Source: an uncultured delta proteobacterium (GTDB taxonomy: Bacteria; Myxococcota_A; UBA9160; JAFDET01). From it: a stretch of DNA of 64,000 nt. The notes under the pieces are model-generated. The model saw nothing but the letters and a program-made list of their open reading frames with translations. It did not search any database and was not told where the DNA came from. Positions 1-64,000 of the stretch are shown one piece after another; within the stretch, counting starts at the first letter, position 1; every line of letters starts with the position of its first letter. Location of the stretch: NCBI GenBank assembly GCA_947259215.1, contig CAMYLJ010000010.1, forward strand, positions 11,891 through 75,890, given 5' to 3'. The position numbers and the translations under genes are program-made.

Positions 1-260
1 TGGGTCTCTATCTGGTGATGCTGCTGTGGGGCCTGTGGATCGCGCGCAACTCGCGCGACGCCTTCGGCGCCATGCTGGCGGTGGGTCTGGTCGGGACGCT
101 CTTCTGGCCCGCCGCCATCAACATCGCCATGGTGCTGGGGCTGGCGCCGGTGATCGGGGTTCCCCTGCCGCTCTTCTCCTACGGGGGCTCGGCGATGCTG
201 GCGGCGCTGATCTCGATCGGCCTGCTGCTGAACGTTTCCATGCGGCGGTATATGTTCTAG
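1..260 (+). CDS. rodA: RodA/FtsW-family SEDS glycosyltransferase, C-terminal fragment
   Basis: This is the 3' end of a gene that begins before the window; reading frame 3 is open from the first bases to the TAG at 258-260. About 85 residues are visible. They contain two hydrophobic segments and the SEDS-family signature GVPLPLFSYGGSAML near the C-terminus, followed by the short basic tail MRRYMF. SEDS proteins are inner-membrane peptidoglycan polymerases (RodA for elongation, FtsW for division). The short tail favours RodA over FtsW, but the fragment cannot settle this. A HAD phosphatase starts 2 nt after the stop, so the two are probably cotranscribed. Confidence 0.85.
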   Translation, partial: GLYLVMLLWGLWIARNSRDAFGAMLAVGLVGTLFWPAAINIAMVLGLAPVIGVPLPLFSYGGSAMLAALISIGLLLNVSMRRYMF

Positions 261-262
261 GC

Positions 263-970
263 ATGCCTCGTCGCCGGTCCCCCCGCAACGGCGCGCCCCG
301 GGTGGGCGCCTTCTTCGACATGGACAAGACCATCCTGGCGGAGAACTCCGGCACGCTCTACGCGAAGTACCGCTACGAGCGCGGCGAGGCGACGTCCTGG
401 GACCTGCTGAAGGGTCTCGGCGCCTACCTGCGCTACAAGGCCGGCATCCTCGACATCACGCGCTGGACCAAGGAGATGATGGTCGAGTTCAAGGGCCAGA
501 GCGAGCGGGCCCTGGCGCGCGAGGCCAATCGCTGGTTCAAGGACATGGTGGTCCAGACGGTCTATCCCGAGGCCGCGGACCTCGTGGATCACCACAAGGC
601 GGAGGGTCACGTGGTGGCGATCGTCTCCGGTGCCACCCGCTTCGTGGTGAAGCCCCTGGCCGAGCACCTGGGGATCCGCCACATCCTCTACACGCGGCTG
701 GAGGTCGAGGACGGCCGCTTCACGGGGCGCGTGATCGAGCCCATCTGCTTCGAGGAGGGCAAGATCTACTGGCTCCAGCAGTTCATCGAGGAGCAGGGGA
801 TCGACCTGGCCCGGTCCTGGTTCTACACGGACTCGATCACGGACCTGCCGCTACTCGACCTGGTGGGGCACCCGGTCGTGACGAACCCGGACCCGTTCCT
901 GTACCGGACCGCCCGGCGCCGGCGCTGGCCCGTGCGGATCTTCGAACCGCCGGTTACAGCAGCTTCTTGA
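263..970 (+). CDS. HAD-IB family phosphatase (SerB-like)
   Basis: This encodes a 235-residue HAD-superfamily hydrolase. Motif I is FFDMDKTILAENS (DxDxT nucleophile, about residues 18-22), motif II is IVSGAT, and motif IV is YTDSITDLPLL, where the acidic pair binds Mg2+. The large alpha-helical cap between motifs I and II is typical of subfamily IB, which includes phosphoserine phosphatases and phospholipid or sugar phosphatases; the substrate cannot be read from the sequence. ATG 263 was chosen because it lies 2 nt behind the rodA stop; the longer upstream frame is a shadow of rodA. The 3' end overlaps the convergent thioredoxin gene by 17 bp. Confidence 0.85.
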   Translation: MPRRRSPRNGAPRVGAFFDMDKTILAENSGTLYAKYRYERGEATSWDLLKGLGAYLRYKAGILDITRWTKEMMVEFKGQSERALAREANRWFKDMVVQTVYPEAADLVDHHKAEGHVVAIVSGATRFVVKPLAEHLGIRHILYTRLEVEDGRFTGRVIEPICFEEGKIYWLQQFIEEQGIDLARSWFYTDSITDLPLLDLVGHPVVTNPDPFLYRTARRRRWPVRIFEPPVTAAS

Positions 971-1277
971 CCATCGCCTCGAAGTCGCCCTTCGGGCGGG
1001 CGCCCACCAGCTGATCCACCACCTGACCGCCGGAGATGGCCAGCACGGTGGGGATGGAGCGCACGCCGTAGCGGCCGGCCACGTTGGGGCTCGAGTCCAC
1101 GTCGATCTTCACGACGTTGACCTGCTCGCCGTAGGTCTCGGCCAGCTCCTTCAGGATGGGCGCGATCTGGCGGCACGGGGCGCACCACTCGGCCCAGAAG
1201 TCCACCACGGCAGGCTTGTCCGAACCGAGGACCTCTGCCTCGAAGGTCTGATCGTTCACGTTGCTGACGTCCGCCAT
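954..1277 (-). CDS. trxA: Thioredoxin
   Basis: This is a 107-residue single-domain thioredoxin without a signal peptide, so it is cytoplasmic. The redox site is WAEWCAPC (Cys32, Cys35) and is followed by the conserved helix QIAPIL. The cis-proline loop RSIPTV and the C-terminal strand GQVVDQLVGA are both present. It reduces disulfides and is normally recharged by thioredoxin reductase, which is not in the window. The gene starts 1 nt after the stop of the upstream rhodanese-like lipoprotein, so the pair forms an operon, and it converges on the HAD gene with a 17-bp overlap. Confidence 0.95.
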   Translation of the reverse strand: MADVSNVNDQTFEAEVLGSDKPAVVDFWAEWCAPCRQIAPILKELAETYGEQVNVVKIDVDSSPNVAGRYGVRSIPTVLAISGGQVVDQLVGARPKGDFEAMVKKLL

Positions 1278-1278
1278 C

Positions 1279-1710
1279 TCACTCCCTCATCGTCGTGTTG
1301 TCGGGCTCGGCCGCGGCCAGGGCGGGGGCCTCGTTCCAGGCCTCCAGGCCGCCGGTCACCACTACCACGCCTTGGATGCCGGCGCGCGCCATGCGTGCCG
1401 CCAGCCGGAAGCCGTCGTCCGGCCGGGCGCCCACGATCACCACGGCACCGGCATCGGCCAGATCATCGGGCCACTCCCAGCCGGGGGGCACCCGCTGGGC
1501 TCCCCGCGCGGCCAGGGGCCGCAGTTCGCGGCCCACCTGGAGCAGCCGGGCGTCCTCGCCGCGGGCCAGCGCGCGCCCCTCCGCGGCGGTTACCTCGCCG
1601 AAGCTCGGCGCGCCGCGTTGCGAGACTGCCAGGCCGGAGTCGCAGGCGGCCAGCACGGTCAGCAGGGGCAACATCGGCAGCGCTGTGGAGAGGCGCGCGG
1701 GCGTCCGCAT
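1279..1710 (-). CDS. Lipoprotein with a degenerate rhodanese-like domain
   Basis: The 143-residue product has a lipoprotein signal peptide with lipobox LAAC at about residues 20-23. Its second half looks like the end of a rhodanese domain: VVIVGARPDDGFRLAARMARAG, then VVVVTGGLEAW. The active-site cysteine loop of true sulfurtransferases is missing, because the stretch after VVIVGAR has no Cys. Enzymatic sulfur transfer is therefore unlikely. It sits directly in front of trxA. The start is supported by a TATGAT box 6 nt upstream of the ATG and no SD. The rhodanese assignment is inferred from fold-level motifs only. Confidence 0.7.
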   Translation of the reverse strand: MRTPARLSTALPMLPLLTVLAACDSGLAVSQRGAPSFGEVTAAEGRALARGEDARLLQVGRELRPLAARGAQRVPPGWEWPDDLADAGAVVIVGARPDDGFRLAARMARAGIQGVVVVTGGLEAWNEAPALAAAEPDNTTMRE

Positions 1711-1752
1711 CGGTCGATCATAGCAGGGGCGGTCGTGCTACGGTCCGGCCCG
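1711..1752. promoter_or_regulatory. Divergent leaderless-type promoters (lipoprotein-trxA / gmhA)
   Basis: The 42-bp gap holds a -10-like box for each direction: TATGAT on the minus strand (1722-1717), 6 nt from the ATG at 1710, and TACGGT on the plus strand (1739-1744), 8 nt from the ATG at 1753. Neither start has an SD sequence. No clear TTGACA is visible for either. Confidence 0.5.
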
Positions 1753-2331
1753 ATGAGCCAGGCGCGGATTCGCGAGCTGTTCGAGGAGAGTGCGGCCGTG
1801 AAGCGCGCATTCGCGAGCAGCCACGCCGCGGCGGCGGAACGTGCCGCGGGCCTGTTGGTGGAGTGCTTCCGGAACGACGGCAAGGTGCTCCTGTTCGGGA
1901 ACGGCGGTTCGGCCTCCGACGCCCAGCACATCGCGGCCGAGTGGTGCGGTCGCTTCCGGCGCGAGCGCTCGGGCCTGCCGGCCATCGCGCTCAACGCCAA
2001 CGCCTCCGACGTGACGGCGATCGGCAACGACTACGGCTTCGAGCAGGTGTTCGCGCGCCTGGTCGAGGCCCACGGCCGGGAGGGCGACGTGGCGATCGCT
2101 CTCTCCACCTCCGGCCGCTCGCCCAACGTCCTGGCCGGGGTGCAGGAGGCGCGCTCCCGGGGCCTCCACACCCTGGGCCTTACCGGCGGCGATGGCGGCA
2201 AGCTGGCAGGACTCGTCGACCTGGCCTTCGTGGTGCCCGCCGAGCGCACGGACCGGATCCAGGAGTCGCACATCACCCTGCTCCACGTGCTGTGCGAGCT
2301 CGTGGACGACGCGCTCTTTCCCGAGCCGTGA
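1753..2331 (+). CDS. gmhA: Sedoheptulose-7-phosphate isomerase
   Basis: This 192-residue SIS-domain protein converts sedoheptulose 7-phosphate to D-glycero-D-manno-heptose 7-phosphate, the first step of ADP-heptose synthesis for the LPS inner core. The family signatures LFGNGGSASDAQHIAAEW and ALSTSGRSPNVL (phosphosugar loop) are intact, as is the C-terminal TDRIQESHITLLHVLCE. Length matches the family. ATG 1753 is the start because it opens the SIS domain and lies 8 nt behind a TACGGT box. It heads a plus-strand operon; the next gene overlaps by 4 nt (GTGA). Confidence 0.95.
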   Translation: MSQARIRELFEESAAVKRAFASSHAAAAERAAGLLVECFRNDGKVLLFGNGGSASDAQHIAAEWCGRFRRERSGLPAIALNANASDVTAIGNDYGFEQVFARLVEAHGREGDVAIALSTSGRSPNVLAGVQEARSRGLHTLGLTGGDGGKLAGLVDLAFVVPAERTDRIQESHITLLHVLCELVDDALFPEP

Positions 2332-3287
2332 GCCGCACGCCGCCGCGCATCGATCGCAGCCGGGTCACCACGTACTCCGCGCGCAAGCGCAAGAGCAAGG
2401 TGCGTCGTGTGGACGAAGCCACGCCGCACCGTGCGGGGGCGTCCTTCGCCGAGTTCCTGGGCTCGATCCCCGGGATCCTCGGCGCCGCCGACCTGCGCGC
2501 CGTGATCGACGCCACCGTGAAGGCCCAGCGCGGCGGCAAGACCGTGCTCTGGGGCTTCGGCGCCCATTTGATCAAGGTGGGCCTCGCCCCGATCGTGGTG
2601 GACCTGCTCGAGCGCGGAGTCGTGAGCGGCGTCTTCATGAATGGCGCGGGTTGCGTGCACGACCTGGAGCTGGCCATGATGGGGCGCACCAGCGAAGACG
2701 TGGCTCCCGCCCTCGACGACGGCAGCTTCGGCATGGCGCGCGAGACCTCGGAACGCCTGAACGCGGCGATTGCGGCGGGCGCCGCCGACGGCCTGGGGAT
2801 GGGCGCCGCCATCGGGCGGGAGATCCTCGAGGGACGCTACCCGCACAAGCAGCGCTCGGTGCTGGCGGCCGCCAGCCGCCTGGGCGTGCCGCTGACCGTG
2901 CACGTGGCGATCGGGACGGACATCCACCACATGCACCCGGGCGCCGACGGCGCCGCCCTGGGCGCCACCAGCTACCGCGACTTCGAGACCTTCACCGGGC
3001 TGGTGGCCACGCTCCAGGGAGGCGTGCTCTTCAACGTCGGGTCGGCGGTGATCCTGCCCGAGGTCTTCCTGAAGGCGCTCGCCCTGGCCCGGAACCTGGG
3101 TCACAAGGTGGACCGCTTCACCACCGTGAACCTCGACTTCCTGCGCCACTACCGGCCTTCGCTGAACGTGGTGGAGCGCCCGACCCGCAAGGGGGGGCGC
3201 GGCTACGCACTGGTGGGGCAGCACGAGATCCTGGTGCCGCTCGTCGCGGCGGGCATCGTCGAAGGCCTGGAGACGCGCCGGAAATGA
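2328..3287 (+). CDS. Conserved protein, possibly deoxyhypusine-synthase-like fold
   Basis: The 319-residue protein has a basic N-terminus (YSARKRKSKVRR) and conserved-looking blocks GAHLIKVGLAPIVVDLLERG, MNGAGCVHDLELAMMGRTSE, IGTDIHHMHPGADG and FNVGSAVILPEVFLKAL. The order of blocks (glycine loop, an NGAG segment, a TDxxHxHPG loop, then a glycine-rich GSAVILPE) recalls the NAD-binding fold of deoxyhypusine synthase. The catalytic lysine motif of that enzyme is not obvious, so the function is open. GTG 2328 overlaps the gmhA stop. Coupling to gmhA suggests a heptose or envelope role; that is inference. It is well conserved in composition and clearly a real gene. Confidence 0.6.
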   Translation: MSRTPPRIDRSRVTTYSARKRKSKVRRVDEATPHRAGASFAEFLGSIPGILGAADLRAVIDATVKAQRGGKTVLWGFGAHLIKVGLAPIVVDLLERGVVSGVFMNGAGCVHDLELAMMGRTSEDVAPALDDGSFGMARETSERLNAAIAAGAADGLGMGAAIGREILEGRYPHKQRSVLAAASRLGVPLTVHVAIGTDIHHMHPGADGAALGATSYRDFETFTGLVATLQGGVLFNVGSAVILPEVFLKALALARNLGHKVDRFTTVNLDFLRHYRPSLNVVERPTRKGGRGYALVGQHEILVPLVAAGIVEGLETRRK

Positions 3288-3823
3288 GCGGGCGCATCGC
3301 GCTCCTCGAAGGCGACATCACGGCCCAGTCCGTCGACGCGATCGTGAACGCGGCCAACAGCGACCTGGTCCTCGGCGCGGGCGTGGCCGGCGCGATCCGC
3401 GAGAAGGGCGGTCCCTCGATCCAGGCCGAGTGCGAAGCCCACGGTCCCGTCGAGGTGGGAGGCGCGGCGGTCACCGGCGCCGGTGACCTCCGCGCGCGCT
3501 TCGTGATCCACGCGGCCAGCATGCCGCCGGGCGGGCAGGCCAGCCCGGAGACGGTGCGGTCCTCGCTGCGCGCGAGCCTCGCGTTGGCCGCCGAGAAGGG
3601 CTGCCGCTCGGTCGCGGTACCGGCCATCGGCGCGGGCATCGCGGGAGTCCCCGTGCAGCAGGCGGCCGAGGTCCTGATCGAGGAGGCCCGCCGGCACCTG
3701 GCCGGCGAGACCTCGCTGGAGGAGATCCGCTTCGTGCTGTTCGGAGAGCAGGTCTACCGGATCTTCGAATCCGTGAACGACGCGGCGCGCATCCAGGAGC
3801 AGCTCGCCCGGATGCGAAAGTAG
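3284..3823 (+). CDS. Macro-domain protein (probable ADP-ribose hydrolase)
   Basis: The 179-residue single macro domain carries the MacroD-type signatures GDITAQSVDAIVNAANSDL (ADP-ribose binding and catalytic Asn region), GAGVAGAIREKGG and the phosphate loop PAIGAGIAGVP. Such proteins bind or hydrolyse ADP-ribose, O-acetyl-ADP-ribose or ADP-ribosylated proteins. The ATG overlaps the preceding stop (ATGA), so translation is coupled to the gmhA operon. There is no signal peptide, so it is cytoplasmic. The exact substrate is unknown. Confidence 0.85.
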   Translation: MSGRIALLEGDITAQSVDAIVNAANSDLVLGAGVAGAIREKGGPSIQAECEAHGPVEVGGAAVTGAGDLRARFVIHAASMPPGGQASPETVRSSLRASLALAAEKGCRSVAVPAIGAGIAGVPVQQAAEVLIEEARRHLAGETSLEEIRFVLFGEQVYRIFESVNDAARIQEQLARMRK

Positions 3824-3869
3824 AGCGAAATCCGGGCTGGCCCGGGGCGGCGAGCGCTACCCTGCCGGC

Positions 3870-4667
3870 GTGATCGCCCTGCTCCAGCTGGCGGCCGCCC
3901 TGTACCTGGCGGCCGCCGTCGCGTCGGCTGCCGGGGTGGGCCTCGGCGCGGGCGGTGCGGTGCGGGCGGGCCTCGTCGTGCTCGCTGCGGGCTGGCTCGC
4001 GCACGCCGCCTCCTTCGTGGCGCTCCACGGGGTCGAGCCCACGCCCCAGCTGACCGACCTCCCGATGGCGGTGTCGCTCATGGCCTGGATGGTGGTGCTG
4101 GCGTACCTGCCCTTCGCGCGCCGCAGCCGCATGGCCGGATTGGCGATGGGCGTGGGTCCCGTCGCCTTCCTCGGCGCCTTCTACGCCGCGCTCCGCATCC
4201 CGCACGCTGCGTCGGACGAGCTGATGGGCGCCGGCTCCTGGCCCCACGCCCACGTGGTGCTGGCCAGCGGGGGGCTCGCGCTGCTGGCGGTGGCGGCCAT
4301 CGCGGGGGCGGCATTCCTGCTCGAGAACCGCAGGCTCAAGCGCAAGAGCCTGCATCCCGCGCGCGGGGGTCCCGGGCTGCCGTCCCTCGAGACCCTCGAC
4401 CGCGTGAACGCGGCTGCGCTGGCGGTGGGCTTCCCGCTGCTCACCCTGGGCGTGCTCACCGGCATGCTGTGGGTGTACGGAACGGGGCGCGGCCTCTGGA
4501 CCGGCTCCGCCCACGAGATCTGGAACGCGCTGGCCTGGGGCATCTACGCGGTGCTCGTGGTCCTGCGCTTCGCCGCCAGCCAGGGCGCGCGCCAGTCGGC
4601 GCTGTCCGCCGTGGCGGGCTTCGCCTTCCTGCTCTTCGCCGCCGTGGGCGTGGGGATGCTGGCGTGA
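3870..4667 (+). CDS. HemX/CcsA-family cytochrome c assembly membrane protein
   Basis: The 265-residue protein has about eight hydrophobic segments and belongs to the CcsA/HemX group of heme-handling membrane proteins. Conserved features include the histidine-bearing segments HAASFVALHG and SWPHAHVVLASGG and the GLWTGSAHEIWNALAW block, a variant of the tryptophan-rich region. In several bacterial groups hemX precedes hemA and affects GluTR levels or cytochrome c maturation; here it overlaps hemA by 4 nt. The start GTG 3870 follows a TACCCT box by 6 nt, so it may have its own leaderless promoter after a 46-bp gap. Confidence 0.8.
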   Translation: MIALLQLAAALYLAAAVASAAGVGLGAGGAVRAGLVVLAAGWLAHAASFVALHGVEPTPQLTDLPMAVSLMAWMVVLAYLPFARRSRMAGLAMGVGPVAFLGAFYAALRIPHAASDELMGAGSWPHAHVVLASGGLALLAVAAIAGAAFLLENRRLKRKSLHPARGGPGLPSLETLDRVNAAALAVGFPLLTLGVLTGMLWVYGTGRGLWTGSAHEIWNALAWGIYAVLVVLRFAASQGARQSALSAVAGFAFLLFAAVGVGMLA

Positions 4668-5989
4668 GGTTGCTGCTCGTCGGACTTTCGCACCGCACGG
4701 CCTCGCTGGAGCTGCGCGAGCGTTTCGCCGTCGACGACGCCGAGCCGCTGCTGTCCAAGCTGCGCGCGGGCGGGGAGGTGGACGAGGCCTTCCTGCTCTC
4801 CACCTGCAACCGGATCGAGGTGCTGGTAGTGACGCGCCAGCTCGAGGCCGCGCGCCACCGGCTGCGCTCGCTCTTCGCCCGCGAGCTCGGCGGTGACGCG
4901 GGCGCAGGCAGCGATCTCGACGCCGCCCTCTACGAACGCACCGACGCCCGCGCGCTGCAGCATCTGTTCCGCGTGGCTTCGTCCCTCGATTCCATGGTGG
5001 TGGGCGAGCCGCAGATCCTGGGGCAGGTGAAGGAGGCCTACCGGGTGGCGGCCGACGCCGGCGCCATCGGTGTGATCCTCGGTCGGCTCTTCCACCGCGC
5101 CTTCGCCACGGCCAAGCGGGTGCGCAACGAGACGGCGGTCGCCGAGCGGCCGGTGTCGGTGGCGCGGGTGGCCGTCGACATGGCCCAGCAGATCTTCGAG
5201 TCCCTGGAGGGGAAGCGCGCGCTGCTGCTCGGAGCCGGGGACATGGGAGAGGTGGCGCTGCAGGCGCTCCGGGCCCAGGGGCTGCACGAGGTCGACGTGG
5301 CGAACCGGACGCCCGAGCGCGCCCGCGAGCTGGCCGCACGCTTCGAAGCCCGCGCCCACGGCTTCGACGCGTTGCCGGAGCTGCTGGCGGTGGCCGACGT
5401 CGTGCTGACCTCCGTCGGCGGTGGCCGCCCGGTGCTGGCAGCGACGCTGGTCGAGAGCGCGATGCGCGAGCGGGGGCATCGCCCCATGTTCGTGATCGAC
5501 ATCGGCGTCCCGCGCAACGTCGACCCGGCCGTGAACGAGATCGACGGGGTCTACCTCTACGACCTCGACGACCTGGACGCGGTGGCCTCCGCCAACGCGG
5601 CCGGGCGCCGGCGCGAGGTGGAGCTGGCCGAGGCCATCGTGCTGGAGGAGCAGCAGCGCTTCGACGGCTGGATGTCGGCCCTGCGCGCCGTGCCCACGAT
5701 CCGCCACCTGCGCTCCCGCGGCGAGGCGATCCGCGAGAGCGAGCTCGAGCGCTTCGCGCGCCGGCTCGAGTTGTCCGACGGCCAGCGCGAGGGTGTCGAG
5801 GCGCTCACCCGCGCGATCGTGAACAAGCTCCTGCACGCGCCGGTGTCCTTCCTGCGCAACGAGGTGGAGCGCGAGGAGGGGCTCGCCTACCTCGAGGCCG
5901 CGCGCGTGCTCTTCGGCCTGGACGACGCCGACGCGCCCGGGGCGGAATCGCCGTTGGAATCCGACGCGGACGCCAGCGAGGAGGAATGA
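4664..5989 (+). CDS. hemA: Glutamyl-tRNA reductase
   Basis: The 441-residue GluTR makes glutamate-1-semialdehyde from glutamyl-tRNA with NADPH, the committed step of C5-pathway tetrapyrrole synthesis. Visible features are the N-terminal GLSHRTASLELRE, the catalytic cysteine in STCNR (Cys48), the VVGEPQILGQVKEAY signature, the NADPH loop LLGAGDMGEVAL and the C-terminal dimerisation helix. The start GTG 4664 overlaps the hemX stop. The acidic tail after about residue 420 is variable in the family. The start matches family N-termini. Confidence 0.96.
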   Translation: MRLLLVGLSHRTASLELRERFAVDDAEPLLSKLRAGGEVDEAFLLSTCNRIEVLVVTRQLEAARHRLRSLFARELGGDAGAGSDLDAALYERTDARALQHLFRVASSLDSMVVGEPQILGQVKEAYRVAADAGAIGVILGRLFHRAFATAKRVRNETAVAERPVSVARVAVDMAQQIFESLEGKRALLLGAGDMGEVALQALRAQGLHEVDVANRTPERARELAARFEARAHGFDALPELLAVADVVLTSVGGGRPVLAATLVESAMRERGHRPMFVIDIGVPRNVDPAVNEIDGVYLYDLDDLDAVASANAAGRRREVELAEAIVLEEQQRFDGWMSALRAVPTIRHLRSRGEAIRESELERFARRLELSDGQREGVEALTRAIVNKLLHAPVSFLRNEVEREEGLAYLEAARVLFGLDDADAPGAESPLESDADASEEE

Positions 5990-6903
5990 AGCTCCGGATC
6001 GCCACACGCAAGAGCGAGCTCGCCCTGGTCCAGGCACGTTCCGTGGCCGATCGCATCGAGGCCGCGCTCAGCGTCGAGACCGAGCTGGTGCCGTTGCAGA
6101 CGAGCGGCGATCGGCTCCAGGAGATCCGCCTGGCCGACGCGGGTGGGAAGGGTCTCTTCATCAAGGAGATCGAAGAGGCGCTCCTCGCCGGCCGCGCGGA
6201 CGTGGCCGTGCACAGCGCCAAGGACCTCCCGGGCCAGCTGGCGCCCGGCCTGGTGCTGGCGGCCTTCCCCGAGCGCGCCGACCCCCGCGACGCCCTGGTG
6301 TGTCGCGCGCGCGGCGGCAGCCTGGACGGGCTCGGCACGGGCGCGCGGGTCGGCACGGGCAGCCTGCGCCGCACGGCGCAGCTGCTCGCCCTGCGTCCGG
6401 ACCTGGAGGTGGTGCCCCTGCGCGGCAACGTCCCGACGCGGCTTCGCAAGCTCGACGCCGGGGGGCTGGACGCGGTGGTGCTCGCCTGTGCGGGACTCGA
6501 GCGCCTGGGGCTCGCGGAGCGCATCGACGAGCGCCTCGAGACCGAGCGCCTGCTGCCGGCGCCCGCCCAGGGCATCCTGGCGGTGCAGTCCCGCGCCGAC
6601 GACGGGCTGGCCAAGGAGCTGGCGGCGATCGGCCATCCCCCGAGCGAGCGCGCCGCCCGCGCGGAGCGTGCCTTCCTGGCGCGGATCGGCGGCGACTGCC
6701 ACGCGCCGGTCGCGGCGCTGGCCGAGGACGACGGCGACGGGCTGCGTTTGCGCGGGCTGGTGGCGTCCCTCGACGGCACGTGCCTGGCCCGGGCCGAGGT
6801 GGCCGGTGCGGATCCGGAGGCCGCCGGTGCCGCCCTCGGCGACGCCGTCCTGGCGGACGGAGGCGACGCCATCCTGGCCGCGCTGCGGGAAGCCGGGGCG
6901 TGA
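5986..6903 (+). CDS. hemC: Porphobilinogen deaminase (hydroxymethylbilane synthase)
   Basis: The 305-residue enzyme joins four porphobilinogens into hydroxymethylbilane. It starts with the typical LRIATRKSELALVQA and shows SAKDLP, the substrate-binding RVGTGSLRRTAQL and the dipyrromethane cofactor cysteine in GGDCHAPVAAL (Cys238). The cofactor loop usually reads GGCxxP; here an Asp precedes the Cys, a tolerated variant. Its ATG overlaps the hemA stop (ATGA). Length is normal for the family. Confidence 0.96.
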   Translation: MKLRIATRKSELALVQARSVADRIEAALSVETELVPLQTSGDRLQEIRLADAGGKGLFIKEIEEALLAGRADVAVHSAKDLPGQLAPGLVLAAFPERADPRDALVCRARGGSLDGLGTGARVGTGSLRRTAQLLALRPDLEVVPLRGNVPTRLRKLDAGGLDAVVLACAGLERLGLAERIDERLETERLLPAPAQGILAVQSRADDGLAKELAAIGHPPSERAARAERAFLARIGGDCHAPVAALAEDDGDGLRLRGLVASLDGTCLARAEVAGADPEAAGAALGDAVLADGGDAILAALREAGA

Positions 6904-8444
6904 GCCGCCGGGGCAAGGTCGTGCTGGTGGGCGCGGGGCCCGGCGATCCGGACCTCATCACCCTGCGCGGTGCCGAAGCCCTGGGTGCGGCCGACGTGGT
7001 GCTCTACGACGAGCTGGCGGCGCGGGAGCTGCTCGACCTGGCGCCGCCCGGCGCGGAGCGCATCAACGTCGGCAAGCGCGGACACGATGCGCCGACCCGC
7101 AGCCAGGACGACGTGACGGCGCTGCTGGTCAAGCTGGCCGGCGAGGGGCGCACGGTGGTGCGCCTCAAGGGAGGCGACCCCTTCGTCTTCGGACGGGGCG
7201 GCGAGGAGCTCTCGGCCTGCGCCGCGGCGGGGATCGACGTCGAGGTCGTGCCCGGCGTGAGCGCGGCCCTGGCCGCCCCGGCCCTGGCCGGGATCCCCGT
7301 CACCGATCGGCGTCACGCGGCGTCGTTCGCGGTGGTGACGGGGCACAAGGATCCCACCCGGGCGTCGCGCGAGCTGCGCTGGGACGCGCTCGCCGGCGCC
7401 GTGGACACCCTGGTGGTGCTGATGGGCATGCGCAACCTGGACGAGATCGTGCGGGAGATCCGCAAGGTGCGCTCCCCGGACACGCCGGCAGCCGCCATCA
7501 TGTGGGCCAGCACGCGCCGGCAGCGGGTGGTGACGGCGCCCCTCGCCGAGCTGGCTGAGCGCGTGCGGGAGTCCGGCCTCGGCACACCCGCTACCGTGGT
7601 CGTGGGGGAGGTGGTGGGACTGCGCCCCATGGAATCGCGCGAGCTGCCGCTCGCCGCCCAGCGGGTCCTGGTGACCCGCAGTGAGGAGCAGGCGGGCCCG
7701 TTGCTGGACGCGCTGGGGCGCGCCGGCGCCGAGCCCGTGCACCTGCCCCTGCTGCGCTTCGAGCCGCTGGCGGAGCCGGCGGCGCTCGACGCCTGCCTCG
7801 AGCGGCTGGCCGACTACGATGCGCTGGTGCTGACCAGCGCCAACGCGGCCCGCTTCCTGGCGCGGCGCGCCGGTGAGCGCGGGCGCCCGCTGTCGGCGCT
7901 GCGCGGCATGGTGCTGTGCGTCGGTCCAGCCACGGCCACGGCGGCGCGGGAGGTCGGGCTGCGGGTCGACCGCACCCCCGAGTTGCGCCGCCAGGCGGAG
8001 GGCCTGCTGGAGGAGATCGCCCGCTGCATCGCTCCCGCCGGCAAGCGCTTCCTGGTGCCGGGATCGGACATCGCGCGCCAGGCGCTGCCCCGCGGCTTGC
8101 GCGCCGCCGGCGCGGAGGTGGATGCGCCGGTGGCCTACCGCACGCTGCCGCCGACGCCCGACGCCCCCGAGGCGGAGGCGCTGCGCAGCCGACTGGCGCG
8201 GGGCGGGCTCGACGCGGTCACTTTCACCTCCCCGAGCGCCGTGCGACACTGCCTCGGGCTCCTCGATGCCGAGGCCCGGGCGGCCCTGTCACGCTGCACG
8301 GTGGCCGCGATCGGGCCCACCACCGCCGCGGCGTTGCGCGAGGCCGGGATCGAGCCCGACGTCATGCCCGAGCGGCCGGGAGCCGAAGAGCTGGTGGAGG
8401 CGCTGGTCGTGCACGAGAGCGCCCGGCCCGGAGGATCGCCGTGA
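6900..8444 (+). CDS. cobA-hemD: Fused uroporphyrinogen-III C-methyltransferase / uroporphyrinogen-III synthase
   Basis: This 514-residue bifunctional protein has an N-terminal SAM-dependent CobA/SUMT domain (about 1-250) with [32 protein letters not shown] and [17 protein letters not shown], and a C-terminal HemD domain (about 255-505) with [20 protein letters not shown] and [12 protein letters not shown]. One protein therefore closes hydroxymethylbilane to uroporphyrinogen III and methylates it to precorrin-2, feeding siroheme and cobalamin as well as heme. The fusion is common in clostridia and former Deltaproteobacteria. GTG 6900 overlaps the hemC stop. Confidence 0.95.
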
Positions 8445-9409
8445 GCTTTCCCAGCGTCCGCATGCGCCGCCTGCGCCGGAGCGAGCCCCTGCGTCGCATG
8501 ACCCGCGAGACGCGCGTATCCCGGGACGACCTGGTGTATCCGCTCTTCGTGGTCGAGGGGAGCGGCGTGCGCGAGTCGGTGGCCTCCATGCCCGGCGTCT
8601 TTCGGCATTCCGTGGACACGCTGGTCCACGAGGCCAAGGAGGTCCGCGACCTGGGGATTCCCGCCGTCATCCTGTTCGGCATCCCGGCGGACAAGGACGC
8701 GCGAGGCTCGGGGGCCGACGATCCCGGCGGGATCATCCAGCGCGCCGTCGAAGCCGTGAAGGGCGCCGAGCCGGAGCTCTGCGTCGTCACCGACGTCTGC
8801 CTGTGCGAGTACACCGACCACGGCCACTGCGGCCTGGTGGAGGGCGAGACCGTCGCCAACGACGCGAGCGTCGAGCGCCTGGCGGCGACCGCGCTCTCCC
8901 ACGCGCGCGCCGGTGCCGATGTGGTGGCGCCCTCGGACATGATGGACGGGCGCGTGGCGGCCATCCGCCGCGTCCTCGACGCCGACGGGTTCGAGGAGAT
9001 CCCCATCCTCTCGTACGCCGCCAAGTTCTCGAGCGCGTACTACGGCCCCTTCCGGGACGCCGCGGAGAGCGCTCCGGCCTTCGGCGACCGCCGCGCGTAC
9101 CAGGTCGACCCGCCGAACGCCCGCGAGGCGCTGCGTGAGATGCGCCTCGATCTGGACGAGGGCGCGGACATGCTGATGGTGAAGCCCGCGCTGCCCTACC
9201 TGGACGTATTGACCCGGGCGCGCGCCGAGTTCGACGTGCCGCTCGCTGCCTACCAGGTGTCCGGCGAGTACGCGATGCTGCACGCGGCGGCGGAACGCGG
9301 CTGGCTCGACGGCGAGCGCGCCATGGCGGAGGCCCTGGTGGCCATCAAGCGCGCGGGAGCCGACCTGATCCTGACCTACGCGGCCAAGGACGTGGCCGCG
9401 AGCCTGTGA
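8441..9409 (+). CDS. hemB: Delta-aminolevulinic acid dehydratase (porphobilinogen synthase)
   Basis: The 322-residue enzyme condenses two 5-aminolevulinates into porphobilinogen. The two Schiff-base lysines are visible in [13 protein letters not shown] (Lys195) and [12 protein letters not shown] (Lys248). The metal loop [14 protein letters not shown] has three cysteines, so it is a zinc-type enzyme. GTG 8441 overlaps the cobA-hemD stop. Pathway order in the operon is hemA, hemC, cobA/hemD, hemB; hemL is not in the window. Confidence 0.96.
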
Positions 9410-9603
9410 GGACGTCGCCGGTGCCCACCGAGTACAAGGTCGTCGAGCTCCAGACCGTCACCGACGACGAGCTGGAAGCGGTGCTGAACGAGTGGACCGG
9501 CAAGGGCTGGGTTTACGACGGCGTCCAGTTCGCCATGCGCGATTCGTCCAAGCGCCCGAGCATGGCGTTCGTGACCTTCACCCGCGAGTCCGCCGGGGGC
9601 TGA
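9406..9603 (+). CDS. DUF4177-family small protein
   Basis: This 65-residue protein has the DUF4177 pattern: a YKVVELQ strand, an [21 protein letters not shown] helix-strand unit and a final AFVTFTR strand. The family is small and has no known function. GTG 9406 overlaps the hemB stop (GTGA); GTG 9421 is an in-frame alternative. Its end overlaps the convergent glycosyltransferase by 26 bp. It closes the heme operon. Confidence 0.7.
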
Positions 9604-11005
9604 TCGCCCGGATCGCGTCGAACAGCCGCTCCGCCTGGATCCGGCGCGAGAAGCGCGGGTCGGCGGCGAGGGGCGTCGGCCGGACGCCCGCAATGCGCTC
9701 GTCGTAGCAGCGCTCGAGCGCCGCCTCGATCCCGTCGATGTCGTCCGGTCCGACGCGGTCCGCACTCGTGCCCTCGAGGAGCGCGTGGGTTGCGCTTCCG
9801 GGCAGACACAGGGCCAGCAGCCAGGCCTCGTAGCGCATGTACTCGAAGAGCTTCGACGGGATCGCGAGGCGGCTGTCCTGGTGCAGGTCGACCAGCAGCG
9901 AGGCCCGGCCCAGGAAGGCCGCCGCCTGCCCCCGCGACGCCGGCGGGTGCAGGTGCACGAAGTCGCCGATCCCGGCGTCGCGGGCGGCGGCGAGCGGGTC
10001 GCGGCTGACGCTCTCCCCCATGAACTCGATTCCAAACTGCTCGGGCCGCAGCCCGCGCCGCCGGACGAGACGCGCCGCGGCGCGAAGGATCGGGGTCGGA
10101 TCGCGGTCGAGGTACAGCGTGCCTGCGTAGGCCACCAGGAAGCGCGGGTCCCGCTCCGCAGGCGGCAGCGGCTCGTCGTCGCAGCCGTTCGGCACGGCCA
10201 CGATCCGCTCGGCGGCGCCCGGGTGGCGGTCGCGCATGGCGTCGCGGGCGGCCTCGCTGTTCATGACCACCAGCGCGGCTTCCGCGACGCAGCGGGACTC
10301 GTCGCGGGAGCCGACGCGATACCAGAGCGGGCTGGCCATGGGCTCGGGCAGGCGCTCGGTCAGGGTCCACGGGTCCCGGAGGTCCATCACGAAGGGCAGG
10401 TCCGAGGCCCGCGCGAGCCGGCGCGCGCCCTCGTGGATGCCGTGGGGCGGGCTGCACGCCACCACGCAGGCGTGGCGGCCGCGCACCCGCCAGGACCGCA
10501 GGGCCGCCGCCGCGCGCAGTCCCCAGCGCCGCTCGCGACGCAGCTCGAGCAGTGCGTTGTAGCTCCGGATCCAGCTGCGGGCGGCGCCCGGTCGGAACGC
10601 GATCTCCGCCCGCGCCAGCGAAGTCGGTCGGCCGTCCGCGGGCGCCGGGCCGGGAGCGGTCCCGGCACTCGACGCCCGGCGCCGCCGCACGCGGGCGCGA
10701 TGGAGCGCCGCCTCGGCGCGCTCGAGCGCGAACTCCACCTGCTCGATGCCGACGACCCGGGTGCCCGGCGGCAGCCGTTCCAGGCGTTCGAAGTCCGGGT
10801 TCGCCAGCGAGCTCGGGGCGACGGTCGCCACGTCGAGTCCGAAGCCCCGCTCGGCCGCGTGACCGGCCAGCGCCAGCCAGCGCTGGGAGCCGGCTTCGGC
10901 GCCGGGCGGAAAGTGGGGCGCCAGCAGCAGGATGCGCGCCGCCGGAGCGGCACCGGCTTGGGGCCGTTCCCAGGTCCAGATCGCCTCTGCTCCCGTTTTC
11001 GGCAT
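9578..11005 (-). CDS. GT4-like glycosyltransferase
   Basis: The 475-residue protein has a two-Rossmann (GT-B) plan. The N-terminal acceptor half starts at ARILLLAPHFPPGAEAGSQRW, and the C-terminal donor half has VPNGCDDEPL, YAGTLYLDRDPTPIL and the nucleotide-sugar motif IPSKLFEYMRY. No signal peptide or transmembrane segment is evident, so it is probably cytoplasmic and membrane-associated. Acceptor and sugar are unknown. A TATACT box lies 8 nt before the ATG and there is no SD, suggesting an independent leaderless promoter. Confidence 0.85.
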   Translation of the reverse strand: MPKTGAEAIWTWERPQAGAAPAARILLLAPHFPPGAEAGSQRWLALAGHAAERGFGLDVATVAPSSLANPDFERLERLPPGTRVVGIEQVEFALERAEAALHRARVRRRRASSAGTAPGPAPADGRPTSLARAEIAFRPGAARSWIRSYNALLELRRERRWGLRAAAALRSWRVRGRHACVVACSPPHGIHEGARRLARASDLPFVMDLRDPWTLTERLPEPMASPLWYRVGSRDESRCVAEAALVVMNSEAARDAMRDRHPGAAERIVAVPNGCDDEPLPPAERDPRFLVAYAGTLYLDRDPTPILRAAARLVRRRGLRPEQFGIEFMGESVSRDPLAAARDAGIGDFVHLHPPASRGQAAAFLGRASLLVDLHQDSRLAIPSKLFEYMRYEAWLLALCLPGSATHALLEGTSADRVGPDDIDGIEAALERCYDERIAGVRPTPLAADPRFSRRIQAERLFDAIRAISPRRTRG

Positions 11006-11038
11006 GGCGCGCGAGTATACGCGGGTGGGGGCCCCCGC

Positions 11039-12235
11039 CTAGCGAGCGGGCCGCCTGGGATGGGGCAGCAGCCACAGGATCAGCGCAGCGCACACGATGG
11101 CGCCGGCTCCGCCCACCCGGTACGGCGCCTGCGGCCCCACGTGCTCCAGCAGCCAGCCCGCGCCGGCGTTGCTGGCGACGCCGCCCAGCCCGACTCCGAT
11201 CATGGCCAGCAGGGCCTGGGCGGTCGAGCGCAGCTGCCGGGGTACGGCCTCCTCGAGATACAGGGGACCTCCGATCACCAGCCCGGCCACGGTCACGCCG
11301 TGGAGGATCTGCACCGCGTGGATGGCCGGGCGCGCGTCGACGAATCCGCAGACGAGCCAGCGGACGCCTCCGGCCAGCGTCCCGATCACCAGCAGCGCCC
11401 GCGGGCCCAGACGCTCGGCGACCACCCCCGTGTAGAGAACCAGCGGGATCTCCAGGACGAGCATCAGGACCCACAGGTTTCCGACCGTCTGCATGGAGTC
11501 GCCGTGGGAACGGATCAGCAGGGGGAAGAGCCCCATCGGTCCCTGGAGGCTGGCGTAGGCCAGGACGGCCAGGGCCAGCAGGATCAACACCGGACGGTGT
11601 CGAACGAGGTCGTGCCAGTCGCTGCGACTGGCACGCAGCGCCTCCTCGCCTCCGCGCGGCACGGCGAAGGCCACCGCCGCCGCCACCACGCAGATGGCCG
11701 CCGTGACCGGGAACATGATGCCGAGTCCCGGCTCCGAGACGCCGTCGCCGCCGGACCAGCCGCGCGCTGCCTGCAGCCGATCGAGCCAACGGGGGAACCC
11801 GACCACCAGCAGCAGGAAGCCCACGGTCCCCCACACGCGCACGCGGCCGAAGCCCCGAGCGCCGTACTCCGGTCGCGCCGCGAAGCTGACGGCGACCGTC
11901 TGCGGGATGACGGCGGTGGCGAAGAAGGCCAGAGCGACGGTCCCGACCAGGATGGGCCAGAAGCCGGAAGCGAAGGAGAGAGCCGCTTGGCCGGCCGCCG
12001 CGCCGAGCGTGACCGTCACCAGGACACCGGCGCGCGCCCCGCTGCGGTCGGCCACCTGACCCCACAGTGGCTGCCCGACGATTCCCACCAGCGGGATCAT
12101 CGCCAGCACGATTCCCACCTGGGTTCCGGTGAGGCCGGCGTTCTCGCCCAGGTAGAGGCTGTAGAACGGGAAGAAGATTCCCAGGCCGCCGAGATACAGG
12201 AACCAGAAGCCGGAGAGGGGAAGGGCCGCTCTCAC
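11039..12235 (-). CDS. MFS transporter, HcaT/LacY-like
   Basis: The 398-residue protein has 12 predicted hydrophobic segments and starts with FWFLYLGGLGIFFPFYSLYL, typical of the phenylpropionate/nucleoside-type MFS group. The cytoplasmic loop between TM2 and TM3 (GQVADRSGAR) is the MFS motif A variant. Substrate unknown. GTG 12235 was chosen because it overlaps the stop of a 13-codon leader frame (GTGA); GTG 12253 is an in-frame alternative without SD support. The gene lies between the luciferase-like gene upstream and the glycosyltransferase. Confidence 0.8.
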   Translation of the reverse strand: MRAALPLSGFWFLYLGGLGIFFPFYSLYLGENAGLTGTQVGIVLAMIPLVGIVGQPLWGQVADRSGARAGVLVTVTLGAAAGQAALSFASGFWPILVGTVALAFFATAVIPQTVAVSFAARPEYGARGFGRVRVWGTVGFLLLVVGFPRWLDRLQAARGWSGGDGVSEPGLGIMFPVTAAICVVAAAVAFAVPRGGEEALRASRSDWHDLVRHRPVLILLALAVLAYASLQGPMGLFPLLIRSHGDSMQTVGNLWVLMLVLEIPLVLYTGVVAERLGPRALLVIGTLAGGVRWLVCGFVDARPAIHAVQILHGVTVAGLVIGGPLYLEEAVPRQLRSTAQALLAMIGVGLGGVASNAGAGWLLEHVGPQAPYRVGGAGAIVCAALILWLLPHPRRPAR

Positions 12236-12273
12236 CCCCCCGTCCGCGCGCACAGGGGGTGGGGGGACCGCAT
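12232..12273 (-). CDS. Possible 13-residue leader peptide upstream of the MFS gene
   Basis: A TATGCT box (12286-12281) lies 7 nt before an ATG that opens a 13-codon frame, MRSPHPLCARTGG. Its TGA overlaps the GTG start of the transporter. The arrangement matches the leaderless pattern seen elsewhere in the window and would couple translation of the transporter to the peptide. The frame is short and could be chance. Confidence 0.3.
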   Translation of the reverse strand: MRSPHPLCARTGG

Positions 12274-12291
12274 GCCGGCCAGCATAGCCGC

Positions 12292-13227
12292 TCAGGAAAG
12301 CGCCGGTGCGACCTCTTCGGCGAGGCGCGCCAGCGAGTCCTCGACCTCGCCGTCGTCGGCGGCCGGGACACCGCCCCGGGCGATCAGCAGGTCGAGGCCG
12401 ATGCGCTCCCGGTAGCCGGCCACGGCGTCCACCACCTGCGACGCCGTCCCCACCAGCACGCGCTCCTCGGCGGCGGCCCCGCTCGCGCGGGCGAGGGCGG
12501 GTGGCAGCGCGCGCGCGATGCGACTCGTCTCCCGTGCCAGCGCCTCGTGTACCCGCCGGGCCTCGGCGTCGCTGCGGGCCACGTGCACGCTGCGGATCAC
12601 GGCGACGTCGAGCGCCTGCGGGTCGACCCCGCTCGCCAGGTGCTCGCGGTGGAGCGCATGGTTCGCGGCCAGGGTCTCCAGGGTCTCGAGGGGAGAGGCC
12701 AGGTAGGGCAGGCCGCGGTGCGCGGCCTGGAGCAGGCCCTTCTTGCCGAAGGCCGCCACCAGCAGCGGCGGATGCGGCTGCTGAACGGGGCGCACGCCGG
12801 CGTCGCTCCCGGTCCACAGGCGCAGGATCTCGTCCAGCGCCGCGTCGAACCGGTCGCGCTTCTCCGCCGGCGGCACGCCGAAGGCCTCGAAGAGCGGCGC
12901 CCGGAATCCGCGCCCGAGGCCGAGCCAGACGCGGCCGCCGGAGAGCCGGTCCAGGGTGGCGACCTCTTCCGCCACCTGTGCGGCGGGGCGCACCGGCAGC
13001 AGCAGCGAGGTGGTTCCGAGCCGAAGCGTCCGCGTGCGTGCGGCGAAGGCCGCCAGCGCCACCAGCGGCGACGGCGTGGCGCCGGGAGCAAAGTGCCCCT
13101 CCGGCAGCCACAGGGAGTGGAAGCCCAGCTCCTCGGCGCGCGCCGCCTTTGCAAAGGCCCGTTGCCAGTCGCGGGCGGCGTCGAGTCCGCCGAGGGCCAG
13201 GCCCAGCCGCAGGGGACGTGCCGGCAC
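12292..13227 (-). CDS. LLM-class (luciferase-like) flavin-dependent oxidoreductase
   Basis: The 311-residue TIM-barrel flavoprotein has LGFHSLWLPEGHFAPG near the N-terminus, TTSLLLPVRPAAQVAEEVATLD and GRVWLGLGRGFRAPLFEAFG, the usual landmarks of F420- or FMN-dependent bacterial-luciferase-like monooxygenases. Cofactor and substrate cannot be assigned. It starts 3 nt after the UbiB-like kinase stop, so the two are cotranscribed. LLM oxidoreductases of this type are common in soil and marine high-GC bacteria that degrade lipids or steroids; that context is inference. Confidence 0.85.
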   Translation of the reverse strand: MPARPLRLGLALGGLDAARDWQRAFAKAARAEELGFHSLWLPEGHFAPGATPSPLVALAAFAARTRTLRLGTTSLLLPVRPAAQVAEEVATLDRLSGGRVWLGLGRGFRAPLFEAFGVPPAEKRDRFDAALDEILRLWTGSDAGVRPVQQPHPPLLVAAFGKKGLLQAAHRGLPYLASPLETLETLAANHALHREHLASGVDPQALDVAVIRSVHVARSDAEARRVHEALARETSRIARALPPALARASGAAAEERVLVGTASQVVDAVAGYRERIGLDLLIARGGVPAADDGEVEDSLARLAEEVAPALS

Positions 13228-13230
13228 GGC

Positions 13231-14553
<1,323 letters not shown>

Positions 14554-14571
14554 CGCCGCGAAGCTAGCGAA

Positions 14572-15861
14572 CTACCAGAGCTCGGGCGGCGTGGAGGGAC
14601 ACGACCAGGCGCCCGGCAGCGCCTCTCCCTCCTCGGCCGCCTCGCCGGGATCGGCGTACTCGTCCTCGGGCTCGCCGTCCTCGGGGTCGTCCTCCCAGGG
14701 CGGGTTGTAGGCGCACTGGCTCCAGCCGGTCGACGCGAACTCCAACAGATAGTCGGTCCCGAAGTTCTGGTAGATGAAACGCTGGCGGCCGAAGGCGGCG
14801 AGGCCGATCTGGGGCTCGGGGATGTCCGCCAGGTCACCCGCCTTCACCAGATCACCCAGGCGCTCGGGATAGAGGCCCTCCCGCTCGTAGTAGCTTCCCA
14901 GCGCGTCGATGATCTGCTGGGCGCGGTCGTTCCGGGTGATGCGGTAGTCGAGCTGCACGCAGGCGCGCCCGGCGAAGAGGGGGATCCCGAGCAGCAGCGC
15001 TCCGATGGCGACGTAGCCCGGCGCGCTGCGGGCGCCCATGGTGAGGTTTCCCACCGCGGCGGAGACGGCCCAGAGCGCTGCGGCGGCCAGGGCGCCCGCC
15101 GCTCCGAGCAGCAGCATCCCGCCGCCGAGTTCCCCGCCCACCCACAGCACCGGGATGGCGACCGCCGCCGCGATCGCCGCCCCCCCCAGCGCCGGGCGTC
15201 GTCGCCGCAGCCGCCAGCCGGCCAGGCCGAGCGCGAGGCAGGCCAGGATTCCCACGATCAACGTCGCGAGCCCGTCGAAGCCGAACACGGTGACGACCGG
15301 CCACGGCGAGATGTTGAAGGCGAGCTTCGGGTTGGTGCCGGTGGCGTTGCGCGCGGTCACCACGACCGCGGCCAGGATCGGCAGGTAGACCGCCAGCCGC
15401 AGCGGCCAGCGCAGGCGCAGCCAGCTTCCCGCGAGCCAGGGCGCCAGCAGCGCCGCCGCCAGCACCAGGCTCATCAACGCCATTACCGCACCGCCGCGCC
15501 AGCCGAAGAACTCCCAGATGCGCGGCGCCTGCAGTCCGTAGTAGAGGAAGAACGCGCTGGCCAGCACCGCCCACACGGCGGCGGTCCGTACCAGGACCGA
15601 GCGCGCCAGCGCGCAGGCGCTCGCGGCCAGGACCAGCGCCGGGAGCACGCCCGCCGCCAGCGCCGTCAGGGGCCGCTCGTCGAAGCTCGCCATCAGCGCC
15701 GAGTCCCGCAGGAACCCGCGGGGCTGCCAGAACGGAACCTCGTTCTGGCTCGGGTAGGGGCCGATCCCGTAGTAGATGAAGACGGCGTAGGCGATGGTCG
15801 CCGCGGCCAGGGCCCAGCCCGCCGCGCTGCGGCGATCCGGCCCCGGGGCGTCCGGGCTCAC
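14572..15861 (-). CDS. Multi-pass membrane protein with a pilin-like C-terminal domain
   Basis: The 429-residue protein of unknown function has about nine or ten hydrophobic segments up to residue 300. A soluble domain follows that begins RITRNDRAQQIIDALGSYYE and continues with EGLYPERLGDLV, FGRQRFIYQN and STGWSQCAYNP. The YYxxxGxYPxxLxxLV pattern resembles the globular domain of type II secretion/type IV pseudopilins. The C-terminal tail is acidic (glutamate/aspartate-rich). The start overlaps the preceding gene's stop (ATGA). No enzymatic motif was seen. Confidence 0.7.
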   Translation of the reverse strand: MSPDAPGPDRRSAAGWALAAATIAYAVFIYYGIGPYPSQNEVPFWQPRGFLRDSALMASFDERPLTALAAGVLPALVLAASACALARSVLVRTAAVWAVLASAFFLYYGLQAPRIWEFFGWRGGAVMALMSLVLAAALLAPWLAGSWLRLRWPLRLAVYLPILAAVVVTARNATGTNPKLAFNISPWPVVTVFGFDGLATLIVGILACLALGLAGWRLRRRRPALGGAAIAAAVAIPVLWVGGELGGGMLLLGAAGALAAAALWAVSAAVGNLTMGARSAPGYVAIGALLLGIPLFAGRACVQLDYRITRNDRAQQIIDALGSYYEREGLYPERLGDLVKAGDLADIPEPQIGLAAFGRQRFIYQNFGTDYLLEFASTGWSQCAYNPPWEDDPEDGEPEDEYADPGEAAEEGEALPGAWSCPSTPPELW

Positions 15862-16289
15862 TTCCGCTTGCCTCCCCCCGTCATCGTCACGCGCATGCTG
15901 CCGAGGTCCTTGCGGCCCTTGTTCGCCTCGGGCACGAGCCGGATCTCGGCCTTCACCTCGACCTTGTGCTCGGCCAGCGTGCGCCGGATGACCTCGTCCA
16001 CGTCCATGGCTTCGAGCACCCCGGCGATCTCGCTGGCCAGCTTCTCGACGAACTGGGCGCGGGTGCGGTCGCTCTGGTCGACGGCGAAGTCCACCCAGTC
16101 CCGCGGCAGGGTGTCTCCCAGCGCGCGGCGGAATGCGGTCTCCGTCGTGAAGATCCCGGAGAGCCCCAGGGTCAGCGCGCGCCGGAACAGGTCCGGCAGC
16201 AGCGCCAGCTGATCCTCATCGGACGGATCGGGGATCTGCGGCTCTCCGGCCTCGGCGGCGCCGCCTTTCTGCCCTTTCGGCTCGGTCAC
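15858..16289 (-). CDS. Hypothetical 143-residue protein
   Basis: I do not recognise this family. The charged protein starts at GTG 16289 after a GGGAG SD about 10 nt upstream. It has a conserved-looking helical core (DLFRRALTLGLSGIFTTETA, then WVDFAVDQSDRTRAQFVEKL) and ends in a basic tail (TMTGGGKRK). The segment VIRRTLAEHKVEVKAEIRLVPE alternates charge as in small regulatory or phasin-like helices. No signal peptide. It heads the minus-strand group and diverges from the CBS gene with 18 bp between starts. Confidence 0.65.
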   Translation of the reverse strand: MTEPKGQKGGAAEAGEPQIPDPSDEDQLALLPDLFRRALTLGLSGIFTTETAFRRALGDTLPRDWVDFAVDQSDRTRAQFVEKLASEIAGVLEAMDVDEVIRRTLAEHKVEVKAEIRLVPEANKGRKDLGSMRVTMTGGGKRK

Positions 16290-16307
16290 TGGAGTACACT
16301 CCCGGGC

Positions 16308-16730
16308 ATGGATCCGACCCTCGTGCGGGACGTCATGCAGGAGAAGGTGGTCACGGTCAGTGCCGGCGACCGCCTCTCGACCGTCGAGGATATCATGACC
16401 CTGGGCGGCGTGCGGCACATGCCGGTGGTGCGCAGCGGAAAGCTCGTCGGCGTGCTCTCGGAGCGCGACCTGCTGCGCGCCTCGCTCTCGAGCCTGGCGC
16501 ACCGGGTGGACGAGCGCCGGGCCTTCCTCGAGGGCATCGACATCTCCCGGGTGATGTCGGCCCCGCCCATCACCGTGGCGCCGGGCGCCTCCGTGATGGA
16601 AGCGGCGGGCATCATGGCGGACGAGAAGATCGGCTGCCTGCCCGTGGTGGAGGACGAAGAGCTGGTCGGTCTGGTCACCGAGACCGACCTCCTCCGCTAC
16701 TTCGCCGACCTGGCGCGAGAGCGCGGCTAG
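16308..16730 (+). CDS. Tandem CBS-domain protein
   Basis: This 140-residue protein consists of two CBS motifs. The first runs from VRDVMQEKVVTVSAGD to VGVLSERDLLR, the second from ISRVMSAPPITVAPGA to LVGLVTETDLLRYF. Stand-alone CBS pairs bind adenine nucleotides and often regulate a partner, here unknown. The start is supported by a TACACT box 7 nt before the ATG. The end overlaps the convergent MATE gene by 4 nt. Confidence 0.9.
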   Translation: MDPTLVRDVMQEKVVTVSAGDRLSTVEDIMTLGGVRHMPVVRSGKLVGVLSERDLLRASLSSLAHRVDERRAFLEGIDISRVMSAPPITVAPGASVMEAAGIMADEKIGCLPVVEDEELVGLVTETDLLRYFADLARERG

Positions 16731-18073
16731 ACGGCCACGTGCTTCCAGCGCCCGGAGCGGAAGCGGGTCGCCAGCATGCCGGCCTTCACCAGGTAGTCGG
16801 CGAGCAGGCACGACCACACGGCCACGATGCCCCCGCCCAGCACGTCCGCCACCACCAGGGCGCCGGCCAGCCGCACCGCGAAGAGCCCCGTCAGGATCGC
16901 CACCAGCGGGAAGCGGGTGTCGCCCGCGCCGCGTAGCGCTCCGCCGAGCGTGAACTCGACAGCCATCAGCGGCTGCGCGGCGCCCAGGATGTAGATGAAC
17001 GCCACCGTCAGATCGACCGTGAGCGCGCCCGTGGCTCCGAATACCTGGGCGATGGGCCGAGCCGCCAGGATGATCGCGAGGCCCACGCACCCCATCACGG
17101 CCATCGCACCGACGGTGGCGCGCCAGCCCGCGCGGGCGGCCTCGTCAGGATCGTCGGCGCCGAGGTGCTGGCCCACCAGCGTGCCCCCGGCGGTGGAGAA
17201 GCCGAGGCCCGGCACGAACGACAGCGCCAGGATCCGCACGCCGATGATGTACGCCGACACGGGCTCGGTGCCGAAGCGGCCGACGATGCGGATGAAGATC
17301 AGCAGCCCGACCTGGAAGGCGCCCTGCTCGATCGCGGTGGGGATGCCGATGCGCAGGATGCGGCGGGCGCCGGCCAGGTCGAGCCCGTCGAGCCAGCCGT
17401 GCCGCGGCACCGCGAGCAGGTCGGCGGCCCACAGGCCGATGTAGATCCCGCCGCCCAGCGCCATGGCGATTCCGGTGCCGAGGGCCGAGCCATCGGTGCC
17501 GAGCGCGGGCAGCCCGAGCCGGCCGTAGACCAGCCCGTAGTTGAGGACCACGTTCACGACGTTGACGACCGCGCCGACGATGAGCGGCGTCCGCACGTCG
17601 CCCGCCCCGCGCACGCCCATCGCCAGGACGACGCTCACGTAGAGGGGCACGTTGAAGATCAGCAGGATGCGCAGGTAGGAGCCGCCGATGCCCCGGACCT
17701 CCGGCTCGACGCCGAAGAAGCCCACGATCGTCCCGGTCAGCGGCATGATGCCCATCAGCGCTGCGCCGAGGACGCCGGCCAACAGGGCGGACACGCGCAG
17801 GACCCGATCCGCCTCGCGCGGGTCACCGGCGCCGACGAAGCGCGCCACCAGCGCCACGGTGCCCGTGGACACGGCCGCCAGCACCGCGAAGAAAGCGAAG
17901 TGGATCTGGTGCGCCACGCCGACGCCGGCCACGGCGCGAGTCCCGAGGGACGACACGATCCACATGTCCACGAAGCCCACCAGGGTGTGGAGCCCGAACG
18001 ACAGCATGGTGGGCCAGGCGAGCTCCCAGACGCCGAGGTCGACGCCCCGGGAGGGGCCGGGAGGCGGGCTCAC
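16727..18073 (-). CDS. MATE-family efflux transporter
   Basis: The 448-residue, 12-segment membrane protein has the two homologous six-helix halves of MATE (NorM-like) exporters. The first half begins VWELAWPTMLSFGLHTLVGF and contains VALVARFVGAGDP; the second begins ILRIGIPTAIEQGAFQVGL and contains GTLVGQHLGADDP. It likely exports cationic compounds by Na+ or H+ antiport. GTG 18073 overlaps the stop of the GMC oxidoreductase, so it belongs to that operon. Confidence 0.9.
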   Translation of the reverse strand: MSPPPGPSRGVDLGVWELAWPTMLSFGLHTLVGFVDMWIVSSLGTRAVAGVGVAHQIHFAFFAVLAAVSTGTVALVARFVGAGDPREADRVLRVSALLAGVLGAALMGIMPLTGTIVGFFGVEPEVRGIGGSYLRILLIFNVPLYVSVVLAMGVRGAGDVRTPLIVGAVVNVVNVVLNYGLVYGRLGLPALGTDGSALGTGIAMALGGGIYIGLWAADLLAVPRHGWLDGLDLAGARRILRIGIPTAIEQGAFQVGLLIFIRIVGRFGTEPVSAYIIGVRILALSFVPGLGFSTAGGTLVGQHLGADDPDEAARAGWRATVGAMAVMGCVGLAIILAARPIAQVFGATGALTVDLTVAFIYILGAAQPLMAVEFTLGGALRGAGDTRFPLVAILTGLFAVRLAGALVVADVLGGGIVAVWSCLLADYLVKAGMLATRFRSGRWKHVAV

Positions 18074-19602
18074 GCCGCCGGCTCGGACCCGCGCGCGAGG
18101 ATGTGATGGGCGGTGCGGTCGGCCAGGGCGGCGGTGGTGATCTGGGGCGGCGCCCCGAGCGAGGTGGGGAAGACGCTCATGTCCGCCACGAAGAGTCCGC
18201 GAACGCCGAAGACCTCGCCCCACGGGTCGACCACGCCCGCGGCTTCGTCGACCCCCATGCGGCAGGTGGACTGCGGGTGGGTGGAGGCGATCGGGATCTC
18301 GCCCTGGACGACGCCGCGCTCCAGGATGGCTCGCGGATCGTCGCCGCGCGCCAGCACCAGGGGCTCGGGCTGGTAGGGGATCACCACCTCCCGCGCGCCG
18401 CCGGCGAAGAGCACCTCGGCGCAGTGCACGAGACCCTCGGCCAGCTGCCGGGCGTCGTCGGGCTCGAGCCGGTAGCCGATCTTCGGCTTGGCCAGGGCGC
18501 CGCCGCTCTCCACCCGGCCTGCCGTGCGGTCGTGGAGCAGCACCAGCAGACCCGCCATCTTCGAGAAGCCACGCATGCGACGCGCGTGCTCGCGCCCGAA
18601 GCCCGGCAGCTGCGTCGCCACCATCACCGGGAAGCCCGCGATCGGCATCAGCACGTAGCCCCGGTGCGGATCGCGCTCCAGATCGATGAACTGGTCGATG
18701 TAGTAGCTCTGGGGAATCCCGCGGTAGGCGTGCAGGTCGTCGTCGAAGAAGCCGGCCGCCATCACCGACGGATGCAGGTGCAGATTGCGCCCCACGGCGT
18801 CGCCGCCGAGTCCGCTGCGGAGCAGCAGGTCCGGCGAAGCCACGGCGCCGGCCGCCAGCACCACCACCGGCGCCTGCACCTCGATGGAGGCGCGCGGCCG
18901 CCCGTCCAGGTCCACCGCACTCCCGAGCACGCGCCGCACGCGCCCGCCCTCGGCCTCGATCCGCTCGGCCCGGGCGCCCGCGTAGATGGCCGCACCGGCG
19001 GCGTCGGCGCGCGGCACGTAGGTGACGAGCATCGACATCTTGGCGTCGTAGGAGCAGCCGAGGATGCAGTAGCCCGCGCCGATGCAGTTCTCCCGATTGT
19101 GCCGCGTGACGAAGCCCGAGTAGCCGAGCTCCTCGGCGCCGGCGCGCACGATCCGGTTCAGCGAGTTGACCTGGTGCTCCTGGATCTGCTTGACCCGCAG
19201 CTGGCGCTCGACGCGCTGGAAGGAAGGCTCCAGCGCCTCGGGGCTGAGCCCGGTGAGGCCGTGCTCCTCGCGCCACATGCGCAGGATCGGATCGGGCGTG
19301 CGAAAGGCGTAACAGAGGTTGTGCACCGTCGAGCCGCCGATGTTGCGACCCTGGAGGATCGTCACGCTGGCGTCGCGGGTCATGCGCATGCCGCCCTCTT
19401 CGAACAGGCGCGGCAGCATCTCGTCCTCGCGCTGCGTGAAGTCGCGAGCCGTCCAGTGGTGGCCCTGCTCCAGCACCACCACCTTGCGCCCCGCCGCCGC
19501 CAGCTCCGCCGCCGCGACGGCGCCGCCGGCCCCCGACCCGATCACGCACACGTCGGCCCGCTCCACCAGGTCGGCGCCGCGGTCGAGGAGGTTCGCGATC
19601 AC
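18070..19602 (-). CDS. GMC-family FAD-dependent oxidoreductase
   Basis: The 510-residue protein has an N-terminal FAD-binding fold (VCVIGSGAGGAVAAAELA, then VVVLEQG), the GMC signature around GGSTVHNLCYAFRTP, and the C-terminal catalytic region HPQSTCRMG with NxxP-type ending FVADMSVFPTSLGAPPQ. This type oxidises alcohol groups of sugars, sterols or long-chain alcohols. GTG 19602 overlaps the stop of the Tat-signal subunit gene; the longer upstream frame runs through that gene. It probably works with that exported partner, like gluconate 2-dehydrogenase-type enzymes. Confidence 0.88.
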   Translation of the reverse strand: MIANLLDRGADLVERADVCVIGSGAGGAVAAAELAAAGRKVVVLEQGHHWTARDFTQREDEMLPRLFEEGGMRMTRDASVTILQGRNIGGSTVHNLCYAFRTPDPILRMWREEHGLTGLSPEALEPSFQRVERQLRVKQIQEHQVNSLNRIVRAGAEELGYSGFVTRHNRENCIGAGYCILGCSYDAKMSMLVTYVPRADAAGAAIYAGARAERIEAEGGRVRRVLGSAVDLDGRPRASIEVQAPVVVLAAGAVASPDLLLRSGLGGDAVGRNLHLHPSVMAAGFFDDDLHAYRGIPQSYYIDQFIDLERDPHRGYVLMPIAGFPVMVATQLPGFGREHARRMRGFSKMAGLLVLLHDRTAGRVESGGALAKPKIGYRLEPDDARQLAEGLVHCAEVLFAGGAREVVIPYQPEPLVLARGDDPRAILERGVVQGEIPIASTHPQSTCRMGVDEAAGVVDPWGEVFGVRGLFVADMSVFPTSLGAPPQITTAALADRTAHHILARGSEPAA

Positions 19603-20153
19603 GCCGGGTCCTGGCGGTCCAGAAGCGGCCCGGCGTAGCCGATGGCAGGCCAGGACTCCTCCTGCGAGTACCAGCCCAGCATCGACAGGTTGCGAAGCGC
19701 TCCGAATCCCATCCGCCGCACCTCGAAGCGGCTCGTCATCCAGCCGCGCAGCGCCGCGTCGCGTCCCTCGGGGTCGAGGCGCGTGAAGCGCGAGAAGCGC
19801 AGGTCGAAGAGCGGCGGTCCCCACTCCACCAGGCGCAGCAGCAGCGGCAGCGGCTCGGTCAACGCCGGGTCGAGGGCGCCGCAGAGCGCGTCGACGGTGG
19901 CGATCGCACGCGTGTCCGCCAGCGCGGGGGTCGCGGGATCTCCGTCGTCCACCATGCGCTCGACGATTGCCGTGAGCACGCGCGTCGCCTCGGGGTCGAA
20001 GAAGCGCTGGCGCTCCGCGCCGCGCGCAGCCGCGCGCGCCGCCGCCGGCACCGCGGGAATGCGGGCCAGCGCCGCCAGGGCCGTCGCGCTGCCCGCCAGG
20101 CGCAGGAAGCCGCGGCGGCTCGTGGCGAAGTCGGGGGGCGGCGGGGAAGCCAT
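19599..20153 (-). CDS. Tat-exported gluconate 2-dehydrogenase subunit 3-like protein
   Basis: The 184-residue protein has a twin-arginine signal SRRGFLRLAGSATALAALA (residues 12-30). The mature part has the subunit-3 pattern: FFDPEATRVLTAIVERM, an acidic PATPALADTR segment, and the C-terminal LGWYSQEESWPAIGYAGP. In known complexes this small subunit accompanies the GMC flavoprotein into the periplasm, and the gene directly precedes the GMC gene with a GTGA overlap. No cytochrome subunit is present nearby, so the electron acceptor is unknown. Confidence 0.85.
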   Translation of the reverse strand: MASPPPPDFATSRRGFLRLAGSATALAALARIPAVPAAARAAARGAERQRFFDPEATRVLTAIVERMVDDGDPATPALADTRAIATVDALCGALDPALTEPLPLLLRLVEWGPPLFDLRFSRFTRLDPEGRDAALRGWMTSRFEVRRMGFGALRNLSMLGWYSQEESWPAIGYAGPLLDRQDPA

Positions 20154-20166
20154 CGCCCCACCAACG

Positions 20167-21231
20167 TTACCTGAGGAACCGGCGCAGGGAAGCGGGCAAG
20201 GCCTCCGGATCCAGCGCGCGCGGGGCGCGGGCCGCGACGTCGACGGCGTTGTAGGTATTCCAGAAGAGCACGGGGCCGCTCAGGCGGCCGGCGGCGGCGT
20301 CCGCGCGCACGGCCGCTAGACACTTACCAGTGTATGTCGTCTCCAACGCGAGCCCCGCGTCGCGGGCGGCCGCCACGGCCTCGCGCGCGGCATCGCTGGC
20401 GGCGCCATAGCCCGGCCCCACCTGATCCGCGATCCAGCCGAGCTCGCTGCCGGGGAGCGGCAGCTCGGGCACCGCCGGATCGAGACGTCGCAGCAGGCGC
20501 AGGCTGGCTTGGGCGGCCCGCCGCACCCGCGCCGGCGAGGGCGCCAGGATGTCGGTGACGAGCACCCCGATCGGCCGGGTGCGGAGTCCGGCGAGCCGCA
20601 ATCCGACCCACAGCCCCGCGAGCGTGCCCGCCGTGCCCACGGCCACGTACAGGCGCTCGGGCTCCGGCAGCAGGCCCTGCCTCACCTGCTGCGCCAGCTC
20701 GAGGCCCGCGGACACGAATCCCGCGTTGCCCCGCGGCGAAGAGCCTCCGGTCGGGACCAGCACGGGCCGCTCGCCGCGCAGCGCGCTGCGGATGAGCACC
20801 GGCAGCCCGGCCGCGACCGCCCCGGGCACGCCGCGGCCGCCGTACACGACCTCGGCACCGTAGGCGGCGTGCAGCAGCAGCTTCTGGCGCACCTCGTCGG
20901 TGACGGGCTGGTGGACGAGGATCAGGCTCGTGGCGAGCCCGGCTTCGCGGCCCAGGATGGTCGTGGCGAGACCGTGGTTGGTGCCGAGGCCGCCGGTGGT
21001 GACGAGTCTGCGGACCCCGCGCTCCAGGGCGCGGCCGATCACGAACTCCAGCTTGCGCGGCTTGTTGCCGCCGTAGAGCGGGCAGGAGCGCTCGTCGCGC
21101 TTCACGTAGAGGGTCGCTTCCGGCACACCCGGGAGGGCCAGGGACTCCACCGGCGTGGGCCCTGCCACGAAGGGGCGCCGGGGCAGGCGCGCGGCCAGCC
21201 TGGGGAAGCGCTCGAACAGGGCCAGGGACAC
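20167..21231 (-). CDS. PLP-dependent D-cysteine desulfhydrase / ACC deaminase-family enzyme
   Basis: The 354-residue fold-type II PLP enzyme has LYVKRDERSCPLYGGNKPRK (the PLP lysine is in GGNKPRKLE), GGLGTNHGLATTILG and VPTGGSSPRGNAGFVSAGLE, as in COG2515 proteins. These act on D-cysteine, 1-aminocyclopropane-1-carboxylate or related amino acids. The start GTG 21231 matches the usual family N-terminus (SLALFERFPRL) and lies 6 nt behind a TACCAT box; ATG 21282 would add 17 unusual residues and overlap the TTGACA of the divergent promoter. Confidence 0.82.
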   Translation of the reverse strand: MSLALFERFPRLAARLPRRPFVAGPTPVESLALPGVPEATLYVKRDERSCPLYGGNKPRKLEFVIGRALERGVRRLVTTGGLGTNHGLATTILGREAGLATSLILVHQPVTDEVRQKLLLHAAYGAEVVYGGRGVPGAVAAGLPVLIRSALRGERPVLVPTGGSSPRGNAGFVSAGLELAQQVRQGLLPEPERLYVAVGTAGTLAGLWVGLRLAGLRTRPIGVLVTDILAPSPARVRRAAQASLRLLRRLDPAVPELPLPGSELGWIADQVGPGYGAASDAAREAVAAARDAGLALETTYTGKCLAAVRADAAAGRLSGPVLFWNTYNAVDVAARAPRALDPEALPASLRRFLR

Positions 21232-21275
21232 CCCGGGATGGTACCGGGGCGGGCCGTCCTTCCGGCGCCAGAGAA

Positions 21276-21305
21276 TTGACATTCCCGCGGGGATTCTCGT
21301 ACCCT
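21276..21305 (+). promoter_or_regulatory. Sigma-70-type promoter for the aldehyde dehydrogenase operon
   Basis: TTGACA (21276-21281), an 18-bp spacer and TACCCT (21300-21305) form a sigma-70-type arrangement. A leader of about 40 nt follows, with a GGAGG SD before the GTG at 21351. This is one of the few TTGACA matches seen in intergenic DNA of the window. Confidence 0.55.
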
Positions 21306-21350
21306 GCCGGTCTCCCGTTCGGGGTCGCAGGGGCCCGATGGAGGCGGAGC

Positions 21351-22883
21351 GTGGCGATCGTCCAAGCCGTCGAGACAGGGCCCGGTGTGCGCCGCCGGCT
21401 GCGCGTGGCGAACCCCGCCACGCGCGAGCCCCTCGGCGAGTTCGAGGTGCAAACGCGCGACGACGCCGTGGCGGCGGTCGAGGCTGCACGCAAGGCGCAG
21501 CCGGCGTGGGCCGGGCTCGGCGTCGACGGGCGCGCGCGCATCCTGCGGCGCGCGGTGCGCAGCCTGGTCGCCCATCAGGACGCCTTCGTCGACACCATCG
21601 TGGCCGAGACCGGCAAGCCCGCCATCGAGGCGCGCGCCGCCGAGATCGCGACCTCGTGCGACGCGCTGGAGTTCTACGCCAAGCGCGCGCGGCGCATCCT
21701 GGCCGACCGCCGGGTGCCGCTGCACCTCCTGAAAGGCAAGCGGCTGCGGATCGCCTACCGCCCGCTCGGCGTCGTCGGGATCATCACGCCCTGGAACTTC
21801 CCGTTCATCCTGTCGCTCAACCCGGTGGCCCAGGCGCTGGTGGCCGGGAACGCGGTGATCCTGAAGCCGTCCGAGGCGACGCCGGCCTCGGGCCGGCTGG
21901 TGGGCGAGCTCTTCGCCGAGGCCGGGCTGCCGGAGGACGTCCTCCAGGTGCTGTGCGGCGATGGCGAGACGGGAGCCGCGCTGGTGGACGCCGGCGTGGA
22001 CAAGATCTCCTTCACCGGCAGCGTCGCCACCGGGCGGCGCGTGGCCGAGGCCTGCGGCCGCTCCCTGATCCCGTGCACCCTGGAGCTCGGCGGCAAGGAC
22101 CCGATGATCGTCTGCGCCGACGCCGACCTCGAGCGCGCGGCGGCGGGAGCCGTCTGGAGCGCCTTCGCCAACGCCGGTCAGGTCTGCATCTCGACGGAAC
22201 GCGTCTACGTCGTGGACGAGGTCTACGATGCCTTCGTGAACAAGGTGGTGGAGAACGCCGCCGCCCTGCGCCAGGGGACCGGCGGCGAGATCGACGTGGG
22301 CTCCCTCGCCTGGGAGCCGCAGCTCGACGTGGTGGAGCGTCACGTGCGCGACGCGCTGGCCAAGGGTGCGCGGGTGCTCGTCGGGGGGCGGCGCAACCCG
22401 GACTACGCCGGTCTCTTCTGGGAGCCGACCGTGCTGGTCGACGTCGACCACACCATGGACGTGATGCGCGAGGAGACCTTCGGTCCCGTGCTTCCGATCA
22501 TGCGCGTGCGCGACGACGAAGAGGCTCTCCAGCTGGCCAACGCCACCCGCTACGGGCTCAACTCGAGCGTCTGGTCGCGCGATCGGCACCGCGGCCTGGA
22601 GCTGGCGCGCCGGCTGGAAGCGGGCGCGGCGGTCGTGAACGACTGCATGATCGCCTACGGCGCCACCGAGGCGCCCTTCGGCGGCGTCAAGGACAGCGGC
22701 ATCGGCCAGGTGAATGGCGAAGCCGGGCTACGCGGCTTCTGCCACACCCAGTCGATCCTGGTGGATCGGTTCGGGCGTCGCAGCGAGCCGGGCTGGTACC
22801 CGTACACCGCGCGCAAGGCCCGTCGGCTCGAGCGGGCGGTGCGGTGGATCTGGGGAACCTCGATCGGGCGCTGGCTCTCCTGA
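21351..22883 (+). CDS. NAD(P)+-dependent aldehyde dehydrogenase
   Basis: The 510-residue ALDH-superfamily enzyme has ITPWNFPFILSLNPVAQALV (cofactor binding), the catalytic glutamate in TLELGGKDPMIV and the nucleophilic cysteine in NAGQVCISTERVYV. The C-terminal segment APFGGVKDSGIGQVNGEAG is typical. GTG 21351 was preferred because GGAGGCGGAGC lies directly in front; the frame is open further upstream but has no such support. The substrate is unclear; a long-chain or aromatic aldehyde is possible. It heads the plus-strand group through acpP. Confidence 0.92.
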   Translation: MAIVQAVETGPGVRRRLRVANPATREPLGEFEVQTRDDAVAAVEAARKAQPAWAGLGVDGRARILRRAVRSLVAHQDAFVDTIVAETGKPAIEARAAEIATSCDALEFYAKRARRILADRRVPLHLLKGKRLRIAYRPLGVVGIITPWNFPFILSLNPVAQALVAGNAVILKPSEATPASGRLVGELFAEAGLPEDVLQVLCGDGETGAALVDAGVDKISFTGSVATGRRVAEACGRSLIPCTLELGGKDPMIVCADADLERAAAGAVWSAFANAGQVCISTERVYVVDEVYDAFVNKVVENAAALRQGTGGEIDVGSLAWEPQLDVVERHVRDALAKGARVLVGGRRNPDYAGLFWEPTVLVDVDHTMDVMREETFGPVLPIMRVRDDEEALQLANATRYGLNSSVWSRDRHRGLELARRLEAGAAVVNDCMIAYGATEAPFGGVKDSGIGQVNGEAGLRGFCHTQSILVDRFGRRSEPGWYPYTARKARRLERAVRWIWGTSIGRWLS

Positions 22884-22911
22884 GCCGGGCTCTACGGAAG
22901 GCGGACGGGGA

Positions 22912-23730
22912 ATGATCGAAACGATTCTGGTCGCGACAGACGGCTCCGAGGCGTCGGCCTCTGCCGAGCGCTACGGCCTGCAGCTGGCCAAGCGCGTGGG
23001 CGCGCGCGCCTCGGGTGTCACCGTGGTCGAGGACCGCTACACGCGGCCTCCCAGCGACTCCGGGCTGGGGGCGCCGCCCCCGCCGGACGGCGTCGACGCC
23101 TGGCGCAAGTCGCGCGCCGAGGCCGTGGCCCGGCGCTTCTCGGAGCGCGCTCGGGCCGAGGGGCTCGAGGCGTCCTGCGAGACGGTGCAAGGCATCGCCG
23201 ACGACCGGATCGTCGAGCGATCCCAGGGCTCCGACCTGCTGGTGCTGGGCCGGGACGGCGAGCACGCGCCCTATCGCACGGGCCTGATCGGGTCGACCGC
23301 CGAGGGCGTGCTGCGCAAGATCAACGTCTCGTCCCTGGTGGTGCCCCAGGGCGCGGAGCTCAAGGGGCCGCTGCTGCTGGCGTTCGACGGCTCCCCCGGC
23401 TCGCGGCTGGCCGCGAAGACCGCGGTGGAGCTGGCGGGGCGCCTCAGCGAGTCGATCGTGGTGTTCGTCGACTCCAAGGACAAGGGACGTGCGGTGGCGC
23501 GCTTCGACGAGGTGCGGCGCCTGCTGGGCTCGCTGGCGGTGCCCGTGCGCGAGGCGTCGTCCACGCTCGGCCGTCCCGACGTGAAGAGCGTCGACGCCGC
23601 GCGCGAGGCCGGAGCCGGGCTGATCGTGATGGGCGCCTTCGGGCGCAACCGGATCACGGAGTACTTCCTGGGCAGCAACGCGGCGGCCGTGGTCCGCACC
23701 TCGCCCATCGCCGTCCTGCTCGCGCGCTGA
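22912..23730 (+). CDS. Tandem universal stress protein (UspA family)
   Basis: The 272-residue protein has two Usp domains. The first (about 1-145) starts ETILVATDGSEAS and carries the ATP-loop-like GLIGSTAEGVLRKINVSSLVV. The second (about 150-270) starts GPLLLAFDGSPGS and ends MGAFGRNRITEYFLGSNAA, then VVRTSPIAVLLA. The G-x2-G-x9-G(S/T) pattern is preserved in both, so both may bind ATP. A GGGGA SD precedes ATG 22912. Confidence 0.9.
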   Translation: MIETILVATDGSEASASAERYGLQLAKRVGARASGVTVVEDRYTRPPSDSGLGAPPPPDGVDAWRKSRAEAVARRFSERARAEGLEASCETVQGIADDRIVERSQGSDLLVLGRDGEHAPYRTGLIGSTAEGVLRKINVSSLVVPQGAELKGPLLLAFDGSPGSRLAAKTAVELAGRLSESIVVFVDSKDKGRAVARFDEVRRLLGSLAVPVREASSTLGRPDVKSVDAAREAGAGLIVMGAFGRNRITEYFLGSNAAAVVRTSPIAVLLAR

Positions 23731-23750
23731 CGCCCGGAGGGGAAACGCGC

Positions 23751-24776
23751 ATGCGCCTGGCCGCACTGGCCGAGCGCCTGGGACTGCCGGTCGTGGGGGA
23801 CGGGGAGTTCCGGGTGGAGGGGGCCGCTCCGCTCGAGAGCGCCGGTCCCGGCGAGCTCTCGTTCGTGAGCTCGGCACGCTGGCAGTCCGTGCTCGAGGAG
23901 AGCCGCGCCGGCGCCGTGATCCTGCCCCCGGACATGGACCCGCGCTCGCGTCCCGGCATCCGCTCGCCGAATCCGCGCTACGACTTCGCCCGCGCCGTGG
24001 GGCTGCTGTACGCGCCGCCGGCTCCCGCGCCGGGCGTCGAGCCTGGCGCCCACGTGTCCGAATCCGCGCGGGTCGATCCCAGCGCCAGCGTCGGCGCGGG
24101 TGCGGTGGTGGGCGCGAACAGCGTGGTGGGTCCGCGCAGCGTGATCCACGCCGGCGCGCTCGTCTATCCCGACGTCGTGGTCGGCGCGGACTGCCAGCTC
24201 CACGGCGGCTGCGTGGTGCGGGAAGGCACCCGGCTGGGTGATCGCGTGATCCTGCAGCCCGGGGTGATCCTGGGAGGCGACGGATTCGGCTACGAGCTGG
24301 ATGCGCAGGGTGCCTGGTTCAAGATCCCCCACGTCGGGAGCGTCGTGCTCGAGGACGACGTGGAGATCGGCGCCGGCTCGACGGTCGACCGCGGCACCTA
24401 CGGCGAGACGCGCATCTGCCGCGGCGCCAAGATCGACAACCTGGTGATGATCGCCCACAACTGCACCGTGGGAGAGGGAGCGGTCATCGTCGCCCAGTCG
24501 GGTCTGGCGGGGAGCACGCAGGTGGGCGCGCGCGCCATCCTGATGGCCGGCGTGGGCTCGGCCGGCCACCTGCGCATCGGCGACGGAGCCTTCTGCGGCG
24601 CACGCGCCGGTCTGCACAAGGACGTGCCGCCGGGGGCCCGCGTCTGGGGGGCGCCGCAAATGGAGGAGCGCAGCTGGCATCGCGCCATGGCGGCGCTGGG
24701 GAGGCTCCCCGACGCGCTGCGGCGGCTGCGCGCCGTCGAGAAGCGCCTGGCGCAGCGCGACGGAGACGGCGACTAG
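23751..24776 (+). CDS. lpxD: UDP-3-O-acyl-glucosamine N-acyltransferase
   Basis: The 341-residue enzyme adds the N-linked hydroxyacyl chain in lipid A synthesis, using acyl-ACP. It has the N-terminal uridine-binding domain (about 1-100: RLGLPVVGDGEFRVEGAAPL) and a left-handed beta-helix of hexapeptide repeats (about 100-290), with the catalytic histidine in MIAHNCTVG (His236, close to E. coli LpxD His239). The C-terminal helix binds ACP. It lies apart from lpxA/lpxB, unusually next to a universal stress protein and rnhB. ATG 23751 follows a GGAGGGGAAA SD. Confidence 0.95.
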   Translation: MRLAALAERLGLPVVGDGEFRVEGAAPLESAGPGELSFVSSARWQSVLEESRAGAVILPPDMDPRSRPGIRSPNPRYDFARAVGLLYAPPAPAPGVEPGAHVSESARVDPSASVGAGAVVGANSVVGPRSVIHAGALVYPDVVVGADCQLHGGCVVREGTRLGDRVILQPGVILGGDGFGYELDAQGAWFKIPHVGSVVLEDDVEIGAGSTVDRGTYGETRICRGAKIDNLVMIAHNCTVGEGAVIVAQSGLAGSTQVGARAILMAGVGSAGHLRIGDGAFCGARAGLHKDVPPGARVWGAPQMEERSWHRAMAALGRLPDALRRLRAVEKRLAQRDGDGD

Positions 24777-25564
24777 TGGACCTGCGGCGCGTTCCGCTGG
24801 CGAAGCTCGTCGCCCGGGCGCGCGATACGAGCAGCGACGCCCGGCGTCGGCGGCTCGCCGGCGCACTGCGCGACGACCCGCGGGCGGGAGCGCGGCGGCT
24901 GGCGGAGCAGCTGGAGCGCGCCCTGGCCGACGCCCGCGAGGAGCGGCGCCGCGTCGCCCGCCTGTTCGCGCGTCGCCGGCGACTGATGCGGGCCGGCGCG
25001 CGCTGCGTGGCGGGCGTGGACGAGGTGGGAATGGGGCCGCTAGCGGGCCCGGTGGTGGCCGCCGCTGTCGTGCTGGTGGAGCGCGTCGAGCTGCCGGGCC
25101 TCGACGACTCGAAGCGCCTCGACCGCGCCTCGCGCGAGGCGCTGGCGGAGCGCGTGCGCGAGCAGGCCCTCGGCTTTGCGCTGGGCGAGGTCTCGCCCGC
25201 CGAGGTGGATCGGCTCAACGTCTACCGCGCCGGGCTGGAGGCCATGCGACGGGCCGTCGTGGCGCTGGCGCCGGCACCGGACCACGTGCTCGTCGACGCC
25301 CGCACGATCCCGGACGTCGCGGCGCCGCAGACCGCGATCGTGGGTGGCGACGCCAGCGACGGCAGCATCGCGGCCGCCTCGATCCTGGCCAAGGTGCACC
25401 GGGACGCGCTGATGCGACGGCTCGACGGCGAGCATCCCGGCTACGGCTTCGCGCGCCACAAGGGCTACGCGACCCGCGCGCACCTGGACGCCTTGCGCCG
25501 CCTCGGTCCGTGCCCGATCCACCGGCGCTCCTTCGCGCCGGTGGTCCAGGGAGTGTTGTTCTGA
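24776..25564 (+). CDS. rnhB: Ribonuclease HII
   Basis: The 262-residue enzyme cleaves the RNA strand of RNA/DNA hybrids and single embedded ribonucleotides. An N-terminal extension of about 75 arginine-rich residues precedes the catalytic core, as in B. subtilis-type RNase HII. Catalytic acids are in GVDEVGMGPLAG (Asp82, Glu83), VLVDARTIP (Asp174) and SILAKVHRD (about Asp211). The GTG start overlaps the lpxD stop by one base. Confidence 0.95.
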   Translation: MDLRRVPLAKLVARARDTSSDARRRRLAGALRDDPRAGARRLAEQLERALADAREERRRVARLFARRRRLMRAGARCVAGVDEVGMGPLAGPVVAAAVVLVERVELPGLDDSKRLDRASREALAERVREQALGFALGEVSPAEVDRLNVYRAGLEAMRRAVVALAPAPDHVLVDARTIPDVAAPQTAIVGGDASDGSIAAASILAKVHRDALMRRLDGEHPGYGFARHKGYATRAHLDALRRLGPCPIHRRSFAPVVQGVLF

Positions 25565-25567
25565 CCC

Positions 25568-26575
25568 GTGGCACGTCTCCGCACCCAGCCCGAGGACTTC
25601 GTGGTCGACGAGATCCCGCTCTACTCCCCGTGCGGCGAGGGGGATCACACCTTCGTGCGGGTGGAGAAACGTCTGCGCACCACCGAGCAGGTGGCGCGGG
25701 ATCTGGCGCGGGCGACGGGGGTGGCGCCACGGGACGTGGGGTACGCCGGGCGCAAGGACCGGCGCGCGGTCACGCGCCAGTGGTACTCGCTCCCCGGGGT
25801 CGCGCCGGAGCAGGCGCTTGCGCTGGACCTGCCGGGGGCGCGGGTGCTGGAGGCCGTGCGGCATCGGCACAAGCTGCGGACCGGGCAGCTCGCGGCGAAC
25901 CGCTTCGAGCTGGTGGTGCGCGACGTCGCGGCGGACGTGTTGGAGCGCGCACCCGAGACGCTGGCGTGCCTGGAGCGCGAGGGCTTCCCCAACGGGTTCG
26001 GCGAGCAACGCTTCGGTCGTGACGACGAGGGCGCGGCGCGGGGGCTCGCGCTGCTGCGCGGCAAGAGGCCGCCGCGCGATCGCCGGCGCGCGCGCTTCGA
26101 GGTCTCGGCGCTGCAGGCGCGCGTCTTCAACCGCGTGCTGGCGGAGCGCCCGCTTCCGCCCGGGCGGCTGGAGGCGGGCGACGTGGCGGTGGTCCACGCC
26201 AGCGGCGGGCTCTTCCGCGTCGAGGACGCGGCGCTGGAGCAGCCGCGCGCCGACGCCTTCGAGATCAGCCCCACCGGGCCGATCTTCGGCACGCGGCCCG
26301 GGATCGAGCCCGGCGGGGAGACGGCCGAGCGCGAGCGGGCCGCCCTCGCGGCCGTCGGCGTGCCCGAGCCGTTGCGGGCCCCCGCCGGCGTGCGCCTGCG
26401 GGGCGGACGCCGGGCGCTGCGCGCCCGCCCCGGCGACGCCCGCATGACCGTCGAGGGAAACGGCCTGCGCCTCGGCTTCACGCTCCCGCCCGGGAGCTAC
26501 GCCACGGTCTTCGCGGAGGCCCTGCTGGGGCCCGTGGGCCTGGATGACACGCCCTCGCCGATCGGGGTATCGTGA
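25568..26575 (+). CDS. truD: tRNA pseudouridine(13) synthase
   Basis: The 335-residue TruD-family protein begins [14 protein letters not shown] and has the catalytic aspartate in [15 protein letters not shown] (Asp64), followed by NRFELVVRD and the [13 protein letters not shown] signature. The C-terminal part includes GPIFG and [12 protein letters not shown]. It isomerises U13 in some tRNAs. Start GTG 25568 is 3 nt after the rnhB stop and matches the family N-terminus. Confidence 0.93.
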
Positions 26576-26630
26576 GCGCCCCAGACCAGGACGCGTCGGG
26601 ATCCCAGGGGCAGCAGCAAGGAGAGACGGC

Positions 26631-27590
26631 ATGAAGATCGCGGGCGACATGATCGAGCTGATCGGCGGCACCCCCCTGGTGCGGCTGAACCGGGTGACGC
26701 GCGGCGTCGGCGGCCAGGTGCTGGCCAAGCTCGAGAGCCACAACCCGCTGGCCAGCGTGAAGGACCGGATCGGGCTGTCGATGATCGAGGCGGCCGAGCG
26801 CGACGGGAAGATCCAGCCGGGCAAGACCATCATCGTGGAGCCGACCAGCGGCAACACGGGCATCGCCCTGGCCTTCGTCGCCGCCGTGAAGGGCTACGAC
26901 TGCGTGCTGACCATGCCCGAGACCATGAGCCTCGAGCGCCGCGGCGTGCTGCGGTCGCTCGGCGCCAAGGTGGTGCTGACCGAAGGGCCCAAGGGCATGA
27001 AGGGCGCTGTGGCCAAGGCCAGCGAGCTGGCCGAGAAGATCCCGAACGCCTACATGCCGCAGCAGTTCAACAACCCCGCCAACCCCGAGATCCATCGCAA
27101 GACCACGGCCGAGGAGCTGTGGAACGACACCGACGGCAAGATCGACGCGATCGTGGCGGGCGTCGGCACCGGCGGCACCATCACCGGCGTGGCCCAGGTC
27201 CTCAAGGGGCGCAAGCCGGAGTTCAAGGCCATCGCGGTCGAGCCCGAGGCCAGCCCGGTCATCTCGGGCGGCGACCCGGGTCCCCACAAGATCCAGGGCA
27301 TCGGCGCCGGCTTCATTCCCGACGTGCTGGCGACGGAGCTGCTGGACGAGACGATCCAGGTCAGCAACGACCAGGCCCTGGAGATGGCCCGACGCCTCAC
27401 CCAGGAGGAGGGCATCTTCTGCGGGATCTCGTCGGGAGCCAACGTGCACGCCGCCATCGAGTACGCGAAGCGGCCCGAGAACGAGGGCAAGCTCATCGCC
27501 ACGGTCATCTGCAGCTTCGGCGAGCGCTACCTCAACACGGACCTCTTCGCGCCGTACCAGTACGAGGGCAGCGACGACGTCGGTGCCTGA
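26631..27590 (+). CDS. cysK: Cysteine synthase (O-acetylserine sulfhydrylase)
   Basis: The 319-residue PLP enzyme makes cysteine from O-acetylserine and sulfide. The PLP lysine is in [11 protein letters not shown] (Lys44), the substrate loop is [13 protein letters not shown], and the phosphate-binding loop is [16 protein letters not shown]. An AAGGAGAG SD precedes ATG 26631 in a 55-bp gap. The downstream gamma-carbonic anhydrase gene overlaps its end by 8 nt. CysK versus CysM is not fully resolved by sequence, but ASVKDRIG and the overall length fit CysK. Confidence 0.93.
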
Positions 27591-28116
27591 GGGGCCGCTG
27601 ATCCTGGCCTACCGGGGCCACCTGCCGCGCGTGCACCCCGACGCGTGGCTGGCCCCGGGCGCTGCCGTGATCGGCGACGTCGAGATCGGGAGCGGCTCGA
27701 GCGTGTGGTTCGGATCGGTGGTGCGCGGAGACTTCCACTACATCCGCATCGGGGAGCGGACCAACCTGCAGGACCAGTGCGTGGTGCACGTGACCCGCGA
27801 GCGTTTCCCCGCCGTGCTGGGCGACGAGGTGACCGTCGGCCACCGGGCCGTGGTGCACGGCTGCCACGTCGGCGACGGCGCCCTGGTCGGGATCGGCGCC
27901 GTCGTGCTGGACGGCGCGGTGATCGGCGAAGAGGCCCTGGTGGGCGCGGGCGCGGTCGTCACGCCCGGCAGCAAGATCGCGCCGCGCACGCTCGTCGTGG
28001 GCACGCCCGCGCGGCCCGTGCGCGTGCTGCGTGACGAGGAGGTGGCCGAGCAGCGCGAGCGGGCCCTCGGCTACGTGCGGGACGCCCGCAGCTACGCGGA
28101 GGCGAGCGGCCGGTGA
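27583..28116 (+). CDS. Gamma-carbonic anhydrase-family hexapeptide protein
   Basis: The 177-residue left-handed beta-helix protein starts at GTG 27583 inside the end of cysK. It has the Cam/YrdA pattern: [22 protein letters not shown], the metal ligands HVTRERF and [16 protein letters not shown], and a final helix. Bacterial homologues bind Zn or Fe; many show weak or no carbonic anhydrase activity. A role linked to sulfur or acyl metabolism because of cysK is only inference. Confidence 0.88.
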
Positions 28117-28787
28117 CCCGCGAGCCCCAGTCCGACGACGCTTCGGGCTCGCGCCGCGAGGCGAAGAAGGCCCTCCACCGGCGCCGGATCCTGGAGCAGG
28201 CCCGCACGGTCTTCTTCCGCGACGGCTTCGTGGACGCCAATCTCGACGAGATCGCCCAGGGGGCGGGCGTCGCCAAGGGCACCCTCTACCGCTACTTCGA
28301 ATCCAAGGCCGACCTCTACGTGGCGGTCCTCGCCCACGGCGGCGACGCCTTCGCGGAGAAGATGCGCGCGGCCCGGGGTGAGAGCAGCGGGGCGCCCGAG
28401 CAGATCCGGCGCATCGCCCGCTTCTACTTCGAGCACTGGACGGCCAACGAGGAGTACTTCGAGATCTTCTGGGCCCTGGAGAACCAGCAGGTGATCGGCG
28501 AGCTCACCAGCGAGGCGGTGAAGCAGGTGACGAGCCTGTGGAGCTCGTGCCTGCGCATCCTGGCGGACGCGGTGGAGCAGGGGGTCGAGGAGGGCGCCTT
28601 CGCGCCCTGCGACCCCTGGGAGGTGGCCAACATCTTCTGGACCGTGGCCAACGGCCTGATCCGCAGCGAGCACGTGGCCGCCCGCCGCCAGCTGCGGGGG
28701 GCCCGCCTCGACCGGATCTTCGACGACGCGGTGGAGCTGCTCCTGCGGGGACTTCGGGTGCCCCCGGGGCCGCCCGTCGGCGCTTGA
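28113..28787 (+). CDS. TetR/AcrR-family transcriptional regulator
   Basis: The 224-residue protein has an N-terminal HTH (about 20-65): HRRRILEQARTVFFRDGF, then LDEIAQGAGVAKGTLYRYFE and SKADLYVAVL. The rest is an all-helical ligand domain with EYFEIFWALENQQVIGEL. GTG 28113 overlaps the previous stop. TetR proteins next to acpP and fatty-acid genes often sense acyl-CoA; that is speculation here, and no operator palindrome was identified. Confidence 0.9.
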   Translation: MTREPQSDDASGSRREAKKALHRRRILEQARTVFFRDGFVDANLDEIAQGAGVAKGTLYRYFESKADLYVAVLAHGGDAFAEKMRAARGESSGAPEQIRRIARFYFEHWTANEEYFEIFWALENQQVIGELTSEAVKQVTSLWSSCLRILADAVEQGVEEGAFAPCDPWEVANIFWTVANGLIRSEHVAARRQLRGARLDRIFDDAVELLLRGLRVPPGPPVGA

Positions 28788-28862
28788 CAGGGCTGCCGGG
28801 ATTCAGGATTTTCCCGGCGACAAAAATGACTCGCGGTCAGCTTCGACCTCGGAGGGTGAGAG
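28784..28862 (+). promoter_or_regulatory. Possible acpP promoter and leader
   Basis: TTGACA (28784-28789) lies at the TetR stop codon, with a weak AT-rich candidate -10 (GATTTT, 28807-28812) 17 bp later. The leader contains GGAGGGTGAGAG just before ATG 28863, a strong SD as expected for an abundant ACP. The -10 match is poor. Confidence 0.35.
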
Positions 28863-29117
28863 ATGGCAGGGATCGCAGGTGTGGAGCTCACGGAGAAGAT
28901 CCGGACGATCGTGGCAGGGCAGCTCGGCGTCGAGGCGACCGAGGTCGTCCCCCAGGCGAGCATCCTCGATGACCTCGGGGCGGATTCCCTGGACGTGGTG
29001 GAGCTCGTGATGGTGCTCGAGGAAGAGTTCGACATCGAGGTGCCCGACGAGGACGTCGAGGCGATCCGCACGGTCGCGGACGTCGAGACCTACGTCTCGT
29101 CCCGGGTCGCCGCCTAG
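28863..29117 (+). CDS. acpP: Acyl carrier protein
   Basis: The 84-residue acidic four-helix protein has the phosphopantetheine serine in [13 protein letters not shown] (Ser42) and the recognition helix that follows, [12 protein letters not shown]. It carries acyl intermediates for fatty acid and lipid A synthesis (LpxD in this same group uses acyl-ACP). It is not flanked by fab genes here, so it may be a second ACP rather than the main one. The end overlaps the convergent small membrane protein gene by 4 nt. Confidence 0.95.
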
Positions 29118-29386
29118 TCGCGGGGACGCACGCCGGGCAGCGCGCCGACCCAGCCCAGGGCACCCACCGTCAGGAAGGCCGCCCCGATGGCGACCGGGAC
29201 GCGCCCGCGCAGGGCCTCCCGAACCACCTTGCGGCCGGCTTCCTGCGGGTCGGCGTCGGGAGGCAGCTCGCGGAGCGCCTCGAACATGGCGGGTCCCGCG
29301 AGGATCAGGCCCCACAAGATCACGAACAGAAAGAAGTACACGAGCCCCAGCGCGAACCGCGGCTGAAAGGTGGCCCGCTGCGCCAT
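29114..29386 (-). CDS. Small two-TM membrane protein
   Basis: The 90-residue protein has two hydrophobic segments, [20 protein letters not shown] (about 13-32) and [20 protein letters not shown], joined by a charged loop ([20 protein letters not shown]). Function unknown. The start is supported by TAGCGT on the minus strand 6 nt before the ATG and no SD. It converges on acpP with a 4-nt overlap. Confidence 0.65.
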
Positions 29387-29404
29387 GGGCCGACGCTAGC
29401 CCGT

Positions 29405-30009
29405 TCGGGCATCGAGGCGAAGGCACGCCGGCGGCGAGGCCTGCGTGCTGCGGGGCGTCGGCCGGGTGGGGCCCAGCGCGCCTGGGCCTTACAGGCGAAA
29501 TGGTGAGGTCGTGGTCGTTCTTCCACGGCGGCGGCGTCTGCGCACCGGTAGCCGTCTCCGTAACGAGCTGGAGGAGTGCGTTCGCGAACCCGGCCAGCGC
29601 GGACCTCCGGGCGGGCTGGCAGCACGGCCCTGCCGCCCTGGACCCAGCACCCGGCCGTCGTTCCGCAGTGCCGAACGCGATGCCGCGAGCGCTGCGTCCT
29701 CTCTCTTCCGAAGCTCAGGGCCGCGTGCCACGCGTCCGTCACCCGGGGACCGCCGGCCGGGTGCTGGCCACGGGGCGGCAGGGCCGTGCATCGCCGCTCG
29801 CCGCCCGGCCCGCGCAGGCAGGGTCCGGCGCACGCACGGCGTCCAAGCAAGATTCATGAGAGTAGAAGCTCGTGCAGAGCACGGGGCAGTTGGCGTGGGA
29901 CCACCCACGGCCGAGCCACCTCCAAGGACCAGGCGCGCCGTGGCCCACCCGGCCGCCGCCCCGCAGCACGCAGGCCTCGCCGTCGGCGTGCCCGCGCCTC
30001 GATGCCCGA
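29405..30009. repeat. Quasi-palindromic non-coding repeat element, copy A (605 bp)
   Basis: No convincing gene lies between 29387 and 30045. The region is an imperfect nested inverted repeat. The outer arms 29405-29490 and 29924-30009 are both 86 bp and pair with 78 identical positions. Inner arms 29624-29657 and 29754-29787 (34 bp each) also pair, around a 96-bp loop; the stretches between outer and inner arms do not match each other. The whole element recurs in inverted orientation at 34887-35484, including a perfect 34-nt match (29624-29657 with the complement of 35232-35265). No transposase, clear target duplication or stable frame is shared. A MITE-like or structured-RNA element is possible. 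Confidence 0.85.
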
Positions 30010-30045
30010 TCGGGCCGGCGTCCCCCGTGCTAGGGTCGCCTCGGA

Positions 30046-32688
30046 ATGCGGCTGGTGCTGATCGACGCGGCCAACTGCCTGTATCGGGCGTTCTTCGCCC
30101 TGCCGCCGCTGCGCAGCTCGTCGGGCGAGCCCACCAACGCCGTGCTGGGCTTCGTCAACATGCTGAACAAGGTGATCCGCGAGGAGGCTCCGGATCACGT
30201 GGCCGTGGTCTTCGACGCGCGCGGCAAGAGCTTCCGCCACGAGTTCTTTCCCGAGTACAAGGCCAACCGCGACGCCCAGCCCGAGGACCTGTCGGCGCAG
30301 ATGCCGCGGGTGCGCGAGCTGGTGGACGCCTATCGCATCCCGGTGCTCGAGGTTCCGGGCGTCGAGGCCGACGACGTGATCGCCACCCTGGTCGAGGAGG
30401 CCCCCGACGACGCGCAGATCGCCATCGTGTCCACCGACAAGGACCTGATGCAGCTGGTCGGGGAGCGGGTGGTGCTGCTCGACACCATGAAGGATCGCCG
30501 GCTCGACCCGGCGGCGGTGGAGCAGCGCTTCGGCGTCCCGCCGGAAAAGGTGCTCGACACGCGCGCGCTGGTGGGAGATCCGAGCGACAACATTCCCGGC
30601 GTGAAGGGGATCGGCGAGAAGGGCGCGGCGAAGCTCATCTCCGAGTGGGGCAACCTGGAGACCCTGCTGACGCATGCGGGCGACGTGAAGGCGAAGCGCG
30701 CCCGCGAGGCGCTGCAGGAGCACGCCGAAGTGGCGCGCCTCTCGAAGCGGCTGGCGACGTTGAAGCGCGACGTGGAGCTGCCCTCGGGTCTCGAGGACCT
30801 GCGCCCCGGCGAGCCGGACATCCCCCGCCTGCGCGCGCTCTTCGCGCAGCTGGGCTTCAGCCGGCTGCTCGATCAGCTGGAAGGCCAAGGCGGCGGCGAG
30901 GGAGCGGCGGACGCGGCGACGGCGAGCGAGCTGGAGCCGGCGTCGGTGGTGCGGGACGCGGAGGCGCTCGCCGGCCTGGCCGCGGCGGCCGACACGGGTG
31001 CGCCTGCGACGCTCGTCCTCGTCGAGGAGACCCGCGGCGATCCCGCAGCGACGCCGCGCCCCTTCGCCCTGGGACTGGCTGTCGGTTCCGAGGCGGTGCT
31101 CGTGCCCGTCGACGAATCCCTGCGCGAGCCGCTGGCGGGCCTGCTGGGGGGCGCCTGGGCGGCGCGCGACAGCCACCGCATGCAGCGGGTGCTGGGCGAC
31201 TGGGAGCTGGCGCCGGCGCCGGCGGTCTTCGACGTCGAGATCGCGGCCTTCCTGATCGATCCGGCCGCGCAGCGCACCACCACCGCCCTGGCCCAGGCCC
31301 ACCTGGGCGCTCCGGTGCGGACCTTCGAGGAGCTGGTGGGGCGCGGCGCGCGGGCCACCCCGGTGGAGAACCTGCCGGAGGCGGATCTGGCTGCGTGGGC
31401 CGCCGAGGAAGCGCGCGCGTTGGCGCGCCTGCAGCCGCAGCTCGCCGAGGCTCTCGAGCGCGACGGTTTGGCGGAGCTCTTCGAGGAGGTGGAGCTCCCC
31501 CTGGCTGGCGTGCTCGCGCGCATGGAACGCACGGGCGTGCGCGTGGACGAGGCCTTCCTGGGCGAGCTGTCGGAGACCTACACGGCCGAGCTGGCGCGCA
31601 TCGAAGGCGAGATCCACGCCCTGGCCGGGGAGCCCTTCCTGGTGAGCTCGCCGAAGCAGCTGCAACGGATCCTGTTCGAGAAGCTGAAGCTCCCGCCCGT
31701 GAAGAAGACGAAGACCGGCTTCTCCACCGACGAGGGCGTGCTGGAGCAGCTCGCCGCGCAGCACGAGCTGCCCGCGCGCATCCTGGCGCACCGGCGCCTG
31801 GCCAAGCTGAAGAACACCTACGTCGACGCGCTGCCGCCCCTCGTGAATCCCGAGACCGGCCGCATCCACCCGAGCTTCCACCAGACCGGCGCGGCCACCG
31901 GGCGTCTCTCGTGCACCAACCCGAACCTCCAGAACATCCCGATCCGGACGGAGGAGGGAATCCGCATCCGCGAGGCCTTCGTGCCCGCCGAGGGCGCCGT
32001 TCTGCTGTCGGCGGACTACTCGCAGGTGGAGCTGCGGATCCTGGCCCACTTCTCCGGCGACGAGAGCCTGATCGACGCCTTCGCCTCGGGCGAGGACGTC
32101 CACCGACGCACCGCGGCCGAGGTCGCGGGCATCGATCCCGACGCCGTGACGCCGGACCAGCGCGCCCGGGCCAAGGCGATCAATTTCGGCATCATCTACG
32201 GCTCGACGGCCTTCGGGATCGCGAACCAGCTGGGCATCGCCAGCGCCGACGCCCAGGAGACGATCGACACCTACTTCCAGCGCTATCGGGGCGTGCGCCG
32301 CTTCCTGGACGAGACCGTCGAGCGCGCCCGCGAGGAGGGCTACGTGCGCACCCTGCTCGGGCGGCGCCGCTACCTGCCCGACCTGCGCTCCCGCAACCGG
32401 GTCCTGCGCCAGGCGGCCGAGCGGATGGCGGTCAACACCGTGATCCAGGGCACGGCGGCGGACCTGATCAAGAAGGCCATGGTGGAGGTGGAGCAGGCGC
32501 TCGGGGACGAGGGCCTGGCCGCCCGCATGATCTTGCAGGTCCACGACGAGCTGGTGGTCGAGGCTCCCCGCGCCGAGGCCGAGCGGGTCGGCCGGCTCCT
32601 CGGGGACCGGATGCAGGGCGTCTACGCCCTGGAGGTGCCTCTGATGGTGGACGTCGGAACCGGCCAGACCTGGCGCGAGGCGCACTGA
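30046..32688 (+). CDS. polA: DNA polymerase I (proofreading domain apparently inactive)
   Basis: The 880-residue protein has three parts: a 5'-3' FEN-type nuclease (about 1-290: LIDAANCLYRAFFAL, VPGVEADDVIATLV, LVGDPSDNIPGVKGIGEKG), a degenerate 3'-5' exonuclease-like domain (about 300-470) and the polymerase domain (about 480-880). Polymerase motifs A (DYSQVELRILAHFSGDESL), B (RAKAINFGIIYG) and C (QVHDELVVE) are intact. The exonuclease acidic residues are missing: the DxE of Exo I reads VEE and the aspartates of Exo II and III are replaced. A TAGGGT box 9 nt before the ATG suggests a leaderless start. Confidence 0.96.
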   Translation: MRLVLIDAANCLYRAFFALPPLRSSSGEPTNAVLGFVNMLNKVIREEAPDHVAVVFDARGKSFRHEFFPEYKANRDAQPEDLSAQMPRVRELVDAYRIPVLEVPGVEADDVIATLVEEAPDDAQIAIVSTDKDLMQLVGERVVLLDTMKDRRLDPAAVEQRFGVPPEKVLDTRALVGDPSDNIPGVKGIGEKGAAKLISEWGNLETLLTHAGDVKAKRAREALQEHAEVARLSKRLATLKRDVELPSGLEDLRPGEPDIPRLRALFAQLGFSRLLDQLEGQGGGEGAADAATASELEPASVVRDAEALAGLAAAADTGAPATLVLVEETRGDPAATPRPFALGLAVGSEAVLVPVDESLREPLAGLLGGAWAARDSHRMQRVLGDWELAPAPAVFDVEIAAFLIDPAAQRTTTALAQAHLGAPVRTFEELVGRGARATPVENLPEADLAAWAAEEARALARLQPQLAEALERDGLAELFEEVELPLAGVLARMERTGVRVDEAFLGELSETYTAELARIEGEIHALAGEPFLVSSPKQLQRILFEKLKLPPVKKTKTGFSTDEGVLEQLAAQHELPARILAHRRLAKLKNTYVDALPPLVNPETGRIHPSFHQTGAATGRLSCTNPNLQNIPIRTEEGIRIREAFVPAEGAVLLSADYSQVELRILAHFSGDESLIDAFASGEDVHRRTAAEVAGIDPDAVTPDQRARAKAINFGIIYGSTAFGIANQLGIASADAQETIDTYFQRYRGVRRFLDETVERAREEGYVRTLLGRRRYLPDLRSRNRVLRQAAERMAVNTVIQGTAADLIKKAMVEVEQALGDEGLAARMILQVHDELVVEAPRAEAERVGRLLGDRMQGVYALEVPLMVDVGTGQTWREAH

Positions 32689-32705
32689 GGCGAATAGGAC
32701 GGTCC

Positions 32706-33308
32706 ATGGGCACGTCCAAGCAGAGGCTGGAGGGGCCGAGCGATGTCGAGGCGGTGGAAAACGCCCGGCAGGGGGATCATGCTGCGTTTCGGGTCCTCGT
32801 GGAGCGGTATCAAGGGCGGGCCTATCGGCTGGCCTTGCGGGTCCTGCGCGACGAAGAGAGCGCCCGCGACGCGGTCCAGGAGGCCTTCCTCAAGGCGTAT
32901 CGCTCCCTCGATCGCTTCCAGGGACGTTCGAGCTTCTACACGTGGTTCTATCGGCTTGTGGTAAATCTGTGCCTCGACATGCGACGCCGCGACCGCTCCG
33001 ACCGACACGTCGAGTGGGCCGAGGAGCTGATCCACCCGTCGGATCAGCCCGGGGATCCGTCCCGGGAGGAGGCCGACGGGGGGCCCGCCGGGGCGCTCGA
33101 GCGGGCCCAGATCCGGGAGCGGGTGGCCGCGGCGATCGATCAGCTTCCCGACGTGCAGCGCGAGACCCTGATCCTGCGCGAGGTCGAGGGCCTGAGCTAC
33201 AAGGAGATTGCGGAGTCGCTCGGGATCTCCAAGGGAACGGTGATGAGCCGGCTCCACTACGCGCGCAAGAAGGTGCAGACGATTCTCGAAGACGAGGGCG
33301 TTGCATGA
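32706..33308 (+). CDS. ECF (RpoE-like) sigma factor
   Basis: The 200-residue protein has sigma region 2 (YRLALRVLRDEESARDAVQE, FLKAYRSLDRF, SFYTWFYRLVVNLCLD) and region 4 (LPDVQRETLILREVEGLSYK, EIAESLGISKGTVMSRLHYA). It is of the common RpoE/ECF02-like type with an anti-sigma gene directly behind it (ATG overlapping the stop). It starts 17 nt after polA. The regulon is unknown; the coupled exported proteins suggest envelope stress. Confidence 0.93.
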   Translation: MGTSKQRLEGPSDVEAVENARQGDHAAFRVLVERYQGRAYRLALRVLRDEESARDAVQEAFLKAYRSLDRFQGRSSFYTWFYRLVVNLCLDMRRRDRSDRHVEWAEELIHPSDQPGDPSREEADGGPAGALERAQIRERVAAAIDQLPDVQRETLILREVEGLSYKEIAESLGISKGTVMSRLHYARKKVQTILEDEGVA

Positions 33309-33787
33309 AGGAGCGGCGCCTGCACGCCTATCACGACGGTGAGCTCTCCCCGGGCGCGGAGGCAGGTGCCGCCCGTCAGCTGGAGCGTTCGCCCGAGGAT
33401 CGCGCCGAGCTGGCCCGCCTGGCCGTCGTCGGCGACTGGGTGCGCGAGGCCGACGCGGCCGGGGGTGGCGACGTTCCGGACCTGTGGGACGGGATTGCCG
33501 CCCGGCTGCCGGCCATCGACGCCGAGCGCGCGGAAGCGCAGGCCGCCCGCGGCTGGTGGTGGCGTCCGTTCCTGGCGGGCGCGGCGGCGACGGCCGCCAC
33601 CGCGGCCGTGGTCCTGACCCTCTTCCTCCAGCCCGCCACGGGCAGCGCCGACGTGGTGCAGTGGCTCGACGCCGAGGGCGCGCCGGTGATGGTGTTCGAC
33701 GCGGAAGACGGGACGACGGTGATCTGGGTGCTGGAGGAGGAAGGCGGCGAAGAGACTTCCGGAGGAGGGTCGCGTGGTCTGGCGTAG
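33305..33787 (+). CDS. Probable membrane anti-sigma factor
   Basis: The 160-residue protein has an N-terminal cytoplasmic segment LHAYHDGELSPGAEAG with the helix pattern of anti-sigma domains, but without the His-Cys-Cys zinc site. One transmembrane helix follows (about 85-108: WWWRPFLAGAAATAATAAV), then a periplasmic part with VVQWLDAEGAPVMVFDAEDG and an acidic, glycine-rich tail. Its ATG overlaps the sigma stop. It should hold the sigma factor at the membrane until a signal releases it. Confidence 0.8.
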   Translation: MKERRLHAYHDGELSPGAEAGAARQLERSPEDRAELARLAVVGDWVREADAAGGGDVPDLWDGIAARLPAIDAERAEAQAARGWWWRPFLAGAAATAATAAVVLTLFLQPATGSADVVQWLDAEGAPVMVFDAEDGTTVIWVLEEEGGEETSGGGSRGLA

Positions 33788-34214
33788 CGTCGCGGCGCTG
33801 GCGCTCGCGGTCGGGGTGTGGCTGGCGGCTCCGGCCCTGGCCCAGCAGGCCCGCCGGGTGAGCTTCCTGATCATGGTGACCCACGCCTCCCAGGAAGCCG
33901 GCAAGATCGACCCGCGCGCGGAGCACCTCCACAGCAAGCTGCACCGCGACTTCCGCTACCAGAGCCTCGAGGTACTGGAGCAGCGCCAAATGCGGCTCTC
34001 CATGGACGAGATCGGCGAGATGCAGCTCCCGACCGGGAGCCTGCTCAAGCTGCGCCCCCTGAACCTCTCCGGCGATCGGGTGCTGGTGGCGGTGGAGGTG
34101 GGCCGGATGCGGACCGACCTTCGCATGAAGAACAAGAAGATCGTGATCCTGAGCGACCCCAAGGGTTACCGCGGCCGGGGCCGGATCGTGATCAGCTTCG
34201 AGCCCGACTTCTGA
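33774..34214 (+). CDS. Exported protein of the sigma/anti-sigma operon
   Basis: The 146-residue protein has a Sec signal peptide (about 1-23, ending APALAQQ). The mature part is a small beta-rich domain with VSFLIMVTHASQ, DFRYQSLEVLEQ and basic segments RTDLRMKNKKIVIL and GRGRIVISFEPDF. The family is not recognised. It overlaps the anti-sigma gene by 14 nt, so it is translationally coupled, and may be a sensor or a target of the same envelope response. Confidence 0.7.
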   Translation: MVWRSVAALALAVGVWLAAPALAQQARRVSFLIMVTHASQEAGKIDPRAEHLHSKLHRDFRYQSLEVLEQRQMRLSMDEIGEMQLPTGSLLKLRPLNLSGDRVLVAVEVGRMRTDLRMKNKKIVILSDPKGYRGRGRIVISFEPDF

Positions 34215-34310
34215 GCAGGCTCCTCTCCAGCCCGCCTCCAGGATCCCCCCGTGGGGAAAAGCGCCGGGATCGTTCGATATCGGTGACACTTCCCGAGCGC
34301 GGATGCCACC

Positions 34311-34378
34311 TATAGAGTGACAACACAGATCCCCTTCCCAGGGAGGCCCGGCGTCCGCGAGGATCCGGGCTTTTCCCT
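34311..34378 (+). terminator. Rho-independent-type terminator with an upstream -10-like box
   Basis: A GCCCGG/CCGGGC stem (34346-34351 with 34365-34370) is followed by TTTT. It lies about 130 bp behind the stop of the exported-protein gene and would end that operon. A TATAGA box (34311-34316) sits just upstream, so a short RNA of about 55 nt could also be made here. Nothing else was seen in the 200 bp between 34215 and 34415. Confidence 0.5.
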
Positions 34379-34415
34379 TTCTGGGGCGGCGGCTTGGAGC
34401 CTGGGGGGCGGCGGG

Positions 34416-34736
34416 CTAGCGCCGGCCGCCGTGGCTGCCGATCGGGTCGACGAAGGTGTAGGTGAAGGGCTCCCGCACCAGGTAGTCGAAGGGCTTGTCC
34501 ACGTCATCCCGTCGGATGAGCCAGGTGAAGCCGCCGACCGGCACGAAGAGGGCCGCTCCGACCGCCGTCATCACGAGCCCGGCCGGGCGCAGCAGCGCGA
34601 TGTCCACGAGGATCGGCACGTTGTTCGGGTCGATCTCATCCAGAGAGCGACCGCTAGCGGATGCGGGCGCCGCCAGGGCGACCAGGAGCCCGGCCACGGC
34701 CAGACTCGTCACGATGCTGCGAATTCGACGGACCAT
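34416..34736 (-). CDS. Small exported or membrane protein
   Basis: The 106-residue protein has a signal peptide (about 1-28: VTSLAVAGLLVALAAPASAS). A hydrophobic stretch follows, ILVDIALLRPAGLVMTAVGA then ALFVPVGGFTWLI, and a short tail with FDYLVREPFTYTFVDPIGSH. The LLRPxGL...GxxLFxPxxxFTWL pattern recurs in small proteobacterial proteins of unknown role. A GGAGGAGGGAG SD fixes ATG 34736; the longer frame upstream enters repeat copy B. Confidence 0.72.
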   Translation of the reverse strand: MVRRIRSIVTSLAVAGLLVALAAPASASGRSLDEIDPNNVPILVDIALLRPAGLVMTAVGAALFVPVGGFTWLIRRDDVDKPFDYLVREPFTYTFVDPIGSHGGRR

Positions 34737-34886
34737 GCCTGTCTCCCTCCTCCAGGGCTGAGGTTGGCTTCCTATCGGCCCTCCAACCCAGAAGATGAAG
34801 CAAAAACCCTGGCTTGCGCGGGCCGACGCCTCTCCCACGCGCAACCCCGGCGCCAAGCGCGCGGCCGCGCTCCCGGAACTGCCTCT

Positions 34887-35484
34887 TCGCGCATCGAGGC
34901 GCGGGCTCGCCGCCGCGGGGGCCTGCGCGCCTGCGGGGCGTCGCCCGGGTGGGCCATGGGGCGCCTGGTCCTTCGAGGCGAATTGGCCGCGATTGGTCCC
35001 ACGCCAACCACCGCCTGCCCGGCCTGCGCTTCTGCCCCCGTGCATCTTGCCTGGAAGCCGTGCGTTGGAAGACCCGGCTCGCGCGGGCATGCCGGTGGAC
35101 GGCGCTACCCGGCCCTGCCGCCCCATGGCCAGCACCCGGGCGGCGGGCCCGGGTGGCGACGCGGGGCACGCGGCCCCGAGCTCCGAAAGCGAGAGCGACG
35201 CCCTCGGCATCGCGCCGGCACCGCGGAGCGACGGCCGGGTGCTGGGTCCAGGGCGGCAGGGCCGTGCAGCCAGCCCGCCCGCTGGTCCGCGCAGGCCAGG
35301 TTTCCCGAGCGCACGGCTCTACGCCCGTTACGGTGAGGGCTACCGGCGCGCGAATCCGGCGGTCATGGAGAACGACCACAACCGGTCATTTCGCCCGTAA
35401 GGCACAGGCGCGCTGGGCCCCGCCCGGCCGACGCCCCGCAGCACGCAGGCCCCCGCTGCGGCGTGCCTACGCCTCGCTGCCCGA
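34887..35484. repeat. Quasi-palindromic non-coding repeat element, copy B (598 bp)
   Basis: This is the second copy of the element at 29405-30009, in the opposite orientation. Its outer arms are 34887-34973 and 35399-35484, about 80% identical to each other as inverted repeats. The 34-bp inner arm 35232-35265 is identical to the complement of 29624-29657. The arm-specific blocks of copy A, which are not palindromic within the element, are also found here, so the two copies share a common origin and are not just similar hairpins. No gene was recognised from 34737 to 35515. Confidence 0.85.
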
Positions 35485-35515
35485 TCGGGGGCGGTCTCCC
35501 CCCGACCCGCCCGGG

Positions 35516-36280
35516 TCAGCCCGCGATCAACATTCCTCCGTCGACGGCGACGATCTGGCCCGTGACCAGGTCGGAGCCGGTGACGAGGGAGAGGATCGCC
35601 GCGGCCACGTCTTCCGGGTCGCAGACGCGGCCCAGGGGGGCGCGGGCTTCCATCGCCTGCTTCACGGCGTCGTAGGCGTCACCCAGGCCGCCGGCCAGCC
35701 AGGCACCGGTGATGAAGCCCGGCGCGACGGCGTTGACGCGGATCTTCGGAGCCAGGGCGCGGGCCAGGGTGATGGTCAGGTTGTTCAGGCCCGCCTTCGA
35801 GGCGCAGTAGGGGATCGAGCTGCCGACTCCGGCCAGGCCGGCGACGCTCGAGACGTTCACGATCTCTCCGCTACCGGCATCCTCCAGCGCCCCGCGAGCG
35901 GCCCGCGCACAGTGGAAGGGTCCGAGCAGGTTCACGGCCAGGACGCGCTGCCAGTCGTCGTCCGCCAGGGCGTCCAGGTCCGCGTGCGGCACGAAGACGG
36001 TGGTGCCGGCGTTGTTGACCAGTACGTCGAGGCGGCCGAGCTCGGCGACCGCGGTCTCGACCAGTCCCCGACAGGCAGCGTCGTCGGCCACGTCCGCCTG
36101 TATCGCCAGCGCCTTCACGCCCTTCTCCCGCGCGGCCGCGGCGGTCTCCTCGGCCCCTTCCCGGGATCGGCTGTAGTTGACCGCCACGTCGCAGCCCCGG
36201 GCCGCCAGCGCCAGCGCCGTCGCGCGCCCGACGCCGGTGCCGCCCCCCGTGACGAGTGCCGCCCTGCCTTCCAGCTCCAT
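35516..36280 (-). CDS. SDR-family oxidoreductase (FabG-like)
   Basis: The 254-residue classical short-chain dehydrogenase has the cofactor motif TGGGTGVGRATAL, NNAG, and the Ser-Tyr-Lys catalytic set in NVSSVAGLAGVGSSIPYCASKAG. The C-terminal VTGQIVAVDGGMLIAG is typical of 3-ketoacyl-ACP-reductase-like SDRs. A GGAGG SD lies in front of ATG 36280; the longer frame to 36418 has no support. Substrate unknown. Confidence 0.9.
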   Translation of the reverse strand: MELEGRAALVTGGGTGVGRATALALAARGCDVAVNYSRSREGAEETAAAAREKGVKALAIQADVADDAACRGLVETAVAELGRLDVLVNNAGTTVFVPHADLDALADDDWQRVLAVNLLGPFHCARAARGALEDAGSGEIVNVSSVAGLAGVGSSIPYCASKAGLNNLTITLARALAPKIRVNAVAPGFITGAWLAGGLGDAYDAVKQAMEARAPLGRVCDPEDVAAAILSLVTGSDLVTGQIVAVDGGMLIAG

Positions 36281-36433
36281 CGTGCGTCCTCCTCGTCGCT
36301 CCAGGGTAGTCCGGCCGGGGCCGGCTCGTCGGGCGCTCCCGACGGGCGCCCGCCGGGGGGCCGGTCGGGCATCCGGAAGGGATCTTGCCAGCTGGAGGGT
36401 GACTCCGGGGGCCCTCAAGTGGTAAAAGGACGG

Positions 36434-36514
36434 GGCCCGGACGCGTCGCCGAAACTGGGATAGCGGTGGCGCATCGGCTCGCGTAATCCCTCGGCACCCC
36501 GACGCGTCCGGGCC
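36434..36514. other. Long stem-loop in intergenic DNA
   Basis: Perfect 15-bp arms (36434-36448 and 36500-36514) enclose 51 bp. Inside, CCGA/TCGG and GGGAT/ATCCC can extend the helix, giving an approximately 80-nt branched or bulged hairpin. No T-run follows, so it is not an obvious terminator. It lies between the SDR start (36280) and the sucA promoter region. Confidence 0.6.
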
Positions 36515-36552
36515 TCTCCGCCGCGCCGCCCGGCCCCCAGGGCTCCTGTGAC

Positions 36553-36613
36553 TTTTTGCTTCCCGGAAGCGGCTGTATAGACGGGAGTCCTTGAGGCCGG
36601 CTCGAAACCGGCC
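36553..36613 (+). promoter_or_regulatory. sucA: Candidate sucA promoter and leader hairpin
   Basis: A TATAGA box (36576-36581) with an upstream T-rich segment (TTTTTG, 36553-36558, 17-bp spacing) could start transcription near 36588. The leader then has a 6-bp hairpin GGCCGG/CCGGCC (36595-36613) and a GAGGAG SD before ATG 36664. The -35 is weak. Confidence 0.4.
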
Positions 36614-36663
36614 GAAAGCATGCTAACGATCTCCCGCTGCGGCAGGGGCGAACGAGGAGCGCG

Positions 36664-39501
36664 ATGGTACGCGAGGGTCGGCCAGGGTCACCGGATCTCA
36701 GCGAGTTCGGGCTGAACGCGGGCCTGGTCGAGGAGATCCAGCAGCACTTCGAGGTGGACGCCGGATCGGTCCACCCGGACTGGGCCGGCGAGTTCGCGGA
36801 CGGCGCGGCGCCGCCGGCAGCGGAGCGGGTCCCCCCGGCGGCGGAGGGGAGCGCTGCCGCAGCGGTTCGCGCGATCGCGCCGGCGCCCGCGAACGGGCAG
36901 CTCGCCCCCCAGGTGGCGGACAAGCACGCCCGGGTGCTGCGCATGATCCACGCCTTCCGGGCGCGCGGGCACCGGGTCGCCGACACCGATCCCCTCGGCA
37001 GCCGGGACACCTACTTCCCGGAGCTCGATCCCGCGCACTACGGGTTCGGCAACGACGACCTCGACACGCGCTTCATCGCCGGCGACCTGCCGGGCGGTCC
37101 GATCCAGAGCCTGGGCGAGATCCTGGGCCGCCTGCGGCGGACCTATTGCGAGACCGTGGGCGTCGAGTTCACCCACCTGCAGGATCCCGGCCGCAAGCTC
37201 TGGCTCCAGCAGCAGCTGGAGGTGCAGGAGAACACGCCCCAGCTCGACACGGACGACCGGCTTCGCATCCTCGAGAAGCTGGATGCGGCGGAGCTCTTCG
37301 AACGCTTCCTCCACACCAAGTTCCTGGGCCAGAAGCGCTTCTCGCTCGAGGGCGCCGAGTCCCTGATCCCGTTGCTGGACGCCGTCGTCGAGGAGGCCGG
37401 GAGCAGTGGCGTGCAGGAGCTGGTGTTCGGCATGGCCCATCGCGGTCGCCTGAACGTGCTCTCCAACGTGATCGGGAAGTCCGTCGAGTCGATCTTCTCG
37501 GAGTTCGAGGACATCGAAGACATCGAGAGTCCCTTCGGCTCCGGCGACGTGAAGTACCACAAGGGCTACGTGCGGGACCGCCGCACGCGTTCGGGCAACC
37601 GCGTGCACCTCTCCCTCACGGGGAACCCGTCGCACCTCGAGGCGGTGGATCCCGTGGTGGTGGGGCGCGTGCGGGCCAAGCAGGTGCGCTCGGGCGACGT
37701 CGAGGGCCACACCATCATCCCGATCCTGATGCACGGCGACGCCGCCTTCGCAGGGCAGGGCATCGTCCCGGAGACCCTGAACCTCTCCAACGTCTCCGGC
37801 TACTCCACCGGGGGCACGCTTCACGTCGTGGTGAACAACCAGATCGGGTTCACGACCAACCCCTACGAGGCGCGCTCCACTCTCTACTGCACCGACGTCG
37901 CCAAGATGATCCAGGTGCCGATCTTCCACGTGAACGGAGACGACCCGGAGGCCGTGGTCCACTGCGCACTGCTGGCCATGGCCTATCGCCAGCGCTTCCT
38001 GTCCGACGTGGTGATCGACCTGGTCTGCTACCGGCGCCACGGCCACAACGAGGGCGACGATCCGAGCTTCACCCAGCCCCTGCTCTACGAGCGCATCCGC
38101 AAGCGCCCGTCGGTGCGGGAGCTGTATCGGGACCGTCTGATCGAGGCCGGGGTGCTCGACTCCGAGCGGTCCGCGCGCATGGAGGAGGATTTCCGGACGC
38201 AGCTCGACCAGGCGCTCCAGACCATCGAGAGCAACCCCCCGGGTCCCGACGAGCCCTACGAGCCGCGCGGCCCCTGGAGCGGCTTCTCGCGCACGCGCGA
38301 GGACGACGAGCCTGAGACCGGGGTGCCCGTCGAGCGGCTGGCCGCGATCGCCGAGGGCCTGGCGGCGCTGCCGGCGGGCTTCCGCGCGCACCCGAAGCTG
38401 CTGCCGATGCTCGAACGCCGCCGCAAGGTGGTGAGCGAGAACGGCCAGATCGACTGGGCCATGGGCGAGGCCCTGTCCTTCGGCTCGCTGCTGCTGGAAG
38501 GCACGCCGGTGCGCCTCTCCGGCCAGGACTCCACGCGCGGAACCTTCAGCCACCGGCACGCGGCGCTGGTGGATCAGCAGACCGGCGAGGAGTACGCGGC
38601 CCTGGACCACCTGACGGACACCCAGGCGCGCTTCTACGTCTACGACAGCATCCTGTCGGAGATGGCCGTGCTCGGTTTCGAGTACGGCTACAGCCTGGCC
38701 GACCCCACCACGCTCACCCTGTGGGAGGCGCAGTTCGGCGACTTCGTGAACGGCGCCCAGGTGATCCTCGACCAGTTCATCACCAGCGCCCACGTCAAAT
38801 GGCAGCGCATGAGCGGTCTGGTGATGCTGCTGCCCCACGGCTACGAGGGGCAGGGACCGGAGCATTCGAGCGCGCGCATCGAGCGCTTCCTCCAGCTGTG
38901 CGCCGAGGACAACCTCTCGGTGGTGAACTGCACGACGCCCGCCCAGTACTTCCACGTGCTGCGCCGTCAGATGCGTCGCAATTTCCGCGCCCCGCTGGTG
39001 ATCTTCACGCCGAAGAGCCTGCTGCGGCACAAGCGCGCGGTCTCGAAGCCCGAGGAGCTGGCGCGGGGCGGCTTCCGCACGGTGCTCGACGACGCGCTCG
39101 CGGCTGCGGACCCGAACTCCGTGAAGCGCCTGATCCTCTGCAGCGGCAAGGTCTACTACGACCTGCTGGCCGAGCGGGAAAGCCGCCACGGGCCCGACGA
39201 CGCGGGCGGCGTGGCGCTCGTGCGCGTCGAGCAGCTGTATCCGTGGCCCGTGGAGCGCGTGTCGCAGGCGGTCGCGCGCTACCCGGGATCCGAGCGGGTG
39301 GTGTGGTGCCAGGAGGAGCCGTCGAACATGGGCGGCTGGACGTTCGTGCGCGAGCGCATCCAGGACGCCCTCGGGGCGGGCCAGAAGCTCGCCTACGCGG
39401 GCCGCCCGGAGAGCGCGAGCCCCGCCACGGGCTCCGGTCGCATCCACCGCGAAGAGCAGGCGGGCCTGATCGCGGCCGCGTTCGACGGGCTCGACTCCTG
39501 A
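36664..39501 (+). CDS. sucA: 2-oxoglutarate dehydrogenase E1 component
   Basis: The 945-residue thiamine-diphosphate enzyme decarboxylates 2-oxoglutarate in the TCA cycle. It has the N-terminal E2-binding helix region (FGLNAGLVEEIQQHFE), KFLGQKRFSLEGAESLIPLL, VFGMAHRGRLNVLSNVIGK, the ThDP/Mg motif GDAAFAGQGIVPETLNLS, HLEAVDPVVVGRVRAKQ, RRHGHNEGDDPSFTQPL and the C-terminal SLADPTTLTLWEAQFGDF. The E2 (sucB) and E3 genes are not adjacent, which is unusual but known. An SD (GAGGAG) precedes the ATG. Confidence 0.97.
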   Translation: MVREGRPGSPDLSEFGLNAGLVEEIQQHFEVDAGSVHPDWAGEFADGAAPPAAERVPPAAEGSAAAAVRAIAPAPANGQLAPQVADKHARVLRMIHAFRARGHRVADTDPLGSRDTYFPELDPAHYGFGNDDLDTRFIAGDLPGGPIQSLGEILGRLRRTYCETVGVEFTHLQDPGRKLWLQQQLEVQENTPQLDTDDRLRILEKLDAAELFERFLHTKFLGQKRFSLEGAESLIPLLDAVVEEAGSSGVQELVFGMAHRGRLNVLSNVIGKSVESIFSEFEDIEDIESPFGSGDVKYHKGYVRDRRTRSGNRVHLSLTGNPSHLEAVDPVVVGRVRAKQVRSGDVEGHTIIPILMHGDAAFAGQGIVPETLNLSNVSGYSTGGTLHVVVNNQIGFTTNPYEARSTLYCTDVAKMIQVPIFHVNGDDPEAVVHCALLAMAYRQRFLSDVVIDLVCYRRHGHNEGDDPSFTQPLLYERIRKRPSVRELYRDRLIEAGVLDSERSARMEEDFRTQLDQALQTIESNPPGPDEPYEPRGPWSGFSRTREDDEPETGVPVERLAAIAEGLAALPAGFRAHPKLLPMLERRRKVVSENGQIDWAMGEALSFGSLLLEGTPVRLSGQDSTRGTFSHRHAALVDQQTGEEYAALDHLTDTQARFYVYDSILSEMAVLGFEYGYSLADPTTLTLWEAQFGDFVNGAQVILDQFITSAHVKWQRMSGLVMLLPHGYEGQGPEHSSARIERFLQLCAEDNLSVVNCTTPAQYFHVLRRQMRRNFRAPLVIFTPKSLLRHKRAVSKPEELARGGFRTVLDDALAAADPNSVKRLILCSGKVYYDLLAERESRHGPDDAGGVALVRVEQLYPWPVERVSQAVARYPGSERVVWCQEEPSNMGGWTFVRERIQDALGAGQKLAYAGRPESASPATGSGRIHREEQAGLIAAAFDGLDS

Positions 39502-39506
39502 TCCCG

Positions 39507-40988
39507 ATGCCGCGCTGGCACCGGCTGCTCGTGGCCGGGCTGGCCGCGCTGCTGATGGCGGCCGACGTTCCCCCCGGCCAGCTGCTGCTCGACCGCGGCG
39601 CACAGGCCCTGGCCGCGGGAGACCTGGCGGAGGCCCGGTCACGCTACCTGCGCGCCCTGGAGCTGGCGCCGACCGAGGCGGAGCGGGCGCGAGCCGAGGC
39701 CGGGCTCGGCCGGGTGTCGCTCGCCGAGGGCGATACCGACGCGGCCGCGCGCCGGTTCGAGAGCGCACTCGCCCGGAATCCCGACTGTGCGCCGGCGCTG
39801 CGGGGCACGGCGTCCCTGGCCGAGCGGTCCGGGGATCGGGAGCGGGCGCACGACCTGCTGCGGCGCGCCATCGAGGCGGATCCCTGGAGCGAGGCGTCCC
39901 ACGCCCAGCGCTTCGCCCTGACCGGGCTCGCCCCCGGCGAGCCGCCGGCGTCCGAGGCCGCCGCGCGGGCGCGGGCCGCCGAGCATCCCTACGACCCGCG
40001 CGCCAACCTGGCCGCCGGCCGCCTGCGGGCGAGTCGGGGCGAGACGGAAGCGGCGCGCGCCCACTTGGAGCAGGCGATCTGGTTCGGCGACCTCGCGCCG
40101 GCTGCCGCGCGCCAGGCGTACGCCCTGCTGGTCCAGCTGGATCCCGGCTGGAAGGAGCGGCGCTACGTGCCCGTGCACGTCTTCGCCGACGAGACGCTGC
40201 GCGCCCGCCCGGACTGGGAGTTCCGCCTGCGCCTGCGTCTGCTGGAGATCTCGGCGGCGCTGGACGGCGTGCTCGCCACCGCCTTCGCGCCCGCCAGCGT
40301 GACCGGCTTCGACGCGCACGGCGCTGGAGAACGCCTGGAGAACCTGGAGGCCGCGTTTCGGGCCAGCCGACCGCAGGTGCCCGGTCGCGGAATCCTGGCC
40401 GTCTTCACCGAGAGGCCCCTGCGTCGGAGCGGGGGCAACCTCGGGCAGGCCACGTTCCTGGGCCGGCTGCTGGTGGTCCGCAGCGAGCCGAAGGAGCGGG
40501 GCCTGCGCACGCTGGCCCACGAGCTCATCCATCTCTACGGCGGCGTCCACGTCTCTGCCGAGGCGCCTTCCCTGATGAACCCTGCGGGCCGCGACTGGAA
40601 CCTGGATCCGGCCAACGCCCGGATCGTGCGGGCGCTGCGCGTCCGGACCTTCGGTCCCGGCGGGCGGGAGCCCAACGTCTTGGCCCGGATCGACCTGGAG
40701 GAGACGACGAACGCCTACCTGAACGCGATCCGCACCAACCTCCTGCTCCGGCGGCTCGGCCTGGAGAAGGGCCAGCGACGCCGCGTGCGCGAGCTCGATC
40801 CGCATCTGGGCGACGTCAGCTCCTTCGCGGCGGAGCTCCTGTGGCGGAGCGAGCGGCGGGTGGAGGCCGTGCGGCTGCTCGAGGTGGCCGGAACGCTCTA
40901 CGGGCCGCGCACGCCCCGCGGCCGCGCCACCCGGATCCGCGCCGACGAGCTGCGGCAGGCGCTCAAAGCCTACTACGGGGTCGACTGA
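39507..40988 (+). CDS. TPR protein with a metzincin-type metalloprotease domain
   Basis: The 493-residue protein has a signal peptide (about 1-20) and TPR-like repeats (about 25-220: DRGAQALAAGDLAEARSRYL, RFESALARNPDCAPALRGTA). A protease domain follows, with the full zinc signature HELIHLYGGVH (His338, Glu339, His342, Gly345, His348), matching HExxHxxGxxH, and a Met-turn candidate SLMNP (Met357). Bacterial metzincins are often secreted or periplasmic. The C-terminal 130 residues are helical. It starts 5 nt after sucA. Its end overlaps the convergent ATPase gene by 16 bp. Substrate unknown. Confidence 0.8.
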   Translation: MPRWHRLLVAGLAALLMAADVPPGQLLLDRGAQALAAGDLAEARSRYLRALELAPTEAERARAEAGLGRVSLAEGDTDAAARRFESALARNPDCAPALRGTASLAERSGDRERAHDLLRRAIEADPWSEASHAQRFALTGLAPGEPPASEAAARARAAEHPYDPRANLAAGRLRASRGETEAARAHLEQAIWFGDLAPAAARQAYALLVQLDPGWKERRYVPVHVFADETLRARPDWEFRLRLRLLEISAALDGVLATAFAPASVTGFDAHGAGERLENLEAAFRASRPQVPGRGILAVFTERPLRRSGGNLGQATFLGRLLVVRSEPKERGLRTLAHELIHLYGGVHVSAEAPSLMNPAGRDWNLDPANARIVRALRVRTFGPGGREPNVLARIDLEETTNAYLNAIRTNLLLRRLGLEKGQRRRVRELDPHLGDVSSFAAELLWRSERRVEAVRLLEVAGTLYGPRTPRGRATRIRADELRQALKAYYGVD

Positions 40989-42676
40989 ATCCGCAGGCTG
41001 CGGAGCCGGTTCAACGCCGCCGCGATCTCGAAGCGCCGGGGTCGCGCCAGGCGTCCCGGATGGGCGCCGCGGCGGTAGAAGGGGTCGAGCATGTCGACGC
41101 CCTCGGCGTCGAGCAGTGATTCGAGCCCGTCGAGGATCGCGGGCAGCGCGGCTCCGGCGAAGCGCTCCCGGGCCTGGTGCAGGGCGCAAGCGGCGGCGCG
41201 GGTCTGGCTGCGATCGACCAGCTGGTCCACCCCGCGCAGGTCGATGCGTTCGCGTCCGAAGCCGGCTTCCTCCGCCGAGCGCACGTCGATCTTCACGTCG
41301 CGCCGACCGCGCGACGGATCCAGGCTCGTCGGGTCGGGCGTGCGCGGGGCGGGGCGCTCGAGGGGCTCCGACACCTCGCGGCGGCGGCCGGTGGGGTGCG
41401 CTTCCGCCACGGCGCGGGCCTCGCGGGTGCGGAGCTCGGGCCGGTAGTCGCGCATGGCGACGACGGTGTCGGCGACGTCGAAGTAGTCGCCGCAGCCTCC
41501 CATTACGAGCACGCTGGAGATTCCGAGCCGCTCGTGCAGCTCGCGCACCCGGTCGACGAAGGGCGTGATCGGCTCGTCGGCGCGGGGCACGAGCTCCTGC
41601 ATGCGGGCGTCGCGCACCATGAAGTTGCTGGCGCAGGTGTCCTCGTCCAGCAGCAGGACCGATGCGCCCGCCTCGACGGCCTCCAGAATGCCCGCGGCCT
41701 GGCTGGTGCTGCCGCTGGCCAGCTCGCTCGAGAAGGCGCGGGTGCTGCGGCCGCCGGGCAGGTCGCCGATGAAGGCGCTGATGTCCACCCGCTCCACTCG
41801 GCGTCCGTCCTCGGCGCGCACCTTCACGGCCGCGGCGTCGGTCACGACCCACTCGCGGCCGTCGCCCGGCACGTGGGGATAGACACCGCGCTCGAGGGCG
41901 CGCAGCAGGGTGGACTTGCCGTGGTAGCCGCCGCCCACGATCAGGGTCACGCCGCGCGGGATGCCCATCCCGGCCACGCGGCCGGGCGCGTGGGGCACCG
42001 CGAGCTCCACCCGCAGCGCGTCGGGGGAGACGAAGACGACGGCGTCCTCGAGCGGCGCCTGGGATACGCCGCTCGCCCTGGGCAGGATCGCGCCCTCGCC
42101 GACGAAGGCCACCAGACCGCGTTCCCCCAGCTGGGCGCGGATCGCCTCCTGGTTCTCCACGCAGTCGAGGAAGCGCCGTCCGGCGTCGCGATCGGCCTCC
42201 CGCAAGCCGCTCTGGGCGATGCGCGGCAGCTCCCGGCAGAGCAGGGACTCCGCCTCGCGGCCGAGCACGCGCCGGCCGGCGGCCGGAAGCCCCACCTCGA
42301 GACGTGCCTCGAGCCAGTCGCGGGTCACCCGGACCGCGCCGCGCTCCAGCACCTCCGCCCCGCCGGCGTCGATCTCCACCAGGCCGCTCCGGCCGGAGCC
42401 GCTCCGGCGCGCAGCGCCCGCCGCCCGCGCCACGCTGCGCGCGAGGAAGTCCTCGAGGGCGATGCGGCGCGTCCGGCTTTCGACGTCCTCGGCGGGCCAG
42501 CTGTTCGGCAGTCGCACGCGCATCCGCGAGGGCGCCGCGAAGGGGTCGCCCTGCACGTGGTCGACGAAGAGCTCGAAGTCGCCCTCCGCGTGACGTCCCC
42601 GGCAGTCGCGGTAGGCCTTGTAGCCGCGCCCGTCGATGCGGGCGAGGGTGTGGCTCAGGTCTGCGAGCGTAGCCAT
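40973..42676 (-). CDS. Predicted ATPase of the ABC class (COG3044-like)
   Basis: The 567-residue cytoplasmic protein has a Walker A motif in LIVGGGYHGKSTLLRAL (about 248-256), an ABC-signature-like SSELASGSTSQAAGI (316-330) and Walker B ASVLLLDEDTCASNFM (Asp344, Glu345). The N-terminal 200 residues form the domain typical of this family (DGRGYKAYRDCRGRH). It is an ABC-type ATPase without transmembrane domains; its role is unknown. The start overlaps the end of the M1 peptidase gene by 22 bp. Confidence 0.88.
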   Translation of the reverse strand: MATLADLSHTLARIDGRGYKAYRDCRGRHAEGDFELFVDHVQGDPFAAPSRMRVRLPNSWPAEDVESRTRRIALEDFLARSVARAAGAARRSGSGRSGLVEIDAGGAEVLERGAVRVTRDWLEARLEVGLPAAGRRVLGREAESLLCRELPRIAQSGLREADRDAGRRFLDCVENQEAIRAQLGERGLVAFVGEGAILPRASGVSQAPLEDAVVFVSPDALRVELAVPHAPGRVAGMGIPRGVTLIVGGGYHGKSTLLRALERGVYPHVPGDGREWVVTDAAAVKVRAEDGRRVERVDISAFIGDLPGGRSTRAFSSELASGSTSQAAGILEAVEAGASVLLLDEDTCASNFMVRDARMQELVPRADEPITPFVDRVRELHERLGISSVLVMGGCGDYFDVADTVVAMRDYRPELRTREARAVAEAHPTGRRREVSEPLERPAPRTPDPTSLDPSRGRRDVKIDVRSAEEAGFGRERIDLRGVDQLVDRSQTRAAACALHQARERFAGAALPAILDGLESLLDAEGVDMLDPFYRRGAHPGRLARPRRFEIAAALNRLRSLRIQSTP

Positions 42677-45168
42677 CGCTGCAGCACCGGCGCGGCGCGT
42701 CGCCGCAGCGCCGCGTTGGTGGAGAAGCGTTCGAGCGCCTGGCGCAGCGCGCGGTCGCCAGTGGGGACCGGATGGCTGCGGAAGTGCTCCGCCACCTGGC
42801 TGCGGTACTCCGCGGTCTGGAGGCGCGGGGTGGCCTCGATCAGGCGCGTCACCAGCATGGGAGGCATGCGCTTGCTGAGTGCCGGCCAGCGGCGTTGGGC
42901 GAAGGCCCAGCAGCGCTCGCGCGCGTCGCGATTCTGGAGCAGGCGCACGAGCAGGAAGGCCACGTCCTGGGTGGGCACGGCCTCGGTCAGGGTCAGGCGC
43001 AGGCTGCGATCCACCAGCCGCGCCCGGCCGACCGAGCCGAGTCCCATCAGGAAGCGGCGGCGCTCCTGGGGTGTGCCGGACTTCTCCGCCGCCTCGAGCA
43101 GCGCTGCGTAGCGGGCCGGGTCCGCGTCGCGCGCGGCCAGGGCCACCACCGCGTCGGCCAGGTTCGCGTCGAGAGAGCCGCGGTCGTCCAGGTAGGCCGC
43201 GAAGCGGCGCGACGCTTCTTCGCGGACCGGCTTCCAGTTGGCCACCTCGCCGAGGATGCGCACGATCTGGGCGCGCCGCAGGCGCGTCGGATCGGTTTCG
43301 CCGGGCGCCGGGTCCCAGCCCAGCTCCGCGAGCTGGCCCGACCAGGTTGCGAGGATCCAGGCGCGGAGTGCGTCGCTGCCGAGCTGGTCTTCGAGGAAGT
43401 CGAGGATGCCCGCGAGGTGGGCGAGGACGTCCGGGTCCGTCTCGTTTCCGAAGGCGCCGGCGAGCTCGATCCAGCCGTCCGCCGCCGCGCGCCCCGCCCG
43501 CACCGCGGCCCACTGGTGCCCGAGGAGCCCCATGCGCTCCACCGGCGACAGTGCGCCCAGGTTTGCCGCCAGGTCCTGCAGCCCCGCTGGGTCGTGCAGC
43601 ACCCGGAAGAAGCCGCCCTCCTCGGCGTTGCCGTACAGGAAGCGGGCGCGCTCGACGGGCACGCGCTCGCGCGCACGCGTCAGGAGGTGGCGCAGGGTGC
43701 GCCGCCCGGCGCGGCCCACCCACGGCACCGGCCAGCGCGTGCGGTCGTCCCGGGTCGGGCGCAGCCGGAAGCGTTCCTGGCGCAGCTCGAGCTCGTCGCC
43801 CACGCGCCGCAGCGAGACCAGCGGGAAGCCCGACTGCTCGATCCAGGCGCGCACCACGGGCTCCACGTCCTGCCCCGAGGCCTCCGACAGCGCCTGCCAC
43901 AGGTCCGACGCGGTGGCGTTGGCCTCGCGGTGGCGCCGGATGTAGCGACGCACACCCTTGCGGAACGCCGCGGGCCCCAGGTAGCGCTCGATCATTCGCA
44001 CCACCGAGGCACCCTTCTCGTAGGTGATCAGGTCGAAGTTGGCGGTGGCCTCTTCGGGGCTGCGCACCTCGATGTAGATGGGGTGCGTGGTGGAGAGCGC
44101 ATCCAGGTCCATGGCGGCTGCGCGGAAGTGCTGGAAGTCGTGCCACATCTTCCACTCGGGTCGCCACAGGTCCACCACGTGGAAGGCCATCCAGGTGGCG
44201 AAAGCCTCGTTCAGCCACAGGTCGTCCCACCAGGCCATGGTGACGAGGTCGCCGTACCACATGTGGGCCAGCTCGTGGCACAGCACCTCCGCCACGCGCT
44301 TCTTCTCCTGGAGGGTCGCCGTGGCCGGATCCACCAGCAGCAGGGTCTCGCGGAAGAAGACGGCGCCGGCGTTCTCCATCGCGCCGGCCTCGAAGTCCGG
44401 CACCGCCACCAGGTCGAGCTTCTCGTAGGGGTAGGGCAGGCCGAACCAGGTCTCGAGGCGGGCGAGTGTCTCGCGTGCGGTCTCCAGGGCGAAGGCGGTC
44501 AGGTGCCCCTTGCCCGGCACGTGCCAGACGCGGATCTCGGTGTCGCCGCAGAGGACGGGCTGCGAGGCCTCGAGCTCGCCCACCGCGAGCGCCACCAGGT
44601 AGGTGGAGAGCGGCGGCGTCTCGCGGAAGGTCACCCGCTTGCGGGTGCCCTCCCGCTCCTCGCGTTCGATGGGCGCGTTCGACAGCACCTGGTTGGCTGC
44701 GTCCGTCGTCACGTGCATCCGGAAGCGGGCCTTCATGGCCGGCTCGTCGAAGCAGGGAAAGAAGCGGCGCGCGTCCGTGGCCTCGAGCTGGCTGAAGGCG
44801 TAGCGGCGCTCGTCGGAGGAGGCGGCGTAGAGTCCGCGCAGGTCCTTGCGCAGGCGACCGGAGAAGGCGATGCGCAGGGTCGCCTCGCCGGCCGGGAGGC
44901 CCTCGCCCAGGTCCACCACCACGGTCTCGCGCTCCGGTCGTGGCTGCAGGGCGCCGCGCAGGCTGCGTCCGCCGCACTCGACGAGCGCGCGCGAGAGCGT
45001 CAGGTCGACCGCGTGCAGCTCCAGGTTCCGGCGCGGCTTGGCCAGCTGCAGCTCGATGGCCACCTCGCCGCGGAAGCGGCTGCTGCGGGCGGGATCGACC
45101 TCGATCTGCACGTCCACCCGGGAGGGACGCACGTCGGGAGTGAGGCGGACGCTGCGGCGTCTGCTCAC
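42655..45168 (-). CDS. M1-family aminopeptidase (PepN-like)
   Basis: The 837-residue zinc aminopeptidase has an N-terminal beta domain, the exopeptidase motif GAMENAGAVFF and the zinc site HELAHMWYGDLVTMAWWDD with the third ligand in LWLNEAFATWMAF (HExxH-x18-E, HELAH at about residues 297-301). The C-terminal half is the usual helical ERAP1/PepN-type domain. GTG 45168 opens the domain, and the stop of a 36-codon upstream frame overlaps it. It removes N-terminal residues in peptide turnover; no signal peptide was seen. Confidence 0.93.
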   Translation of the reverse strand: MSRRRSVRLTPDVRPSRVDVQIEVDPARSSRFRGEVAIELQLAKPRRNLELHAVDLTLSRALVECGGRSLRGALQPRPERETVVVDLGEGLPAGEATLRIAFSGRLRKDLRGLYAASSDERRYAFSQLEATDARRFFPCFDEPAMKARFRMHVTTDAANQVLSNAPIEREEREGTRKRVTFRETPPLSTYLVALAVGELEASQPVLCGDTEIRVWHVPGKGHLTAFALETARETLARLETWFGLPYPYEKLDLVAVPDFEAGAMENAGAVFFRETLLLVDPATATLQEKKRVAEVLCHELAHMWYGDLVTMAWWDDLWLNEAFATWMAFHVVDLWRPEWKMWHDFQHFRAAAMDLDALSTTHPIYIEVRSPEEATANFDLITYEKGASVVRMIERYLGPAAFRKGVRRYIRRHREANATASDLWQALSEASGQDVEPVVRAWIEQSGFPLVSLRRVGDELELRQERFRLRPTRDDRTRWPVPWVGRAGRRTLRHLLTRARERVPVERARFLYGNAEEGGFFRVLHDPAGLQDLAANLGALSPVERMGLLGHQWAAVRAGRAAADGWIELAGAFGNETDPDVLAHLAGILDFLEDQLGSDALRAWILATWSGQLAELGWDPAPGETDPTRLRRAQIVRILGEVANWKPVREEASRRFAAYLDDRGSLDANLADAVVALAARDADPARYAALLEAAEKSGTPQERRRFLMGLGSVGRARLVDRSLRLTLTEAVPTQDVAFLLVRLLQNRDARERCWAFAQRRWPALSKRMPPMLVTRLIEATPRLQTAEYRSQVAEHFRSHPVPTGDRALRQALERFSTNAALRRRAAPVLQRWLRSQT

Positions 45169-45275
45169 GGGGTGTCCGGCGGCGGCACGTGGCTGTACGC
45201 GCGGATCCGCTGCGACGCGGCGACCGGGGACTCGTCGAAGAGCGGGTCGAAGATCCGAGGGGCGGAGGGCTGCAC
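45165..45275 (-). CDS. Possible 36-residue protein or leader ORF upstream of the M1 aminopeptidase
   Basis: A minus-strand frame with native-looking codon use ends in TGA exactly overlapping the aminopeptidase GTG (GTGA). It contains RIFDPLFDESPVAASQRI and a proline-rich end HVPPPDTP. The ATG at 45287 lies inside a TATAAT box (45291-45286) and cannot be in the mRNA, so GTG 45275, 10 nt behind that box, is the likelier start. It could be a real small protein or only a coupling leader. Confidence 0.4.
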   Translation of the reverse strand: MQPSAPRIFDPLFDESPVAASQRIRAYSHVPPPDTP

Positions 45276-45285
45276 GGCGCGCGCC

Positions 45286-45311
45286 ATTATACCCCCCGGA
45301 TCCGGTAGAAT
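45286..45311. promoter_or_regulatory. Divergent -10 boxes (aminopeptidase / coiled-coil operon)
   Basis: TATAAT on the minus strand (45291-45286) and TAGAAT on the plus strand (45306-45311) are 14 bp apart. The minus transcript would start near 45279; the plus transcript has a GGGAGGGGGA SD before ATG 45332. No TTGACA was found for either. Confidence 0.5.
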
Positions 45312-45331
45312 CCGCTCGGGAGGGGGATTCC

Positions 45332-45640
45332 ATGGCCGAACCGACGCGCGAGGCGAACCGCTGGGAGAAGCTCCAGCGCCTGACCCGCGACGCGTCCGAC
45401 CGCCTGCGCCAGCGCGCGCGCCTCACCCGGCTGCGGGCCCGCGTGTCGCGCCTGGAGTCGCAGGTGGAGACGGAGAAGAGGCGCGTGGGCCGCGCCCTGT
45501 ACCCGCTGGTGGAGGACGCCACGATTTCCGTCGGGCTGCCGGAGGTGCAGGAGGGGGTGGAGACGATCGCCCGCCTGCGCCAGCAGATCCGCAGCTCGGT
45601 CGAACGGATCGAGGAGCTCGAGGCGGGCGACGACGCGTGA
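45332..45640 (+). CDS. Coiled-coil small protein
   Basis: The 102-residue, highly charged protein is mostly helical with heptad-like leucine/arginine spacing (TRLRARVSRLESQVETEKRR, then IARLRQQIRSSVERIEELEA). A short non-helical segment DATISVGLPEV separates two coils. No signal peptide. Family not recognised; homology to envelope- or chromosome-associated coiled coils cannot be claimed. The following lipoprotein gene overlaps by GTGA. Confidence 0.7.
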   Translation: MAEPTREANRWEKLQRLTRDASDRLRQRARLTRLRARVSRLESQVETEKRRVGRALYPLVEDATISVGLPEVQEGVETIARLRQQIRSSVERIEELEAGDDA

Positions 45641-45846
45641 GGCCGCTGGCGCTGGCGCTGATGCTGGTGCTCGTCGTCGGCTCCGCCTGCCAGTCCCGCT
45701 CGCGCCCCTGGAAGGTGAAGTCGGAGAACGAGCGCCGCTACGGAGACACCCGCGAGGCCTGCGAGATCCTGACGGACGACGACGACGGGTTCGAGAAGTG
45801 CATGAGCCGCCGCGGCTGGCGCCGGGAGTATCCCGGCGGCTTCTAG
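45637..45846 (+). CDS. Small lipoprotein
   Basis: The 69-residue product has a lipoprotein signal peptide with lipobox VGSAC (about residues 14-18). The short mature part is charged, WKVKSENERRYGDTREACE, with two cysteines and an RRGW segment. GTG 45637 overlaps the coiled-coil gene stop. The end overlaps the convergent SDR gene by 4 nt. Function unknown. Confidence 0.65.
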   Translation: MRPLALALMLVLVVGSACQSRSRPWKVKSENERRYGDTREACEILTDDDDGFEKCMSRRGWRREYPGGF

Positions 45847-46616
45847 AACGCCCCGCGTGCGCTCGCTCCCAGGGCGCCGCCATCGATGCGGAAGACCTGG
45901 CCGGTGATCCAGCTTCCGGCCTCGGAGGCCAGGTAGACGGCGAGCTCACCGATCTCGTCCGGCGTTCCCGCGCGACCGAGCGGGATCGAGCCCAGGATGG
46001 CGTCCCCGTGCTGGTCGATCAGGCCCTGGCCCATGTCCGTGGCGATGAAGCCCGGCGCGATCACGTTGGCCCGGATGCCGAGGGGCGCGTTCTCCCGCGC
46101 CACCGTGATGGTGAGGCCATTGACCGCGCACTTGGCGGCGTTGTACGGCCCGCCGTTGCCTCCGCAGAAGTCCGCCGCCACGGAAGAGATCGTCAGGATC
46201 ACGCCGGAGCGCTGCTCGCGCAGGATCGGCAGGGTCGCGTGCAGGGTGTGGAAGACGCCAGTCAGGTCGATGTCGATGACGCGCTGCCAGTAGCCCGGAT
46301 CCACCTCGTGGAGCGGCTGGAAGCGGGTGGGAACGCCGGCGTTGGCCACCACGACCTCGACTCCGCCGAGGGCGTCGACGGCTCCCGTTACCGCGGAGCG
46401 GACGGCGTCGACATCGCGCACGTCCGCGCCAACCGCGCAGGCGCGACGCCCGAGCGCCTCGATCTCCGCGACCACCGCGCCCGCGGCGTCCGCCTCGCGT
46501 CGGTAGCAGACCGCCACGTCGGCTCCCGCCCGGGCCAGGGCCAGGGCGATGCCCCGGCCGATTCCGCGGGACGCGCCGGTCACGAATGCGCGCTTGCCTG
46601 CCAGTCCTTCGCTCAT
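45843..46616 (-). CDS. SDR-family oxidoreductase (FabG-like), second copy
   Basis: The 257-residue classical SDR has TGASRGIGRGIAL, NAG (VVVANAG) and the catalytic Ser-Tyr-Lys region TISSVAADFCGGNGGPYNAAKCAVN. The C-terminus is WITGQVFRIDGGALG. An AGGAGA SD precedes ATG 46616; the frame to 46745 is unsupported. It is only distantly similar to the SDR at 35516-36280. Substrate unknown. Confidence 0.9.
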   Translation of the reverse strand: MSEGLAGKRAFVTGASRGIGRGIALALARAGADVAVCYRREADAAGAVVAEIEALGRRACAVGADVRDVDAVRSAVTGAVDALGGVEVVVANAGVPTRFQPLHEVDPGYWQRVIDIDLTGVFHTLHATLPILREQRSGVILTISSVAADFCGGNGGPYNAAKCAVNGLTITVARENAPLGIRANVIAPGFIATDMGQGLIDQHGDAILGSIPLGRAGTPDEIGELAVYLASEAGSWITGQVFRIDGGALGASARGAF

Positions 46617-46718
46617 GGGGTCTCCTGGGGTCGCCGCCGCCGCGACGGTTACCGCGTTCCGGGCCGGGAGGCTATCCTCCGCCGCGCCGTCCCCCCGCGG
46701 CACCTCCGGGGGGAATTC

Positions 46719-48053
46719 ATGAGTCCCGAAGCAGGGCGCGAGCACTGGGGCAGTCGGCTCGGCTTCATCCTGGCCGCCGTCGGCTCCGCCGTGGGCCTCG
46801 GCAACATGTGGCGCTTCTCGTACCTGACCGCCGAGAACGGTGGCGCGGCCTTCGTGATCCTCTACGTGGCCGTCACCCTGGTGGTGGGGCTGCCGGTGCT
46901 ATTGGCGGAGTTCGCCATCGGCCGCGGCTCCGGGCGCAGTCCGATCGGCGCCCTGGCCCACTTCGGCGGCCGCGCCTGGACGCCGCTCGGCTGGATCTTC
47001 GTCGCCACGGGCTTCCTGATCCTCGCCTACTACAGCGTGATTGCGGGCTGGACGGTGCGCTACGCGGTGACCGCCGCGGCTCAGGGATTCGGGCCCGACG
47101 CCGGCGCTTTCTTCGGCCGGGTGGAGAGCGGCTGGGACGCGGTGGCCTGGCACGCGGGATTCATGCTGGCCACCGTTGCGATCGTGGCCGGCGGCGTGAA
47201 GGCGGGCATCGAGCGGGCCGCCGTCGTGCTGATGCCGCTCCTCTTCCTGATGGTGGTGGCGCTGGCGATCTACGCCGCGACTCTCGCCGGCTCGGACGGA
47301 GGCTACGACTTCTACCTGGCGGCGGATTTCGGCGAGATCCTGGACTGGGGCGTGCTCCAGGCCGCCGCCGGCCAGGCCTTCTTCAGCCTCAGCCTGGGCA
47401 TGGGCGCGATGCTCACCTACGCCAGCTACCTCTCCGAGCACGAGCACCTGCCCAACGAGTCCCTGTTCGTGGCGCTGACGGACTTTGCCGTGGCGTTCAT
47501 CGCCGGGCTGGCGGTCTTCCCGATGATCTTCGCCCTGGGGCTCCAGGGCGAGGTGATGGAGAGCACCGGCGGCACGCTCTTCATCACCCTGCCCGGCGCC
47601 TTCTCGGACATGGGCGCGGCGGGTCGCGTGGTGGGGCTGGTCTTCTTCGCGGCGCTGGTGGTGGCGGCCCTGACGTCGGCCATCTCGCTCCTGGAGGTGG
47701 TGGTCGCGTCGGCCATGGACGGGCTCGGCTGGGCCCGACGGCGTGCCGCCGTGATCCTGGGCTCGGTGATCGCAGCGATGGGCGTCGCAGCGGCGCTCTC
47801 GCCCAAGGTCCTGGACGTGATGGACAAGACGGCCAGCAACCTGCTCCTGCCCGGCGGCGGCTTGATGCTGGCGCTGTTCGTGGGCTGGGTGATGCGCGAC
47901 CCGATGGCGGAAGTGCGGCGGGGCGCCGAGGGCGTGCGCTGGTTCGTCCTCTGGCGCTGGCTGCTGCGGGTGCCGGTGCCCGTCGTGCTGGCCGTCGTGC
48001 TCTGGCAGTCGGTGCCCGCCCTGTGGCAGACCGTGCTCGGGCTCTTCGGCTAG
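46719..48053 (+). CDS. Sodium-dependent transporter (NSS/SNF family)
   Basis: The 444-residue protein has about 11-12 hydrophobic segments and the NSS signature at the N-terminus (RLGFILAAVGSAVGLGNMWR, then GGAAFVILYVAVTLVVGLP), which forms the Na+ and substrate site in LeuT-like transporters. It likely imports an amino acid or related amine with Na+. A TATCCT box (46673-46678) and GGGGGGAA SD precede the ATG. It converges on the acyl-CoA synthetase with a 4-bp overlap. Confidence 0.92.
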   Translation: MSPEAGREHWGSRLGFILAAVGSAVGLGNMWRFSYLTAENGGAAFVILYVAVTLVVGLPVLLAEFAIGRGSGRSPIGALAHFGGRAWTPLGWIFVATGFLILAYYSVIAGWTVRYAVTAAAQGFGPDAGAFFGRVESGWDAVAWHAGFMLATVAIVAGGVKAGIERAAVVLMPLLFLMVVALAIYAATLAGSDGGYDFYLAADFGEILDWGVLQAAAGQAFFSLSLGMGAMLTYASYLSEHEHLPNESLFVALTDFAVAFIAGLAVFPMIFALGLQGEVMESTGGTLFITLPGAFSDMGAAGRVVGLVFFAALVVAALTSAISLLEVVVASAMDGLGWARRRAAVILGSVIAAMGVAAALSPKVLDVMDKTASNLLLPGGGLMLALFVGWVMRDPMAEVRRGAEGVRWFVLWRWLLRVPVPVVLAVVLWQSVPALWQTVLGLFG

Positions 48054-49642
48054 ATCGAGCGGCCCGAGCCCTCCCAGTAGCGCTCGCGCAGCTCGCGCTT
48101 CAGCAGCTTGCCCGACGGGTTGTACGGAAGCTCGTCCACGAAGTCGACGCTGCGGGGCAGCTTGTAGTCCGCCACGCGCTCGGCCAGGAACTCGCAGATC
48201 GTCTCGGCGTCGGCGTCGCCACCGGGCCGGAGCTGCACGACCGCCTTCACGGCCTCGCCCCACTCGTCGTCGGGCACGCCGATCACCGCGCAGTCGTAGA
48301 CGTCCGGATGCTTGCGCAGCTCGGACTCGACCTCGGCCGGATAGATGTTGACGCCGCCCGAGATGATCATGTCCTTCTTGCGGTCGACGATGTAGTAGAA
48401 GCCGTCCTCGTCGACCCGCGCCATGTCGCCCACGCTGAAGTAGCCGTCCACGAGGCACTCTTCGGTGGCCTTGCGGTTCTTGTAGTAGCCCGAGATCAGG
48501 ATCGGGTTCTTGACGTAGAGGACGCCGATCTCGCCGGTCGGGACCTCGCGGCCCTCGTCGTCCACGATCTTGATGTCGTTGGTGGGCAGCGCCCGGCCGC
48601 AGGATCCGGGCTTGGCGAGCAGGTGGTCGGGGCCGATCAGCGTGTTGAAGCCGGTCTCGGTGGCGCCGTAGAACTCGTACACGCAGGGGTTGGGGAAGAG
48701 CTCCACGGTCTTGCGCTTCAGCGGATGCGGGAAAGGCGCCGCTCCCACGCTGAGGCGCTGCATGGAGGACAGGTCGTAGCGGGAGGTCACCTCCTCCGGC
48801 AGCGCCGTGATGCGGTTCAGCATCGTAGGGACGACGAAGGCGGACGTCACCCCGTGCTCGTCGATCAGGCGCAGCGTGTCCTCGGGATCGAAGCGGGACT
48901 GGATCACGACGGTACCGCCCAGCAGGTGGGTGAGCAGGGCCACCGCCGGCGGGGCCGAGTGGTAGAGCGGGCAGGACAGCAGGTGCACGTCCGGCGGCGC
49001 GTACCCGAACGCCTGCAGGATGCCGAACATCAGCTTGGCGATGTTGGCGCGCATGTCGGGGTCGCGGGGGTCGCGGAAGGCTCCCTTCGGCCGGCCCGTG
49101 GTACCCGAGGTGTAGATGATGGAGCCGCCGAGCGCGGTGCCCTGGGGCGGGATGTTCTCGGGCGAGCCCTCCGCCATGGCGTCCTCGAAGGCGGTCGCCT
49201 TGGGCAGCTGCGCCCGCCAGTCGACCCCGTCGTCCACGACCAGCACGCGATCCTCGGAGATCTGTGTCATCTCGGACAGCGCGCCGCCCAGGCGCTCGGC
49301 GAAGCGACCCTGGCACAGCACGGCCCTGGCGTCGGAGTCGTCGACGATGTACGCGGCTTCCGGCCCCGTCAGGCGATAGCCGATGGGAACCGGCAGGCAG
49401 CCGAGCTTCTGGAGCGCGTAGCTGAGCTCGTAGTACTCGAGGCGGTTGTAGAGCTGCCAGGCCACGCGGTCGCCGCGCTCGAGCCCGAAGCGGTCCCGCA
49501 GGAAGCTCGCCAGCCGGCAGGCGCGCGCTCGCCACTGGGACCAGCTGAGCCGCCGCTCTCCCTCCACCAGGGCCAGCGCATCGGGGGTCTTCTGGGCGTG
49601 GGAGTCGAGACTGCCGGGCGGGGGGCTCGCGCTCTCGGTCAC
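48050..49642 (-). CDS. AMP-forming acyl-CoA synthetase
   Basis: The 530-residue ANL-superfamily enzyme has the phosphate loop IIYTSGTTGRPKGAFRD, VYEFYGATETGFNT, the hinge region YFSVGDMARVDEDGFYYIVD and the catalytic lysine near the C-terminus in LPYNPSGKLLKRELRERY. It activates a carboxylic acid to acyl-AMP and then acyl-CoA; chain length is not evident. It starts with GTG 49642, 30 nt behind a TATCCT box, and lies downstream of the light-locus minus-strand genes after a 36-bp gap, so it may be read separately. Confidence 0.92.
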   Translation of the reverse strand: MTESASPPPGSLDSHAQKTPDALALVEGERRLSWSQWRARACRLASFLRDRFGLERGDRVAWQLYNRLEYYELSYALQKLGCLPVPIGYRLTGPEAAYIVDDSDARAVLCQGRFAERLGGALSEMTQISEDRVLVVDDGVDWRAQLPKATAFEDAMAEGSPENIPPQGTALGGSIIYTSGTTGRPKGAFRDPRDPDMRANIAKLMFGILQAFGYAPPDVHLLSCPLYHSAPPAVALLTHLLGGTVVIQSRFDPEDTLRLIDEHGVTSAFVVPTMLNRITALPEEVTSRYDLSSMQRLSVGAAPFPHPLKRKTVELFPNPCVYEFYGATETGFNTLIGPDHLLAKPGSCGRALPTNDIKIVDDEGREVPTGEIGVLYVKNPILISGYYKNRKATEECLVDGYFSVGDMARVDEDGFYYIVDRKKDMIISGGVNIYPAEVESELRKHPDVYDCAVIGVPDDEWGEAVKAVVQLRPGGDADAETICEFLAERVADYKLPRSVDFVDELPYNPSGKLLKRELRERYWEGSGRSI

Positions 49643-49678
49643 AGGGGGGCTCCGGGTGGTGGGGGATCCGGCAGGATA

Positions 49679-50467
49679 TCACCGCGGGCGCCGCGGGAAC
49701 CAGGGCACGAAGGCCGCTGTGCGCGCGACGTACTCCGCGTAGCCCGGTCGCCGGCGCGCCAGGCCGCGCTCGAGGAAGGGCACGCCGGAGACGCGAAGCA
49801 GCAGGAAGGTCATCAAGGCGGGAGCCAGCAGGGTGAAGCTGCCGCCCGCGACCGGGAGCGCGACGATGCCCAGGCCCCACCAGGCGAGCGCGTCGCCGAA
49901 GTAGTTGGGATGGCGGGAGTAGCGCCACAGGCCGCGATCCATCACCTGGCCGCGGCTCGCCGGATCCGCCTTGAAGCGGGCCAGCTGCCAGTCGGCCGTG
50001 GCTTCGCAGGCGACGCCGGCCAGCACCAGCAGCGCGCCGATCCCGTCCCAGGCGGTCCACGCAGCGGGCTGCGACGCCTGGATCGCCAGCTGCACGGGCA
50101 GGGAGATGACCCACTGCAGCGCGCCCTGGAGCCCGAACACGCTGACCAGGCTGACGCGGCCGAAGCGCTCGCCGTGGCGGGACCGCATGGCGGCGTAGCG
50201 CGGATCCTCGCCGTGGCCCAGGTTGCGTCGCGCCAGGTGCCCCGCGAGTCGCAGGCCCCAGAGCGAGACGAGGCACGCCGCCAGCAGGGCGCGCGGGCGC
50301 CAGCCGGCGCCGAGGACGAATGCCACCCAGGCGACGGCTCCGAAGCCGAAGCCTCACCAGATGTCGACGATGCTGGCGTCGCGAAGGCGCAGGGACAGCA
50401 GCCAGAGGACGAGCATGGCGGCGGTGGTGAACGCCGCGGTCGCTGCGAGCAGCGCGGCCAGGGTCAC
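49679..50467 (-). pseudogene. DUF1295 membrane protein interrupted by an in-frame TGA
   Basis: The frame encodes a DUF1295 (steroid 5-alpha-reductase/isoprenylcysteine-methyltransferase-like) membrane protein of about 262 codons, starting at GTG 50467 (overlapping the SRPBCC stop). Codons 1-37 give VLWLLSLRLRDASIVDIW, then a TGA at 50356-50354 (codon 38), and the same frame continues GFGFGAVAWVAFVLGAGW through SRHPNYFGDALAWWGLG to the normal end. The TGA replaces what should be the conserved Trp of the DxxWGxGF motif (TGG to TGA, one base). Both halves look unworn, so it may be a recent nonsense mutation, a sequencing error or read-through. Confidence 0.8.
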
Positions 50468-50922
50468 GGGAAGATCTGCCGGATGCACCCGAAGCGGTAG
50501 TCGAAGATCGCCGCCAGGGACGCGCGCACCGCCAGCGCGTGGGCCAGGCGCCCGAGCGGACCCAGCGGCAGCCGGTACTCCACCCGATCGGTCATCAGCA
50601 CGCCGCCCGGAAGCTCGCGGAAGACGTGGCTGTGGCGCCAGAGCGCGTAGGGGCCGCGCTCCTGCTCGTCCACGAAGCCCTCTCCCGGCTTCCACTCGCG
50701 GATGCGCGTGCGCCAGCGCACGGGCACGCCCGCCAGACGGATCCGGTAGTCGATGCGCGCGCCGACGGCCATCTCGATCGGCCCGGGCGTCAGGATGCGG
50801 AAGCCGAGCCAGGCCGGCGTGATGCGCTCCAGGTTGCGCGCGTCGCTGAAGAAGGCAAACACGTCGTCCAGGGGCGCCGGGATCCACTGGTCGCGTTCGA
50901 GCAGGTGCGTGGGGGAGCTCAT
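50464..50922 (-). CDS. SRPBCC (START-like) family protein
   Basis: The 152-residue ligand-binding fold starts LERDQWIPAPLDDVFAFFSD, continues with NLERITPAWLGFRIL and VRWRTRIREWKPGEGFVDEQ, and ends FDYRFGCIRQIF, as in bacterial SRPBCC/CoxG-like proteins often called cell-division-inhibitor-like. It binds a hydrophobic ligand in the family. In the locus it sits between an acyltransferase and the DUF1295 gene, with GTGA and ATGA overlaps on both sides. Confidence 0.85.
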   Translation of the reverse strand: MSSPTHLLERDQWIPAPLDDVFAFFSDARNLERITPAWLGFRILTPGPIEMAVGARIDYRIRLAGVPVRWRTRIREWKPGEGFVDEQERGPYALWRHSHVFRELPGGVLMTDRVEYRLPLGPLGRLAHALAVRASLAAIFDYRFGCIRQIFP

Positions 50923-51932
50923 GCCGGGGCCTTTCCGTTGGCAGCGATCCACGCGTCCACGCGCTGCCACTCGTCGAGCAGCCAGTCGATCTGGGCGTCG
51001 CGATCGGGGGGCACCTGGCTGGCCGGGATCCGCCAGTACACCACCCGGACCGTCTGCCCGACGAGTCCTCCGCGCAGGAAGTCGCTGAAGCTGCGGATCC
51101 CGTCGAAGCCGACGTGGGCGCAGAAGACCACGTCGCTGCCGGGGCTCGCCTGGAGCAGGCTCAGGGGGCCGCCCAGGCGAGGGGGCAGCACGTGTCGCAG
51201 CGCGCGCGCGCGCTCGAGCAGCGCGGCCTCGCCCCGGGCCTCGAGCTTCTCGAGCACCCGCGCCTGCTTCTCCGGCGTGAAGCGCGTGCCCTCGGGGTAG
51301 ATCAACACCCCGTCGCTCCCGAGGTCCCGGGCCAGCTCCGCCACGGCGGCGATCTCGGCGGCGCTGTCGTCCGAGAAGCGATCGACGAAGCAGTTGCGGA
51401 GCCGTCCTCCCACCACGTCGAGACACGGGTCCCAGAGCAGCTCGCGCTTCATCACGTGGCGGAACTCGATCCGGAAGGGGTCGGACAGCAGCGCGGTGGT
51501 CAGGACGGTGTCGGCCGTGCTGGCGTGGCGCATGAAGAGCAGCACGGGTCCGGGAACGGCCACCTCCGGGTTCTCGACTTCGAAGCGGAGCCCGAAGCAG
51601 AGGCGAGCGCCGCGCACCAGCTGGCGGGCCCACCAGCACTTCAGCGCGAAGTTCCACGCGAGGTAGCGCTGCGGCGACCCGCGCAGCACCCGGACGGCGA
51701 GCCAGGCGCCTCCCGCCGCCGCCAGACCGAGCGTCTCGCAGCCCAGGTACCAGATGAAGAAGGCCAGGGCGCGGGTCACTCCGAAGCGCGAGCGCAGCGC
51801 GAGGTCGGCCAGGATCGTGCCGGCGAACAGCAGCGGTGAGGTCGCCACGGAGACGACGAACAGCAGCAGGTAGAGGGGAATCGTGATGGCGCGGCGCACG
51901 CCGGAATCGGGTGCCACAGCCGACCCTACCAC
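50919..51932 (-). CDS. PlsC-like 1-acyl-glycerol-phosphate acyltransferase family protein
   Basis: The 337-residue protein has three or four N-terminal hydrophobic segments (about 15-85) and an acyltransferase domain with RHASTADTVL (the HxxxxD catalytic pair) and LIYPEGTRFTPEKQ. It probably acylates a lipid at the membrane. The end overlaps the SRPBCC start by 4 nt and its start overlaps the chalcone-isomerase-like gene end by 7 nt. This puts a lipid acyltransferase inside the light locus. Confidence 0.85.
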   Translation of the reverse strand: MVGSAVAPDSGVRRAITIPLYLLLFVVSVATSPLLFAGTILADLALRSRFGVTRALAFFIWYLGCETLGLAAAGGAWLAVRVLRGSPQRYLAWNFALKCWWARQLVRGARLCFGLRFEVENPEVAVPGPVLLFMRHASTADTVLTTALLSDPFRIEFRHVMKRELLWDPCLDVVGGRLRNCFVDRFSDDSAAEIAAVAELARDLGSDGVLIYPEGTRFTPEKQARVLEKLEARGEAALLERARALRHVLPPRLGGPLSLLQASPGSDVVFCAHVGFDGIRSFSDFLRGGLVGQTVRVVYWRIPASQVPPDRDAQIDWLLDEWQRVDAWIAANGKAPA

Positions 51933-52507
51933 GAGTGGGTGAGAAGCCGGTCCTTCAGCTTGCGATCGAGCGGGTCCTCGCCCAGCCAGATGCCGAAGAG
52001 CGCCGCCGAGAAGTCGGCCCCCTCCACGCTGCCCAGGGGCTCCCCGTTCAGCGACAGCTCGGTGCCCCTGCCGGGTAGGTAGGTGATGGCGTAGCGGTCG
52101 CCCGGTTCCACGTCGCGGTAGAATGCGTTGAAGCGCTCGATCCTCGGGATCAGGGCCTCGTAGGCTGCCGGCTCGACGTTACGCTCGATCCCCTGGAACG
52201 TGACCTCGCGGAAGTCGTCGCCCTTGATGGCCCAGAAGTACTCGATCTCGAGGCGCCTCGGCACTTCTTCCAGCGCCCGCTCCGGCGAGATCCCCGGGGC
52301 CAGGTAGAGCCCGGCCACGTAGGCCTTGAAGACGATCCGGTAGCGCAAGAGCGCGGCGTTCGAGAGCTGCAGCGGCGTATTCCCCGCCGACAGCGTGCGC
52401 TGGAACGATACGCCCTCCACGACCAGGCCCGATTCGTCGTCCAGGTCCTCGGCCTGGGCCGGAACGCCGAGGGCGAGTGCGATCAGCAGCGTGGCGATCC
52501 GGATCAC
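51926..52507 (-). CDS. Exported chalcone isomerase-like protein
   Basis: The 193-residue protein has a Sec signal peptide (IRIATLLIALALGVPAQAED) and the CHI-like domain: GVSFQRTLSAGNTPLQLSNA, RIVFKAYVAGLYL, IEYFWAIKGDDFREV and SVEGADFSAALFGIWLGEDP. Bacterial members are fatty-acid-binding-like rather than flavonoid enzymes. Start GTG 52507 has a GGAGAGG SD and gives a canonical signal peptide; ATG 52540, overlapping the methyltransferase stop, is an in-frame alternative. CHI-like genes commonly accompany photolyase and cfa genes in light-induced clusters. Confidence 0.85.
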   Translation of the reverse strand: MIRIATLLIALALGVPAQAEDLDDESGLVVEGVSFQRTLSAGNTPLQLSNAALLRYRIVFKAYVAGLYLAPGISPERALEEVPRRLEIEYFWAIKGDDFREVTFQGIERNVEPAAYEALIPRIERFNAFYRDVEPGDRYAITYLPGRGTELSLNGEPLGSVEGADFSAALFGIWLGEDPLDRKLKDRLLTHSW

Positions 52508-52536
52508 GGTCCATCCTCTCCAGCCGTCGTGATGGC

Positions 52537-53586
52537 TCATGCGACACCCGGGGCCGGCGCCGCGGGCGCGAGACGCGCGTGCACGACCCACCACTCCTGG
52601 CCTTCGCGGTAGCCGAAGAGCTCCGAGCAGGCCAGGAAGAAGAGCCGCCAGCGGTGCAGCCAGCGCGTCGCTTCGCGGCTGCCGTACACGCGTTCCAGCA
52701 CCGGCACCACGTGTGCGCGGGCGCGATCCAGGTTGTGGAGCCAGGCGTCGCTGGTGCGGGCGTAGTGCTGGCCGGAGACGCGCCAGCTGCGTTCCACGAG
52801 CAGGTCCTGCTGGCAGTGCAGCAGCAGATCGTCGGAGGGCATGATGCCGCCCGTGAAGAAGTGACGCGCCATCCAGTCGCCGTCTCCGCGATCCTCGTAG
52901 GGGTAGGCGGCCTCGCGGTGGGCGAAGTGATGCAGGAAGAGCCTGCCGTCGGACTGGAGCCAGCCGGCGACCCGTGCCAGCAGGGCCTGCCAGTTGCGCG
53001 TGTGCTCGATCATCTCGACGGACAGGATGCGGTCGAACGTCCGCTCCGGTTCGAAGTGGTTGACGTCGCTCGTCACGACCTCGACGTTGTCGAAGCCTTC
53101 CCGCTGGCAGCGCGCCAGGATGTACTCGCGCTGGGGCTTCGAGTTGGAGACGGCCAGGACGCGGCAGCGCGGGTAGCGCTCGGCGATCCACAGCGCGAGC
53201 GAGCCCCAACCGCAGCCCAGGTCGAGCACCTGCATGCCGTCGTGGAGATCGGCCCGCTCGCACGAGAGGGCCAGCATCGTCTCCTCCGCCAGGGCGAGGT
53301 CCTGTACGCCTACCGCCCAGTGGGCGCAGCTGTACTTCAGGCGGGGCCCGAGGACGGCCTCGAAGAAGCCCGGCTCGACCTCGTAGTGCTGGTCGTTGGC
53401 CCGCTCCGGAGCCACCGCGATGGGCTGATCGCGCATGCTCGCGAGGAACGCCTGCTTCGCCTCGGCCCGTCGCTCGGCGTCTTCCGGCATCACCTCGTTC
53501 AGGCGCTCCCGCAGCATCCGGCGGATGCCCGCTCGCACGAGCGCGTCCGGAAGCCAGCCGGACTCGGCCAGCTCGACGCCCGTCAC
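52537..53586 (-). CDS. Cyclopropane-fatty-acid-synthase-family SAM methyltransferase
   Basis: The 349-residue methyltransferase has the SAM motif VLDLGCGWGSLALWIAERYP, AVSNSKPQREYI, VTSDVNHFEP, ILSVEMIEHTRNW and HHFAHREAAYPYED. It lacks the long N-terminus of E. coli Cfa and resembles the shorter CfaS/coclaurine-N-methyltransferase-like type (RAGIRRMLRERLNEV). Likely substrate is an unsaturated phospholipid acyl chain, giving cyclopropane or methylated fatty acids. GTG 53586 overlaps the sigma factor stop. It is the likely output of the light-induced sigma factor. Confidence 0.9.
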   Translation of the reverse strand: MTGVELAESGWLPDALVRAGIRRMLRERLNEVMPEDAERRAEAKQAFLASMRDQPIAVAPERANDQHYEVEPGFFEAVLGPRLKYSCAHWAVGVQDLALAEETMLALSCERADLHDGMQVLDLGCGWGSLALWIAERYPRCRVLAVSNSKPQREYILARCQREGFDNVEVVTSDVNHFEPERTFDRILSVEMIEHTRNWQALLARVAGWLQSDGRLFLHHFAHREAAYPYEDRGDGDWMARHFFTGGIMPSDDLLLHCQQDLLVERSWRVSGQHYARTSDAWLHNLDRARAHVVPVLERVYGSREATRWLHRWRLFFLACSELFGYREGQEWWVVHARLAPAAPAPGVA

Positions 53587-54938
53587 GACAGGGCCTGGCT
53601 CTCGAGGAAGGCGCCGAGGCCGCGCGCGTCGGCGCGGGCTCGCATCTTGGCCAGTGCGCGAGCCTCGATCTGGCGGATCCTCTCGCGCGAGAGCCCGAGC
53701 TCCTCGCCCACGCGCTGGAGCGTGTGGGGCTCGTTGCCACCCAACCCGAAGCGGAGTCCGACGATCGTGCGCTCGCGCTCGTCCAGCTCCCGCACCAGGT
53801 CTCGGATCTCCGGCTGGATCTCCTGCTGGGCAACCCGCTGGATCGGATCCGCGACGTCCCCGTCGGCCAGGCGATCGGCGAGCACCTGTCCCTCGAAGCC
53901 GGGGACCTCCTCGTCGAGGGAGTTCGGCTTCAAGGTGGCGCGCTGGAGGGTTTCGATCTCGTTCTCCTCGACGCCCAGGATCGCCGCGATCTCCTGGTTC
54001 TCCGGGGCGCGACCCAGGCGTCGCGTGAGCTCGCCACGGGTGCGCTTCTCGCGGATGGCCAGGTCGTAGACGTGGGAAGGCAGCCGGACCGTGCGCGAGT
54101 GGTTCTGGACGGCCCGGATGAACGACTGCCGGATCCACCAGGCGGCGTAGGTCGAGAACTTGAAGCCGCGCGTGGCGTCGAACTTCTCCACCGCCCGGAT
54201 CAGGCCGATGTTCCCTTCCTGGATCAGGTCTCCAAAGCCGAGTCCCATGCCCCGGTACTGCTTGGCCATGTGCACCACGAGCTTGAGGTTGTGGTGCACG
54301 AAGGTGTTCTTGGCCTCGAGCATCTCGTCGTGGTGACCGTCTATGGCGCGAAGCCGGCTGCGCAGCTCCGGCGCGGGCATTCCGGCTCGCTCGGCCAGAC
54401 CCCGGGTCCGCCGGCGGAGCTGGAGCCGCAGCTCGCGCCAGGCCTCCTCGATCAACGCCATGGACAGGTTCGCATCGCGGAGGGCGCGCGAGAGGTCGCT
54501 GTCGATGCGACCCGGATTCGAGCTGCCGCCCGCGTCGCGCTTCTGGAGCAGGCGCTGGATGCGCGCGAGGGCGCGGTCCACACCGGGTCCGGGGTCGGGC
54601 AGGGCGGGGTCGCGCCAGCTGGCCGACAGCGACGCGGTCGTGCGCCCGGCCCCGCGCCGCTCGCACCAGCGCCCGAGCGCGAAGCGCGCGGTGAACGGGA
54701 TCGCCTCCATTGCGCTTCGGAATGCCTCGGAGTGCTGCTGGATCCGCCCGGCGAGCTCCTGCTCGTTCTCGCGGGTCAGCGTGCTCACCGGCGCTATGTC
54801 GCGCAGGTAGCGCTTGAGCGAGTAGGCCGGCGCCACCCCGTCCCCGAGCGGCTCGGGCGAGGCATGCGCCTCGGCGCGCGTGCTGGCGGCCGGTGAGTCG
54901 GTGCGGGTTTCGGGAACGTTGTGGGTGTCGAAGTCCAT
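53583..54938 (-). CDS. RpoD-like (group 2/3) sigma factor of the light locus
   Basis: The 451-residue sigma-70-family protein has region 1.2 (YSLKRYLRDIAPVSTLTREN, about 40-78), a nonconserved insert of about 130 residues, region 2 (HHNLKLVVHMAKQYRGMGLG, LIQEGNIGLIRAVEKFD, FSTYAAWWIRQSFIRAVQN), region 3 and region 4 (LDERERTIVGLRFGLGG, LGLSRERIRQIEARAL). It lacks region 1.1 of the housekeeping sigma, so it is an alternative factor. ATG 54938 lies 29 nt behind the TTGACA of the shared light element with no SD (leaderless). The methyltransferase start overlaps its stop. Confidence 0.93.
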   Translation of the reverse strand: MDFDTHNVPETRTDSPAASTRAEAHASPEPLGDGVAPAYSLKRYLRDIAPVSTLTRENEQELAGRIQQHSEAFRSAMEAIPFTARFALGRWCERRGAGRTTASLSASWRDPALPDPGPGVDRALARIQRLLQKRDAGGSSNPGRIDSDLSRALRDANLSMALIEEAWRELRLQLRRRTRGLAERAGMPAPELRSRLRAIDGHHDEMLEAKNTFVHHNLKLVVHMAKQYRGMGLGFGDLIQEGNIGLIRAVEKFDATRGFKFSTYAAWWIRQSFIRAVQNHSRTVRLPSHVYDLAIREKRTRGELTRRLGRAPENQEIAAILGVEENEIETLQRATLKPNSLDEEVPGFEGQVLADRLADGDVADPIQRVAQQEIQPEIRDLVRELDERERTIVGLRFGLGGNEPHTLQRVGEELGLSRERIRQIEARALAKMRARADARGLGAFLESQALS

Positions 54939-54984
54939 GAAAGGATGTTGACATGGGCTGGACGAGATGTCAATCAAATGTCTA
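54939..54984 (-). promoter_or_regulatory. Light-locus promoter/operator of the sigma gene (TAGACAT-N4-TTGACA)
   Basis: On the minus strand, TAGACAT (54984-54978), four bases, TTGACA (54973-54968), then 29 nt to the ATG. The candidate -10 is CAACAT (54950-54945), 17 bp after TTGACA and 6 nt before the ATG. An inverted repeat TTGACAT-N12-ATGTCAA (54948-54973) is also present. The same element with the same spacing precedes the DCC gene. Confidence 0.65.
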
Positions 54985-55001
54985 TAAAAATATAGACATT
55001 T
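54976..55001. promoter_or_regulatory. 26-bp perfect AT-rich palindrome (probable operator)
   Basis: Two 11-bp arms (AAATGTCTATA and its complement) flank AAAA. It overlaps the MerR stop codon and the TAGACAT box of the sigma promoter. In DNA of about 70% GC this AT-rich perfect dyad stands out. The half-site ATGTCTA is the complement of the TAGACAT box. Confidence 0.6.
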
Positions 55002-55902
55002 ATCCCCAGGGGGATCTCGCCGTGGCGCCCTCGGGGAGACGGGCCAGGTGCCGGACGGCGCCTTCCAACTCGTCCAGGTCGCTGAAGAAATCCACCCCGG
55101 GCAGCGGCGACGCCGGCTGCTGGCCCCCGACCCAGATCCGGACATCGCCGGGAAGCCGCTGGCGCAGCTGGCGGAGGTACGGCTCGGCCGCGCCCGGCCC
55201 CAGGTGGATGAGGCTCAGGGCGACCGCGGCGGGTCGGCAGCGTTCGGCGGCCGCCACGACCTCGTCCACCGGCAGCTCCGGCCCGAGATACGTGGCCGCA
55301 GCGCCGGCCCCGACTGCCGCCACGGCGGCGATCAGCGCCCCCAGCTCGTGGCGCTCGTCGGGGGGCGTCGTAAAGATCACGTGCGGGGCGTCGCCGTGCG
55401 ACGCGCCCCGGAGCACGCTGCCCAGGATTCCGCGGGTCACCGCCGAGAGGAGGTGCTCGGACGCGATCGAGGCCGTGCCCGCCTGCCAGCGGTCCCCGAC
55501 TTCGCGCAGCAGGGGCGCCGCCACCTGGCGCGCGAAGCCGGTCGGCCCCAGCACGCTGAACTGCTGCGCCAGCGAGCGCTCGACCTCGGCGAGATCGAGG
55601 CGGTCGATGGCGTCGAGCAGCTCCGTCTGCGGGCGGGCCTCGCGCCGGGCCGGCCCGGTCAGCAGGCGTTCGATCTGCGGGTTCTCGAGTCCGGCGAGCT
55701 GGCTGATGCGGTGGCCCGCGTCGACCGCTTCCTTCAGGAGCCGGAGGCGCGCGACGTCAGCGTCGCTGAAGCGCCGCGTTCCGCCCGGAGTTCGCTCCGG
55801 CACCACGGCGGCGTAGCGACGCTCCCAGGCTCGGATCGTGTGGGCGCTGAGCCCGGTCAGCCGTACCACGGCGGCCAGGGCGTAGCCGGGTCGCTTACTC
55901 AC
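55000..55902 (-). CDS. CarH/LitR-type B12-dependent MerR photoreceptor-repressor
   Basis: The 300-residue protein has an N-terminal MerR winged helix (about 7-75: YALAAVVRLTGLSAHTIRAW, ERRY), a helical B12 cap (about 90-165) with W-x9-EH (Trp139, Glu149, His150), and a cobalamin-binding Rossmann domain (about 172-290) with the lower-ligand motif DERHELG (His185). This is the adenosylcobalamin signature of CarH, which represses in the dark as a tetramer and falls apart in light. GTG 55902 has a GAGGGGAAG SD. Its gene lies between two copies of the probable operator, so autoregulation is likely. Confidence 0.92.
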   Translation of the reverse strand: MSKRPGYALAAVVRLTGLSAHTIRAWERRYAAVVPERTPGGTRRFSDADVARLRLLKEAVDAGHRISQLAGLENPQIERLLTGPARREARPQTELLDAIDRLDLAEVERSLAQQFSVLGPTGFARQVAAPLLREVGDRWQAGTASIASEHLLSAVTRGILGSVLRGASHGDAPHVIFTTPPDERHELGALIAAVAAVGAGAAATYLGPELPVDEVVAAAERCRPAAVALSLIHLGPGAAEPYLRQLRQRLPGDVRIWVGGQQPASPLPGVDFFSDLDELEGAVRHLARLPEGATARSPWG

Positions 55903-55916
55903 GTCGCTTCCCCTCA

Positions 55917-55960
55917 AAACTAGACATGAACTTGACAAAGCCATCCCGTCAGTCAAGTTC
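55917..55960. promoter_or_regulatory. Divergent light-locus operator/promoter (MerR / DCC-photolyase)
   Basis: On the plus strand TAGACAT (55921-55927), four bases, TTGACA (55932-55937), then 29 nt to ATG 55967: spacing identical to the sigma promoter. AACTTGAC and GTCAAGTT (55929-55936, 55952-55959) form a dyad with a 15-bp spacer. On the minus strand TAGTTT (55922-55917) could be the -10 of the regulator's own promoter and overlaps the TAGACAT box, so one bound repressor could cover both directions. Confidence 0.65.
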
Positions 55961-55966
55961 GAGCGC

Positions 55967-56377
55967 ATGACGACGCCTACGGCCTGGGACATCAAGATGC
56001 TGTTCGATGGCGAATGCCCGCTCTGCCGGCGGGAGATCGCTTTCCTCGAGCGCCGGAACGGCCGCGGTCGCCTGGCGCTGGAGGACATCGCGGCGCCCGG
56101 CTTCGACCCGGCGACCTACGGTCTCGACCAGGCGGCGGTCATGGGACGAATTCACGGCGTGCTGCCGGACGGCCGGGTCCTGGAAGGCATGGAGGTCTTC
56201 CGCCGCGCCTACGCCGCGGTGGGGCTCGGCTGGCTGCTGGCGCCCTCGCGTTGGCCCGGGCTGGGGCGGGTCTTCGATGCGGGGTACCGGGTCTTCGCCC
56301 GAAACCGCCTGCGCTGGACCGGGCGAACCGACGCCGCCTGCGAGCAGGGCTCCTGCGCCCTTCCCGACGGCCGCTGA
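55967..56377 (+). CDS. DCC-family (DUF393) thiol-redox-like protein
   Basis: The 136-residue protein has the DxxCxxC signature in MLFDGECPLCRREIAFLERR (Cys18, Cys21 region) and the family's C-terminal WPGLGRVFDAGYRVFARNRL. Members have a thioredoxin-like fold and are thought to be thiol-disulfide proteins; the partner is unknown. It is the first gene of the plus-strand light operon, 2 nt before the photolyase. Confidence 0.88.
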   Translation: MTTPTAWDIKMLFDGECPLCRREIAFLERRNGRGRLALEDIAAPGFDPATYGLDQAAVMGRIHGVLPDGRVLEGMEVFRRAYAAVGLGWLLAPSRWPGLGRVFDAGYRVFARNRLRWTGRTDAACEQGSCALPDGR

Positions 56378-56379
56378 GC

Positions 56380-57777
56380 ATGCGCGGTCTCTTCTGGTTC
56401 CGGAGCGATCTTCGCCTGCGTGACCACCGTGGCCTGGCCGCCCTGGCCGAGCGGGTCGACGAGTGGGCTCCGGTCTTCATCCTCGACGAAGGCCTGCTCG
56501 ATTCGGCCCGGACCGGGGAGCCGCGCGTCCGGTTCCTGTTGGACTGCCTCGCGCGGCTCGACGCGGACCTGCGCAAGCGCGGCACCCGGCTCGTGGTGCG
56601 GTGCGGCAGCCCCGAGCGCGAGCTGCCACGGCACGCGCACGAGACCGGAGCCGAGCGCGTCGTCTGGAGCCGCGACTACGGGGCATTCGCGAGCGGGCGT
56701 GACGAGCGCATCCGACAGCGCCTCGAGCGCGACGGCTGCCGGGTCGAGACGGTGAAGGACCGGGTCGTCTACGAGAGCGATGAGGTGCGCTCCGCTGCGG
56801 GGCGGCCCTACGCGGTCTACACGCCCTACGCCAAGACCTGGCGCGCACGCTTCGCGGAGGAGCCCGAGCTGCCCACGGGACCGCTGCGGCTGCCGCGCCC
56901 CATCCCGCGCGTCCGCAGCGACGTGCTGCCCAGCGCGAAGGATCTGGGCTTCACGGACGAAGGCGCAGAGCTTCCGACGGGTGGCGAGGCCGCCGCCCGG
57001 CGGCGCCTCGACGCCTTCCTGGACGGGCCGGTTGCCGCGTACGCGCGAGACCGCGATCGTCCCGCCGTCGACGGGACCTCACGCCTGTCGCCATACCTCC
57101 GCTTCGGCGCGATCTCCGTACGCACCTGCATCGATGCGGCGCACGAGCTCGCTTGCGCGGACCCTGCCGCCGGGCCCGGCGTGCGCAAGTGGGTGGACGA
57201 GCTCATCTGGCGCGAGTTCTACTACGCCATCCTGGCCGAGCATCCCCGGGTGGCGCGCGAGTCCTACCGCCGCGAGTACGATGCCCTGGAGTGGGAGAAC
57301 GACGATGAGTGCTATCAGGCCTGGTGCGCGGGCCGGACCGGCTATCCCATCGTGGACGCGGGCATGCGGCAGCTCGCCGCCACGGGCTGGGTGCACAACC
57401 GGGTCCGCATGATCGTGGCGAGCTTCCTCACCAAGGACCTGCTGATCGACTGGCGCCTCGGGGAGCACCACTTCTACCGCCAGCTCGTGGACGGAGACCC
57501 GGCCTGCAACAACGGAGGCTGGCAGTGGGCTGCCTCGACGGGGACCGACGCGCAGCCGTACTTCCGCATCTTCAACCCGACGACCCAGGGCGAGCGCTAC
57601 GACCCCGACGGCGCCTACGTGCGGCGCTGGGTTCCCGAGCTGCGCGACCTGCCCGACAGCCGGGTCCACAAGCCCTGGGAATCCCCGATCCTCGCGCCCG
57701 GGTATCCCGCGCCGATCGTGGATCACGCCGAGCGTCGGCGACTGGCCCTTCAGCGATACGAGGCGGTGCGAGCATGA
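56380..57777 (+). CDS. phrB: Class I CPD photolyase
   Basis: The 465-residue flavoprotein has the N-terminal antenna domain (LFWFRSDLRLRDHRGLAALA) and the FAD domain with SPYLRFGAISVRTC, WVDELIWREFYYAILAEHP, WCAGRTGYPIVDAGMRQLAA, TGWVHNRVRMIVASFLTKDL and NNGGWQWAASTGTDAQPYFR. These include the FAD-binding loops and tryptophans of the electron-transfer chain. It repairs UV cyclobutane pyrimidine dimers with blue light. ATG 56380 follows the DCC stop by 2 nt; the second MerR gene overlaps its end. Confidence 0.96.
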   Translation: MRGLFWFRSDLRLRDHRGLAALAERVDEWAPVFILDEGLLDSARTGEPRVRFLLDCLARLDADLRKRGTRLVVRCGSPERELPRHAHETGAERVVWSRDYGAFASGRDERIRQRLERDGCRVETVKDRVVYESDEVRSAAGRPYAVYTPYAKTWRARFAEEPELPTGPLRLPRPIPRVRSDVLPSAKDLGFTDEGAELPTGGEAAARRRLDAFLDGPVAAYARDRDRPAVDGTSRLSPYLRFGAISVRTCIDAAHELACADPAAGPGVRKWVDELIWREFYYAILAEHPRVARESYRREYDALEWENDDECYQAWCAGRTGYPIVDAGMRQLAATGWVHNRVRMIVASFLTKDLLIDWRLGEHHFYRQLVDGDPACNNGGWQWAASTGTDAQPYFRIFNPTTQGERYDPDGAYVRRWVPELRDLPDSRVHKPWESPILAPGYPAPIVDHAERRRLALQRYEAVRA

Positions 57778-58754
57778 GCGAGCGAACGCGAGGCTATGCG
57801 ATCGGAACGGTGGCCAACCTGACGGGCCTGGACCCGCACACGATCCGGGCCTGGGAGCGACGCTACGAGGCCGTCAGGCCGGACCGGAGCGCCGGAGGTG
57901 CACGCCGCTACCGCGACGAGGACGTGGCGCGTCTCCAGCTGCTGAAGGCCCTGACCGAGTGCGGCGAGCCGATCGGAAGCGTCGCGGGTCTCGAAGACGC
58001 GGTCTTGCGCTCGCGCCTCGAGCGGATGGCCGGCCTGTCGGAGTCCCTTGCGCCCCGCGAGGCTCGCAGGGGGCCCCTGCGCGTCGCGCTGCTGCACCCG
58101 CGCATCGCCGAGCAGATCCGCGCACACGGAAGCGCCCCGTCGGGTCTCCAGCTGAGCGTCCGCGAGGACGCCCTCGAGGCCTTCGTCTCCGGGCTGCATG
58201 TGGACTCCTGCGACGTGGTGATCGTCGGGCTCGAGCTGCTCGGGCGGGAGCCGCTGCGAGCGCTCGAACGCATCTCGCGGGCGTCCGGCGGCCGCCCCAT
58301 ACTCATCGTCTACCAGTTCGCCCGGCGCGCCATGCTGGCCCAGCTCGGCAGCCGCGGCGCGCGCCTCGTGCGTGGCCCCCTGCGGCTCGAGGCCCTGGGG
58401 CGCAACGTACTGGACCTGTTCGCGAGCGACGGTGCGCTTCGCAGCCGGGGTTTCGCTCCCCTGGAGACGCTGCGCCGACCCAACGGACGGCCCGCTCCGG
58501 AGCGGCGCTTCGACGACCGCCAGCTCGCGCGTCTGGCGGAGATTGCCAGCGCGGTCGACTGCGAGTGCCCCAATCACCTGGCGTCGATCGTCACGAGCCT
58601 GGTCGCCTTCGAGCGCTACGCGGGCGAATGCGAGAACCGTGACCAGGCCGACGCCCGGCTCCATGCGCGCCTCGCCCTCGGCACGTCGCTGGCTCGCGAC
58701 GCGATGGAACGCCTGCTGGCCGAGGTGTGCGAGCAGGACGGGATCGCGGTTTAG
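57774..58754 (+). CDS. MerR-family regulator without a B12 site
   Basis: The 326-residue protein has a MerR HTH (YAIGTVANLTGLDPHTIRAW, ERRYEAVRPDRS, about 7-75) like its CarH neighbour. The middle (about 100-205) is a receiver- or B12-like Rossmann fold (PLRVALLHPR, CDVVIVGLELLGREPL, RPILIVYQFA) without W-x9-EH or ExHxxG. The C-terminus (about 255-320) has VDCECPNHLASIVTSLVAFE and GECENRDQADARLH with Cys263, Cys265, His268, Cys286 and His297, a possible metal or redox site. ATG 57774 overlaps the photolyase stop. Confidence 0.85.
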   Translation: MSERTRGYAIGTVANLTGLDPHTIRAWERRYEAVRPDRSAGGARRYRDEDVARLQLLKALTECGEPIGSVAGLEDAVLRSRLERMAGLSESLAPREARRGPLRVALLHPRIAEQIRAHGSAPSGLQLSVREDALEAFVSGLHVDSCDVVIVGLELLGREPLRALERISRASGGRPILIVYQFARRAMLAQLGSRGARLVRGPLRLEALGRNVLDLFASDGALRSRGFAPLETLRRPNGRPAPERRFDDRQLARLAEIASAVDCECPNHLASIVTSLVAFERYAGECENRDQADARLHARLALGTSLARDAMERLLAEVCEQDGIAV

Positions 58755-58791
58755 GCGGGCGCCGTCGGTCTCCCGCAGTAGAATGGCGCCC

Positions 58792-59763
58792 GTGGCGACC
58801 CAGATCCCCCTGTTCGCCCGGGAGCCGATCGCCGTCGAGCCGGCTCCCCCGAGTGCCGAGGACGTCGCGGCCGCGACCCGGATTCCGCCGGGCGTCCGCC
58901 TCGGAACCTCGTCCTGGTCCTTCCCGGGCTGGACCGGCAGCGTCTGGCAGTGCAGCGTCCGTCCTGCTCTCCTGGCGCGCCACGGGCTCGCCGCCTACGC
59001 GCGGCACCCGCTCCTGCGCGCGGTCGGGATCGACCGCAGTTACTACGCGCCCCCCGAACGGTCGCTGCTCGCGCGCTACGCCGCGGAGGTGCCCGACGGC
59101 TTCCGCTTCCTGGTGAAGGCGCACGAGCACGTGACCTGCGCGCAGCTGCGCGCGCCGAGCGGGCGCTCCGAGCCAAACCCGCGCTTCCTGGATGCGGCCT
59201 ATGCGACGGACGCCGTCGTCGCGCCCGCCGTCGCGGGGCTCGGGCCCAAGCTCGGCGCGCTGGTGTTCCAGTTCCCGCCCCAGGATCCGGCCCTGGCCGG
59301 CGGCCCGGAGGGATTCGCCGAGCGCCTCCACGGCTTCTTGACGCGGCTTCCCCGCGGTCCCGCCTACGCGGTGGAGATCCGCAACCAGGCGTGGTTCACG
59401 CCGGCCTACGTCCAGGCCCTGCGTGACGCGGGCGCCGTCCACTGCCTGGCGCTGCATCCCCGCATGCCCGACCTGGAGGTCCAGGAGGCGGCGCTGGCTC
59501 CCGACGCGCCGCTGCTCGTGGCACGCTGGATGCTGCGTCGGGGCATGCGCTACGAGCAGGCGCGGGAGCGTTACGCCCCCTTCGACCGGCTGGCGGAGCC
59601 GGATCCGCGCAACCGCGAGCGGCTCGCGGGGCTGCTGGCGCGCACCGCCGCGCGCGGCAGCGCCGCGCTGGTGACGGTGAACAACAAGGCCGAGGGATCG
59701 GCGCCGCTCTCGGTCTTCGCCCTGGCCCGCCGCACCGCGGCCCTGCTGGAGGCCGGGCGGTGA
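58792..59763 (+). CDS. DUF72 family protein
   Basis: The 323-residue TIM-barrel-like DUF72 protein starts IPLFAREPIAVEPAPPSAED and has GTSSWSFPGWTGSVW, SYYAPPERSLLARYA, FRFLVKAHEHVTC, LVFQFPP and AVEIRNQAWF, typical family blocks. Function unknown. GTG 58792 was chosen because a TAGAAT box (58779-58784) overlaps the ATG at 58783 and stands 7 nt before this GTG. Related genes (YecE type) often neighbour photolyases and DUF523 genes. Confidence 0.82.
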   Translation: MATQIPLFAREPIAVEPAPPSAEDVAAATRIPPGVRLGTSSWSFPGWTGSVWQCSVRPALLARHGLAAYARHPLLRAVGIDRSYYAPPERSLLARYAAEVPDGFRFLVKAHEHVTCAQLRAPSGRSEPNPRFLDAAYATDAVVAPAVAGLGPKLGALVFQFPPQDPALAGGPEGFAERLHGFLTRLPRGPAYAVEIRNQAWFTPAYVQALRDAGAVHCLALHPRMPDLEVQEAALAPDAPLLVARWMLRRGMRYEQARERYAPFDRLAEPDPRNRERLAGLLARTAARGSAALVTVNNKAEGSAPLSVFALARRTAALLEAGR

Positions 59764-60713
59764 GCGAAGCGCCCCTTCGCGTCGGCATCTCCTCGTGCCT
59801 GCTCGGCAACGAGGTGCGCTTCGACGGCGGCCACAAGCGGGATCGCTTTCTCACCGACACGCTGGGCCCCTTCGTCGAGTGGGTTCCCGTGTGCCCCGAG
59901 GTCGAGGTCGGGATGGGCACCCCCCGCGAGAGCGTGCGCCTGGTTCGCGAGGGCGAGGACGTGCGCATGGTCGCCCCGAAGAGCGGTCGCGACCACACCC
60001 GGGACATGCACACCTTCGCGCGCAAGCGCGTGCGCGCCCTCTCCAAGCTCGATCTCACGGGCTACGTGCTCAAGAAGGACTCGCCCAGCTGCGGCATGGA
60101 GCGGGTGCGGATCTACGCGGAGAACGGCATGGCGGAGCGCAAGGGCCGGGGCCTGTTTGCCGAGGCGCTGCTCGAGGCGCTGCCGAACCTGCCCGTCGAG
60201 GAGGAGGGCCGCCTCAACGATCCGGTGCTGCGCGAGAACTGGATCGAGCGGGTCTTCGCCTACCGCCGGCTGCGGGACCTCTTCGCCGGTGGCTTCGGCC
60301 GCGGTGACGTCGTGCGCTTCCACACCGCCCACAAGCTCCAGATCATGGCCCATTCGCCCCAGGCGTTCCGGGAGCTGGGCAGGCTGGTGGCGGCGGTGAA
60401 GGAGACCCCCCGCGTTGAGTTCATCCGCCGCTACGGCGACGGCTTCATGGCGGCGTTGCTGCGGCGCGCGACGCCGCGGCGTCACGTGAACGCCATGCAC
60501 CACATGGCCGGCTACTTCAAGAAGCAGCTCGACGCGCGCGACAAGCGCGAGCTGCTGGACCTGATCGAGGACTATCGAAACGGCCTCGTGCCCCTGGTGG
60601 TGCCCCTCACCTTGATCCGCCACCACGTGCGCACCCTGGACGTGGAATACCTGCGCGGCCAGCACTATCTGGAGCCCCACCCCAAGGAGCTCATGCTGCG
60701 CAATCACGTCTAG
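59760..60713 (+). CDS. DUF523-DUF1722 fusion protein (YbgA-like)
   Basis: The 317-residue protein has an N-terminal DUF523 domain (about 5-155: RVGISSCLLGNEVRFDGGHK, PVCPEVEVGMGTPRE, KKDSPSCGMERV) and a C-terminal DUF1722 domain (about 195-315: FHTAHKLQIMAHSP, HHMAGYFKKQLDARDKRELL). E. coli carries a DUF1722 protein (YbgA) directly before phrB, so linkage to photolyase is conserved. GTG 59760 overlaps the DUF72 stop. It ends the plus-strand light operon. Confidence 0.9.
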   Translation: MSEAPLRVGISSCLLGNEVRFDGGHKRDRFLTDTLGPFVEWVPVCPEVEVGMGTPRESVRLVREGEDVRMVAPKSGRDHTRDMHTFARKRVRALSKLDLTGYVLKKDSPSCGMERVRIYAENGMAERKGRGLFAEALLEALPNLPVEEEGRLNDPVLRENWIERVFAYRRLRDLFAGGFGRGDVVRFHTAHKLQIMAHSPQAFRELGRLVAAVKETPRVEFIRRYGDGFMAALLRRATPRRHVNAMHHMAGYFKKQLDARDKRELLDLIEDYRNGLVPLVVPLTLIRHHVRTLDVEYLRGQHYLEPHPKELMLRNHV

Positions 60714-60716
60714 CTG

Positions 60717-60998
60717 CTAGGGCACCACCTCGACGCCGCGCCAGAAGGCGACGCGTCCGTCGATCTCGGCCGCAGCGGGCTTGGGCTCGGGGTAGAACCA
60801 GGCGGCGTCGCGGTTGACGTCCTCTCCCACGACCACGTCGTAGTAGGACGCCGTCCCCTTCCAGGGGCAGACCGAGCTGGTCTCGCTCTCGCGGAAGAAG
60901 CTCCGGTCGAGCGCCTCGGCCGGGAAGTAGTGATTTCCCTCGACGATCACGGTGTCGTCGCTCGTGGCCAGGACCTGGCCGTTCCAGATCGCCTTCAT
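60717..60998 (-). CDS. DUF427 family protein
   Basis: The 93-residue protein has the DUF427 pattern: [67 protein letters not shown] and [19 protein letters not shown] precedes ATG 60998, and a TAGCAT box on the minus strand (61021-61016) gives an own promoter. Function unknown; the domain is common in light- and stress-related gene clusters. It converges on DUF523/DUF1722 with a 3-bp gap. Confidence 0.88.
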
Positions 60999-61031
60999 GA
61001 CGCACCTCCGCGGCGATGCTATCACGCCCGC

Positions 61032-61541
61032 ATGGGCGCCTGGCGTCGTGTGAGCGAGATCGACTGGGGGCGCTGGGTTCCGCGGGATCCGGCCACCCTC
61101 GTCTTCGTGGTGCGCGACGGGCAGATCCTGCTGATCCGCAAGAAGCGGGGCCTCGGGGCGGGCAAGATCAACGGCCCCGGAGGCCGCCTCGAGCCGGGCG
61201 AGTCGCCCGTCGCCGGGGCGGTGCGAGAAGTGGAAGAGGAGCTGCGTGCGACGCCCACCGGCCTGCGGGCGAGCGGCGAGCTGCGCTTCCAGTTCGTGGA
61301 CGACTACTCGATCCACGTGCACGTCTTCCGGGCCGACGGCCTCGCAGGCGAGCCGCGGGAGACCGAGGAGGCGGTTCCGCTCTGGACCTCCCTCGACGCC
61401 ATCCCCTACGACGAGATGTGGGAGGATGACCGCCTGTGGCTGCCCCACCTGCTGTCGCGGCGCCGCTTCGGGGGCTGCTTCCTGTTCGAGGGCGACGCCT
61501 TGCTCGACTACGCGCTCGACGTGCAGGCTTCGCCCGATTAG
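61032..61541 (+). CDS. NUDIX hydrolase (MutT/MTH1-like)
   Basis: The 169-residue protein has the complete Nudix box [20 protein letters not shown], with EL after it (G-x5-E-x7-REVxEE). Features such as [20 protein letters not shown] and the C-terminal [16 protein letters not shown] resemble MTH1-type purine-oxide dNTP hydrolases, which would fit a locus dealing with oxidised nucleotides; the substrate is not proven. Start ATG 61032 follows a TATCAC box by 6 nt without an SD. Confidence 0.9.
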
Positions 61542-61555
61542 CGCGGTGCCCGCCC

Positions 61556-62917
61556 TCAGTCCGCCACCGGGAGCCCGCTCGGCACCGAGTCCGGGACCGT
61601 CCATTCGAGGTGCCGCGAGGCCGGGTCGCTGAGCGCCTTCAAGAACCACCGGATCCGGCGTGCCTGGGCCCTGGCACCGCCTCGGGTGTGGCCGAAGTCC
61701 AGGTCGTCGAGCGCCGGGTCGAGGCTCATCAGGACGGCGTCGGTGTTGTCCTCGACCATGCCCCAGAGGTCCTTCTCGACCACATGGCGGGTGATGTCGT
61801 AGCTCTCGAGGGCCTCTTCGGGAGCGATGTAGTGCTCGATGTGCCCGCGCAGCGTGCGGAACTGGCCGTCGTGGCCGTAGGGTCCGGTCAGCTCGACGTT
61901 GAAGAGCGGCGGCGTCCGGAATCGGTAGCGGTCGCCGGGATCTCCGGTCACCCGCTCGCGCCCGAAGTCGTCTCCGCCCGTAGCCCCATCGCCCTTGCCC
62001 GGACCGAACTGGGCGAGGCCGGTGTTGTGATGCTGGAAGTCAGAGAGCGCGCCGCCGTTGTGGCATTCGGCGCAGCCCACCTCGAAGAAGGTCAGGGCTC
62101 CGCGGAGCTGGGAGGGGCGCAGCGCGCGATCGTCGCCAGCGACGAAGCGCTCCCAGCGGCTGTTGCGGGCGTCGAAGGCCGCCACCTCGAACGCCGCGAT
62201 CGCGTTGGCGGCGTGGGCGAACGTCATGCCGGCGAAGCTCTCGCCGGGATAGGCGGCCTCGAAGAGGGCGACGTACTCGGGAATCGCACCGAGCCGCGCC
62301 ATCAGGTCGGCCCAGATGCCGGAGAGGTCGTCGTCGGCCCGGTCGCCGATCTCGTTCTCGCCGGGGAAGCCGCGCATCTCGTGACGGGAGGTCACCGGGA
62401 AGAGCGCCTGGGCCGCGACGACGCCCAGCTCGAGGGTCAGCGCCATCTCGGCGCTGAGCTGATTACCGGCGGGAGTCGACAGCTCGCCGTTCGCATCCAG
62501 CTCGACGCGGCTGTCCCAGAACATGCTGTCGAAGGCGTGAAGGTTGAAGAGCGCCGGGGCGTTGCGAGGGATGACGTGCCCGCCGACCCGGCCCTCGCCG
62601 AGGCCCGCCCCGCCTTCGCCGAGGGGCAGGTGCCGGTCGTCGTCGGTCCCCACGGCCGGGTGGTGGCAGGTCATGCACGAGATGTTGCGATTGCCGCTCA
62701 GGATCTTGTCGAACGCGAGCGCCTGCCCCAGCTCGAACAGGGCTGAGCTGACCGACGGGGGTCCGGGCAGGGGCTCGATCCCGTACTCGTCGATGTAGGC
62801 GCGGACCGAGTCCGCCAGGCGCGCCGGGTGGCCTCGCTGCCAGCCTCTTGCCGCTCCGTTGCCGGCGGGGAGCAGGAGCACGAGCGCTGCCAGAGCGGGG
62901 AACCATCGTCGCTGCAT
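61556..62917 (-). CDS. Di-heme cytochrome c peroxidase family protein
   Basis: The 453-residue exported protein has a signal peptide (about 1-24) and two c-type heme motifs, CMTCH (81-85, in NISCMTCHHPAVG) and CAECH (282-286, in VGCAECHNGGAL). The region between holds FWDSRVELDANGELSTPAGN and ALFPVTSRHEMRG, typical of the MauG/CcpA group. It reduces hydrogen peroxide or oxidises a protein target in the periplasm. A GGAGA SD precedes ATG 62917. It sits 14 bp behind the convergent NUDIX gene. Confidence 0.92.
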   Translation of the reverse strand: MQRRWFPALAALVLLLPAGNGAARGWQRGHPARLADSVRAYIDEYGIEPLPGPPSVSSALFELGQALAFDKILSGNRNISCMTCHHPAVGTDDDRHLPLGEGGAGLGEGRVGGHVIPRNAPALFNLHAFDSMFWDSRVELDANGELSTPAGNQLSAEMALTLELGVVAAQALFPVTSRHEMRGFPGENEIGDRADDDLSGIWADLMARLGAIPEYVALFEAAYPGESFAGMTFAHAANAIAAFEVAAFDARNSRWERFVAGDDRALRPSQLRGALTFFEVGCAECHNGGALSDFQHHNTGLAQFGPGKGDGATGGDDFGRERVTGDPGDRYRFRTPPLFNVELTGPYGHDGQFRTLRGHIEHYIAPEEALESYDITRHVVEKDLWGMVEDNTDAVLMSLDPALDDLDFGHTRGGARAQARRIRWFLKALSDPASRHLEWTVPDSVPSGLPVAD

Positions 62918-63110
62918 GAAAGTCTCCGTGGTCTCCGGGGTAGCATTGCAAGCGGCGTACTCGCCCCCGTTCCGTCATCCGCTTGTCCGGGCACGGAGAA
63001 GTGGCCTTTCGGCACGAATCGGTGACGCGCCGACGATGGAGATGGGGCGATGTGCCCCGTCGAGACACGACCTCGGGGTCCGGGTTTCGATCCAGTCGCG
63101 CGGTCCCGAG
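62918..63110. other. Intergenic region without a recognised gene
   Basis: This 193-bp gap lies between the peroxidase start and the methyltransferase stop. A 5-bp hairpin GGGGC/GCCCC (63044-63058) without a T-run is the only structure seen. It may hold the peroxidase promoter, but no clear -35/-10 pair was found. Confidence 0.5.
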
Positions 63111-63809
63111 CTAGCCCGGAGTTCCGGGAGTTCCGCCGCCGGCGTCCGCCGGCCGCTCGGCCACCACCACCTCGATGGCCAGCCCGAGCGGGGCCAGCTG
63201 CGAGACGTGGCGCGGGCGCCAGCGGCTCGGGTCGAGGCGCGGTGCCAGCTGGATCGGTCGGCAGCCGCCGACCCAGGTGGGGCGGAACGCGTGGATGCGC
63301 GACCAGAGTCCGCCCACCACACCGGCGAAGCCGCTGCAGCCCGACGCCAGGCTCGTGACGCAGAGCAGGCCCCCGGGCACGAGCATGCGCTGGGCTTCGG
63401 CCAGCACGGCGTCGATGTCCGCGTCGGAGAGGAGGTCGAAGACGTAGCTCGACACGAAGCGGTCGCAGCTCGCGTCGGGCTCGCTCGTGGGCGGCGAGCC
63501 GTCGGAGTGCAGGATCTCGACCCGCTCGCCGAAGCGCGCCAGCCGCTCCCGGGCCAGCGCGACCATGCGCGGCGACAGGTCCCAGGCCCGGTAGCGCGCG
63601 TCCTCGGGCAGCTCGCCCGCGAGCAGCCGCTCGGCGAAGCGCCCCGTGCCCGAACCGAACTCGAAGACCCGGTGCGCGTGGCCGAACTCGCCGTGCTCGA
63701 CGATGCGGTCGAGGGCGCGGTCCTCGTACCAGGCGCTCATGAGATCGTGGCGCGCGCCCATGCGATCGTAGACGCGGCGCGCCTCGTCGTGGGAGAGCGT
63801 GGTCGTCAT
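63111..63809 (-). CDS. SAM-dependent methyltransferase
   Basis: The 232-residue class I methyltransferase has VYDRMGARHDLMSAWYEDRA, the SAM loop VFEFGSGTGRFAERLL, AWDLSPRMVALARERL and CDRFVSSYVFDLLSD, then LVPGGLLCVTSLASG. The overall pattern resembles methyltransferase type 11/UbiE-like enzymes; the substrate is unknown. An AGGAG SD lies in front of ATG 63809. It is 25 nt downstream of the GFA-family gene, so the two probably form an operon. Confidence 0.85.
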   Translation of the reverse strand: MTTTLSHDEARRVYDRMGARHDLMSAWYEDRALDRIVEHGEFGHAHRVFEFGSGTGRFAERLLAGELPEDARYRAWDLSPRMVALARERLARFGERVEILHSDGSPPTSEPDASCDRFVSSYVFDLLSDADIDAVLAEAQRMLVPGGLLCVTSLASGCSGFAGVVGGLWSRIHAFRPTWVGGCRPIQLAPRLDPSRWRPRHVSQLAPLGLAIEVVVAERPADAGGGTPGTPG

Positions 63810-63834
63810 GGGAGGCTCCTCTCTCCGCGGGTGA

Positions 63835-64000
63835 CTACCCGTTCCAGCCTTCGGCGCGCGCCGAGGCCTCCCAGTCACGGCCGTCGAAGACCTCGCGCGG
63901 GAAGGCGTCCAGATCCACGCCTTCCAGGCAGCGGGCGTTCACGCTCCAGCGCTCCGGGGCGATGCGCGGCCGGTGGCAGACGTGCACGCCGCAGACGCGG
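63835..64000 (-). CDS. GFA-family (Mss4-like) protein, C-terminal fragment
   Basis: The gene enters from beyond the right edge; about 54 C-terminal residues are visible (frame read from 63999 to the TAG at 63837-63835). They contain CGVHVCHRP, SVNARCLEGVDLDAFP and FDGRDWEAS, the end of the zinc-binding glutathione-dependent formaldehyde-activating (GFA)-like fold, including a CxxHxC-type ligand group. Members bind Zn; the enzymatic role is often unproven. It precedes the methyltransferase by 25 nt. Confidence 0.65.
   Translation of the reverse strand, partial: RVCGVHVCHRPRIAPERWSVNARCLEGVDLDAFPREVFDGRDWEASARAEGWNG

Follow-up and report, generated by a model that had tools for sequence, protein, structure and literature searches.

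The window, that is, the whole stretch of 64,000 nucleotides that was analysed, contains two long quasi-palindromes, A and B, which lie in opposite orientation on either side of polA and the gene for an ECF-type sigma factor, at the positions and in the arrangement proposed in an earlier sequence-only reading of this DNA. The features referred to below are the following (no strand is assigned to A or B as a whole):

29114..29386, minus strand: small ORF of 90 aa without a match in Pfam, lying upstream of A here and of polA in relatives
29392..29495, plus strand: outer left arm of A, 88% complementary to 29919-30022
29393..29398, minus strand: -10-like motif TAGCGT of the small ORF, adjoining A on the left; putative function, from similar sequence in relatives
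29405..30009: element A, a quasi-palindrome of 605 bp with 75% GC, with the start of the small ORF (minus) on one side and polA (plus) on the other
29622..29664, minus strand: inner left arm of A (core half-unit), 86% complementary to 29747-29789
29747..29789, plus strand: inner right arm of A (core half-unit), core motif CGGGTG-N13-GGCAGGGCC
29919..30022, minus strand: outer right arm of A, partner of 29392-29495
30031..30036, plus strand: -10-like motif TAGGGT of polA, adjoining A on the right; putative function, again from similar sequence in relatives
30046..32688, plus strand: polA (DNA polymerase I)
32706..33308, plus strand: ECF-type sigma factor
34416..34736, minus strand: small ORF of 106 aa without a match in Pfam, to the left of B
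34887..35484: element B, a quasi-palindrome of 598 bp with 77% GC, in opposite orientation to A
35104..35163, minus strand: inner left arm of B, 75% complementary to 35211-35270
35211..35270, plus strand: inner right arm of B, partner of 35104-35163
35516..36280, minus strand: short-chain dehydrogenase (SDR) gene, right of B

Two related palindromes and the size of their family

A and the reverse complement of B are 80.9% identical over 613 columns (BLASTN, 545 bits), and their longest identical run is 39 nt, so that the exact match of the sequence-only reading is present and longer than the 34 nt given there. Each copy also aligns with its own reverse complement from end to end, A with 70.7% identity over 659 columns (252 bits) and B with 68.2% over 613 columns (164 bits). 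When the window was compared with itself, limited to 1 kb, the next palindromic site scored 53.6 bits, and the maximum over five shuffled versions of the whole window (first-order Markov) was 46.4 bits; homology and palindromy are thus far above chance. Both elements are GC-rich (the window has 73% GC), no tandem repeats were found, and their termini are inverted repeats (TCGGGCATCGAGGCG) that are well conserved across the arms, although the repeat runs on to the centre. Direct inspection gave outer arms of 104 nt and inner arms of 43 nt in A, the latter enclosing a loop of 82 nt up to which the palindrome continues inward (roughly 100 bp in the earlier reading). In B the arms measure 60-69 nt and are 72-75% complementary; its outer arms, previously put at about 80% identity, do exist, with a slightly lower value of 72-74%.

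A and B are non-coding. The nine gaps in the alignment of B with the reverse complement of A (1, 1, 2, 4, 1, 1, 1, 1 and 1 nt) are not multiples of three, the substitutions (51 transitions and 55 transversions) have no consistent 3-base periodicity, and a Pfam search of 8 frames across the copies gave no match over the cut-off, the single one (E=0.13) falling under its own. A protein gene was rejected on these grounds. A search of positions 29100-35600 against Rfam yielded 0 matches up to E=1.

The comparison with the host genome and its relatives that had been proposed earlier was done with BLASTN and with sequence-only models. In the assembly of origin (5.70 Mb, 128 contigs), BLASTN with A recovered A, B and otherwise short matches only. 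Two relatives of the core were located, C11:247538-247947, which has an inverted partner (30 nt, 90%), and C30:88576-88707, truncated by the contig end; another match, on contig C8 (L007), sits in apparent coding sequence and was discarded. The exact core pattern occurs at six sites in this genome, four in A/B and one each on C11 and C30, while allowing one mismatch gave eight sites, on a par with the background level of the reversed control, which had a total of 7. A model of the core (R1) recovered the same six half-units with E <= 8e-19, and outside this genome its best value, with matches in 10 others, was E=0.0017 (60 genomes searched, its own included); a model of the outer arms (R2) recovered only the four arms of A/B above chance (E <= 1.3e-25), the next value being E=0.0015 (11 genomes, its own included).

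Neither BLASTN nor the core model R1 detected a relative above chance in the 59 related genomes. BLASTN matches read by eye corresponded to the polA coding sequence in G013 and to coding sequence in G045, both rejected, and to 61 nt of intergenic DNA in G048. No match to the element was obtained in a collection of plasmid DNA, nor in either of two exact-pattern scans of viral contigs (0 in each). A scan of genome contigs with the exact pattern returned 11 stretches in which local similarity to A, B or C11 around the core reached 33-60 nt at best; they have neither element-length similarity nor a long palindrome and were counted as chance. The family is therefore very small and was observed in a single genome, with two full copies and two core-only relatives.

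Insertion sites and gene order

Across the order, a small divergent ORF lies ahead of polA with a short spacer between them. From 21 relatives examined, 7 were dropped for want of a usable small-ORF match (two of them through a contig end), and the gap between the two genes was 41-178 nt in the 14/14 relatives with both on one fragment, as against 660 nt here. In G001, a member of the same family, two -10-like motifs pointing apart are separated only by the short spacer, with no insert, and motifs of the same kind flank A in the window. At site B both flanks align in G002 and G003, and B is absent. A and B are thus intergenic and inserted relative to relatives, as is the case for MITEs (miniature elements discussed below), and the longer gap at one site and the missing B at the other make both elements look like gains in their own lineage.

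The polA site carries different sequences in the other two members of the family. In G002 a hairpin with a G-rich arm adjoins polA and a REP-like sequence adjoins the small ORF. G003 has two forms of the site, presumably belonging to different strains: one with a hairpin (contig C208) and one with a dissimilar, REP-like sequence (contig C221). These different inserts, and the two versions in G003, indicate that the site takes insertions repeatedly. It could even be that in this family hairpin-type elements unrelated in sequence land preferentially in the gap between the divergent start regions of polA and its neighbour, or are selected there: A in our genome, hairpins with a G-rich stem in G002 and one G003 contig, REP-like inserts in G002 and the other G003 contig, and none in G001. 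An unidentified machinery would then recognise such sites or hairpins, with A/B as its largest substrate. We regard this broader proposal as rather unlikely.

Gene order was compared with that of the three genomes from the same family, within the limits set by their contigs. The relative directions in the series tetR-acp-small ORF-polA-(sigma)-orf147 are identical in G001 and the window, as are those of polA-orf147-SDR-sucA in G002 and G003. This agreement indicates that the 5-kb segment between the copies is in the ancestral orientation in this assembly and that the bracketed genes did not arrive with A and B; no inversion was seen against any of the three genomes.

Pairing between the arms

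The left and right arms of A and those of B (turned round) were compared column by column over 290 gap-free columns, 19 columns with gaps being left out. All four arms were identical in 162 columns; 40 separated left from right arms with A and B in agreement, 60 had one odd arm, 7 separated A from B with both arms in agreement, none was crossed, and the remaining 21 had three or more states. From this pattern it follows that the arms diverged before A and B separated and that most later changes broke pairs. The number of concerted columns is nevertheless above the 1.0-1.4 or so expected from simulation under independent change, since 7 or more were reached in 0, 0, 1 and 1 of 400 runs under four settings, and some coupling between the arms does exist. 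Three of the seven (29434, 29435 and 29437) fall within 4 nt, the trace to be expected of a single template switch. Correction of quasipalindromes by template switching is described in the available text of PMC8794818, and this cluster, with the same change in both arms, corresponds to the footprint given there; template switching is, however, a mutation process and not an element family, and A/B have only one such cluster. We read the concerted changes as occasional arm-to-arm copying and not as strong selection on the stem. Between A and B, differences occur in 44 of the 290 columns for the outer arms and in 57 for the inner ones, a result that constraint or conversion might explain.

The earlier claim that the arms had diverged and yet kept their pairing finds weak support, with 7 concerted columns, against about one expected, and 60 with a change in one arm. 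G-U and A-C type mismatches number 15 and 21 in A, and 16 and 19 in B, without strand preference, so that neither strand looks like the transcribed one. Against shuffles, the z-scores for folding are -10 to -16 on both strands, which is what any long quasi-palindrome gives. The outcome comes near to what the sequence-only reading had set against itself, namely two copies and no covariation: besides the two full copies there are two core fragments, and covariation is weak.

A second hairpin family was observed in the same genome, with 11 copies of about 110-120 nt and a conserved core, GGAGCGRCGCCTGTGAGCGCGCTGACGGA ... GCGCGCGAACCGAAG. Its basal stems, of 17-23 bp, are very different between copies and still paired, with changes on both sides in 18/21 pairs and 94.3% of 209 cells paired. 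Its covariation score was 0.643, compared with 0.171 when shuffled and at most 0.122 when slid; the stem coordinates were derived from the same sequences, which favours the unslid structure, although both controls were far lower nevertheless. A strict pattern for this family gave 7 matches in its own genome, 0 in the 59 relatives and 0 with the reversed control. This second family really does covary, showing maintained pairing, and A/B are unlike it.

Origin of the elements

Inverted-repeat elements of the foldback type are known mainly from eukaryotes, and their long inverted arms make up most of the element, as in A and B. Prokaryotic MITEs, according to the available text of PMC10969869, are usually shorter than 500 bp, AT-rich, intergenic and multicopy, with terminal repeats of 4-30 bp and with direct target repeats when young that may vanish with age. 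Like prokaryotic MITEs such as Correia, ERIC, Chunjie and QMITE, A and B are non-coding and intergenic, with inverted termini, lineage-specific insertion and strong stem-loop folding. They differ in size (605 and 598 bp), in being GC-rich, in a palindrome that runs along their full length instead of short terminal repeats, and in the number of full copies, two besides the two core fragments, which is very low for a MITE. No clear target-site duplication or direct repeat was seen by eye in their flanks, the ends of the elements not being sharply defined. The only transposase family sought, Y1_Tnp (PF01797), was found at three loci having no sequence in common with A/B, and the repeat that flanks the two Y1 transposases on contig C26 is another one (GGGGACG...); no parent IS was found in this search, which covered Y1. 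We therefore call A and B MITE-like and not MITEs, since they have the intergenic location and the insertion features and lack the size and the AT-richness. REPINs and REP/BIME elements, which RAYT transposases move (available text of PMC3116915), are likewise inverted doublets of intergenic hairpin-forming units, much smaller than A/B. REPs are abundant and 20-40 bp long, and A and B are not short abundant palindromes near a RAYT gene.

We think it probable, though by no means certain, that A and B each go back to a lineage-specific insertion of one GC-rich intergenic repeat, which is of the foldback type (MITE-like), looks parasitic and is now slowly decaying. In its ancestral form the element would have consisted of two halves of roughly 300 bp each, inverted relative to one another and acting as one foldback-type intergenic unit. 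It would have inserted at least twice, between the divergent start regions of the small ORF and polA (A) and between the 106-aa small ORF and the gene for the short-chain dehydrogenase (B), after which both copies would have decayed. Their present pairing would be largely inherited from the original inverted duplication, with the addition of occasional template switching from arm to arm. We infer that a transposase moved the element, the mover not being found among the Y1 loci. The fact that only two full copies exist, 5 kb apart in a 5.7-Mb genome, suggests that one may derive from the other (B from A) by a local event. No selected function was seen for A or B. Among the options that had been put forward earlier for these repeats (a MITE-like element, a large structured RNA or an inversion hot spot), the MITE-like one fits best, both copies being lineage-specific insertions in intergenic DNA.

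Alternative explanations were weighed against the same evidence. A might have been kept as a cis-acting DNA element because its ends, or a cruciform, tune the promoters of polA and the small ORF. Its place between two divergent start regions, where it separates the -10-like motifs, the hairpin-type inserts of G002 and G003 at the same site and the conservation of the ends among arms all speak for this; it is a possible though unlikely reading, as G001 and most of the order have no insert, B has a different gene context, and a scan, blind to organisms with other promoters, found no sigma-70-like promoter. Two paralogous genes for a large structured non-coding RNA would agree with the strong folding of both strands and with the excess of concerted changes. 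We consider them improbable, given the 60 columns of one-arm, pair-breaking change after the split, the balance of mismatches on both strands, the empty Rfam search and the 59 genomes without a relative.

Recombination between A and B could also work as a switch that flips the polA segment, the copies being inverted and sharing the 39-nt run; this is very improbable, since the orientation is the same in G001, G002 and G003 over the reach of their contigs, no site-specific recombinase was found among the genes examined between and beside the copies, and 19% divergence disfavours homologous exchange. The long open frames that cross both copies could suggest an inverted duplication of a protein gene now decayed, yet such frames are what 75% GC would predict, and the indel lengths, the substitutions without a consistent period and the lack of above-cut-off Pfam matches leave this reading, to which we give hardly any credit, already close to refuted. 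Finally, the inverted copies bracket a segment as the long terminal repeats of one polA-carrying composite transposon would; the idea deserves practically no weight, because G001-G003 have the bracketed genes at the ancestral location and lack A and B, and each site has a separate history.

Insertion and decay of a repeat can thus explain a striking pair of 600-bp palindromes around an important gene, and the comparison of four arms offers a simple way to separate inherited from maintained pairing. The covarying second hairpin family is a better target for follow-up than A/B. If the preference for the polA site proved true, it would point to unknown mobilising machinery in this little-studied lineage.

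Repeat and hairpin families dispersed in the host genome

Copies of a hairpin family of about 115 nt were located in the host assembly (G000) at the following loci:
L194-L200
L058, 1281-1399
L062, 1655-1770
L139, 1294-1411
L132, 270-385

The core is conserved among these copies, while the basal stems vary from copy to copy with pairing kept inside each one, and two-sided changes were found in 18 of the 21 stem pairs. No Rfam match at gathering score was obtained in the loci scanned (L008, L062, L067, L132 and L139), nor was the family found in the 59 relatives by a strict pattern search.

A REP-like intergenic family is also scattered through G000, in more than 30 places (loci L042 and L044-L071). 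Its unit consists of a hairpin, GGAAGTCGGC...GCCGACTTCC, followed by GCTTGGCGCTGTCGCTGAGACCGCTGCGCGC, and gene ends frequently lie close to it. The 265-bp quasi-palindrome in locus L135 corresponds to two inverted units. Y1 (REP-type) transposases are encoded at two loci of the same genome, and both genes are flanked on either side, some distance away, by an inverted repeat of the GGGGACG... type:
L148, contig C26, Y1 transposase gene
L149, contig C26, Y1 transposase gene

Intergenic sequences around polA

One non-coding block was delimited downstream of orf147, which ends at 34214:
34317-34380, non-coding block

It is matched in all six syntenic relatives (23-74 nt, 82-100% identity), with an invariant GATCCCCTTCCCAGGGAGGCCCGG-like core within the matches. 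Its folding gave a z of -2.3 and Rfam returned no match for it; the block is a candidate conserved terminator or small RNA.

In the metagenome-type assembly of the same-family relative G003, the sequence upstream of polA is present in two differing versions:
L088, contig C208
L201, contig C221

This coexistence in one assembly suggests that intergenic inserts upstream of polA turn over at strain level in G003.

What the first reader, a model, noticed from the sequence alone, without database searches (positions are those of the whole stretch)
39507..40988. TPR repeats fused to a metzincin-type zinc protease next to sucA
HELIHLYGGVH matches the full metzincin zinc signature HExxHxxGxxH, followed nine residues later by a candidate Met-turn SLMNP. 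Metzincins are uncommon in such a TPR-protease arrangement. The exported protein may process envelope proteins.
Basis: partly seen in the sequence, partly recalled or inferred. Interest (0 to 1): 0.5.

Follow-up and report, generated by a model that had tools for sequence, protein, structure and literature searches.

The report
TPR–metzincin protease coupled to sucA
This gene encodes a probably exported bacterial zinc protease of the same general fold as snake-venom and ADAM proteases, attached to a protein-binding TPR region and sitting just behind a central-metabolism gene; it is a genuine but modest new branch of a known kind of enzyme.

Summary
Window 39507-40988 (+) encodes 493 residues with TPR repeats (residues 25-191), then HELIHLYGGVH (338-348) and SLMNP (Met357). 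It is not a chance motif: across 22 homologous cores from 22 genomes the only eight invariant columns are G, G, H, E, H, G, H and M, the metzincin signature plus the Met-turn Met. AlphaFold models (pLDDT 87.7 whole, 92.0 core) match adamalysin/ADAM metzincins best (Z 17.9 and 17.3; Foldseek E 1.5e-9). No Pfam peptidase model reaches its cut-off on the window protein: a divergent metzincin branch.

"Uncommon arrangement" needs correcting. In other orders of the phylum, 15 of 31 homologous ORFs carry TPRs, all on the C-terminal side; the tree separates the two arrangements. In 9 of 18 carrier genomes of the order the gene directly follows sucA. One same-family genome has an empty site.

Best reading: an envelope-anchored or periplasmic protease whose TPRs bind partners or substrates, working somewhat like BepA. 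Protease: likely. Envelope: likely. BepA-like role: inferred. Novelty: new variant of a known kind.

The parts
36664..39501 (+). sucA, 2-oxoglutarate dehydrogenase E1, immediately upstream
   Evidence: NCBIfam NF006914 1264.9 bits; Pfam
39507..40988 (+). TPR-metzincin gene, 493 aa
   Evidence: homologues in 17 other genomes of the order
39507..39563 (+). signal-peptide-like N-terminus (PRWHR then hydrophobic stretch, no lipobox Cys)
   Evidence: read by eye from the sequence; many relatives show a Cys at the corresponding place
39579..40079 (+). TPR solenoid, residues 25-191
   Evidence: Pfam TPR_19, TPR_12, TPR_14, TPR_2 above cut-off; helices in the model
40155..40655 (+). metzincin catalytic domain, residues 217-383
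   Evidence: VIA-align Z 17.9, rmsd 2.8, 164 residues to 1wni; core-alone model Z 17.3
40518..40550 (+). zinc motif HELIHLYGGVH, residues 338-348
   Evidence: H, E, H, G, H invariant in 22 of 22 cores
40569..40583 (+). SLMNP, Met-turn candidate, residues 355-359
   Evidence: Met invariant in 22 of 22 cores
40668..40976 (+). C-terminal helical hairpins, residues 388-490
   Evidence: predicted helices 388-394, 397-416, 432-447, 451-465, 470-490; conserved in order relatives
40973..42676 (-). convergent ABC-class ATPase gene (PF09818), overlapping the 3' end by 16 nt; conserved neighbour
   Evidence: Pfam 401.8 bits; neighbour in relatives

Best explanation
The gene encodes a catalytically competent zinc endopeptidase of the metzincin type, exported to the cell envelope, whose N-terminal TPR solenoid (and possibly the C-terminal helical hairpins) recruits or gates its protein clients. 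Steps: (1) metzincin fold with three-His zinc site, Glu base and Met-turn: shown as far as sequence and predicted structure can show it (about 0.95). (2) Active protease: inferred from strict conservation (about 0.9). (3) Envelope location, as a lipoprotein in many relatives and probably periplasmic or membrane-tethered here, where the Cys is missing: inferred from N-termini read by eye (about 0.8). (4) TPRs position the protease on an envelope complex or partner for quality control or maturation, as the M48 protease BepA does with its TPR domain: inferred by analogy (about 0.35). (5) Made together with SucA through translational coupling: inferred from gene spacing (about 0.75 for the window); the physiological reason is unknown and may be only a convenient constant expression.
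For: 22-core alignment with only G,G,H,E,H,G,H,M invariant. Full model pLDDT 87.7, pTM 0.83; core model pLDDT 92.0, pTM 0.89. Fold matches: ADAM33 1r55 E 1.5e-9, adamalysins Z about 16-18 over about 164 residues. A profile of the cores finds fragilysin-family chain 4on1 (E 3.7e-4) and, more weakly, archaemetzincin and karilysin chains in sequence space; in the 4on1 alignment HExxHxxGxxH and the Met are paired. TPR. In homologous cores of the same class Pfam reprolysin/matrixin models appear weakly. sucA adjacency in 9 of 18 carriers; in 8 of those 9 an in-frame possible start lies from 1 nt before to 27 nt after the first base of the sucA stop. One clade of the order, 100/100 support. BepA comparison: PMC7950410, passages.
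Against: No activity, zinc or localisation data. No lipobox in the window protein itself. The gene is patchy: 18 of 79 genomes of the order searched, so it is not a core envelope factor. In 8 of 18 carriers sucA is not directly upstream (G004, G015, G022, G026, G035, G038, G055, G058), so the coupling is not obligatory. Nothing here tests a BepA-like role; domain order differs from BepA.
Confidence: 0.6

Rival explanations
1. A secreted or surface protease for feeding on, or competing with, other organisms, rather than housekeeping; the TPRs only stabilise it or attach it to the surface.
For: Many bacterial metzincins are secreted (general knowledge); the gene is patchy, 18 of 79 order genomes; the same genome has another, secreted-looking reprolysin-type metzincin on contig C11.
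Against: Lipobox-like Cys in many relatives suggests anchoring; co-location with sucA points to constant expression; TPRs typically bind proteins inside cell compartments (general knowledge).
Confidence: 0.25
2. A non-catalytic or regulatory metal-binding TPR protein that keeps the metzincin fold but no longer cleaves.
For: No curated peptidase family recognises the window protein.
Against: The catalytic residues are nearly the only residues invariant over 22 diverged cores; pseudo-enzymes usually lose them.
Confidence: 0.07
3. A cytosolic partner of SucA that trims or regulates the 2-oxoglutarate dehydrogenase complex.
For: Directly behind sucA with near-overlapping reading frames in 8 of 9 adjacent cases.
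Against: Hydrophobic N-termini with lipobox-like Cys in many relatives; genomes with the gene away from sucA, and sucA genomes without it.
Confidence: 0.06
4. A chance HExxHxxGxxH motif in an ordinary TPR protein.
For: The bare DNA pattern occurs 12 times in this genome.
Against: Conservation, fold, expected about 3e-5 per protein.
Confidence: 0.01

Closest known systems
Adamalysin/ADAM (M12B, reprolysin) metzincins
   Same: Nearest solved folds (Z 16-18); HExxHxxGxxH and Met-turn Met.
   Different: About 11-22% identity in the structural alignments; no reprolysin Pfam model matches the window protein; only one Cys in the whole protein, so no disulfides of the kind that I recall for adamalysins; residue after the third His is hydrophobic (Val in the window), not the Asp that I recall for adamalysins; TPRs instead of pro- and disintegrin domains.
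Reprolysin_5/M10-like metzincins with C-terminal TPR in other orders of the phylum (e.g. L079, L088, L093)
   Same: Homologous core, TPR in the same protein.
   Different: TPRs lie after the protease, not before it; separate branches of the tree.
Metzincin proteins of family f12 in the same class (e.g. L041, L043)
   Same: Closest branch to the order's clade (96/86 for the joint group); invariant HExxHxxGxxH and Met.
   Different: No TPR in 6 of 6 scanned; a different N-terminal domain that Pfam does not name.
BepA (M48 protease with TPR domain, E. coli)
   Same: Works-like candidate: exported zinc protease with TPR domain that binds client complexes (PMC7950410, passages).
   Different: Another clan with another fold; protease first and TPR second.
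M94 mini-zincins with TPR (PMC3890501, passages)
   Same: TPR fused to a small zincin, some with signal peptides.
   Different: HExxHxxGxxD motif and no Met-turn in M94; here the third ligand is His and the Met is invariant.

Membership tests
Metzincin clan | HExxHxxGxxH zinc motif | tested here: met
   Residues 338-348; H, E, H, G, H invariant in 22 of 22 cores
Metzincin clan | Met-turn methionine downstream of the third His (in sequence) | tested here: met
   Met357 aligned and invariant in 22 of 22; paired with the Met of 4on1 in the profile alignment
Metzincin clan | Met placed under the zinc site in three dimensions | not testable with these tools
   Model coordinates were not returned
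Metzincin clan | Metzincin catalytic fold | tested here: met
   Z 17.9 and 17.3; Foldseek E 1.5e-9, TM 0.66
Metzincin clan | Zinc-dependent proteolysis | not testable with these tools
   Needs the bench
M12B adamalysin/reprolysin | Reaches a curated reprolysin model | tested here: not met
   No reprolysin family among matches of the window protein at E up to 10
M12B adamalysin/reprolysin | Asp after the third His (recalled) | tested here: not met
   Val in the window; V, L, I or M in 21 of 22 cores, S in one
M10 matrixin | Reaches Pfam Peptidase_M10 | tested here: not met
   Not matched by the window protein; matched weakly by 8 of 22 homologous cores
M54 archaemetzincin | HExxHxxGxxHCx4CxMx17CxxC | tested here: not met
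   The only Cys is residue 94; motif as quoted in the abstract of PMC3427221
M48 BepA | M48 protease domain first, TPR domain C-terminal | tested here: not met
   No M48 model among Pfam matches, metzincin fold, TPR N-terminal
M94 mini-zincin | Asp as third ligand and no Met-turn | tested here: not met
   His348 and Met357
TPR proteins | TPR models above the curated cut-off | tested here: met
   TPR_19 43.6 against 25 bits, and others

The most novel reading that the evidence does not exclude
A separate metzincin family, not recognised by the Pfam or NCBIfam copies searched, in which TPR-bearing, membrane-anchored proteases act as a metzincin counterpart of BepA in outer-membrane quality control; TPR and metzincin were joined at least twice in this phylum, once on each side of the protease, which would point to selection for protease-scaffold coupling, and one branch has become translationally coupled to sucA.
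Probability: 0.15. Interest if true: 0.55.

Novelty: new variant of a known kind. Interest (0 to 1): 0.3.

Why it matters
It shows an unannotated branch of metzincin proteases in Myxococcota/Deltaproteobacteria-labelled bacteria (titles) that the family models searched miss, and that the TPR-protease pairing known from BepA (M48) and from M94 zincins also occurs, in both domain orders, with metzincins. If the role in envelope quality control were shown, it would be a convergent solution to the same problem.

Tried and rejected
Rejected: chance motif (conservation and fold speak against it); cytosolic SucA-processing factor (signal-like N-termini, gene also away from sucA); direct membership in M10, M54, M12B, M94 or M48 (see Membership tests). 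The antisense ORFs of several hundred codons opposite sucA and this gene are taken as products of the high G+C content.

Led nowhere: the search for related loci with the single protein found nothing, with an alignment 11 loci. NCBIfam gave only models far below cut-off for the window protein, nearly all TPR proteins. The first PDB sequence search, with the alignment that includes the C-terminus, gave TPR chains and a few other weak matches. The whole-protein Foldseek list is headed by TPR chains, ADAM33 first appearing at rank 37. Literature searches for metzincin with tetratricopeptide (9 papers), metzincin with myxococc (7), HExxHxxGxxH with bacteria and Met-turn (53, 15 listed), reprolysin with tetratricopeptide, lipoprotein and bacteria (0), reprolysin with TPR and bacterial (4), matrixin with tetratricopeptide repeat (7) listed no paper on such proteins by title; the library is open-access only. 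An astacin review lists TPR among domains found with astacins (PMC9848320, passage), so a TPR next to some metzincin is not unheard of. Archaemetzincin chain 2x7m does appear in the core Foldseek list (rank 26). Families absent from the VIA list are not thereby excluded.

Dropped rows: of 39 genomes outside the class with a core match, regions were fetched from 30 (32 regions), mostly the stronger matches; 9 genomes were not looked at. L096 gave no hit in the ORF search; L097 was left out of the tree (96 residues only); L019/L038 (G004) is in no alignment because the core runs into N; L020/L046 is a second fragment in G038; L012, L015 and L044 are cut by contig ends, so for L012 and L015 the N-terminal TPR is assumed from the clade.

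Full report
Observation. The ORF at 39507-40988 (+) encodes 493 residues. Residues 25-191 match TPR models above their curated cut-offs. HELIHLYGGVH lies at 338-348 and Met357, in SLMNP, nine residues after H348. The gene's ATG is 5 nt after the stop of sucA (36664-39501), which is a clear 2-oxoglutarate dehydrogenase E1. The codon-position G+C of this frame is like that of sucA, while the long antisense ORF has the shifted pattern expected of a shadow frame.

Is the motif more than chance? Relatives were found in 11 of 40 near genomes (own genome included) and, with a profile, in 25 of 90 genomes of the class: 18 of the 79 genomes of the own order and 7 of 11 of another order (family label f12). 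In an alignment of ten proteins from the order (three of them cut by contig ends), H338, E339, H342, G345, H348 and M357 are among the invariant columns. In an alignment of 22 cores (15 from the order, 7 from f12; identity to the window core 23-53%) just eight columns are invariant: G, G, H, E, H, G, H and M. The composition-based expectation of the motif is about 3e-5 per protein. In the whole genome the DNA form of the motif occurs 12 times against 2 for the reversed control; one of the others, on contig C11, lies in an ordinary reprolysin-type metzincin gene, which shows how such a gene scores when Pfam does know it (E 4.7e-23). So the bare motif would have been weak evidence, but its conservation is strong.

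Fold. The whole protein, modelled with the ten-row alignment, has mean pLDDT 87.7 and pTM 0.83. VIA-align puts residues 217-383 on adamalysins, best 1wni Z 17.9, rmsd 2.8, 164 residues. The core alone, with 22 rows, has pLDDT 92.0 and pTM 0.89; Foldseek's best match is ADAM33 (1r55, E 1.5e-9, TM 0.66 by the query), and VIA-align gives Z 17.3 to 1wni (rmsd 2.9, 164 residues) and about 16-17 to other adamalysins, ADAMs and ADAMTS chains. The predicted order of elements (strand, helix, strand, helix, strand, short strand, strand, long helix, loop with the third His and Met, helix) is that expected of a metzincin. By sequence, the core profile reaches fragilysin-family chain 4on1 at E 3.7e-4 and, between 0.016 and 0.084, fragilysin, archaemetzincin and karilysin chains.

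Family. The window core matches no peptidase family in Pfam above cut-off (best SprT-like, E 0.18; whole protein TPR and chance models only) and none in NCBIfam. Among the 22 cores, Reprolysin_5 matches 14, Reprolysin_2 13 and Matrixin 8, all weakly (E up to 10 allowed). The residue after the third His, which marks the classical metzincin families (Glu in astacins, PMC9848320, passage; Asp in adamalysins, recalled), is V, L, I or M in 21 of 22 cores and S in one. The protein has a single Cys. It is therefore a metzincin by fold and motif, but not a member of M12B, M10 or M54 by the features tested.

TPR arrangement. Searching 377 genomes of the phylum with the core profile gave matches in 64, 39 of them outside the class. 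I fetched 32 regions from 30 of these 39; 31 ORFs matched the core profile. Of these 31, 15 carry TPRs at E up to 0.01 (L082 only weakly), always after the protease. In the window's order the TPRs come first in 7 of 7 proteins scanned, and in f12 there are none in 6 of 6. A maximum-likelihood tree of 52 cores puts the 15 order members in one group (100/100), next to f12 (joint group 96/86), apart from the proteins with C-terminal TPRs. So TPRs were probably joined to this protease at least twice, or moved; the root is only a midpoint. The claim that the arrangement is uncommon is therefore not right for this phylum, although I found no paper describing it in the searches listed under Tried and rejected.

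Genome context. Among the 18 order genomes with the gene, sucA lies directly upstream on the same strand in 9 (G000, G002, G003, G008, G012, G054, G056, G057, G064). In 8 of those 9 an in-frame possible start lies between 1 nt before and 27 nt after the first base of the sucA stop; in G002, G003 and G064 the candidates that keep the whole signal sequence are not ATG or GTG but CTG or ATC, and in G008 it is a TTG, overlapping or touching the stop. This suggests translational coupling, by inference. In 8 carriers sucA is not directly upstream: none within 1.7 to 4.7 kb upstream in G004, G022, G035, G055 and G058, none in about 1 kb left of the contig in G038, and in G015 and G026 the stretch behind sucA lacks the gene, which lies on another contig. 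In G068 a contig end leaves it open. Downstream, the convergent ABC-class ATPase and M1 aminopeptidase genes of the window are also found in G022, G035, G055 and G056 within about 8 kb. In G001, of the same family, sucA is followed directly by the convergent ATPase and aminopeptidase, without the protease. In 20 genomes in which the gene was not found, the stretch after sucA (1.9 to 4.1 kb) shows no convincing remnant with the three profiles; the only matches were L110 (core profile E 0.006, inside the aminopeptidase reading frame) and L120 (full-length profile E 4e-4, over profile positions 67-163, before the zinc motif). The sucA end itself was seen by BLAST in 16 of the 20. The gene is thus an optional insert, or a loss, at a fixed junction.

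Mechanism. The N-terminus looks like a signal sequence. Many relatives have a Cys with a small residue before it after the hydrophobic stretch, as in lipoproteins (for example LVLAACASP in G003), two (G012, G038) look like ordinary signal peptides, and the window protein has no Cys there (by eye, no predictor was run). The most likely picture is a membrane-anchored or periplasmic zinc protease whose TPRs hold a client or a partner complex near the active site. BepA gives a worked example of such a pairing: its TPR domain cups the protease and contacts BamA, BamC, BamD and LptD (PMC7950410, passages). That analogy is about function only; the clans and the domain order differ. Which client, why sucA, and how latency is kept without a Cys switch (the sole Cys, residue 94, lies in the TPRs) are open.

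Verdict. A real, conserved, probably active metzincin with TPRs; ordinary in kind, new as a branch. Interest 0.3.

Noticed in passing
L141:1155-2714 (-), contig C11 of the own genome: A second metzincin gene with HELGHNTGLVH, a signal-like N-terminus and a Gly/Ser-rich linker; a typical reprolysin-like protease (PF13583 E 4.7e-23).
   Followed up: partly
L039-L045 (family f12, same class): Lipoprotein-like proteins with an unnamed N-terminal domain and the same metzincin core at the C-terminus; no TPR in 6 of 6 scanned.
   Followed up: partly
L097:912-2003 (-): A homologous metzincin core followed by MORN repeats (PF02493, E 1.9e-14).
   Followed up: no
window 40973-42676 (-) and 42655-45408 (-): ABC-class ATPase (PF09818) and M1 aminopeptidase genes that overlap and stay together beside this locus in several genomes of the order.
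   Followed up: partly
sucA stop/protease start in L047, L048, L033, L035: Apparent CTG, ATC or TTG starts overlapping or touching the sucA stop codon, with no nearby ATG or GTG that keeps the whole signal sequence; unusual start codons or stop-restart coupling.
   Followed up: partly
window 36688-39768 (-), 39639-41852 (-): Antisense ORFs of 1026 and 737 codons opposite sucA and this gene, probably shadows of the high G+C.
   Followed up: partly

Follow-up and report, generated by a model that had tools for sequence, protein, structure and literature searches.

Two copies of one short element, TAGACAT-N4-TTGACA, head the two arms of a putative light locus in an uncultured delta proteobacterium (JAFDET01), and they are in all likelihood CarH/LitR operators lying over near-leaderless promoters. 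They were found in a window (the whole stretch of DNA under study) of 64,000 nucleotides from contig CAMYLJ010000010.1 of assembly GCA_947259215.1. One copy precedes an operon for a group-2 sigma factor and the other an operon containing a DNA photolyase gene, and a gene for a CarH-type protein is located between them.

Genes of the locus

The following genes were annotated.

50919..51932, minus strand: acyltransferase (PF01553), overlapping start (operon)
51926..52540, minus strand: chalcone-isomerase-like protein (PF16036)
52537..53586, minus strand: cyclopropane/mycolic-acid synthase-type methyltransferase, overlapping the end of the sigma gene (operon)
53583..54938, minus strand: group-2 sigma-70 factor, regions 1.2, 2, 3 and 4, isoleucine at the equivalent of E. 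coli T440
55000..55902, minus strand: carH, MerR-type DNA-binding domain and B12-binding domains, Wx9EH and ExHxxG motifs
55967..56377, plus strand: DCC1-like thiol-disulfide oxidoreductase
56380..57777, plus strand: DNA photolyase
57774..58754, plus strand: B12-less LitR-type MerR protein with a recognition helix almost the same as in CarH
58783..59763, plus strand: DUF72 protein
59760..60713, plus strand: TudS-DUF1722 fusion, a tRNA 4-thiouridine eraser of RudS type such as light operons typically contain

The minus-strand unit thus runs from the sigma factor through the methyltransferase and the chalcone-isomerase-like protein to the acyltransferase, with overlapping gene ends, and the order in the plus-strand unit is DCC protein, photolyase, B12-less MerR, DUF72 and TudS-DUF1722 (RudS). 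RudS together with photolyase and LitR constitutes a known light operon in Pseudomonas (PMC11417400). The RudS-type gene that ends the photolyase operon (59760-60713) fits a near-UV response. The G047 homologue (L066) of the chalcone-isomerase-like protein has a LitR-type palindrome of its own and a TTGACA-N30-ATG arrangement.

The shared element and its half-sites

The first-pass annotation had described identical boxes at the sigma and DCC promoters, with identical spacing to the start codon, and had seen in TAGACA and TTGACA two direct repeats lying over the -35 position. All of this was borne out: TAGACAT-N4-TTGACA is present on the minus strand at one promoter and on the plus strand at the other, 29 nt separate TTGACA from the ATG in both, and the two repeats lie exactly 11 bp apart, start to start, with TTGACA as the -35 box. 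Additional inverted half-sites at each element had been overlooked. The features of the two promoter regions are as follows.

54968..54984, minus strand: element 1, TAGACAT TTGA TTGACA, heading the sigma operon and made up of two direct repeats of the 11-bp CarH type
54945..54950, minus strand: CAACAT, the putative -10 box in the sigma promoter, with a 17-bp spacer; ATG 54938 follows after 6 nt
54948..54973: inverted half-sites TTGACAT / ATGTCAA, spanning the sigma promoter
54976..55001: AT-centred inverted half-sites AAATGTCTATA / TATAGACATTT, perfect 11-bp arms, 4-bp loop
55921..55937, plus strand: element 2, TAGACAT GAAC TTGACA, heading the DCC-photolyase operon
55954..55959, plus strand: CAAGTT, the putative -10 box in the DCC promoter, with a 16-bp spacer; ATG 55967 follows after 7 nt
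55928..55960: palindrome GAACTTGAC-N15-GTCAAGTTC, perfect 9-bp arms (55928-55936 / 55952-55960)
Plus strand: rightward DCC promoter of the face-to-face reading given below, TTGACA-N16-CAAGTT
-35 55956-55951 and -10 55934-55929, minus strand: putative leftward carH promoter, TTGACT-N16-CAAGTT

In element 1, the second repeat is the -35 box (54973-54968), followed by 29 nt (54967-54939) up to the ATG at 54938; in element 2, the -35 box (55932-55937) is followed by 29 nt (55938-55966) up to the ATG at 55967. As carH is oriented towards the sigma gene, element 2 is flanked by carH and the DCC gene and can serve both; it lies 18 bp 5' of the divergent carH start (GTG, 55902), a position also missed in the earlier annotation. 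A conserved third repeat was not found at these promoters, and the TCAACA found in phase at the sigma promoter, two repeats further along, is not conserved in relatives.

The arms of the AAATGTCTATA / TATAGACATTT pair (54976-54986 and 54991-55001) provide one more half-site, which points away from the sigma gene; similar pairs are present in G003 and G004, and a partial one in G001. A hairpin or terminator after carH was considered for this palindrome (54976-55001) and rejected, as it is AT-rich and its full complementarity is not kept in relatives. The 7-bp arms of the TTGACAT / ATGTCAA pair (54948-54954 and 54967-54973) showed no conservation in relatives in the promoter alignment.

The right arm of GAACTTGAC-N15-GTCAAGTTC is kept as GTCAA in four species, and the palindrome reads as two face-to-face promoters, the rightward one of the DCC gene and a putative leftward one of carH. 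A perfect palindrome across the -35 and -10 boxes of the DCC promoter, with GTCAA conserved, might also be expected of a classical MerR activator site, where a dimer bound to such palindromes twists an over-long spacer. However, MerR-activated promoters have spacers of 19-20 bp, whereas those found here are 16-17 bp, and the palindrome, which the two face-to-face promoters account for, spans 33 bp, a considerable length for the site of a MerR dimer. We therefore consider an activator site very improbable.

Rarity of the element in the genome and the order

Pattern searches of the 5.7-Mb genome yielded only two exact copies of TAGACAT-N4-TTGACA, both at this locus. These were also the only exact matches in the window, 100 shuffles of which gave on average 1.1 matches even when 3 mismatches were permitted. 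The degenerate pattern TNGACA-N5-TNGACA occurs three times genome-wide, i.e. at these two sites and at contig C13:57521. The shared element is thus far from a chance match.

In a set of 80 genomes from the order, the exact TAGACA-N5-TTGACA was found 12 times and the reversed pattern 8 times. Ten of the 12 exact copies are located at CarH/LitR, sigma or photolyase genes. Six are the sigma and DCC promoters of three species; two lie 5' of a B12-less LitR-type MerR gene in G007 and G072 (loci L082 and L081), with a divergent group-2 sigma gene on the other side of the element in G072; one is in G040, 28 nt upstream of another MerR gene of this kind; and one precedes, in G033, the gene of a small membrane protein, which adjoins a photolyase-like gene and has a homologue at the C13 site. 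Many copies at unrelated genes, the finding named beforehand as evidence against an operator, were not seen in the motif scan of the genome and of the 80 genomes. Exact elements in G071 (within a TolC-like gene) and G073 (near groEL) are apparently due to chance.

Conservation in related species

Three related species have the same carH, sigma and DCC-photolyase layout, with protein identities of 57-58% for CarH and 50-55% for the sigma factor. TNGACA-N5-TTGACA is kept in 7 of the 8 sigma and DCC promoters of the four species, and the distance to the start codon is N29 or N30 in all 8 (29 in each of the four DCC genes; 29, 29, 30 and 29 in the sigma genes). The DCC promoters align over 75 bp without gaps, the invariant columns being CT-GACA, TTGACA, GTCAA, a T three bases later (the -7 T) and the last two bases of the start codon, TG; the boxes are separated by 5 variable bp. 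In the sigma promoters, TTGACA is invariant, TAGACA is present in 3 of 4 and the opposed half-site with its T-tract is kept, the exceptions being one additional base in G003 and the missing upstream half-site in G001. By these alignments, both promoters carry the element as a phylogenetic footprint.

The two promoters lie within 1 kb of each other, and their likeness could in principle reflect a recent duplication or chance. This is refuted by conservation and is of negligible likelihood: the promoters are unlike outside the boxes, each is separately conserved in other species, and the element is rare genome-wide.

Spacing of half-sites at carH loci

Half-site spacings were counted in 31 carH loci of the order (114 kb), whose CarH proteins are about 44-58% identical to that of the locus, and in 100 kb of other sigma loci as a control. 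In these 31 loci, which are related and do not represent independent events, same-direction TNGACA pairs at exactly 11 bp occurred 11 times in 7 loci (one pair within coding DNA), every other same-direction spacing occurred at most twice, and opposed pairs at 14 or 15 bp numbered 14. No half-site pairs at the 11-bp direct or the 14-15-bp opposed spacings were found in the 100 kb of control sigma loci. Other families of the order have carH and photolyase arranged divergently around a palindrome, TGTCAA-N9-TTGACA, both arms of which are -35 boxes. This 21-bp palindrome, in some cases as a close variant, separates carH or an adjoining gene from photolyase in L050, L052, L054, L060, L068 and L071, its arms being two -35 boxes placed back to back, at about 27-34 nt from the start codons.

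The CarH protein and the identity of the binder

The CarH protein of the locus scored above the Pfam cut-off for MerR_1 and B12-binding_2 and slightly below it for B12-binding (29.7 vs 32.1 bits), and it aligns over its full length with Thermus CarH (3whp, 5c8d). It carries W-QAGTASIAS-EH (Wx9EH, Ado pocket) and ERHELG (ExHxxG, His ligand); both motifs are conserved in the orthologues, where one variant region with E changed to A and H kept was checked by eye. By its domains and motifs, the protein is thus predicted to be a class I LitR photoreceptor, of the same AdoCbl-dependent type as the CarH proteins of Thermus, Bacillus megaterium and myxobacteria.

The operators of those bacteria are likewise tandem 11-bp TnnACA repeats, one of which holds the -35 box. 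The published repeat is nnnnTnnACAn, 11 bp long, with one repeat over -35 (PMC9304148). At both sites described here, tandem 11-bp TnnACA repeats are present and the second, TTGACA, overlaps the -35 position, 16-17 bp before the predicted -10 box. Known CarH operators consist of three or four repeats, or of repeats plus pseudo-repeats, and that of Thermus of three perfect repeats, whereas only two conserved repeats were found at each of the two promoters. This shortfall is not decisive, because CarH also binds operators of one or two repeats plus pseudo-repeats (PMC9304148). The earlier suggestion that the boxes are operators of the CarH-type protein is therefore well supported by the 11-bp TnnACA period, the AdoCbl motifs, the footprint at both promoters and the genomic rarity, and we regard them as candidate CarH operators.

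Full-length CarH was not detected in G007 or G072, and both keep the element beside a B12-less LitR-type MerR gene. The element is therefore best assigned, as far as comparison of genomes can tell, to the family of LitR/CarH DNA-binding domains rather than to the B12 protein alone, and CarH need not be the binder in every genome. As the recognition helix of the second, B12-less MerR protein is nearly identical to that of CarH, this protein may share the CarH sites, by analogy with CarA and CarH, which share sites in Myxococcus (PMC8156234).

It might even be the main binder, with CarH binding weakly or elsewhere. Besides the similarity of the helices and the situation in G007 and G072, this would be in line with the class II LitR repressors that control photolyase genes in Pseudomonas, e.g. 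PplR/PmlR2 (PMC9758184). PplR1 and PmlR2 are likewise B12-less MerR repressors, acting at photolyase-LitR-RudS operons. However, these class II proteins bind inverted sites, T(G/A)TACA-N12-TGTA(C/T)A (such as TGTACA-N12-TGTACA), and not 11-bp direct repeats, and PmlR2 is released by a LOV protein (PMC9758184). Moreover, G003 and G004 have CarH and both elements, and no second MerR was found in these two, incomplete, genomes. A main role for the protein encoded at 57774-58754 is thus rather unlikely, and CarH is retained as the principal candidate at this locus.

Promoter type and start sites

Twenty-three promoters of the order that carry half-sites were aligned. NANNNT was found 16-18 bp after the -35 box in 18 of the 23, compared with at most 3 for the other three-position blocks tested, and CANNNT in 13, a number reached in none of 5000 spacer shuffles, whereas TANNNT was found in only 2; as the set was collected by half-sites and the starts were picked by open frames, this represents a strong pattern and not a blind test. 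These promoters carry a C instead of the sigma70 T at -12 (CANNNT), a feature that was newly noticed here. The start codon follows the -35 box after N29 in 11 and N30 in 6 promoters, together 17 of 23, and the predicted -10 boxes of the sigma and DCC promoters lie 6-7 nt from the ATG. The first-pass idea of leaderless mRNAs is accordingly kept in the form of predicted near-leaderless transcripts, with start codons at or beside the predicted transcription start, unlike those behind known CarH operators.

Genome-wide, TTGACA-N16/17-CANNNT-N5-7-RTG has four matches, two of which are at this locus, one in a GC-rich stretch and one before a small antitoxin-like gene. The canonical leaderless pattern with TANNNT had only two matches in the genome.

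The sigma factor and residue 440

Isoleucine takes the place of E. coli sigma70 T440 in the sigma factor of the locus and in its three orthologues, all of which retain Q437, while RpoD of the same genome has T440. Isoleucine was found at this position in 15 of 18 group-2 sigma factors in the loci of this order, and the group-2 paralogues encoded in the same genome as the locus sigma have I or V there in place of T440. As a control, 79 sigma factors of other lineages, obtained by a profile search of contigs using the sigma alignment, were scored at region 2.4: 73 had Q437/T440 and none had isoleucine at 440, these matches being mostly housekeeping and other group-2 sigmas, with no clear orthologue of the locus sigma. 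In L173-L176 and in loci L011-L081, many group-2 sigmas have I or V, and once H, at the T440 position, and several such sigmas of the order adjoin LitR/CarH genes.

In E. coli, the T440I substitution of sigma70 suppresses a T to C change at -12 (PMC2613000, PMC8321222). There, an isoleucine facing -12 goes with a C at -12 (PMC2613000), as it does here, but T440I is a laboratory mutant of the housekeeping sigma, whereas the isoleucine described here is a natural, conserved state of group-2 sigmas. Judging from this pairing of residue and base, I440 and -12C agree, and self-amplification by the locus sigma is therefore plausible but unproven.

The same agreement, together with TTGACA exactly at -35 and the shared CANNNT boxes, would also suit an element that is simply a promoter of the locus sigma (autoregulation), with TAGACA as a sigma or UP-like element and CarH uninvolved. 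We find this distinctly unlikely, as TAGACA holds its 11-bp phase with TTGACA while the intervening 5 bp vary, and the same half-sites also occur as inverted pairs at carH-photolyase promoters, which a sigma factor does not need. We know of no sigma contact at the position of TAGACA.

A possible light circuit

If each TAGACA-N5-TTGACA consists of two 11-bp CarH/LitR half-sites placed over a -35 box, and transcription starts at or beside the start codon, CarH would very probably sit on both elements in the dark and keep both gene sets off. In the light, breakage of the cobalt-carbon bond would make CarH fall off and free the -35 boxes, and the sigma factor (I440) produced from element 1 could then amplify the response by recognising the CANNNT -10 boxes at its own promoter and at the photolyase promoter. 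Binding, repression, leaderless starts and sigma use are what we infer from the element, its rarity and conservation, the 11-bp period, the N29 spacing, the -10 pattern and the CarH and sigma motifs. A CarH-gated, sigma-amplified circuit of this kind is put forward tentatively. It is conceivable, if somewhat short of probable, that a B12 sensor gates a natural counterpart of T440I, whose matching -12C near-leaderless regulon would act as a private, self-amplifying light channel beside the housekeeping sigma.

Such a circuit would work like LitR-LitS of Streptomyces, but with a different class of sigma factor. LitS is an ECF sigma that serves carotenoid genes, whereas the locus sigma is a complete group-2 sigma-70: it has regions 1.2, 2, 3 and 4, and not the LitS-type architecture of regions 2 and 4 only. 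In Streptomyces, a B12-dependent light-sensing MerR protein controls the sigma factor that carries the response on (PMC12705666).

The known targets of CarH are mainly carotenoid genes, and the candidate targets here are a photolyase operon and a group-2 sigma operon; the proposal would thus extend the reach of CarH, in an uncultured lineage, to a photolyase operon and a complete sigma factor of the sigma-70 type. The phylogenetic footprint names the bases to mutate, and the link between a natural sigma residue and a natural -12 change makes a mutant result of 1989 testable as real regulation.

The third half-site pair

The third pair in the genome, TAGACATAATTTAGACA on contig C13, lies between a leftward gene for a small membrane protein, with N29 from the first TAGACA to the ATG, and rightward genes for a short membrane protein and for short-chain dehydrogenases; a gene for a flavin amine-oxidase-like protein and one of polyketide-cyclase type (SRPBCC) are nearby. 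The promoters at this site apparently have a T at -12, and therefore not all sites fit the sigma step. The surrounding region (L041:13053-19726; G000 C13, about 55-62 kb) is a second light-type cluster, containing genes for an FAD amine-oxidase-like protein, an SRPBCC protein, two small membrane proteins and several SDR proteins. In G033, the homologue of the C13 small membrane protein stands behind the exact element, beside the photolyase-like gene.
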